Source: a virus. Taken from it: a stretch of 28,610 nt of DNA. Below the pieces are notes generated by a model, which was given only the letters and a program-made list of their open reading frames with translations, did not search any database and was not told the origin of the DNA. The stretch covers positions 1 to 28,610 of the IMG/VR virus record IMGVR_UViG_3300038470_000039. One strand, written 5' to 3'. Each line of letters begins with the position of its first letter. The stretch's first letter is position 1. Of the stretch, positions 1 through 28,610 are shown in pieces. The translations under genes and the position numbers were made by a program.

Positions 1-393
1 CTGGCCCGCACCCGGTTGGCGAAGTCCGTGCACGACGCCGGGTGGGGCCTGTTCCTCACTATGCTGGAGGAGAAGGCCACCCGATACGGAAGGACCTTCG
101 CGAAGGTCGACCGGTGGTTCCCGTCGTCGCAGCTCTGCTCGGCGTGCGGGATCAAGGACGGCCCGAAACCGCTGTCCGTCCGCACGTGGACATGCCCCGA
201 GTGCGGGACCGTCCATGACCGGGACCTCAACGCGGCACGGAACATCCTCCTCGAAGGACGCAAGACGGCCGCCGGACGGGCGGCTCTGCCTGTGGAGGGA
301 GCGGAAGACCTGGCCTCGGTCAGGCGGCACCCGACGAAGCAGGAACCCACCGGAGCGCCGCATGACGCGGCGCAGGAGGAATCCCCGGCCTGA
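1..393 (+). CDS. tnpB: TnpB RNA-guided nuclease, C-terminal part (5'-truncated by window)
   Basis: TnpB is the omega-RNA-guided DNA endonuclease of IS200/IS605 elements and a relative of Cas12. The frame is open from base 1, so only about the last 130 residues are present and the true start lies upstream of the window. Visible hallmarks are a zinc ribbon with two Cys pairs (CSACG, then CPECG about 24 residues later) and, directly after it, the RuvC-III motif [10 protein letters not shown], which supplies a catalytic Asp. The tail after this motif is polar and looks disordered, as usual for the family. The stop codon TGA lies in the loop of the right-end hairpin. No frameshift is visible, so the nuclease could be active; its N-terminal RuvC motifs cannot be checked here. 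Confidence 0.93.
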
Positions 394-432
394 AGGCCGG
401 GGAGGACGTCAAAGTCTTGGCGAGTCGATTCC
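250..432 (+). ncRNA. Predicted omega-RNA (TnpB guide RNA), approximate limits
   Basis: In characterised TnpB systems the guide RNA is processed from the 3' end of the tnpB transcript. It covers the right end and continues about 16-20 nt into flanking DNA as the guide. By analogy the scaffold would cover roughly 250-412, and the guide would begin at about 413 (AGTCTTGGCGAGTC...), which is phage tail-gene sequence. The start is arbitrary and nothing in the sequence marks the 5' end. This is an inference from family behaviour plus the visible right end. Confidence 0.4.
383..402 (+). repeat. Right-end hairpin of the IS element
   Basis: CCCCGGCC, a TGAA loop and GGCCGGGG form a perfect 8-bp stem just before GAGGACGTCAA. 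Subterminal hairpins like this are recognised as single-stranded DNA by the Y1 transposase in IS200/IS605 elements, and they form part of the omega-RNA scaffold. The loop contains the tnpB stop codon. The hairpin also lies just downstream of the minus-strand tail gene and could terminate transcription leaving the phage operon. Confidence 0.8.
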
Positions 433-2550
433 GTACCGGCGCCTGGTGCCGTCGACCTTGACGCGGCCCAACAGGGACCGGGACCCGCCGTCCAGGGAGA
501 GGGTCGCCGAGTTCGAACTGATCTCGTAGGCCACGCTCGTGCACCGGAACACTGAGATCCCGTCCGCCCCCACCGACTCCGTCAGGGACGTGGACCGGCC
601 GTGCGACAGCGGAGCATCACACACGATCACCGTGCAGCCTGGCTCGATCTCCCACGGCTCCACCATCCGGCCCGCCTGCCGGTCATAGATCGACGTCGAA
701 ACCACCACCCTGCCCGCGGTTTTCGCCTGCGCCGCCTGCCGCAGCGCGGACACGCCACGGACCCGGGCCAGCAGTGGCGACATCAGCCCCTCGCTGGTCA
801 GGTCGAGGGTCATGGTCCGCACGATCCCCGCCTCCGCCAGACCCCTGACGTTCGCCCGTACCTCAGCGACCCACGTGGTTTTGCTGGACCCGAACGTTGA
901 CCCGATATACCGGACCAGGCACCGGTTCGCGACGTCGTTCCCGCCGCCACTGAGCTCAACATCCCCAGCACCGGCAGGGATCACGTACCGGGCCGGCGCA
1001 TCCCACCGGCCCACGGAAAACCTCGGCAGCCCGGACGGGCCCGGCGCGCCAACAGCCCACCACACGTCAGGCGCGTACGTGCCGATGAAGTCAAGGACCT
1101 CGCGGGCCGACACCCCGTCCCACCACGCCGCATGAGTGATCAGCGTCGACCACCTGATCCCCGACTGGGCCTGGTTCGGGTCATACTCGACGACGCTGTT
1201 CAATCCGCGGCCCATCAGGTCATGCAGCACTTCACGGGCCGTTATCGCCGGGATGGCGGATGCAACCTGACCGGCATAGCTGTACCGCTTATGGATCACC
1301 GTGAGGTTGGACCAGTAGACCGTCTCGTCCTGCGCTGTGGTGACGTCAGCCCCGGTCCGCTGCCACGCCAAAAAGAGGTTCTGTGACCAGCGGACCGCCG
1401 CCGGCCACGCCCCCACGGATGCGCGGGCATCAAAGTTCACCTGATCCGGCTGCCAGGCATGCCGCCAGGACGGACCCCACTCGATGGGATTCCTGATCGT
1501 CGGATCAGCGGCAGACACCAAGTTCAAAAACCCGCTATCGGTGCGAGTGGTACGGACTGATCCGAGTACCCGCTCGATCTCTCCGCCGGGCGCGTACACC
1601 CACGTTGAATGGTCGTTCTGTTTGAAGCTTGTTCCTTCGCTGAATCCCTCCTGAATGAACCACGGCGAAACCGTCGCTGAAGGGTCATTCGGGTGGGCTA
1701 CAAACCGGACGACCGACGGAACAAGAGGATCGAGTGGCGTTACACGGAACGAGACAGACCCGCCCCCACGCAGATCCCACTCGGCTGTGGTCGTGTCCTC
1801 CTCCGCCGCGAACCCTAGGGCACCACCGCCCGTCACTTCGAGCCGGTCCGGCAACCGGGATGCCTCATAGTGGGCAGTCACCCTGGCTGCGGACAGTTCC
1901 CCCGAGTAGAGGGCCAGGTCCCAGATGCGGCCGTCTATCTGTGCGGTTCCGTCGAACCTGCGCCCGATCCACGCAGTGGAGGAGACGCCGGTCATGGTGC
2001 CGCGGGCCGCGAACACGGAACTCAAGAGGACGCGCGTCCCGTTGAAGAAAATGCTCATGTCGCCGGAAACATCGTTGCATGTGCCGACGACATGCAGGAT
2101 TTGGCCAGTCGGGGGAAGCGTGGTGGCGTGAACGACACGATATGCGCTGCCGGTCCACCAACCGATCCCTAAACGTCCTTGGGCTGAACTGTTCAGATTA
2201 AACCCCATGATCATCGGAATGGGGTTGGTGGAAGTTGTTCCGTCGTGACCGAACAACCACGGTCGACTACTGGAGGACGTCGACGGGATCGTGTCGAACG
2301 TGACCAACGCTTCGATGGTCTGCGGACGCCACGCGGAGGCCCCCGTGACCGACGCACCACCCCCGGCGAAGTCCGCCCCCGTGCCTGGCCCTGGACGGTT
2401 CGCCGCGACTGACCCGGGCGTGACGCTGCCGGTGATGGTCGCGGTGACCGACGCGACATCCTCCGCGAAAGTCGTGCCGCTGGCCTCCGAGAACCTCCAC
2501 CTCGCCAGCGGGGTGTCGGCGTCCTGCGCTGTGCTGTAGGCAGTCGCCAT
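409..2550 (-). CDS. Minor tail protein with N-terminal LamG-like lectin domain; 3' end formed by IS insertion
   Basis: The 713-residue product starts at the ATG (2550) that overlaps the previous stop as TGATG. Residues about 10-235 read as a LamG/concanavalin-A-like beta-sandwich, with an ARWRFSE start, hydrophobic strands, and the closing pattern DLALYSGELSAARVTAHYEA common in actinophage tail proteins. The rest resembles a baseplate-hub/Tal-type region: a long beta-rich part with WWAVGAPG and a late ECG-like barrel segment. The likely role is adhesion to the host cell wall at the tail tip. The last codons read AGA CTT TGA. The TGA (411-409) lies inside the adjoining IS right end, so the native C-terminus is probably lost or altered by a few or more residues. 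The segment at about 1480-2260, covering the LamG part, is less GC-rich than its neighbours. Confidence 0.8.
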   Translation of the reverse strand: MATAYSTAQDADTPLARWRFSEASGTTFAEDVASVTATITGSVTPGSVAANRPGPGTGADFAGGGASVTGASAWRPQTIEALVTFDTIPSTSSSSRPWLFGHDGTTSTNPIPMIMGFNLNSSAQGRLGIGWWTGSAYRVVHATTLPPTGQILHVVGTCNDVSGDMSIFFNGTRVLLSSVFAARGTMTGVSSTAWIGRRFDGTAQIDGRIWDLALYSGELSAARVTAHYEASRLPDRLEVTGGGALGFAAEEDTTTAEWDLRGGGSVSFRVTPLDPLVPSVVRFVAHPNDPSATVSPWFIQEGFSEGTSFKQNDHSTWVYAPGGEIERVLGSVRTTRTDSGFLNLVSAADPTIRNPIEWGPSWRHAWQPDQVNFDARASVGAWPAAVRWSQNLFLAWQRTGADVTTAQDETVYWSNLTVIHKRYSYAGQVASAIPAITAREVLHDLMGRGLNSVVEYDPNQAQSGIRWSTLITHAAWWDGVSAREVLDFIGTYAPDVWWAVGAPGPSGLPRFSVGRWDAPARYVIPAGAGDVELSGGGNDVANRCLVRYIGSTFGSSKTTWVAEVRANVRGLAEAGIVRTMTLDLTSEGLMSPLLARVRGVSALRQAAQAKTAGRVVVSTSIYDRQAGRMVEPWEIEPGCTVIVCDAPLSHGRSTSLTESVGADGISVFRCTSVAYEISSNSATLSLDGGSRSLLGRVKVDGTRRRYGIDSPRL

Positions 2551-2912
2551 CAGGCCGATGCCGTCGCCGCGAGATCCATGACGCCGGACGTGAGGACCAG
2601 CGTCCACGTGGTCCCGGACGTGGAGTCGACGTCACTGATCTGCTGGTAGCCGTACCAGTCGCTGCTGGACGCACCACCACGCAGACCGATGTACCTGGCG
2701 ACGAATCCGATCGGCAAGTCCGTGACCGTCACGGTGCCGGACTGCATTTTGGACCCGCCCGATGCGGCAGCCCACGTGATGGTCCCGCGGGTCGACCCAG
2801 ATGCCTCACTCGTGCCGGTCGATCCCGGGTTGGCGTCATGCGCCGAGATGTGGGTGATGAGCGTCCCGAGGGCGTCGAGCATCGCATTTTTCGCTGCGAC
2901 ACTGTATGGCAT
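2550..2912 (-). CDS. Small minor tail-associated protein
   Basis: This 120-residue protein has no domain I can name with certainty. It begins MPYSVAAKNAMLDALGTL and is rich in Ser, Thr and Gly, with alternating hydrophobic residues typical of beta-structured tail-tip proteins. Short proteins of this type often sit between minor tail genes in actinophages. The start is well supported: a perfect AGGAGG lies 7 bases before the ATG and overlaps the stop of the preceding gene. The stop overlaps the next start as TGATG, so it is cotranslated with its neighbours. The strong ribosome site suggests relatively high synthesis. Its role in the tail tip is inferred from position only. Confidence 0.75.
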   Translation of the reverse strand: MPYSVAAKNAMLDALGTLITHISAHDANPGSTGTSEASGSTRGTITWAAASGGSKMQSGTVTVTDLPIGFVARYIGLRGGASSSDWYGYQQISDVDSTSGTTWTLVLTSGVMDLAATASA

Positions 2913-2923
2913 TCTTTTACCTC

Positions 2924-4225
2924 CTAATCGAAACCTTGAGTGTCGTATGCGTCGAGCTCAACCGAGTCACCAGATCCGCCAGCCGCGGCTATCCCCCAAT
3001 ACGTTCCATTGGTTTCGAAGTATGGGCCACTGATGCCATCGAGATCAGCAGAGGCGATCAGCGTGGATGAGGCGACAACTGTAATCCCGAAATAAGTGGG
3101 CCAAAAATGCGATGAGATGTCGAGTGTCATCCCAACGGATATCGAAGCCGCGATGGAATGAATCTGAGTAGATGCTCCATCGTCGACGCGATGCAGCGAG
3201 ACTGCCGTCTCGGTTACTTCCCAGTAGTACCCGGAATACTGGAGCGAAGGCTCAGCCCAACACCACAGCCTTAACGCAGCACCACTGCTTGCCAGCCTGG
3301 CGGTCAGGGTTACACTCGCCACGGTCGAGATGCCGGAGATCCCATACACCGGGTCGATGATGATCCCCCTGGCATCTGCCGGGAGGTGGCGTCCGATCCC
3401 TCCAGTCGGCCCGACCGTCAACACTCCCGTCGTCGTGCCCGTCGCCGACGAACCTGGCGACGTGAACCCCGGCTCCCACCCGGACCAGAACGACCCGTCA
3501 TCCGGTGGACCAGCCAGCGGGATCGGCAGCATGTCCCCCAGTTCCCCGTCGGGGTCCTGGAGGTAGCCGAGGTATCCCGGATAGTCGGCAGGAGTCGGGT
3601 AGTCGATGCCCTGGAAGTCGATGCCGCCGAAGTCGCCGAGATTCCCACCGAAATCGCCGAGATCCCCGAGGTCGCCCAGGTCACCGATGTCGCCGAGGTC
3701 GTCACCGAAGTCGAGGCCGAGTTCGTCACCGAAGTCGAGGAGGTCGTCGAACCCGCCCAGGTCGCCGCCGAACCCGCCGTCCAGGTCGTAGTCGCCGCCC
3801 GGCGTCAGATCACCGGAGAACGACTGCTGGGCGGGGTCGAACTCCCCGACGGCCTGCCACGACTCCTGGGACCGGTCGATGAGGGCATAGACCTCACGCC
3901 ACCCGTCCATCTGTGACTGCTCGCCCTCGGCGGTGAGCCGGAACGTGGTCACGCCCGGCTCCGCTGACAGGCCAGGGTCGGTGAGCCGCCCATGCCACAC
4001 CCGGGCCCCGGTCCTGCCGTCGACGACGTCGACCGTCGCGAACGTGTCCAGGGCGTCCGGTACGGCCGTCCCCGCTGGGAACGTGAGGGTGCACGACAGT
4101 GTCTTGTGCCCACCAGGGGCGGTCTTCTCGAACCGCAGGTCGGCTGGCGGCGGGATCGTGAGCGCCTCACCGCCACGGGGCCCCACGAGCCGGACCAGGA
4201 GACAGTCACGCGGGTCAGCGGACAT
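2924..4225 (-). CDS. Minor tail protein with Asp/Gly-repeat linker and C-terminal beta domain
   Basis: The protein has 433 residues; its start ATG overlaps the Dit stop as TGATG. Residues 1-120 resemble the N-terminal beta domains of tail-tip hub proteins (PRGGEALTI, GRTGARVWHGRLTD, TTFRLTAEGE). Residues about 138-235 are a low-complexity acidic linker of GDLG/GDFG units. Residues about 260-433 look like a lectin-type beta-sandwich (VTLTARLASSG, RLWCWAE, DLDGISGPYF). The likely role is a tail-tip/hub adaptor carrying a carbohydrate-binding module. DNA for the C-terminal domain (about 2924-3330) is visibly more AT-rich than the rest, which suggests that this module was acquired separately. It is followed by a small gene with a strong ribosome site. 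Confidence 0.75.
   Translation of the reverse strand: MSADPRDCLLVRLVGPRGGEALTIPPPADLRFEKTAPGGHKTLSCTLTFPAGTAVPDALDTFATVDVVDGRTGARVWHGRLTDPGLSAEPGVTTFRLTAEGEQSQMDGWREVYALIDRSQESWQAVGEFDPAQQSFSGDLTPGGDYDLDGGFGGDLGGFDDLLDFGDELGLDFGDDLGDIGDLGDLGDLGDFGGNLGDFGGIDFQGIDYPTPADYPGYLGYLQDPDGELGDMLPIPLAGPPDDGSFWSGWEPGFTSPGSSATGTTTGVLTVGPTGGIGRHLPADARGIIIDPVYGISGISTVASVTLTARLASSGAALRLWCWAEPSLQYSGYYWEVTETAVSLHRVDDGASTQIHSIAASISVGMTLDISSHFWPTYFGITVVASSTLIASADLDGISGPYFETNGTYWGIAAAGGSGDSVELDAYDTQGFD
3523..3814 (-). repeat. Asp/Gly repeat tract inside the minor tail gene
   Basis: The coding DNA contains short imperfect tandem units encoding GDLG, GDFG and GDIG, most regular at about 3640-3720. The protein segment is acidic, lacks Lys and Arg, and has aromatic or Leu residues at regular spacing. 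It separates the N-terminal hub-like domain from the C-terminal beta domain. Confidence 0.8.
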
Positions 4226-5646
4226 CAGGCCAACCACCCGTACCGGGGCCAGTAGGACCCGGACCAGGTCAGTGACGCCGTGATCGGCCGGGCCACCGTC
4301 AACCCCAGCCCGGCCACGATGTACAGCCGGTTGTCGCCTGGCCGCAGGCGGGGGACGCGGCCGATGAACGACAGGCCAGTCGCACCCACGGCGCTAGGCG
4401 AAACGCCGGTGAACGGATCCGCCGAGAAGATCCGTGGCTGCTGGTCCCACCCGTCCAGTGCCAGCACCCCGGACCCGGCGGCCTGCGTCACCTCCAGCGA
4501 CCCGCAGTCCTCATCCGCCGGAACCAGCGCGACCCAGTCGACGACGAACGCGCCAGCACCGGCCTGGGCGCGGACGACAGCAACCGACACCGACGGCGCC
4601 GACGCCGCCAGCGGGGTCTCCGGCGCGGACAGGTACGGGGGCTGTGCGACCGGGACCTGCACGAGACCCATGTCGATGACCCGCGTATCCGACCCACCCG
4701 CTGTAAACGGCTCCACCAGCCGGCACGGCCCGGCCTGCGCCACGAGCGTGAATGGCTGCCCGCCGGCATCGGCCTCGCGGGCGCATCGGACCAGGAGCCG
4801 GTACGTTCCTGGCGCCTCAACCCCGGCCAGGCTCGGGAACGTCACGGTTACCGTCCATGGGCCACTGCCGGACGTGCTGTAGGTGGCCCGCAGCCCTGAC
4901 CCGCCGGAGAACGCAGAGTCCCCGGTGAACGAGTTGATCGATGGCGGGGTGGTGCCTTCCGCGGTCGACCCTGACTCGGCCTGCGCAGCGAGCCCGGTCA
5001 GTGACGACGGGACACCCCGGCGACGGATCGTGACCATGATCCGGTCGAGTTCGCCGCGGACGTCGGCGTCCGATGACCGCAGCACCAGGGGTGTCAGGGA
5101 GTCCCCGGCGACGTCGTCGATGTCCCACACCCAGGGCGTCCCGGACGCGGGGTCCTGGGTGATGGTGGCCGGGCCGACATCGACGCGGGCACCGATCGCG
5201 TACGGCTCGGTCTGGACGGTGATCGACCCGGTGACGATCCGGGTCGGCTGCCCCGCCCCAGCGACATTGGACGACAGGCGCGGCACGGTCGGCGCGCACC
5301 GCAGCCACACCGGGGTACTCCCCCCATGCCGCTGCAACCGCAAGATGAACCGGCTGCGGCAGAGCTGCTGCAGGCGTTGTGCGAGAACAGCAGCGGCATC
5401 CGCTGTCGCCGCGACCATCACCACCGGGACCGTCACCTGCCGTGCCGACAGATCCACCGGCGCCCCACCGGCCGGCGACGGGACCCACAGGAACCGCTCG
5501 TCACCAGCCCGAGCAGCCATCTCCACCGCGGCGAGCTCCAGGTCGTCGCGTCGCCCGACCCGTACCCCGCCCGCCGCCGAGTTGAGGTCGAGCAGCACGC
5601 TCCCTCCGCTGCCGACCTTGTCGACGATCTGCACTGTCGCGGGCAT
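4225..5646 (-). CDS. Distal tail (Dit)-like protein
   Basis: The protein has 473 residues. I chose the ATG at 5646 because it overlaps the tape-measure stop as TGATG. Residues 1-155 have the character of the siphovirus Dit/tail-component N-terminal domain: LDLNSAAGGVRVGRRDD, alternating strands, and a conserved-looking region ending GSITVQTEPYAIG. The position directly after the tape measure is the canonical Dit position. Dit forms the hexameric ring joining the tail tube to the tip. The remaining 300 or so residues (FTGDSAFSGGSG, TYRLLVRCARE, FVVDWVALVPADE) look like jelly-roll, carbohydrate-binding-type insertions, making this an 'evolved' Dit that may contact the host surface. The product is longer than classical Dit proteins (about 250 residues). 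Confidence 0.82.
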   Translation of the reverse strand: MPATVQIVDKVGSGGSVLLDLNSAAGGVRVGRRDDLELAAVEMAARAGDERFLWVPSPAGGAPVDLSARQVTVPVVMVAATADAAAVLAQRLQQLCRSRFILRLQRHGGSTPVWLRCAPTVPRLSSNVAGAGQPTRIVTGSITVQTEPYAIGARVDVGPATITQDPASGTPWVWDIDDVAGDSLTPLVLRSSDADVRGELDRIMVTIRRRGVPSSLTGLAAQAESGSTAEGTTPPSINSFTGDSAFSGGSGLRATYSTSGSGPWTVTVTFPSLAGVEAPGTYRLLVRCAREADAGGQPFTLVAQAGPCRLVEPFTAGGSDTRVIDMGLVQVPVAQPPYLSAPETPLAASAPSVSVAVVRAQAGAGAFVVDWVALVPADEDCGSLEVTQAAGSGVLALDGWDQQPRIFSADPFTGVSPSAVGATGLSFIGRVPRLRPGDNRLYIVAGLGLTVARPITASLTWSGSYWPRYGWLA

Positions 5647-8600
5647 CAGGCCCACCCCCTGCCGTAGGCCTGGTCGAGTGAGCCGACGAGCCGCCCCGAG
5701 TCGAGCCGGACGTTGCCGCCCGCCCTGACGGCGGTGATGAGCTCCCGGAGTAGCCCGGTGAGTTCGGCGTGGCGGGTGTCGCTGCCGCCGTCGTCGAGGC
5801 CGAGGCGCCTCCGGGTGCGTGGGTCGTCGAGGGGGATGACGGCCTCGTCTCGCCCGGCTTCGGCGACCTGGGCGAGGGTGCCGCCGGGTTTGGCTTGGAC
5901 GATGCCGCCCTGGGCGAGCGGTGTGATCCGCCCGAAGTTGACGCTCCCCCCGCCGAAGATCGTCTTACCCCCGACGGTCAGCGGCGGGATGCTGATGTTG
6001 ATCCGGTTCCACAAGCCAATGATCGAGTTCGCCACCTGCTTGAACGCCGTCACCAGCGGCGTCCACAACGTCCGCGCAATCCCAGAGATCCGCGCCGGGA
6101 GACCCCCGAACCCCGTCATCAACCGGCCGAGGACCGTCGTCGTGTTGGTCACCGCCGACGACGCCCCGGACACCACCGACGCGAACAGCCTGCCGCCGAC
6201 CGACGCGATGCGCGCCGGCATCCCACTGACATAGGTCACGATCCCCTGCAGCCGGGTCGACGTCGACGTCACCGCGGTCCCCGCGCTGGTGGTCAGCGAC
6301 GCGAACGCCGACCCAGCGACGCCTGCCACGCGGCCCGGCAACCCGGACACCCAGGTCGTGATGCCGCCGAGCCTGGTCGTCACCTCCGTGGCGGCGGAAC
6401 CAGCAGTGCTGGTCAGGGATGACCACACCGTCCCAGCGATGGCCCCGACTCGACCGGGCAGGCCGGACACCCAGGTCACGATGCCTTCCAAGGCCCCGGT
6501 CGCGGACATGACCGCACCACTGGCTGACGTCGCGATCGGCGCCCAGATGCCAGCCGCCAGCCCGGCGACCCTCCCCGGCAGCCCAGAGATCCACGTGACG
6601 ATGCCACCCAGAGCACCCGTCACTGTCGTCACCGCGGTTCCGGCGGAAGACGTGAGCGACGCCCACGCCGACCCGGCAAGTGATGCGACCTGGCCGGGGA
6701 GTCCCTGCAGCCACGTCAGGATGCCGCCGAGGCGCTCACGCGCACCATCAGCGGCTCTGCCTGCCGCCTCCCGGACTTCGCCGAACAGGTCGCCGCCGAG
6801 TGCAGCGACGCGCCCCGGGATTCCCTGGACGGCCGTGACGACACCATCAAGGCGCTGCCGCGCGCCGTCGACCGCCCGGCCCGCCGAGTCGAGCAGCGGC
6901 CCGAACAGGTCGCCTGCGGCCGATGCGATACGTCCCGGCAGCGAGGCCACGAGGGCAGGGATCTCGCCGAGCTTCCCGACGATCGCCGCAGCGATCTGAC
7001 CGGCGACCTCACCAATGCGCCCGATGAGGGAACCGAACCCGCCCAGCAGCCCGAGAAGCAGATCGACGCCGACTTCAGCCATGACCGTTGACGGCGAGTT
7101 GATCCCGAAGAAGTCCTTGATGCCGTTGAGGATCGCGCTTCCAATACCCCTCACCCATTGCGCAACCTTTGCGCCATAGTCAACACCAAGCAACCCGTCG
7201 ACAATGCCACCGGCAGCGTCCGCGAAACTCCCAATGCCGCCCGTCACATCCCCCCTGAATAGCTTATAAAGACCACCGACAACGTTGACCAGACTCGAAA
7301 AGAGCTTTATCGTTCTGGGTAGACTATTAAGGAGTTCTGTGATGCTTGGGATGGCATTGATAAATGCCTTTCCGAGGCCCGGGAGTGAGTCCGCGATGCG
7401 TGAGAAGGAGTCCGCAAACTTTGGTCCGTTCTCAACTCCCTTATCCAGCATTTTTCCGAGCCCGACAGCTATCTTGTCGATGACCTTCGCCAGGGCCGGC
7501 GACAGGGCGGCGGACACTTTCACGCCAGACTCGATTAGCTTTGGTAGCAGCGGAGCAAGGGCGGCTACGATCTTGACAAGCCCATTCATTGACTTCTCTG
7601 CGTCACCTGAGCGCGCCAAGCCCTCGAACGTCTTCCCAAGGGAGTTGACGAGGTCAGTCAGGACGCCCTTCAGTGGAGCAAGCCCCTTCAGGGATGCGGT
7701 AGCGAACTCAAGGAACGGCTTCGCCAGGCGACCAACGATCGGAATCAGGTCACCCAGAGCCGTCCCGAGGGTCTTCGCGAATTCACCGAACGGCTTCTCC
7801 GCATCCCGCATGATCGGCTTCAGGCGTTCGAGGCCGGACTGAATCCCGGGCAAGAAGTTCGCCTGACCGGCATCCCGCAACCGCTTGAGCGGCCCGTTAA
7901 TGAAGTCGTTCATGAACTTCGCGAATGCCTGCCCCTGTGGGGTCAGGTTCTTCATCGCTTCCGCGACCTTGTCGATCCCGCTCGTCGACGCCTGCGGATT
8001 CTTCACTTCTGCGAGCCGCAACTGCGCGTCGCGGATCCGCTGCAACGACAAGGCGACGTCTTCGTTCGCCTTGACGATGTTCCGCTGCGCGTCGGCGAAT
8101 GCCTGCTGCGCGTCCTTCACGCGCTGCGCGGCCTGCGCCACGCCATCCTGGGCATCCCGGACCCGCTGGTTCGCGTCAACGACGCCCTGCTGCGCGTCCT
8201 TCACGCGCTGCGCGGCGTCAACGACACCCTGCTGCGCATCCGTGATCCGCTGCTGGCTGTCGGCTACGCCCTGGTTGGCGTCCTTGACCCGCTGCGCTGC
8301 ATCCACCACGCCCTGCTGGGCATCCACGATCCGCTGCTGGGAATCAGCCACCTGCTGGTTCGCGTCCGCAACCCGCTGATTCGCATCGATCACGCCCTGC
8401 TGGGCGTCCCGTACCCGCTGGGCCGCGTCGGCCGCACCACGCTGAGCGTCGGCGATCCGCTGCTGGGAATCGGCGACCCGGCCCTGCGACTGCACCAGCC
8501 GCTCCTGTGCGGCCCGTACCCCGTCGCTGCCTTCGACACCCTTGGCGTCCGCCTCAGCCCTGGTCTGCGCCAGGTCGTCCGCCTGCTCCTTCAGGGAGAC

Positions 8601-10529
8601 GACCCGCTGCTTGGCCTCCCGCACCGCGAGCTCGGCGCGGGCCTTCTGCAGGGCGTCCGCCCGGTCGTCGGCGAGGACCTCCCGCAGCCGCTTCTCCGCT
8701 TCCGCGACGGATAGGGCGGCGTCTTCCTGCCGCAGGGCCATGTCGGCCGTGGCCAGCTTGAGATCTTCGAGCTGCTCCTGGGCGTCGCGCCTCGCGTCGT
8801 TGACGGCCTCCTGCGCGGCCCGCTCGTCGGCGAGGGACTGCCGGTAGTCGGCCTCCGCCGCCGAGATCGCCCTCAGCGCGGCCTGATAGTCCTGCTGCGC
8901 TGCGGCGACAGCCCGAGTCGACGCCTCCACATCCCGCTGAGCGGCACCCACGGCACGGGCCGCCGCCTCATGGTCACGCTGCGCCTGAGCGACCGCCCGC
9001 ACCGCGGCCTGCTGGTCCCGCTGGGCGGCAGCCACCGACCGGACCGCCGCCTCATACCCACGCTGCGCATCCGACACGGCGCGGACCGCTGCCTGCTGGT
9101 CCCGCTGGGCCTGCGACACGGCCCGGACAGCACCCTCAGCGTCCCGCTGAGCCGCCGCCACCGCACGGGTCGCGGCCTGCACACCCTTCTGCGCCTCGCC
9201 GATGGCACGCTGCGCGGACGCCGCATCCCTGCCCGCCCGGTCGACGCCCTCCAGGCTGTCCCGGTAGTCCCGCTGCGCCGCCGCAACGGCGGCTGTCGCG
9301 GACCGCACCGCGGACGCCGAAACCTTCACCGCGCTACCGGTCGCGGTCGACTTCTCCCCCAGCGCCTTGACCGCGTCACCAACCCCGGAGAACGCCGCCT
9401 TGACGACGCCGAGACCGACCGCCCCGACCGCGATCCCACCCACCGCCAGGCCGACACCCGCCAACGCCACCTCGGCAGCAGCAGCCCCAGCAGCGAGGAC
9501 ACCGAGCCCGACGACCACGGCGCCGATCGGGCCCGCCGCCGCACCGATCCCCGACCCGGCCGACCCGACCTGCCCCAGCGACGACGCCGCCCGCCCCGCG
9601 AGCCCCGGCAGTTCCCCGAGGGACTGGGCCAGGGAGGACGCGCCACCGCCCCGGCCGAGGTTGTTAGCCTGCTGCTCCAGTTCGGCGAGCTTGCGCCGGG
9701 CGAGGGTCGTCTCGGCGTCGACGCGGATCTGTGCGGTCCCGGAGTCCAGGCGCCGCTTCTCCGCCTCAAGGTCGGCCAGCTTCCGTTCAGCTGCGCCCGT
9801 GGCGGCGGCCACCTTGACCTCTACCTGCTCGTCGAGGGCGCGCCGCTGGTCCTGCAGCCGCCGCAGCTTGGCCTCGGCGGCGGCGGTTTCGGCGTCGGCC
9901 CGGACCTTGACGGCGTCGTCGGTCAGGTCGTCGCGCTGCCGCTGCAACTTGGCGAGCTTCGCCTCCGCGGCAGCGATCTCGGCCTCAACGACGACCCGCT
10001 CCCCATCGCCGAGGTCTTCGAGCTTTCCCCGCAATTGGGTGAGCTTCTGCTCAGCCCTAGCGATGTCCAGGTCAACCTGGGGGCGGCGTTCCTGCGCGAC
10101 CCGTCCAATGTCCTGCCGGACCGTCGCCAGCTTGCGTTGCGCGGCGGTGATGTCGGCGTCGACCTGGACCCGCTTGTCCCGGGCCGCCTTCTCGATGTCG
10201 TCCCGGACCGTCGCGAGCTTCCGCTGAGCCGCCGTGATGTCGGCGTCGATGCTGATCCGCCGGTTGGAGAGCTTGCGGGACTCCTCCTCCAGCCGAGCGA
10301 TCTGCTCCCTGGCTTTCGCGATGTCGACCTGCAGTTTCGGTGGCGCCGACGCGATCGCGGCACCGGCAGCCCGCGCGAAGTTCTGCCCGAAGTCCCGCCC
10401 GGCCCGGGGGGCTTCAGCGCGCACGGCGGAACCCGCCTGCGACCGGATGTCCGACCGCAGGTCATCACCGCTGGCCCGGATCCGCACAACGGCGGACGCC
10501 AACACGTTCTCAGCCACAGAAGGCCCCAC
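5646..10529 (-). CDS. Tail tape measure protein
   Basis: The protein has 1627 residues and is the largest in the window. Tape measure proteins set tail length, chaperone tube assembly and enter the host envelope during DNA injection. Residues 60-290 and 400-850 are long Ala/Gln/Arg/Asp-rich coiled coils. Residues about 328-380 are hydrophobic and Gly/Ala-rich, with potential membrane segments. Residues about 860-1190 are mixed alpha-helical. Residues 1197-1516 contain eight 40-residue repeats, and the C-terminus has the usual GGIVQAKPGG...AVIPLDDPRTRRRLGL pattern. At about 1.5 angstrom per residue the length predicts a tail near 240 nm. The start overlaps the end of the chaperone T frame by 20 bases; the stop overlaps the next start as TGATG. 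Codons for residues about 876-1130 are notably more AT-rich than the flanks. Confidence 0.95.
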   Translation of the reverse strand: MGPSVAENVLASAVVRIRASGDDLRSDIRSQAGSAVRAEAPRAGRDFGQNFARAAGAAIASAPPKLQVDIAKAREQIARLEEESRKLSNRRISIDADITAAQRKLATVRDDIEKAARDKRVQVDADITAAQRKLATVRQDIGRVAQERRPQVDLDIARAEQKLTQLRGKLEDLGDGERVVVEAEIAAAEAKLAKLQRQRDDLTDDAVKVRADAETAAAEAKLRRLQDQRRALDEQVEVKVAAATGAAERKLADLEAEKRRLDSGTAQIRVDAETTLARRKLAELEQQANNLGRGGGASSLAQSLGELPGLAGRAASSLGQVGSAGSGIGAAAGPIGAVVVGLGVLAAGAAAAEVALAGVGLAVGGIAVGAVGLGVVKAAFSGVGDAVKALGEKSTATGSAVKVSASAVRSATAAVAAAQRDYRDSLEGVDRAGRDAASAQRAIGEAQKGVQAATRAVAAAQRDAEGAVRAVSQAQRDQQAAVRAVSDAQRGYEAAVRSVAAAQRDQQAAVRAVAQAQRDHEAAARAVGAAQRDVEASTRAVAAAQQDYQAALRAISAAEADYRQSLADERAAQEAVNDARRDAQEQLEDLKLATADMALRQEDAALSVAEAEKRLREVLADDRADALQKARAELAVREAKQRVVSLKEQADDLAQTRAEADAKGVEGSDGVRAAQERLVQSQGRVADSQQRIADAQRGAADAAQRVRDAQQGVIDANQRVADANQQVADSQQRIVDAQQGVVDAAQRVKDANQGVADSQQRITDAQQGVVDAAQRVKDAQQGVVDANQRVRDAQDGVAQAAQRVKDAQQAFADAQRNIVKANEDVALSLQRIRDAQLRLAEVKNPQASTSGIDKVAEAMKNLTPQGQAFAKFMNDFINGPLKRLRDAGQANFLPGIQSGLERLKPIMRDAEKPFGEFAKTLGTALGDLIPIVGRLAKPFLEFATASLKGLAPLKGVLTDLVNSLGKTFEGLARSGDAEKSMNGLVKIVAALAPLLPKLIESGVKVSAALSPALAKVIDKIAVGLGKMLDKGVENGPKFADSFSRIADSLPGLGKAFINAIPSITELLNSLPRTIKLFSSLVNVVGGLYKLFRGDVTGGIGSFADAAGGIVDGLLGVDYGAKVAQWVRGIGSAILNGIKDFFGINSPSTVMAEVGVDLLLGLLGGFGSLIGRIGEVAGQIAAAIVGKLGEIPALVASLPGRIASAAGDLFGPLLDSAGRAVDGARQRLDGVVTAVQGIPGRVAALGGDLFGEVREAAGRAADGARERLGGILTWLQGLPGQVASLAGSAWASLTSSAGTAVTTVTGALGGIVTWISGLPGRVAGLAAGIWAPIATSASGAVMSATGALEGIVTWVSGLPGRVGAIAGTVWSSLTSTAGSAATEVTTRLGGITTWVSGLPGRVAGVAGSAFASLTTSAGTAVTSTSTRLQGIVTYVSGMPARIASVGGRLFASVVSGASSAVTNTTTVLGRLMTGFGGLPARISGIARTLWTPLVTAFKQVANSIIGLWNRINISIPPLTVGGKTIFGGGSVNFGRITPLAQGGIVQAKPGGTLAQVAEAGRDEAVIPLDDPRTRRRLGLDDGGSDTRHAELTGLLRELITAVRAGGNVRLDSGRLVGSLDQAYGRGWA
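5982..6941 (-). repeat. Eight tandem 120-bp (40-residue) repeats in the tape measure gene
   Basis: The motif [LIM]PG/AR or LPGQ begins at residues 1197, 1237, 1277, 1317, 1357, 1397, 1437 and 1477, an exact 40-residue period with no slippage. The consensus of each unit is LPGRVAxxAG, an aromatic/Trp-containing stretch, SxAGxAVT, then LxGIVTWVSG. The first two units are more charged (GARQRL, GARERL) and the later ones are Ser/Thr-rich. Confidence 0.9.
8084..8462 (-). repeat. Heptad (21-bp) coiled-coil repeat tract in the tape measure gene
   Basis: Residues about 690-816 consist of 18 successive seven-residue units such as QRVKDAQ and QGVVDAN with near-perfect register. The DNA shows matching 21/42-bp near-repeats (variants of 'tgctgcgcgtccttcacgcg'). 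They encode an uninterrupted coiled coil. Confidence 0.85.
8873..9164 (-). repeat. 42-bp (14-residue) repeat tract in the tape measure gene
   Basis: Residues about 456-553 are built from units of 14 residues of the form AVxxAQRDxxAAVR, seven in a row. These are two-heptad coiled-coil units distinct in sequence from the 21-bp tract downstream. Confidence 0.8.
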
Positions 10530-10740
10530 TCACGAAGGCCTGCAGCCGGGCACGCGCGTCCGGGTCCTCGATCGGAACCCGGACACGCTCCGGCTCAACA
10601 GGCGCACCACCAGCCGGGCCACCCACCGCAGCGGACAGCCCAGCCATCAGCCCCGACTCCCCCGACTCCCTGGACATCCACTGGTCCATCAGGACCTCCA
10701 GGACCCCGCACGCCTCGGCGGCGGTCAGCCGCCAGAGGGG
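10510..10740 (-). CDS. Tail assembly chaperone T extension (probable -1 frameshift product)
   Basis: The frame is open from well inside the upstream chaperone gene and lies in the -1 frame relative to it, the geometry of the G/GT pair of long-tailed phages. The convincing part begins LTAAEACGVLEVLMDQWM and ends at 10510, 20 bases into the tape measure gene. C-runs that allow P-site slippage (minus-strand CCCC at about 10737-10740 and 10743-10746) lie just before the upstream stop; a GGGGG run at 10878-10874 is an earlier candidate. An alternative is independent initiation at the ATG at 10689, preceded by GGAGG at good spacing, giving 59 residues. The listed 5' end marks a possible slip region, not a start codon. 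Confidence 0.6.
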   Translation of the reverse strand, partial: PLWRLTAAEACGVLEVLMDQWMSRESGESGLMAGLSAAVGGPAGGAPVEPERVRVPIEDPDARARLQAFVSGAFCG

Positions 10741-11393
10741 ATGGGGACGCGGCCGGCGGCGATGTCGTCGACGGTGGCCATCGGGACGTCGAAGTCCCTC
10801 CGGCGCGGCAGCTCCGACAGGAGGGTCGCCCCAGTCGCCGAGTCCGTGGACGGCGGTCGTGGGCCAGGCGTCTCCCCCGGCGAGCCGGATCCGTCCGTCG
10901 ACCCATCCCCAGTGCTCGACGGCCCACCAGTGGAGATGGAGGGCCGCCTCGTAGGGCGTCCGGACACCGCGCTGTAGATCAGCGACGCGAGTTCGATCAA
11001 CTCGTCCTGACGCGACCCGTACTGCACGGCGATGGCCTCGAACCTCGGCCACTGGGTGTGGCCGACGGCGTCACGGATGAAGTCGTAGGCCGCCGACGCG
11101 AACTCCGCGCTGGCGACCTGCGCCTCATACTGGGCGGCAGTCAGGTCAGCGGTGGCAACGGCCTTGCGTGCTTCGTCGGCGCGCGGGTCGTCGATGACCG
11201 ACTGGGCAGTCTTCGCCCTGGCCTCGGCGGCCTCCGAAGCCCGCTGGGACGCGACGGAAGCGTTGGCGAACTTCAGGACCGGCAGGTCGGAGAACGCGGC
11301 CGGGATGGTGAATGGCTCCCCGTGGAACGTGAAGTCGTCCGCTTCCCCCTCGAACTCCGCTACTGCCCTCCCGAACTCGCCGAGACTCGCCAT
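10725..11393 (-). CDS. Tail assembly chaperone G
   Basis: The protein has 222 residues, and its start ATG overlaps the major tail protein stop as TGATG. Residues 1-145 are alpha-helical and Ala-rich (ASVASQRASEAAEARAKTAQ, YDFIRDAVGHTQWPRFE). They are followed by the SGRPTRRPS motif and a Ser/Thr/Gly/Pro linker, a layout I associate with actinobacterial phage tail chaperones. The protein would bind the tape measure during tube assembly and is not expected in the mature virion. The position between the major tail protein and the tape measure is canonical. Codon third positions support this frame again at 10725-10830 (LPRRRDFDVPMATVDD), but at about 10835-10970 the -1 frame looks equally coding, so the slip point is not settled. 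Confidence 0.82.
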   Translation of the reverse strand: MASLGEFGRAVAEFEGEADDFTFHGEPFTIPAAFSDLPVLKFANASVASQRASEAAEARAKTAQSVIDDPRADEARKAVATADLTAAQYEAQVASAEFASAAYDFIRDAVGHTQWPRFEAIAVQYGSRQDELIELASLIYSAVSGRPTRRPSISTGGPSSTGDGSTDGSGSPGETPGPRPPSTDSATGATLLSELPRRRDFDVPMATVDDIAAGRVPIPSGG

Positions 11394-12223
11394 CAGCCCG
11401 CGACCGGCGTGACGCCGGCGGTGAACTCGCGGAACGCCTGCCCGATGGCGGGCTGCTCCAGGGACCAGGTCATGGACAGGCCGGCGTTGTCGGCCCCCTT
11501 GCGGCGGGCGATCGCGAGGTCGCCGGTCTGGAAGCACTTCATGTAGACGGCCCGCTCGGTGTGGTCCGCGGACTCCCATCCGATCATGGAGCGGGTTTCG
11601 GCGCCGATCACGGGGAGCACGAGCTCCGACAGGGTCGTCGCACCCGTGCCGGACACGGTGCGCGTCGAACCGCCGTTCACGGCAGCCGCGAAGTTCGCCA
11701 GGGTGAACTGAACGACCTCGAACTCGACAGCGGACTCGATGCCGGTCGTCACGATCTCGACGGGGAGGAGCTCCTCCGCCACCTCAATGTTGTCCGTGGA
11801 CGGCGTCCAGGTGAACTGGGAGCCCTCACGGGTGACGCCCCACAGCGTCCACGCCGCGGGCCAGTCGTCGGTGAAGACGCTGTTGGCGACGGTGCCGCCC
11901 GCGTCCCAGGAGCGGGCCGTGCCGGTCGCGGACGTGGACGACACGTTGGCCGCGACCTTCGCATACTTGATCGTGGAGCCGGTGGTGCCGGTGATTGTGG
12001 TGTAGAGGCCGTCGAAGACGGCGTCATCGATGTCGATGATGACGTCCTTGCCGACGCCGATGCCGTGGGCAGAGCCCGTGGTCAGCGTGACCTCATTGGA
12101 GGCGAGGGCCTTGTTGGTGACCGTCACCTCAACCTGGCCGGGCAGGAGGCTGCCGACCGGGGCGCGGAACAACCAGCCCGCACCCTTCATGATCCGCGTC
12201 TTGGGAGTCGTGGTCAGAGCCAC
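11393..12223 (-). CDS. Major tail (tube) protein
   Basis: The protein has 276 residues. The GTG at 12223 is preferred because GAGGGG lies 8 bases upstream; a GTG at 12232 would overlap that ribosome site. It forms the stacked rings of the tail tube. The body (GTVANSVFTDDWPAAWTLWG, TFTWTPSTDNIEVAEE-like region, later MKCFQTGDLAIARRKGAD) has the beta-rich pattern of siphovirus tube proteins. Residues about 30-103 look like an inserted beta domain (NEVTLTTGSAHGIGVGKDV, then Thr-rich strands) that would project from the tube surface. Its pattern resembles the insert seen in the capsid protein here. The position just before the tail chaperones supports the call. A structured leader precedes the gene. 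Confidence 0.85.
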   Translation of the reverse strand: MALTTTPKTRIMKGAGWLFRAPVGSLLPGQVEVTVTNKALASNEVTLTTGSAHGIGVGKDVIIDIDDAVFDGLYTTITGTTGSTIKYAKVAANVSSTSATGTARSWDAGGTVANSVFTDDWPAAWTLWGVTREGSQFTWTPSTDNIEVAEELLPVEIVTTGIESAVEFEVVQFTLANFAAAVNGGSTRTVSGTGATTLSELVLPVIGAETRSMIGWESADHTERAVYMKCFQTGDLAIARRKGADNAGLSMTWSLEQPAIGQAFREFTAGVTPVAG

Positions 12224-12386
12224 ATCGATCACCCCTCGGGGTTCAGGGCCGAGCCGTCACGCCTGCTGCAGGCGGCCGAACGCGGCGACTTCGCTACGAA
12301 GCCCCAAACCCCGCGGTCAATGTACCGCGCAACCATCCCACTGTGATGGATTCACTGCACGCCACGCAGGCGCACTGACCCCAGCA
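12224..12386 (-). promoter_or_regulatory. Structured leader before the major tail gene
   Basis: This 163-base gap has no gene but several hairpins: CGCCTG/CAGGCG (12260-12274, 3-nt loop), CGCGGT/ACCGCG (12312-12329, 6-nt loop) and CCATC/GATGG (12333-12349). The ribosome site GAGGGG (12237-12232) lies in a short CCCC/GGGG context. The gap probably contains a terminator or processing site for the upstream neck genes and a leader for the highly expressed tube gene. I see no confident promoter. Confidence 0.45.
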
Positions 12387-12830
12387 TCACGCGGGCTGGA
12401 GGGAGAACGTTGCGTCACACAGGTAGGTGGAGCTGCCGCCGGACTCCCCACCGAACGTCGGGCCGCTGGAGTCATCACCGAACAGCAACTTCACCTCGTC
12501 GCCCCGCCGGGTCGTCACCGTGACGGGTGCACCATCCAGGGCACGGATCGCCTCGACCAGTGCCCGGCACCCCCGCTCGGCGACCTCCCTGGCCCGGCCC
12601 TGCTCCCCCACCGCCGTAACCCGGAACGAGACCCGTGCCGTGTCCTCGATGTCGTCCAGGCGGCGGGGGGTGATGATCTGCATCTCACCGATCGCACCCT
12701 CCGCGGGCAGGCGTGGCTTGCCGAGGTGGACGCCACCCGAGAGGGGGTTCCCGGTGCCGGTGAGTCCGGGGTAGCTGGTGATGTAGGCGCGGATGGCGCC
12801 CTCGACGTCGACGGCCTCGATCTGCGGCAT
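12387..12830 (-). CDS. Tail terminator protein
   Basis: The protein has 147 residues; its ATG shares one base with the preceding stop (TGATG). It begins MPQIEAVDVEGAIRAYITS, the usual opening of minor tail terminator proteins (gpU/gp17-like), which cap the tail tube and join it to the neck. The middle has strands separated by a helix (GRAREVAERGCRALVEAIRAL), typical of the alpha/beta fold of this family. Order in the neck module (connector, head closure, neck protein, tail terminator, tube) supports the call strongly. The assignment rests on position plus fold pattern, without a sequence search. Confidence 0.75.
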   Translation of the reverse strand: MPQIEAVDVEGAIRAYITSYPGLTGTGNPLSGGVHLGKPRLPAEGAIGEMQIITPRRLDDIEDTARVSFRVTAVGEQGRAREVAERGCRALVEAIRALDGAPVTVTTRRGDEVKLLFGDDSSGPTFGGESGGSSTYLCDATFSLQPA

Positions 12831-13210
12831 CAGAGACTCCCGAGGACGGATTCGAGGGCTGGCTGGAGGTGGGGTGTGGTCTTGATTCGGCCGCCGTGGG
12901 GGCCGCGCAGGTCTGGGATCGACTGGAAGAGTCCGTACGGTGCGTTCCGGCCGTCGCCGGTTCGCGCGGGTGACCCGATGTCGACGTACAAGCCCAGGGT
13001 GTCGCGCTGCAACTCCCAGTAGATCTCGGTCTTCAGGTGGCCAGGTGGGCGGCCGTGCGACCCGGCAGGGCTGATGGGGGCCAGGTTGCGGGCGACCGTG
13101 TACACCCGCAGCCCCAACGTCGACAGGTACTCGCCGACGGGTCCGGCGGGGGAGGTGAGGAGACGGTCGATCGCGTCGTCGTCGAGGGTGACGTCAGCGA
13201 GTCGCGCCAC
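12830..13210 (-). CDS. Neck / head-tail joining protein (HK97 gp10-like)
   Basis: The protein has 126 residues, with a GTG start and an upstream GGAGGA ribosome site. The pattern VGEYLSTLGLRVYTVARNLAPISPAGSHGRPPGHLKTEI, shown here in outline (helix, then 'AP...tG.Lk.si'), is typical of the HK97 gp10/tail-completion family. The C-terminus YGLFQ...P.LQPALESVL also fits. These proteins sit between head closure and tail terminator and help attach the tail to the head. The strong start follows a gap containing a large inverted repeat, so this gene may be translated independently of the upstream neck genes. Confidence 0.75.
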   Translation of the reverse strand: MARLADVTLDDDAIDRLLTSPAGPVGEYLSTLGLRVYTVARNLAPISPAGSHGRPPGHLKTEIYWELQRDTLGLYVDIGSPARTGDGRNAPYGLFQSIPDLRGPHGGRIKTTPHLQPALESVLGSL

Positions 13211-13229
13211 TGTCTCCTCCAGTCCTGGT

Positions 13230-13287
13230 CCCGGGGCCGGGCGTCCGCTCTCCAGTCGGGGTTTGGGGATGGCCGCCCGGCCCCGGG
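13230..13287 (-). terminator. Large perfect inverted repeat, terminator-like
   Basis: CCCGGGGCCGGGCG at 13230-13243 and its exact complement at 13274-13287 form a 14-bp GC stem around a 30-base loop, just after the stop of the small basic protein gene. There is no clear U-tract, which is common for actinobacterial terminators. It could end or attenuate transcription, or protect an RNA end. Confidence 0.6.
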
Positions 13288-13291
13288 GGTC

Positions 13292-13480
13292 TTATCGGCG
13301 CCGCCGCCGCCGGGTCGCGGCGGCCTTGCGGGCCATCGCGGATCTCCCGGCGCGAGTCACACCACCATTTGCGATAGCCGCGCTCTTGGACTTCGAGTTG
13401 CCCTGCTTCCGCAACGCCTTGTAAGCACGCTGCCGCGTCTTCGCCACATACCCCTTGCGGCCTCCGGCGGACGACACCAC
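13292..13480 (-). CDS. Small, very basic protein
   Basis: The protein has up to 62 residues (GTG at 13480); an internal GTG giving 51 residues (VAKTRQ...) with GGAGG upstream is an alternative start. The sequence is full of Lys and Arg and ends in a run of six Arg. The segment SKSAAIANGGVTRAGRSAM resembles small 'KSAAIAN' basic proteins often seen next to actinobacterial phage head genes. It may bind nucleic acid, but that is inferred from charge only. It lies between the head closure gene and the big inverted repeat and may be cotranslated with the head closure gene (3-base gap). Confidence 0.6.
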   Translation of the reverse strand: MVSSAGGRKGYVAKTRQRAYKALRKQGNSKSKSAAIANGGVTRAGRSAMARKAAATRRRRRR

Positions 13481-13483
13481 GGG

Positions 13484-13816
13484 TCACGCACCTCCATCAA
13501 GGTCACGGCAGACCGCGATCACGTCGGCCGCCCGGACCGGGTTGTGGTTCGTTGAGGCGGTGTCGACGAGCCACCGCGTCGTGGATCCGGTGGCGGTGTC
13601 GACGATCTGGTCTCCCTGTGTGCAGGGGGTGCCGTGCGGGATCCGGACCGTGACCGGGGTCGCTGTGTCGTCGAACCTGAACCCAGCCCCGCCTCGGCCG
13701 CTACCTGAACCCTGCCGCAGGACGGATGCGGGGACACCGGTCGCGACGGTCGTGGTGACGCCGTCTTCGTCGGTCCGCTCGACGTCGACCAGATGGGTGG
13801 CGAGGTAGCCGCTCAC
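13484..13816 (-). CDS. Head closure (stopper) protein
   Basis: The protein has 110 residues; GTG at 13816 overlaps the connector stop as GTGA. It is a beta-rich small protein: VDVERT, TVRIPHGTPCTQGDQIVD, then RWLVDTAST. Short beta-barrel proteins with a 'P.gT....gD.V' segment directly after the connector are typical of the SPP1 gp16 / HK97 gp7-type stopper, which closes the head and provides the tail docking surface. The call rests on position and strand pattern. Confidence 0.68.
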   Translation of the reverse strand: MSGYLATHLVDVERTDEDGVTTTVATGVPASVLRQGSGSGRGGAGFRFDDTATPVTVRIPHGTPCTQGDQIVDTATGSTTRWLVDTASTNHNPVRAADVIAVCRDLDGGA

Positions 13817-14256
13817 AGCGGCACCCAGCCCTCTTCGGGATCATGAGTGAGGAACGAGGAGGCAGACTGCATCTCGCCCTCACTGCGGGCCGCGCGGGGC
13901 TTGGTGCGCAGCGAACGTGAGCCCATCCAACTCAGGTTCTTGAGTGCACGCTGGGCGAGGGGCGCGAGGAGCTGGTCAGCAGCCGAATTGTGCTTCACCG
14001 ACAACCCGTCCTGCGACACGGAGTCGGCGCCCATGCGGGCCAGGTATCCGGGCTGCGACGGCAGCCACGCGGCCTGCCACGCGACCGCGTCACGGAGCCA
14101 CTCCAGGTCCCGGTCGGTAGCTACCGCCGTGACCTCTACCTCGGTGCGGTTGATGTGGGATCTGATGCTGGCGTGGGCTAGGGCGAGGGTCGCGTCGTCC
14201 GGGGTGGATCCGGTGACGTCGGCGCACTCGACGGCGGTAGCCCATGGCATGCGCAC
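13813..14256 (-). CDS. Head-tail connector (adaptor) protein
   Basis: The protein has 147 residues. The listed GTG (14256) is followed two codons later by an ATG (14250) that could equally be the start; no good ribosome site distinguishes them. The mostly helical N-terminal half (TGSTPDDATLALAHASIRSHINRTE, shown in part; WLRDAVAWQAAWLPSQPG) matches the helical bundle of HK97 gp6/SPP1 gp15-like adaptors that sit under the portal. The 'AWQAAWLPSQPGY' segment is a frequent pattern in actinophage connectors. It is first in the neck gene block and shares a GTGA overlap with the head closure gene. Confidence 0.75.
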   Translation of the reverse strand: MRMPWATAVECADVTGSTPDDATLALAHASIRSHINRTEVEVTAVATDRDLEWLRDAVAWQAAWLPSQPGYLARMGADSVSQDGLSVKHNSAADQLLAPLAQRALKNLSWMGSRSLRTKPRAARSEGEMQSASSFLTHDPEEGWVPL

Positions 14257-14328
14257 ATCTTGACATGCCAGGTGGCCATCGTGGCGTGATGACGGGCGAG
14301 ACAGGCGAGGTATCCGGGCAGGGACACC

Positions 14329-14364
14329 GGAAGGCCCCGGCCGCTGATGCAGCCGAGGCCTTCC
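14329..14364 (-). terminator. Hairpin terminator after the fibre gene
   Basis: GGAAGGCC (14329-14336) pairs perfectly with GGCCTTCC (14357-14364), with a further GGC/GCC inside. It lies about 75 bases past the fibre stop, within the 181-base gap before the connector gene. The same gap holds a smaller ATGGCA/TGCCAT hairpin (14390-14405). Together they may end the capsid-fibre transcript or modulate entry into the neck genes. Confidence 0.6.
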
Positions 14365-14437
14365 GCCAGCGAGCTTCGCGGTCCTGGTGATGGCAAGGAT
14401 GCCATGAGGAACCGCCAGAAACCGGGCTTTCGTGCGG

Positions 14438-16753
14438 TCAGGCGGGGGCGATGGTCGTGACCGTCCCCGAGCTGCCGCGGAACTTCAGGGCCCCGGCCTC
14501 GACGTAGAGCACGCCGCCGCCGGTCGGGTTTGTGGTTGGGGCGGTGGCTGCGTTGGCGATCGAGACGACACCGGCGCCCCCACCAAGGCCGGCACCAGCA
14601 CCGATCAGCACACTGTGGTTGGCGGTGCCCAGTGCGATCGCGTTGTTCGTGGTCGTGGTCGCGCCGTTGTTGCTGGAGTCGGTTCCGATGGCCACTGAAC
14701 CGCTGCCGCCAGCCTTGGCGTTGTAGCCGATCGCTACGGCGTTATTCGCCGCTGCGGCCTGACCACCGATAGCAGTCCCCCGACTTGTGTCACCCGAGTA
14801 GCACCCAGTCGAGTGGCCAACGAACGTGTTCAGCATCCCCGTGACGGATGCGTTTGACGCTGACCCATTCGCGAAATACCCGGCGCTGTCACCAATAGCG
14901 ACATTCTTTGTTCCGGTCGTGAGAGAAAGCAGCACCCCGTGCCCGACGCCGACCGTCTGTGTTGCCGTGGTGACAGCCGGGCACGCCGATGCACCGATGG
15001 CGGTGTTGTTGCTCGCCGTTGTCTGAGCCTGCAGGGCATCCTTTCCGACCGCGGTGTTGTCTACCCCAGTGGTCAGGTTCTGCAGGGCGGTTCCACCGAC
15101 GGCGGTGTTGTTCGCCCCGGTCGTAAGCTTCGAAAGTGCCTGGTGCCCAACCCCGGTGACACGCTGCCCTGTGGTCAGCGCGGCGCCAGCTTGATAACCA
15201 ATCGCAACAGCGTCGGATGCCGTGGTAACTGACCCACCCGCGGATTTGCCGAGTAGCACAGCGCTGTTCCGCGGGTTGTTGGTCACCAGGCCGCCGAAAA
15301 GCTGCGTCTCGGGACCGATTACAGCTCCTGGGGATGCGGCGCCCTCGAAGTCGGGGGCCACCAGGACCATATTGGTGCACCCGTAGGAACCGCCGGTGTC
15401 ACGGTAGTTGGTCTGACCGTTCGCCGAAGCCGGGCCCTGGACGTTGCACTGCGGGCGCAGCATAAGCACCAGGTTGAGATCAAGAAACACATACCCGGCC
15501 GCTGTCCCTGCATTGCCTAGCTGAACGTAGGGATGGCTGAAAACGTAGTTGCCGTACCCGTAGTGAGGGTTCGAGTCATTGATGAAGCAGAAACCGCCGC
15601 CACCCCAGGACCACCACCGGGAGATGTTCCCGAGGATGGCGTTGATGGCGTAGAAGGCGTAGTGGTTTCCGTCATGCCCGTAGACCCTGACATTGTCGAC
15701 GATGAAATCGTTAAGCCCAGCGTCATGCCCTCCGAGCCCACCGTAGGTTTGGGTCGGAACGGCATAGATTCCGTGACCCGTGTTGATGTTGACGATCCCT
15801 GAGCCGAACGTGATGCCGAGATCGCGGAGGTCGACCGAGAGCGCCGAGCCGGTGATCTCGATGACGTTCGTGGCCGCCGTGTCCTGACGGAGGACAGTCC
15901 CACGCATGTACGGAGAGGAAACGGAATCCGTGTTCCCGCCGGCAGTGAACGACTTATGTTCGGAAGCGATCGTCTGACCGGTCATCGTCATGTGCTTTGT
16001 GATGCTGACCGCAGAGCTGATGACGTAGGTGCCCGTGCGCAGGAGCAGCCACCCACCGGACGGAGTCGCGTCGATGGCCGCCTGGAGGGCTGCCGTGTCG
16101 GTAGATGCGATCCCGGTGGGCGCGGGGGCGATGACGTCGGCCTGAGCGAAAGCGGCAGACAGGGCGCTTGTGGGGGTGTCCGTGGACACCACGGACCAGT
16201 TGCTCACCCCATCGGAGACGAAGGTCAACGCGACCTCCGGCATGGCGACCACACGCGCCGACGCCGAAGCGTTGATCGTGTCCCCCGCGGCCGGGGACAC
16301 CGACGCCGTGTAGGTCGTCGACGTGTCCGTCCGCCGCACACCCACCACGCCACCCGCACCAGCCACCGACGCGGCAGGGAGAGTCCGGGCCAGCGCCGCC
16401 GACCCGCAGTTCAGGCGGGCAAGCTGACCCACGGTGAGGGTGCCGGTCGTCGCGGTCGAGGCGGTGCGATCGGGGACCAGGGTCCTACCGGCGAGCTCGT
16501 TCCCGGTGACCGTGTCGGCCCGGACCCCGGACGTCTCGTAGGTGATGGCGCCGGTACCGCCGTCGATCGCGGTGACCCACGCCGTCACGAGGCCCTGGAC
16601 TGCGCCGTCCCACGACCGCTTCGGGTTGATCGTGGACCGCTGCCCACCGTTGACGAAGGTGACGCGGGTCGTCCCGGTGTTGATGATGCTGATGGAGCCC
16701 GAGCCGCCGCCGTCGAGGGTGGTCGGGCTGGTCGTGAGGTTGGCCGTGGCCAC
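14438..16753 (-). CDS. Spike/fibre-like protein beside the capsid gene: beta-helix plus trimeric-adhesin-type repeats
   Basis: The protein has 771 residues; GTG start with GAGGAG 8 bases upstream. Residues 1-75 form a compact beta domain (SGSISIINTGTTRVTF, QRSTINP) that looks like a small capsid-decoration or anchoring domain. Residues about 80-200 are beta-rich linker. Residues about 205-490 have the pectate-lyase/tailspike pattern (STDTAALQAAIDATPSGGWLLL) of a right-handed beta-helix. Residues about 495-720 contain YadA-like head repeats (NNTAVGGTAL, DNTAVGKDAL, NNTAIGASAC), which form left-handed trimeric rolls. No C-terminal self-cleaving chaperone is seen. It may be a capsid-borne fibre or depolymerase rather than a tail protein, since it lies directly after the capsid gene. 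It is bracketed by strong hairpins, and its middle is less GC-rich than its neighbours. Confidence 0.8.
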   Translation of the reverse strand: MATANLTTSPTTLDGGGSGSISIINTGTTRVTFVNGGQRSTINPKRSWDGAVQGLVTAWVTAIDGGTGAITYETSGVRADTVTGNELAGRTLVPDRTASTATTGTLTVGQLARLNCGSAALARTLPAASVAGAGGVVGVRRTDTSTTYTASVSPAAGDTINASASARVVAMPEVALTFVSDGVSNWSVVSTDTPTSALSAAFAQADVIAPAPTGIASTDTAALQAAIDATPSGGWLLLRTGTYVISSAVSITKHMTMTGQTIASEHKSFTAGGNTDSVSSPYMRGTVLRQDTAATNVIEITGSALSVDLRDLGITFGSGIVNINTGHGIYAVPTQTYGGLGGHDAGLNDFIVDNVRVYGHDGNHYAFYAINAILGNISRWWSWGGGGFCFINDSNPHYGYGNYVFSHPYVQLGNAGTAAGYVFLDLNLVLMLRPQCNVQGPASANGQTNYRDTGGSYGCTNMVLVAPDFEGAASPGAVIGPETQLFGGLVTNNPRNSAVLLGKSAGGSVTTASDAVAIGYQAGAALTTGQRVTGVGHQALSKLTTGANNTAVGGTALQNLTTGVDNTAVGKDALQAQTTASNNTAIGASACPAVTTATQTVGVGHGVLLSLTTGTKNVAIGDSAGYFANGSASNASVTGMLNTFVGHSTGCYSGDTSRGTAIGGQAAAANNAVAIGYNAKAGGSGSVAIGTDSSNNGATTTTNNAIALGTANHSVLIGAGAGLGGGAGVVSIANAATAPTTNPTGGGVLYVEAGALKFRGSSGTVTTIAPA

Positions 16754-16785
16754 GCTGACGCTCCTCGCTAGCTGTGAGTATGGGA

Positions 16786-16832
16786 GAGCCGGGGTGACCG
16801 GCAGCGGCTAGGCTGCGCGGTCGCCCCGGCTC
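16786..16832 (-). terminator. Strong hairpin terminator after the capsid gene
   Basis: A 15-base arm at 16786-16800 (GAGCCGGGGTGACCG) pairs with 16818-16832 with one mismatch. It is extended by GCAGC/GCTGC (16801-16805, 16812-16816) around a GGCTAG loop, about 20 pairs in all. It starts 13 bases past the capsid stop. No U-tract follows. It is the strongest RNA structure I found and is well placed to limit read-through from the capsid gene. Confidence 0.75.
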
Positions 16833-16844
16833 ACGGGAGGACCG

Positions 16845-18005
16845 TCAGGCCGCTTCGTACACGGCCAGGGCCCGCGGATGTGCCACCGCGAAAGCCCGGC
16901 GGGCCCGCACCTTGAGCTTCACCTCGTCGGTCATGAACCCGACACCCGTGGCGGCGTCGGCGACGTACGACTCGGGCCCCGACCGGCGGCCCACGATCAG
17001 CGACGACCGGTTCCCCACGACCAGGAGGGGATTGCCGGTCGGGGCAGGGGTCGCGGCGGTCGACACGCGGGCGCCGAGGGACCAGCGGACCGGGTAGTTG
17101 AGCAGCGTCTCGCCCTGGTTGTCGCCGCCGTTCACCAGCACGGGGTTGCCGTTCGCGTCGAGCAGGTCACGGCAGGCCTGCTTGTAGTACGGGCTGGCGA
17201 TGATGATGGTGTCGGTGGGGTCGAACCAGTCAGACTGCTCGTAGAGGCCGATCGCGCGGGACAGGCTGAGGTACGTGACGGCGAGCTTCGTCATGCTCAC
17301 CGCGCTGCCGTCGGTGGTGAGGGCGAGCGTCGACCCGCCGAGGGTCGCCGACAGGGTGACCGTGGTCGTGGACGGCACCGTCTTGACGTAGTAGGTGGTG
17401 CCCGCGGTGATCCCGGTCGTGGTGGTGATCACGCCGGGCACGACCTTGTCGTTGACCTTCAGCCCGTGCGGCTGCGCGAACGTGACCACGTCGCCCGAGT
17501 CAGTGAAGGTTACCGCGCCGAGGTTGTCACCGGACCGCACGTACATGTCGTCAGCGGTGTAGCCCAGACCGGAGTCGGTGGTGCGCGCGGACTGGTAGAC
17601 GGACGTGAAGGGCCGGTCGGCGGCCATGCTGGCGGCACCGGAGGTGCCGAGGCAGGCGTTGTCGAAGCCCTTCGCGTACGACAGGGCCCAGTCGTCCTTC
17701 TTGACGTTGATGACGTTGATGAGGTTCGCGGTGTCCGCGAGGTCCTCCTCCGCCAGCGAGATGGCGCGGCCGAACTTGCGGGCCGTCAGCAGCACCTCGT
17801 CGTCGGTCTCGGAGTCCTCCGTGTACGAGTCACCCTTGCCGAGGACGTCCAGGCCCATCCCACCGGAGCGGGGGACGTGCTTCGTCTGCGTCGACATCGG
17901 CTCGTTGCGGCCGACGGCCTCGACGGCCGACGTCTGCATGATCTTCTGAATGACGGAGCCGGTGAACTCTTCCGGGATCCACGACTCGATGGTGTGCAGG
18001 GCCAC
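16845..18005 (-). CDS. Major capsid protein (HK97 fold) with inserted surface domain
   Basis: The protein has 386 residues; GTG start with AAAGG upstream. The N-terminus (SWIPEEFTGSVIQKIMQTSAVEAV), the E-loop region (PRSGGMGLDVLGKGDSYTEDSETDDEVLLTARK, shown in outline) and the P- and A-domain pattern (GRAISLAEEDLADTANLIN, NYPVRWSLGARV, GPESYVADAATGVGFMTDEVKLKVRARRAFAV, in outline) are typical of HK97-type capsid subunits. Residues about 160-238 are a Thr/Gly/Val-rich insert (VVTFAQPHGLKVNDKV, TTYYVKTVPSTTTVTLSA) that resembles Ig-like surface domains found in phage virion proteins. It would project from the capsid. Scaffold lies directly upstream. Hairpins on both sides of the gene probably help give the high expression it needs. 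Confidence 0.93.
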   Translation of the reverse strand: MALHTIESWIPEEFTGSVIQKIMQTSAVEAVGRNEPMSTQTKHVPRSGGMGLDVLGKGDSYTEDSETDDEVLLTARKFGRAISLAEEDLADTANLINVINVKKDDWALSYAKGFDNACLGTSGAASMAADRPFTSVYQSARTTDSGLGYTADDMYVRSGDNLGAVTFTDSGDVVTFAQPHGLKVNDKVVPGVITTTTGITAGTTYYVKTVPSTTTVTLSATLGGSTLALTTDGSAVSMTKLAVTYLSLSRAIGLYEQSDWFDPTDTIIIASPYYKQACRDLLDANGNPVLVNGGDNQGETLLNYPVRWSLGARVSTAATPAPTGNPLLVVGNRSSLIVGRRSGPESYVADAATGVGFMTDEVKLKVRARRAFAVAHPRALAVYEAA

Positions 18006-18021
18006 AGGAGGGCGCCTTTCA

Positions 18022-18050
18022 TGATCGGCATTCGTTGTTCTCGCCGATCA
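18022..18050 (-). promoter_or_regulatory. Inverted repeat just upstream of the capsid ribosome site
   Basis: TGATCGGC (18022-18029) and GCCGATCA (18043-18050) form a perfect 8-bp inverted repeat with a 13-base loop, ending a few bases before the AAAGG ribosome site. It could be an operator-like site or an mRNA stem that affects capsid translation or 5'-end stability. Confidence 0.45.
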
Positions 18051-18135
18051 CGGCGGTCCTGGTGCCCACACCCCAGCAGGGGCGGTCCTTGGTGCGTTTC
18101 TCACCCCGCACTCATTGCGGCGGGATGGTCCTGTT

Positions 18136-18203
18136 GCCTGGCGGCATGATAGCCGCCCACCTGCCGTTCAGGTGGAGGCCCGGCTAGTGACACACCGCCA
18201 GGC
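18136..18203 (-). terminator. Nested inverted repeats between scaffold and capsid genes
   Basis: An outer 9-bp perfect stem, GCCTGGCGG (18136-18144) with CCGCCAGGC (18195-18203), encloses a 7-bp perfect hairpin, CCACCTG/CAGGTGG (18157-18175). A competing 6-bp stem GGCGGC/GCCGCC lies at 18140-18157. The structure begins 17 bases past the scaffold stop in the 214-base gap. It is probably a terminator, attenuator or processing site that uncouples scaffold and capsid levels. Confidence 0.55.
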
Positions 18204-18219
18204 CCCCACCTGCGGGCTT

Positions 18220-18855
18220 CTACCGGCCCCCGCCGAGGAGACGCTCCACAGCCTGCTCCGTCGGCGACTTCTTCGCCGCGGGCGGCTTCTTGTCCCCCGC
18301 GTCGACCTCCCGCGCCGACGGCACGCGGGGCTTCTTCGTCTCGAACCGCTCCGGGAACTGGGCCTTCAGTTCCTCGATCTGCTCGTCGAGGCCGCCGGAG
18401 ATTTCCCCGTCGTCGTCGAGTTCGACCTTCCCCGCATCGATGAGCCGCATCAGGGTCGTCTGGACCGCCCGGTCCGTGCACCCGGCCGACGACAGAGCGG
18501 CCCGCGCGTTCGCCTTCACCACGGCCGGGTGCAGCGCCGCTTCACGTTCGGCGGCGGCTTCCTGACGTGCCTGCATGATGGCCCGCTCCGCCTCGGTGGC
18601 GTTCGCGGCCTCCAGGGCGGCGAGCTTGTCCTTGCGTTCCTTCGCTTCCTTGCGGGCGGTGCGCAGTTCGGCGGCGAGGGCGTTGTACTCGGCCCGTGTC
18701 ACCGCGTCGGCGGCCTTCGCGTCACCGGGCTTCGCGGGCGGCTTCGCCCCGGCGCCGCCCCCGTCATCGCCCTGCTCGTCGCGGGCGGCGTCCTCGACGG
18801 ACTCCCCGCCGGTCTTCGTGTCGTCCTCGGTCTTCGTGTCGTCGTCCTCGGCCAT
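18220..18855 (-). CDS. Scaffolding protein
   Basis: The protein has 211 residues from the ATG at 18855, chosen because GGAGAAAGGGG lies just upstream; an ATG at 18909 would add 18 residues but has no good ribosome site. The N-terminal 50 residues are acidic and disordered (AEDDDTKTEDDTKTGGE). A Lys/Arg/Glu/Ala-rich coiled coil follows (LAAELRTARKEAKERKDKLAALEA), then HPAVVKANARAALSSAGC. The basic C-terminus (KKPPAAKKSPTEQAVERLL) is suitable for contacting capsid subunits. This is the standard layout of GP20/DUF4355-type scaffolds, which template procapsid assembly and then exit. It lies immediately before the capsid gene. Confidence 0.88.
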   Translation of the reverse strand: MAEDDDTKTEDDTKTGGESVEDAARDEQGDDGGGAGAKPPAKPGDAKAADAVTRAEYNALAAELRTARKEAKERKDKLAALEAANATEAERAIMQARQEAAAEREAALHPAVVKANARAALSSAGCTDRAVQTTLMRLIDAGKVELDDDGEISGGLDEQIEELKAQFPERFETKKPRVPSAREVDAGDKKPPAAKKSPTEQAVERLLGGGR

Positions 18856-18911
18856 CGGCCGGTCCCCTTTCTCCTCGACCCCACTGGGGTCGGTCCGTCC
18901 GCCCGCCATGG

Positions 18912-19808
18912 TCAGCGGCCGGTGCGCCCCCGCACAGTCCTCACGGCCCGGCGGCGCAGCGCCGCATCAATGGCCCGCAACCCGGCCGACGCGGCATCCC
19001 GCAACCCGCCCCGCCGACCTGACGCCCTCCGGCGCTGGACGGCGGCAGGCGAGGCGAGGCACCGGCAATGCGGGTGAGCCGGCGGGCCGTCGACACCGTC
19101 GAGGAGCCACGCCATCACCACCCCGGCAGACCGCACCGGCAGGAACCGGCCGCCTGGTGCGCGTAGCCCGCCGTCCATGGCCCGGCATGACGGGCACGCC
19201 CCCGGCTCCGCGACCCACTCCAGCGTCACCCCGAGCCCATCAGCTGTTGCTGCTGCGGCGGCGGCGACGGTGCGGGCTGTCACGTCCCCGGCGGCCTGCT
19301 CGGCGACACGACGGGCGGCGTCGATCCTGGCGGCGGCCTCCTCCCACTGGGCGGGTGTACCGATCCGGCCCTCGACCAGGTGGCGGGCCGCGCGCCGCAT
19401 CCGCTCCCGGACCTCGCCATCCAGGGCGTCGAGACGGGCAGCCGCGTACTCGTCCGATCTCGGCTCCCACCCGTCCGGTGCCGCAGATGCCCCGACGTGA
19501 CGGGCCCCGACCGTGACCGCGCGTGGCAGGAGCCGCCCCACCCGGGCCGCGACATCAACCCGGGTCCCCTCCAGGGCCAGGACGGCGCGGCGCCGCGCCA
19601 GCATCCACGCCGCCGGCGCCGCCACCGCAGACGCTGCGAACGCGGCCCCGAGGGTCGCGGTGATCCCCGCGAGGCGTTCCGCGAGAGCCGCAGTGGCGGC
19701 GGTCGCAACCGCAGCCTCGATGGCGGCGATCTCGGCGCGCTGCTGCTCCACCGACACGTCAGGAGGCTGGAACGCGGTCGGGACGTCCTCGACGGGCTGG
19801 GCGGTCAC
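18912..19808 (-). CDS. Phage head morphogenesis protein (MuF/SPP1 gp7-like minor head protein)
   Basis: The protein has 298 residues from the GTG at 19808, which overlaps the upstream stop as GTGA; a GTG at 19814 is also possible. The family signature is visible in the C-terminal half: ACPSCRAMDG (Cys207 and Cys210 counting from the longer start) followed about 35 residues later by GPPAHPHCRC. The Cys/His pattern likely binds metal. The N-terminal half is Ala-rich and helical. MuF-type proteins associate with the portal inside the procapsid and can travel with DNA into the cell. No toxin-like C-terminal extension is present; after the motif there are only about 50 Arg-rich residues. Note the interposed membrane-protein genes between this gene and the portal. 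Confidence 0.88.
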   Translation of the reverse strand: MTAQPVEDVPTAFQPPDVSVEQQRAEIAAIEAAVATAATAALAERLAGITATLGAAFAASAVAAPAAWMLARRRAVLALEGTRVDVAARVGRLLPRAVTVGARHVGASAAPDGWEPRSDEYAAARLDALDGEVRERMRRAARHLVEGRIGTPAQWEEAAARIDAARRVAEQAAGDVTARTVAAAAAATADGLGVTLEWVAEPGACPSCRAMDGGLRAPGGRFLPVRSAGVVMAWLLDGVDGPPAHPHCRCLASPAAVQRRRASGRRGGLRDAASAGLRAIDAALRRRAVRTVRGRTGR

Positions 19809-20203
19809 AGCCACATCACCGCCGTCAGATTGATCGACAGGTGGATGATGTTGTCTGCCGCAATCATCAACCAGACCGACAGCCAGGCAGGTACCTCAGT
19901 CGGGTAGCCGGTCGCCGAGCACTCCGGCCACGGGCGCCGCGACGAACGCGGCGCGAGTTGGTTCTTCGCCCACACCACGTACCGGGCGAGGCGGTACCGG
20001 TCGATCACTGCATGGGTCACGCCGATCACGGCGAGAGCGGGCACTGACCTTGTGACCATCAGGTAGCAGGCCGTGTACGTTGCGGCGTGCAGTGCCGCTG
20101 GCAGCCACCGTCGCGTCTTTTCGGTGGCCATCCAATGGGACTGAGCCACATAGTCGCCGAGCATGTGGGCCAGCAGAATCAAGGCTACGGTCGTCCCGGT
20201 CAC
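19805..20203 (-). CDS. DUF3307-like integral membrane protein
   Basis: The protein has 132 residues; the GTG start overlaps the previous stop as GTGA. It has about four hydrophobic segments. The residue pattern fits DUF3307: LLAHMLGDYVAQSHWMA (His13, Asp17, Gln21), LHAATYTACY (His39), THAVIDRYRLARYVVWAKNQ (His64, Asp68) and DNIIHLSIN (Asp117, His121). The biochemical role of this family is unknown to me. Location between portal and minor head genes is unusual for a membrane protein and suggests a cargo function such as exclusion of other phages, envelope modification or a holin-like role. It may work with the 35-residue peptide just upstream, with which it is translationally coupled. Confidence 0.75.
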   Translation of the reverse strand: MTGTTVALILLAHMLGDYVAQSHWMATEKTRRWLPAALHAATYTACYLMVTRSVPALAVIGVTHAVIDRYRLARYVVWAKNQLAPRSSRRPWPECSATGYPTEVPAWLSVWLMIAADNIIHLSINLTAVMWL

Positions 20204-20307
20204 CGGCCGAACACCAGCCCGGCGAGCACCCCAGCGGCGGCCATCCCGGTGATCGTCCGGTGCCAGGCGTACCGCGGGTCACGCCACCACACACGCCACC
20301 GGGTCAT
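20200..20307 (-). CDS. 35-residue membrane peptide
   Basis: The very short frame from ATG 20307 to TGA 20200 overlaps the portal stop (ATGA) and the next start (GTGA), which argues that it is translated. The product is MTRWRVWWRDPRYAWHRTITG followed by a hydrophobic stretch MAAAGVLAGLVFG and a final Arg. A Trp/Arg-rich amphipathic head with a single short membrane segment suggests insertion in the host membrane. No family is recognised. Confidence 0.65.
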   Translation of the reverse strand: MTRWRVWWRDPRYAWHRTITGMAAAGVLAGLVFGR

Positions 20308-21851
20308 GCCGGGTCGTCCCCTTCGACCTGGGGGGTGAGTTGGGCGACGGTCAGCTGCACGACCTCTCGGGCCTGCGCTTCGTCAAGCAGGCCCATCGAC
20401 ATGCCCTGAGCCAGTTGGGATACTGCGCCCGCGAAGTCGGACAGGAGTCCGATCCGGCGGGCTACGTCCATCTCCACCTGGGAATCCGTCAACCACTGCC
20501 GGACAGTTTCCGGCTCGTAGAGACCGGTCTCCAGGAAGGCGACCTCTGCCGGGATCCCGTTCGCGATCTTCGCTGCGACGATAGCCTGCGCTTCCAGGTC
20601 ATCCACCAGGCCGGATGGCTTCCACCGCACTGCAACCCTCGCGTCCTCCACCCCGAGGATCCGCAGGGCGAACTCGCACGCCGACGACAGGTCGGCGTCG
20701 AGGTACTCCTGGCGGTCCTCGGTCTTGCTGGCCTCCGGGGCATCCGCGACCCGCAGCGCCTGCCCGGACGGGTGCTGCCCGCCGGGGTCGGCGTACCGGG
20801 ACGACACCCGAGAGATCAGGGTCGAGTACCGCAGGAACCAGTCGGCGGGATCGGTGAATCCCTGCGGCTCCGCCGCGGACCACTCTCCCACTTCCTTGAT
20901 GCCCTCGTAGACGCTGATCTCGCCGGGCCCGGTCCGGAGCCTGCTGTTGTCGCGGGTGTCCTCGTCGGCGTCGCCGTCGTCGTCCCAGTCGGGATTGTCG
21001 GCGGAGTTCCCGTTCAGGGCGGCGTTGATGTCGGTGAGGAGGTACCGGTCCCGCAGCCCGGCCCGCTCCCCCGTGTACGTGAGGGTCGAGGCGAACTTCT
21101 GGATGGCGTCCTGCGCCCCGTACATGTCCTCATGCTCGGGAGTTCCGAACGGCATGTCCGTCCGGAAGTGGAAGATCGGGACACGTCCGTAAGGGTTCGG
21201 GATGTCTATGCCGCTGAACGGCTCCATCGTCAGGTCACCGGACGAGGCCTGACGTTCCCAGGACGCGGCATCCATCGCTTTCGCAGGATCCCGCAGGACC
21301 CATCCGCGTTCGATCCGGTCCGGGTACAGGACCGTCGCCCGCACCTGGCCTGCGTCCTGCCATGACTTGACGGCGAACGCGATGGTCAGTTCGTCGTCCT
21401 GGTCGTAGACGACCCGGACGGTACGGGGATCGTTGTAAGCGATCCTGACGGTCTGTGCTGGGCCGTCAAGGTCTGCGTCGTCGGGCCACACGTACCAGTA
21501 CGAGTCACCGAAGATCAACGTGTTGCGGATCAGGCGCTTCGTCTGCAGACCCAGCTTGTTGGCCAACCACACGCGTTCCTGCAGGAGCGCGTCGGCAGCC
21601 TCATCCTTCTGCCCGTCCGGGCCAGTCGCCACCACGCCAGTAACCCGCAGCCGGTCCGCCAGGGCCACGATCGGCAACTTGGCGATGTTGACCCGGAACC
21701 TGCCCGACGACCGGGCCAGGACCCGCCGCCACGCACCGGACACGAACACCTCAGGGACGGCGGCCCGCCAGTACGACCACGCCTCGTCGTAGGCGGGTCG
21801 GGCGTCCTCCAGTTCGGCGAGACCGGTCATCAGGTCGTCTGAGCCGGGCAC
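20304..21851 (-). CDS. Portal protein (SPP1 gp6-like)
   Basis: The protein has about 515 residues. The GTG at 21851 has GGAGG upstream; a GTG at 21869 in the same frame would add six residues but has no ribosome site. Twelve copies of the portal form the DNA channel at one capsid vertex and bind terminase and connector. Features typical of the family are visible: KLPIVALADRLRVTGV, GLQTKRLIRNTLIFGDSYWYVW, IAYNDPRTVRVVYDQDDE and HFRTDMPFGTPEHEDMYGAQDAIQKF (in outline), then the stem/crown-like helices near ISRVSSRYADPGGQHPSGQALR. The C-terminus is helical and acidic. Length and position after the large terminase are standard. Confidence 0.93.
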   Translation of the reverse strand: MPGSDDLMTGLAELEDARPAYDEAWSYWRAAVPEVFVSGAWRRVLARSSGRFRVNIAKLPIVALADRLRVTGVVATGPDGQKDEAADALLQERVWLANKLGLQTKRLIRNTLIFGDSYWYVWPDDADLDGPAQTVRIAYNDPRTVRVVYDQDDELTIAFAVKSWQDAGQVRATVLYPDRIERGWVLRDPAKAMDAASWERQASSGDLTMEPFSGIDIPNPYGRVPIFHFRTDMPFGTPEHEDMYGAQDAIQKFASTLTYTGERAGLRDRYLLTDINAALNGNSADNPDWDDDGDADEDTRDNSRLRTGPGEISVYEGIKEVGEWSAAEPQGFTDPADWFLRYSTLISRVSSRYADPGGQHPSGQALRVADAPEASKTEDRQEYLDADLSSACEFALRILGVEDARVAVRWKPSGLVDDLEAQAIVAAKIANGIPAEVAFLETGLYEPETVRQWLTDSQVEMDVARRIGLLSDFAGAVSQLAQGMSMGLLDEAQAREVVQLTVAQLTPQVEGDDPA

Positions 21852-21886
21852 CGCGCCTCCACTGTCCACGCATGCTGCGATGGGAT

Positions 21887-21905
21887 CTCATCGCGACGTG
21901 ATGAG
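21887..21905 (-). repeat. Short inverted repeat between terminase and portal
   Basis: CTCATC (21887-21892) and GATGAG (21900-21905) form a 6-bp stem with a 7-base loop in the roughly 86-base gap after the large terminase stop. It is the only notable structure in this gap; its function is unknown. Confidence 0.35.
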
Positions 21906-21937
21906 GGTAGCGTGCACGCCCCGGGTAACGGCGCAGG

Positions 21938-23500
21938 TCAGGCGTACGACGCGGTCTGTGCACCGACCTTCACGCGCTTCGGTGGCTTGATGAACCGTTC
22001 GACCCCGGCACAGACCGCGTCGATGATGTCGTCGTTCGCCGCCCGCGGGTAGCCGTACATCTCACCTTCGAGGGCATGGAACCGTCCGGCGTGCAGCACG
22101 AGCGGGGCGGGGCGCTGGTACTGGTCGAGCAGCCACGTGAAGCGGACGTCCTTACCTTCGTCGCTCCACGAGGTGATGACGCGGGCCGGGAGCTTCTCGA
22201 ACACCTCGGGCCACAGGTCGCCGCCCTGGTTCACTTCGACGATCACGGCGTGGATGCGGTGCGGCCACGCGCGGAGGATCTTCGCCAGGTGGGCGGCGAG
22301 GCGACGGCCGGTGAGCTGCACCCCCTCAGCGTGCTCGACGACGCATCTGCCTTCGGTCGGGGAGAATGCGACCACTGCGACGCCGGTCCGGTCGCTGGTC
22401 TTCTTCGCGGTGGTGGCCGGGTCGACGAGCAGCAGGCGGCGGGTGAGGGTGTCGAGGGTGCCGTAGGTGATGTCGCCTTCCTGCCAGTAGTCGCCGTCGT
22501 GGCCGCCGGGCTGGTTGTCGTAGTTCTTCGCGTACGACTTGGTGTGCCGGATGGACTGCAGGAATTCCAGCGTCCAGCGTGCTGGCCACAGGCTGGCCTC
22601 GCTGCCGTCGGGGCGGGTGACGATGGCGGGGTAGTAGTGGACGCGGATCTTCTCGTCGCGTGGCCACTCGGGTGGATCGGTGTCGGTGATCTGGCGGACG
22701 AGGTCATGGACGATGCTTCCGGCCATGGTGGTGGTGCCGGTGAACATGACGACGGCGGACAAGGACATGGGGAAGATGGCGGTGGTGACGGTGTCGAGGC
22801 GCTTCGCCTTCTGGTAGAGGCTGTACTGGGCTTCCGCGGGCTCAATGTCATCGAACAAGATCAGGTCGGGCCTGCGGTTCTCGATCTTCGCGCCGAGGGC
22901 CGCCGCGTCGGCACCCTTCGTGACGAACGCAGCCCCCGACCTCGCGATGTACACGTCCTGACGGTCCGCGACCGTCACACCACCCGGCCGAGTCGCCGGA
23001 GTGCACAGTTCGAGATAGTCGGTCCGCAGCAGCTCGTTCGTGTCGAGCTCACGCTTGAAGCTCATGAGGTGCTGCTGCGCCTGTGGCCCGGAGTCCGCGA
23101 ACGCGATCACGAAGTTACGGTGACCATGAGCTAACGCCCACATAGGCAAGATCAGATAGGCGAGGGTGGACTTCCCGGTCCCGCGAGGAGCTACCCATGC
23201 CGACCGGCACTCCTGCGGACCGTGAGCCACCTCGAAGTTCCGCGCCTCGGAGAACAGGTCGAGGTGGAACCGCGACATCGTGATCTCGTTACCGGTGTCC
23301 TCCGACCGCAGATGCTCCGGGAAGTACACCAGCGCGAACGCCAAAGGATCATGCCTGGTGAGGGAACGCCGTCCCTTCTCCGTCTTCAGCAGATCCGCAG
23401 CAGTCAGATCTGGCCGGATCTCCCGCAGCTCCGCCACGCGCCGGGCCAGGTAGTCGACCCGGTCGAACGACTCCGGCTCGACACCATCCAGGTACCCCAC
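21938..23500 (-). CDS. terL: Terminase large subunit (ATPase-nuclease)
   Basis: The protein has 520 residues; GTG start 3 bases after the preceding stop. It is the packaging motor that cuts concatemers and pumps DNA through the portal. Motifs visible are Walker A APRGTGKST (residues 104-112), Walker B LILFDDIEP (213-221, with Asp217, Asp218 and Glu220) and the coupling motif VMFTGTTT (251-258). The RNase-H-like nuclease acids are probably Asp360 in LLLVDPATT, Glu422 in VIVEVNQGG and the Asp cluster ANDDIIDAV (490, 491, 494). All key residues are present and the reading frame is intact, so the enzyme looks functional. A small terminase lies two genes upstream. Packaging type (cos or headful) cannot be told from the sequence here. 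Confidence 0.96.
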   Translation of the reverse strand: MGYLDGVEPESFDRVDYLARRVAELREIRPDLTAADLLKTEKGRRSLTRHDPLAFALVYFPEHLRSEDTGNEITMSRFHLDLFSEARNFEVAHGPQECRSAWVAPRGTGKSTLAYLILPMWALAHGHRNFVIAFADSGPQAQQHLMSFKRELDTNELLRTDYLELCTPATRPGGVTVADRQDVYIARSGAAFVTKGADAAALGAKIENRRPDLILFDDIEPAEAQYSLYQKAKRLDTVTTAIFPMSLSAVVMFTGTTTMAGSIVHDLVRQITDTDPPEWPRDEKIRVHYYPAIVTRPDGSEASLWPARWTLEFLQSIRHTKSYAKNYDNQPGGHDGDYWQEGDITYGTLDTLTRRLLLVDPATTAKKTSDRTGVAVVAFSPTEGRCVVEHAEGVQLTGRRLAAHLAKILRAWPHRIHAVIVEVNQGGDLWPEVFEKLPARVITSWSDEGKDVRFTWLLDQYQRPAPLVLHAGRFHALEGEMYGYPRAANDDIIDAVCAGVERFIKPPKRVKVGAQTASYA

Positions 23501-23503
23501 CGG

Positions 23504-23767
23504 CTACCCGGCCCGCTGACCGCAGTGCCCGCACACCCCGCCACGCAGCGGCCCCTGATGCGACCTCACACAAGCCGCCATCCGGGTAGCCAGTGCCTCC
23601 CTCAGCAGTGTCCGGTACACCACGGACGGGGTCACCTCCTCGTCGCCATCCGACAGGGCGGCGGCCATCGCTACGACCTGCGTGTGCGACGCCCCGACCC
23701 GGACGTTGATCCTGTGCTCCTTCGCCACGTACCCCAGTGTCCACCATTCGTCCACCGGTTGGTGCAC
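23504..23767 (-). CDS. Small protein, possibly ribbon-helix-helix-like
   Basis: The protein has up to 87 residues from GTG 23767; an in-frame GTG giving 74 residues (VAKEHRINVRV...) is an alternative. The core HRINVRVGASHTQVVAMAAAL, followed by TPSVVYRTLLREALATRM, has a strand-helix-helix rhythm like ribbon-helix-helix DNA-binding proteins. The C-terminus carries CGHC and an upstream Cys, hinting at a small metal site. It lies between the two terminase subunit genes with 3-base gaps on both sides, so it is cotranslated with them and may aid packaging or regulation. The family assignment is weak. Confidence 0.6.
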   Translation of the reverse strand: MHQPVDEWWTLGYVAKEHRINVRVGASHTQVVAMAAALSDGDEEVTPSVVYRTLLREALATRMAACVRSHQGPLRGGVCGHCGQRAG

Positions 23768-23770
23768 AAC

Positions 23771-24283
23771 CTACGTCGACTGCGGCTCCTCAACAGCCTT
23801 CGCGCGCCGCTCCATCTCCGCCACCAACTCATCCAGAGCCACATCCGCCGCCGACCGCTCCGTCACCGTCACATCAACCTGCGACTTCACCGGCAGATCC
23901 AGGCCGAGCAGCTTCCGCCGCGACTCCGACACCCGCAGCAGCCCAGCCAGCGCCTTCAAGGTCGGCCCGTCGTCGTCGTACCCGGTGTCCTCCCCCTTGT
24001 GCAGGACGGCATGCCGCCGCTCAACGATGTCGAGGTACCTGCGTTCCAGGGCGTCGAGCTTGTCCAGCTCAAGGCGCCTCACGGCCTCTGCAGGTTCGGT
24101 GAGGGTGTCGGCGAGGGCCCGTTTCACTGCTTCGTGTGCGGCGGCCCGGGACATGCCGAGGGTTTCGGCGATCTGGTTGTAGGTCATTGACCTGGCCCGG
24201 AGCCGCGCGGCCTCGGCGTCGCGGGCTGCGGTATCGGGGTCGCGGTCGAAGCGTCCTTTGCCGTCGCGCGTCTTGTTGGTCAT
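23771..24283 (-). CDS. terS: Terminase small subunit
   Basis: The protein has 170 residues; ATG overlaps the previous stop (ATGA). Residues about 24-56 form a helix-turn-helix (LRARSMTYNQIAETLGMSRAAAHEAVKRAL in outline) suited to recognising the packaging site. Residues about 62-95 are a charged helical oligomerisation region (EAVRRLELDKLDALERRYLDIV in outline). The rest (LLRVSESRRKLLGLDLPVK, then a polar tail) is typical of actinophage small terminases, including the 'RR.LLGLD.P' motif that I associate with this family. It acts with the large subunit encoded just downstream. Confidence 0.85.
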   Translation of the reverse strand: MTNKTRDGKGRFDRDPDTAARDAEAARLRARSMTYNQIAETLGMSRAAAHEAVKRALADTLTEPAEAVRRLELDKLDALERRYLDIVERRHAVLHKGEDTGYDDDGPTLKALAGLLRVSESRRKLLGLDLPVKSQVDVTVTERSAADVALDELVAEMERRAKAVEEPQST

Positions 24284-24492
24284 GACGTCCGGTCGGATTC
24301 TCTGCCCCAGGTGGCGGTGAGCCGTACCTCGGCGAGTGCATGGATGGATGCCGTGTATTCGACGGGTGGGATGGTGCACCCGTGGTCGGCGGCTTCCTGT
24401 GCCCCAGCGATGATGAAGGCGTTGACGTGAGTGGATGGGTCGCTGGTCCAGTCGTCGATGGGGATGGTGCGGGTGACGGTGTGGCTGGTCAT
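24280..24492 (-). CDS. Small hypothetical protein (70 aa)
   Basis: ATG at 24492 with GTGAGGA upstream; the stop overlaps the small-terminase start as ATGA. The sequence has a Thr-rich strand start (TSHTVTRTIPIDDWTSDPSTHV) followed by a helix (NAFIIAGAQEAADHGC) and a strand (RLTATWGRESD), suggesting a small alpha/beta domain. I do not recognise the family. Placement before terS is consistent with an accessory gene of the packaging operon. Confidence 0.6.
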   Translation of the reverse strand: MTSHTVTRTIPIDDWTSDPSTHVNAFIIAGAQEAADHGCTIPPVEYTASIHALAEVRLTATWGRESDRTS

Positions 24493-24505
24493 GATGCTGG
24501 CGTCC

Positions 24506-24670
24506 TCACCATGTCCCGCACCTGAAGCACATCTTGCGGTATCCCAGGTCGATGAGCTTCGGATGGTGGGTTCCGCGAGCGATGCACGCCGCGCGCCTCC
24601 GCCGTCTGGGGATGAGCAGGCGTCCAATCAGCCAGAACGGTGACCGCTCGATGCGGTCGATCAGGCTCAT
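24506..24670 (-). CDS. Small basic protein with Cys/His motif (54 aa)
   Basis: ATG at 24670 overlaps the exonuclease stop as ATGA. The N-terminal 20 residues are amphipathic to hydrophobic (SLIDRIERSPFWLIGRLLI), followed by PRRRRRAACIARGTHHP and a C-terminal CFRCGTW. The Cys-x(n)-His-His...Cys-x-x-Cys arrangement could bind zinc. No family is recognised. It might bind nucleic acid given its charge, but this is an inference. Confidence 0.6.
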   Translation of the reverse strand: MSLIDRIERSPFWLIGRLLIPRRRRRAACIARGTHHPKLIDLGYRKMCFRCGTW

Positions 24671-25125
24671 CGCTGCGTTCCGGTCGCACCGAACCAGGTG
24701 ACCGCGACCCACCTGGCGTCGTCGATGGCGTTGTGGTTGCTGTCCGGTTGGGTGATTCCTTGGAGGCCGTTCTCGTCTAGGTATTGCCGCAGGTCACGGC
24801 AGTACATGGGCCAGCCGTCGGGGAGGTTCATCATCGTCCCGTAGAGCTGGCAGAGGGCGACCCAGTCGTAGGAGGCGTAGTAGGCCCACCACTCGGGGTT
24901 GTCGCCAGCAAAGTCGACGATCTCGGCGGCGATGGTCGCGCGGGGCTTCGTCGGGCCCGTCAGGGTCGGAAGGACGTTGACCTTCACCCAGTCGCCAGCC
25001 TTCGACCGGTCCGTCTCGACCGGTTCGGCGTAGTAGGTGGCGCCGTCCTCACGGACGATGCCGATGGCCAGGAGGTCGATGGTCCGGCCGTCCTCGATGA
25101 ACTCGGTGTCGAAGAAGAGTCGCAC
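24667..25125 (-). CDS. DEDDh-type 3'-5' exoribonuclease (Rv2179c-like)
   Basis: The protein has 152 residues; GTG start with AGGAG nine bases upstream. It begins MRLFFDTEFIEDGRTIDLLAIG, nearly the signature of the actinobacterial Rv2179c family of small DnaQ-fold 3' exoribonucleases. Catalytic residues are visible: Asp6 and Glu8 (FDTEF), Asp87 (ASYDWVALCQLYG) and His131 with Asp136 (HNAIDDAR). The length matches the stand-alone family. Chromosomal homologues trim RNA 3' ends. In this phage it may degrade host or antisense RNA or recycle nucleotides. The gene sits in the run of small genes ahead of the terminase. Confidence 0.88.
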   Translation of the reverse strand: MRLFFDTEFIEDGRTIDLLAIGIVREDGATYYAEPVETDRSKAGDWVKVNVLPTLTGPTKPRATIAAEIVDFAGDNPEWWAYYASYDWVALCQLYGTMMNLPDGWPMYCRDLRQYLDENGLQGITQPDSNHNAIDDARWVAVTWFGATGTQR

Positions 25126-25136
25126 GGGTCGTTCTC

Positions 25137-25412
25137 CTAAGGTCCTGGCGTGAAGCCGATGCGGGCGTCGATGCTGGGTGGTTCGTAGGCGGGTTCGATG
25201 TGGGCGGATGCGGTGGAGTCGCCGTGCCAGGGGCGTTCGGTGCTGCTCTTGGGGGCGCCGAGCCAGTCGAGGAGTTCGTCTCGGGCTGGTGGTGGGATGG
25301 AGGCGGGGTTGGCGGTCCAGATGGTGCCGGTGCGGCCTTCGGTGATGGTGATGCGGGTGCGGCGGGTGGTGCCGTCGTCGTGGACGGTGACGCGGGAGAC
25401 GATGGCTGTCAT
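25137..25412 (-). CDS. Hypothetical protein (91 aa)
   Basis: ATG at 25412 overlaps the previous stop (ATGA); its own TAG stop lies within the exonuclease ribosome site. The first half is beta-type (TAIVSRVTVHDDGTTRRTRITITEGRTG in outline). It continues ARDELLDWLGAPKS and ends in a Pro-rich, probably disordered tail with little regular structure. I recognise no family. Coupled translation with both neighbours supports that it is a real gene. Confidence 0.65.
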   Translation of the reverse strand: MTAIVSRVTVHDDGTTRRTRITITEGRTGTIWTANPASIPPPARDELLDWLGAPKSSTERPWHGDSTASAHIEPAYEPPSIDARIGFTPGP

Positions 25413-25723
25413 GTGGCGTCCTGGTTGGCGGCGAGGGCTGCGATGGATGGCCTGAGGTCGAGGACGACGATCCATCCGACGGACTCGACGTTGGCGACGC
25501 CGATGGTGGGGAGTCCCCATGCGTCGGCGTTGGCTTCGGCGGAGAGGTTGGCGAGTTCTTCGGTGGGGTGGATGAAGGTGTGGACGTGTGCGGGTTGGAG
25601 GTCGTCGCGGCCGATGATGCGTAGGGCGGTGGCGTTGTCGTAGCGTCCGGGTGGTTTGCCTGACCAGCCTGCGGCGCGGAGCCGGGCGAGCCATGCGTGC
25701 TGTTGTGGGGTGGATGCGCTCAC
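25409..25723 (-). CDS. Hypothetical protein (104 aa)
   Basis: GTG at 25723 overlaps the previous stop as GTGA, and the stop overlaps the next start as ATGA. The sequence begins SASTPQQHAWLARLRAAGWSG, contains ATALRIIGRDDLQPAHVHTFIHP and ends in a hydrophobic strand region VGWIVVLDLRP and a helix. It looks like a small folded alpha/beta protein. No function is recognised. The His-x-His and Asp residues are noted without assigning a role. Confidence 0.65.
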   Translation of the reverse strand: MSASTPQQHAWLARLRAAGWSGKPPGRYDNATALRIIGRDDLQPAHVHTFIHPTEELANLSAEANADAWGLPTIGVANVESVGWIVVLDLRPSIAALAANQDAT

Positions 25724-25977
25724 GTGGCGGGCTCCGGGGTGGTGCGGGGGCAGGTGGGGTGCTGGCAGTCGGGGTTGGGGTCTGGGCACGGGCACCACCT
25801 GGCGGCCTTGAGGGCGGCGGCCAGTGCGGCGGCGGCCGCGTGGGCGCGCCGGGCGCACCGACGGTGGGTCCAACGCCAGCGGAGCCGATCGCACGGGAAG
25901 CAGTATCCGCGGAGCCCGGTCCGGTAGGCGAGGTAGACGGCCTCGTGCCAGGCGAGCCGCACGTACCGGGCGATCAC
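25720..25977 (-). CDS. Cys-rich small protein (85 aa)
   Basis: GTG at 25977 overlaps the previous stop (GTGA), and the stop overlaps the next start (GTGA). It contains GYCFPCDRLRWRWTHRRC and later WCPCPDPNPDCQHPTC, so two clusters with seven Cys plus His. This suggests one or two small zinc-binding modules around an Ala-rich helix. The composition is basic. No family is recognised, and nucleic-acid binding is only a possibility. Confidence 0.65.
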   Translation of the reverse strand: MIARYVRLAWHEAVYLAYRTGLRGYCFPCDRLRWRWTHRRCARRAHAAAAALAAALKAARWCPCPDPNPDCQHPTCPRTTPEPAT

Positions 25978-26132
25978 GGCATGACCTGCAGGATGTCCCC
26001 GCACCCGGCGCACAGCAGGGCTGGTACGGCGAGGACGCCGGGTGCGGCTTCGGTGAATGTGACGGTGGTGTCGGCCTGGCCAGGGCATCTGTCGTTGGCG
26101 CAGCGGACAGTGATGGTGCCTGCGGCGTTCAC
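25974..26132 (-). CDS. Zinc-ribbon-like small protein (52 aa)
   Basis: GTG at 26132 is chosen because it overlaps the upstream stop as GTGA; longer upstream frame sequence is Arg-rich and looks non-coding. The product has two Cys pairs, RCANDRC (CxxxxC) and LCAGCGD (CxxC), flanking beta strands, the pattern of a single zinc ribbon. Small proteins of this kind often bind nucleic acid or proteins. The end overlaps the next gene. Confidence 0.65.
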   Translation of the reverse strand: MNAAGTITVRCANDRCPGQADTTVTFTEAAPGVLAVPALLCAGCGDILQVMP

Positions 26133-26554
26133 CAGGTCACATCTCGTTTCGGGGTCGTGACGCCTTCGATGGCTGGCCAGCACTTCACCCGGACCTGGAT
26201 CGTCCCCCAGTCGCGCATGAGGTCCCCGTCGATGGTGACGCCGAGGTGCTCGTCGGCGTCCACGACGTGCCGCTCCTGGGTGATAGTGCGGCGCATCCCC
26301 TGCCACATCGCGGCGAGGTCCCGAACCAGGTCAAGGGGGTGCACTGGTCGCTCGTGGCCGTATGCGGTCTGTGCACCGTAGGTCTTGGCGGTCATGGTCT
26401 GCTGCTCGAAGTCGAGGGAGGTCGGGGACGTCCAGTCGGCTCCGGCCCAGTCGAGGGATGATGTCGGCGGCTTCACATAGGTGATCTCCCGGGATCGGGT
26501 GGCGAACCGGGTGATCGAGCGCGGCGGGTCGGCGAAGGTGGCGGCGAGGTCCAT
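26129..26554 (-). CDS. Hypothetical protein (141 aa)
   Basis: ATG at 26554 is preferred because AGGAGG lies about 5 bases upstream and it shares TGATG with the previous stop; GTG 26557 is one codon earlier. The protein has a polar N-terminus, a segment RPVHPLDLVRDLAAMWQGMRRTI and an acidic strand region VVDADEHLGVTIDGDLMRDWGTIQVRV. I recognise no family. Its codon use matches neighbouring phage genes. Confidence 0.7.
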   Translation of the reverse strand: MDLAATFADPPRSITRFATRSREITYVKPPTSSLDWAGADWTSPTSLDFEQQTMTAKTYGAQTAYGHERPVHPLDLVRDLAAMWQGMRRTITQERHVVDADEHLGVTIDGDLMRDWGTIQVRVKCWPAIEGVTTPKRDVTW

Positions 26555-27495
26555 CACGCCTCCTGGTGGGCGGCGAGGTAGGCCTCGCGGGTGGTGCGGC
26601 CGATGGCGCCGCGGGCGGAGACGGGGACGTTGTTGGCGTGGGCCCAGGCGCGGATGGCGCCGCTGCTCATGTCGAGGGGCGCGGGCTTGTCGGTCGCGTC
26701 CTGCCCGGGTGGGCAGTGGGGTCCCCCGCAGATGCTGCCGCCCTCACAGGGGGCCCGGTGCTCCGGGGGGAGGGCGATGGTCTCTGCCTCGGGGTCGCGG
26801 TCGATGGCGACGCTGGCGGCGGCTTCGCGGGCGAGGAGGAGGTCGCCGGTGGTGATGGCAGTGGGCTCGTCGTCCCAGTCGATCTCGTCGTTGTCCCTGG
26901 CAGTCTCGGCTGCGCGGCGGGCGAGGGTCTGCCCCACTTCGAGGGGGACGCTGGCGCGGGCTGCGGCGGCGTCGGGGTCGCCGAGGGAGGACCGTTCGAT
27001 GAGGTCGTGGATGGTGGCCTTCACGTCCGCGTCGGCGTCGTAGAGGGCCTCCGGCTCGGCGTCGCCGATGGCGTCTGGCAGGGTGCCGGCAGGTGCTGGT
27101 GCAACGGCGATGGTGGTGATGTCGGCGGGGTAGGCGCGGAGGACGTCGTCCGCCTTGATGCCGTTCTCGCCGTCCCAGGTCCAGTAGCCATCGGTGTCGA
27201 GGGTGGCGGCGATGACGATGAGGGCGTCGTCGCCGGGCTGCGGGTCGAACGGGACGGGCGTGGCGACCTTGGTCTTCATGTCGGCGAGTTGGGCGGCGGC
27301 GTCGGCTCGGGCTGCGACGAGGGCACCCTGGGCGGCCTTCTGTGCGTCCCATCCGGGCTTGAGTTCGGCGTAGATCTCGGCGGCTTCGTCGTGGCGTGCC
27401 TGCTGGATGAGGGCGTGGACTCGTTCGGCCATGTCGACGGTGCCGCCGTCTCCGAGTTGGGCGAGGATCGGGAGCAGGTGCTCCGGTGCTGGCAT
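26554..27495 (-). CDS. Protein with C-terminal Lsr2-type DNA-binding domain (313 aa)
   Basis: ATG at 27495 with GCGGAG upstream. Residues about 278-310 (SGAIRAWAHANNVPVSARGAIGRTTREAYLAAHQ in outline) match the C-terminal DNA-binding domain of Lsr2, the actinobacterial xenogeneic silencer that grips AT-rich minor grooves through an RGR-like loop; here the loop reads ARGAIGR. The Lsr2 N-terminal dimerisation domain is absent. Instead residues 1-80 are helical, the middle (90-240) is acidic with a YWTWDGENG segment, and residues 250-261 have CEGGSICGGPHC, a possible metal site. Roles could be countering host Lsr2 silencing, nucleoid contact or regulating the late genes. It is the first gene of the small-gene run. 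Confidence 0.75.
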   Translation of the reverse strand: MPAPEHLLPILAQLGDGGTVDMAERVHALIQQARHDEAAEIYAELKPGWDAQKAAQGALVAARADAAAQLADMKTKVATPVPFDPQPGDDALIVIAATLDTDGYWTWDGENGIKADDVLRAYPADITTIAVAPAPAGTLPDAIGDAEPEALYDADADVKATIHDLIERSSLGDPDAAAARASVPLEVGQTLARRAAETARDNDEIDWDDEPTAITTGDLLLAREAAASVAIDRDPEAETIALPPEHRAPCEGGSICGGPHCPPGQDATDKPAPLDMSSGAIRAWAHANNVPVSARGAIGRTTREAYLAAHQEA

Positions 27496-28372
27496 GGGTA
27501 TCTCCGCAGGTGGGGGTTAGTAGTGGCCCTCCGAGGGTAGCGCCCGGCCATTGCAGCGTGATGGTGGACGTGCGCGGCGTGCGGGCGGCGGGGTGGCTGG
27601 CTTTCTTCACTCGGAGGGGCGTGGTCGTCTCGTGGGGGTGGCGGCTGGCATCCCCCGGGCGTGTGCCTTCCTGGTCGGGGCGTTCTTCTCGCCTGCTTCG
27701 GGCTGGCTTGCAGGGAGATCGAGGGGAGTGGCTGCTCGGGGATGTCTTCAGGGTCTCGCCACGCAGGCGGGAACGGCGCATGGGAGCCGAGAGGCTTGCC
27801 GGGGACGTGCTGCCGGGCACGGCGCCATGTCTCGTGGCTTCCCATTCGCCCGTAGGGCGGTGTGTCGGTGGGCGGTGATGGCTCGGCGAGCAGACGTGGT
27901 GCTGCCCGTCATCGTGGCTGGGTCTAGGGCCAGGCGCTCTCTGCGTTCGCCGTTGTGGTTGGTGCCGTCTGGACCGACTTGACGGGGGCGCGTCCGGGCG
28001 TGGCGCCACGACCTGTAGCCCGGCCAGCGGCGTGTGCTGGTCCGGGCGAGTGGCCCCCGTGGGGCCTGGTTCCGGTGAGCCGTGTACTGCCGGATGTTCC
28101 GGGGCAGGTGCTGCATGGCTGCCGGGGTCGTCGCGCCCGGTCGTTCGAGGAGTTCACTCACCCAGCCGTTCACCTGCATGTCCGGGGCGTTTCCCCTTGC
28201 CCGACCTTGCGGCCAGCTCCACCCGTGGGGTGGTCTGCGGTTCCGGGAAGGGGCGCCTGACGGCATGCCCGGTCAGGGCGGGCGGGCCACTGGCTCCGGG
28301 GCGATGGTCACCCGATGTGCGCCTGACGTGCCGTGGGGATGATGCAGGTCAGCGCGAGTAGTGGCATAGTTA
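27496..28372. other. About 0.9 kb without a convincing gene
   Basis: Several overlapping frames are open on both strands, as expected for high-GC DNA, but most read as Arg/Pro/His- or Gly/Ala-rich. The best minus-strand candidates are 28179-27748 (MQVNGWVSELLERPG opening, then arginine-rich) and a frame reading PYGRMGSHETWRRAR near 27860-27690 that runs into the next gene. The two overlap and neither has a strong ribosome site. One frameshifted or decayed gene, or two short genes, remains possible. Otherwise the stretch probably holds leader or control DNA for the minus-strand operon. Confidence 0.4.
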
Positions 28373-28452
28373 GGCGCAAGCGCGCCCACCCCCTTTGCGG
28401 GTGGGTAATCGAAGCCCCGGACGCGGACCTCCCAGAACGCGGATGGGGCTTC
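28373..28452. terminator. Cluster of three successive hairpins
   Basis: GGCGC/GCGCC (28373-28386), CCCACCC/GGGTGGG (28385-28405, 7-base loop) and GAAGCCCC/GGGGCTTC (28411-28418 with 28445-28452) lie back to back; the first two share two bases and so compete. The last has an 8-bp perfect stem and is followed on the plus strand by a T-rich TGCTGTTT, resembling an intrinsic terminator. It could insulate the late operon from genes beyond the right edge of the window. Confidence 0.6.
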
Positions 28453-28491
28453 GTGCTGTTTGCGGACTTGTGTTCGAACCCAAGCCTATCG

Positions 28492-28528
28492 CGTCGTGCA
28501 CAGATCCGCGCACGACGTGATGACGTCA
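28492..28528. promoter_or_regulatory. Operator-like inverted repeats
   Basis: CGTCGTGC (28492-28499) and GCACGACG (28510-28517) form a perfect 8-bp inverted repeat with a 10-base spacer. It is followed at once by the palindrome TGACGTCA (28521-28528). Spaced dyads like this are typical of repressor or regulator binding sites. There are no flanking genes in view to say which promoter would be controlled. Confidence 0.4.
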
Positions 28529-28610
28529 CGGCACACGTCGACGCTGGCCAGACACGACGGAGGCGGGGGCCGCGTCCCAGCGGCGCCCCCCACGAGGTAC
28601 AACCACCAGC

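Follow-up and report, generated by a model that had tools for sequence, protein, structure and literature searches.

A phage-borne IS200/IS605-type right end with part of tnpB, a predicted omega-RNA and a predicted guide at the 3' end of a tail gene

The right end of an IS element in a phage record

The window analysed here is the entire record IMGVR_UViG_3300038470_000039, a stretch of 28,610 bases with no sequence to the left of base 1. Its first 412 bases are the right-end portion of an IS200/IS605-type element, and a phage tail gene adjoins it on the opposite strand:

1-393, plus strand: 3' part of tnpB, the last 130 codons, open at the record start (profile and structure matches)
263-412, plus strand: predicted omega-RNA (reRNA) scaffold, overlapping the 3' end of tnpB (covarying helices common to 34 relatives)
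378-412, plus strand: IS right end, with a GAAT guide, the hairpin CCCCGGCC/GGCCGGGG, GGACG and the cleavage site TCAA at 409-412 (sequence and alignments of relatives)
413-432, plus strand: predicted guide AGTCTTGGCGAGTCGATTCC, antisense to the last codons of the tail gene (boundary position and analogy with ISDra2)
409-2607, minus strand: phage tail protein gene, 732 aa (open reading frame; Laminin_G_3 and MinS1 homology)

The frame at 1-393 (plus strand) matches the Cas12f1-like_TNB domain at 1.1e-25, the NCBI models NF040570 guided_TnpB and IS200_TnpB, and ISDra2 TnpB (PDB 8bf8) at 9.9e-27, where it aligns to residues 289-376. The C-terminal nuclease domain of TnpB is present, with all four zinc-ribbon cysteines (codons 46, 49, 65 and 68 of the visible part) and the RuvC-III Asp (codon 75, bases 223-225), which corresponds by alignment to D361 of ISDra2. 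The visible part begins 11 residues past the RuvC-II Glu (E278 in the ISDra2 alignment). Since the record starts within tnpB, RuvC-I and RuvC-II, the left end, the target motif (TAM) and any tnpA fall outside it. The RuvC-I Asp is kept in 132 of 133 tnpB relatives and the RuvC-II Glu in 128 of 133; because of this near-complete conservation, the window copy likely derives from an active parent tnpB. The copy itself could be truncated or catalytically dead, since its N-terminal two thirds lie outside the record, and its catalytic competence is presumed here. A placement of the fragment in a TnpB tree was rejected because short fragments clustered together.

The right end has the form GAATCCCCGGCC-TGA-AGGCCGGGGAGGACGTCAA (written in full, GAATCCCCGGCCTGAAGGCCGGGGAGGACGTCAA), with 412 as its last base. 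It contains a subterminal palindrome and a TCAA-type end, and the tnpB stop codon TGA sits in the loop of the hairpin. In a blastn search of plasmids, 14 of the 20 matches listed extend to query base 412 or 413 and no further, Rhodococcus and Streptomyces plasmids among them, and the same is true of one phage match, to Saccharomonospora phage PIS 136. About 55 relatives on viral and bacterial contigs have this right end in common and pass immediately into unrelated flanks, and two IS copies that are 98% identical (L055 and L056) lie at different sites with an identical right boundary. Because relatives with unrelated flanks cease to match at this point, the alignments place the boundary of the element exactly at 412|413. 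The first-pass annotation had described an IS right end adjoining the tail gene, a boundary at about 412, and an intact zinc ribbon and RuvC-III Asp in the visible part of tnpB; all of these hold, and the boundary proves to be exact.

Further features of the phage lie elsewhere in the window:

3627-3740: Gly-Asp-Leu-rich tandem repeat in a 437-aa tail protein
8102-9186: tandem repeats of 42/84 bases in the tape-measure gene
14438-16753, minus strand: 771-aa virion protein between the head and tail genes (PHROG matches)
26554-27495, minus strand: protein with a C-terminal Lsr2-like DNA-binding domain

Across 409-5655 and 21938-23500, the terminase is 42-45% identical to those of Streptomyces and Microbacterium phages, but for the tail-tip genes hardly any relatives turned up in the collections searched; the tail module of this phage is a rare one. 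In the 771-aa virion protein, the repetitive C-terminal part has matches to PHROGs for tail spike and virion structural proteins, and a weak match to YadA-head repeats. The Lsr2-like domain is of an actinobacterial nucleoid-protein type and is consistent with an actinobacterial host.

The predicted omega-RNA and the target motif

The region 263-412 was aligned with its counterparts from 34 relatives, giving 35 sequences. In their consensus structure, 94.3% of cells are paired; shuffled alignments reach 75.7% and slid partners 36-44%, and none of the shuffles equals the real alignment. Two-sided changes number 170, compared with 52 in the shuffles, and 21 of the 31 pairs have changed on both sides. 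At 16-19/201-204, a covarying helix brings the CGUC adjacent to TCAA together with a GACG of the coding region. On its own, the window strand also folds better than its shuffles (z = -3.0), and an Rfam search of the region returned no family at gathering score. Because the window sequence and its 34 relatives form one covarying structure, the prediction of an omega-RNA scaffold that ends at the element boundary is well supported; an omega-RNA at the right end had been proposed earlier, and covariation now backs it. Its expression would be expected by analogy with ISDra2 (PMC8612924).

The relatives fall into two classes according to the motif to the left of their left end, TGAC or CTAC. For the window copy, the two available signals point in opposite directions. 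The C-terminus of its TnpB is nearest to those of TGAC elements, and a naive-Bayes call from the C-terminus favours TGAC, although in leave-one-out over half of the CTAC class is assigned wrongly. Its RNA is of a short form, in which about 6 nt are missing from the 5' part, and this form is otherwise seen only with CTAC (11 of 11 elements with a readable left end, compared with 0 of 28 TGAC elements). The short-form relatives are L008, L025, L060, L273, L275, L278, L280, L282, L283, L284 and L286. Because the protein and RNA signals conflict, neither TAM is assigned to the window copy.

The tail gene and the predicted guide

The tail protein has a concanavalin-like N-terminal domain (Laminin_G_3), and its C-terminal part is homologous to UIU47058 of Microcystis phage MinS1. 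The stop codon of the gene, TGA (409-411), is read from TCAA and lies inside the IS, and the last codon, CTT, takes one base from the IS. After the last shared block, the MinS1 protein ends at 21 aa and the window protein at 27 aa. A protein from an actinobacterial genome (L234) ends in ...ARTRR, compared with ...GTRRRYGIDSPRL in the window, and the tail homologue L233 has a long additional C-terminal part. Since distant homologues terminate at nearly this position, the tail protein is probably complete or a few residues short at most. Any disruption of the gene that the first-pass annotation implied finds no support here: the C-terminus falls almost where the MinS1 and L234 proteins end.

These comparisons involve homologues that are only 27-33% identical. 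Viral contigs, a one-genome-per-species set, phages and plasmids yielded no close homologue of the tail gene, and searches by peptide patterns gave no relatives in viral and genome contigs. With tblastn, phages yielded MinS1 and one marginal match, and plasmids none; among 395 genomes from the class of Nocardia there were weak matches, one of them useful for the C-terminus. The records that share the terminase do not have the C-terminal part of the tail gene.

In the empty site, the junction codon would be CTG (Leu) with either target motif. With CTAC, the next codon would be TAG, that is, exactly a stop, and the insertion would lie on the tail gene's own stop codon; with TGAC, it would be TCA, and the native tail frame would read on. 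Long upstream open reading frames in several TGAC-class relatives (L154, L155, L157, L160 and L216) have the TGA of the target motif in frame as a stop. A family-wide preference for insertion at stop codons is hinted at, but it is not statistically clear.

ISDra2 sets the precedent for the length of the guide, for the TAM and for the role; its guide consists of 16 nt of flanking DNA (PMC8612924). The corresponding guide of the window element would start at 413, in agreement with the earlier proposal of a guide of 16-20 nt of tail-gene DNA from about that base. The sequence at 413-432 is unique within the 28,610-base window. The exact 19-nt guide had no match in IMG/VR contigs, and an empty-site search with YKAC as TAM followed by 14 nt had none in viral contigs, so that by neither route was an empty site of related phages found there.

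Element retention and competing explanations

The window element shares with ISDra2 of Deinococcus radiodurans (IS200/IS605) the C-terminal domain of TnpB, the RuvC-III Asp, the zinc ribbon and the TCAA end, whereas the RNA scaffold sequence differs and the window element sits at a phage tail gene. The TAM of ISDra2 is TTGAT, in contrast to TGAC or CTAC in the relatives of the window element. IS608 likewise has a TCAA end and a GAAT right guide, the latter lying at the base of the right hairpin in the window. In ISDra2, the reRNA comprises the tnpB 3' end and the right end, with a guide from flanking DNA (PMC8612924), which is the arrangement predicted for the window. The IS608 target TTAC (PMC8612924) is resembled by that of the CTAC-class relatives, while the window's own motif lies outside the record. 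Among phages, an IS605-type element of Saccharomonospora phage PIS 136 (JX006077, L061) is 71% identical in DNA over 1-412 and has the same right end; it carries tnpA and has a CTAC target motif, but it occupies a different, unrelated phage site, and no tail gene adjoins its right end. TldR proteins, which are RNA-guided transcription factors that act on flagellin, are likewise TnpB-derived and phage-borne (PMC13418256). TldR is marked by lost RuvC catalytic residues and by a guide directed at a regulated promoter instead of the flank. In the window, the predicted guide is simply the flank of the insertion and the one catalytic Asp in view (RuvC-III) is intact, with RuvC-I and RuvC-II outside the record. 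Taken as a whole, the locus is probably best explained as an IS200/IS605 family element of the IS608/ISDra2-like, single-strand 'peel and paste' type with actinobacterial kin.

Single-strand transposition of IS200/IS605 elements leaves an empty donor site, and a guide taken from the insertion flank is the normal way in which such elements hold their place. The IS would have inserted into the phage genome in antisense orientation, at the 3' end of the tail gene or a few codons from it. TnpB with its guide would then recognise TAM plus guide only in element-free DNA, either the donor site once the element has left it or the genomes of sister phages that lack the element. Cutting at the empty site would favour copying the element back, with repair restoring it, and the IS-bearing copy would be spared because the TAM lies at the element's other end. 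With the insertion placed at the gene's end and a stop codon provided by the IS, the tail protein would be essentially unchanged. On the best reading, the window element adds an ordinary new member to a known family, and we infer that its guide serves element retention.

That the phage carries only a decayed or truncated right-end remnant with no functional nuclease is unlikely. Just 130 codons of tnpB are visible, and in one relative (L019) the tnpB frame is no longer than 143 aa, but the zinc-ribbon cysteines, the RuvC-III Asp, the right-end hairpin, TCAA and the RNA pairing are all intact in the visible part and free of signs of decay, and assemblies would usually break within repeated elements in this way. 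Another explanation is an assembly chimera, in which the IS end of a host replicon was joined to a phage contig: the contig edge lies within an element type that is often multi-copy, and the junction depends on one assembled record. This is quite improbable, as the junction coincides exactly with the biological end of the element at 412|413, and an isolated phage, PIS 136, carries an element of this type.

The first-pass annotation had suggested that the nuclease of a lysogen could cut related phages. TnpB of an infected cell would then act as a weapon against incoming, related phages that lack the IS, and both the origin of the guide in a phage structural gene and the demonstrated TnpB-driven loss of IS-free plasmids (PMC11870625) speak for it. 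However, the guide matches no other phage in the viral contigs, with or without a TAM, the collections searched hold no close homologue of the tail gene, and the genes scanned in this record, which is an incomplete fragment, included no recognisable integrase or repressor. Such a weapon is improbable, and the lysogen receives no support from the fragment. An even more distant prospect is that transcription running out of the IS yields an RNA that acts antisense to the 3' end of the tail mRNA. The genes tnpB and tail are convergent, on opposite strands, but the mature omega-RNA would be expected to overlap the tail gene by just 16-20 nt, and we give this explanation almost no weight.

Beyond retention within one genome, the guide may act at the level of the phage population. 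In this gene-drive version, TnpB would cut uninterrupted tail-gene ends during co-infection, and IS-bearing phages would replace sister or related genomes while the tail protein is kept whole. Its plausibility comes from gene-drive work on plasmids, in which TnpB drove the loss of IS-free plasmids (PMC11870625), and we consider that it has a small chance of being correct. What is gained here is another phage-borne TnpB element for which the boundary, the putative RNA scaffold and the predicted guide are defined. If TnpB does act as a drive, insertion at the end of a gene with a stop codon supplied by the IS would allow the element to spread in phages at little cost, and such spread would extend the plasmid result (PMC11870625) to phages.
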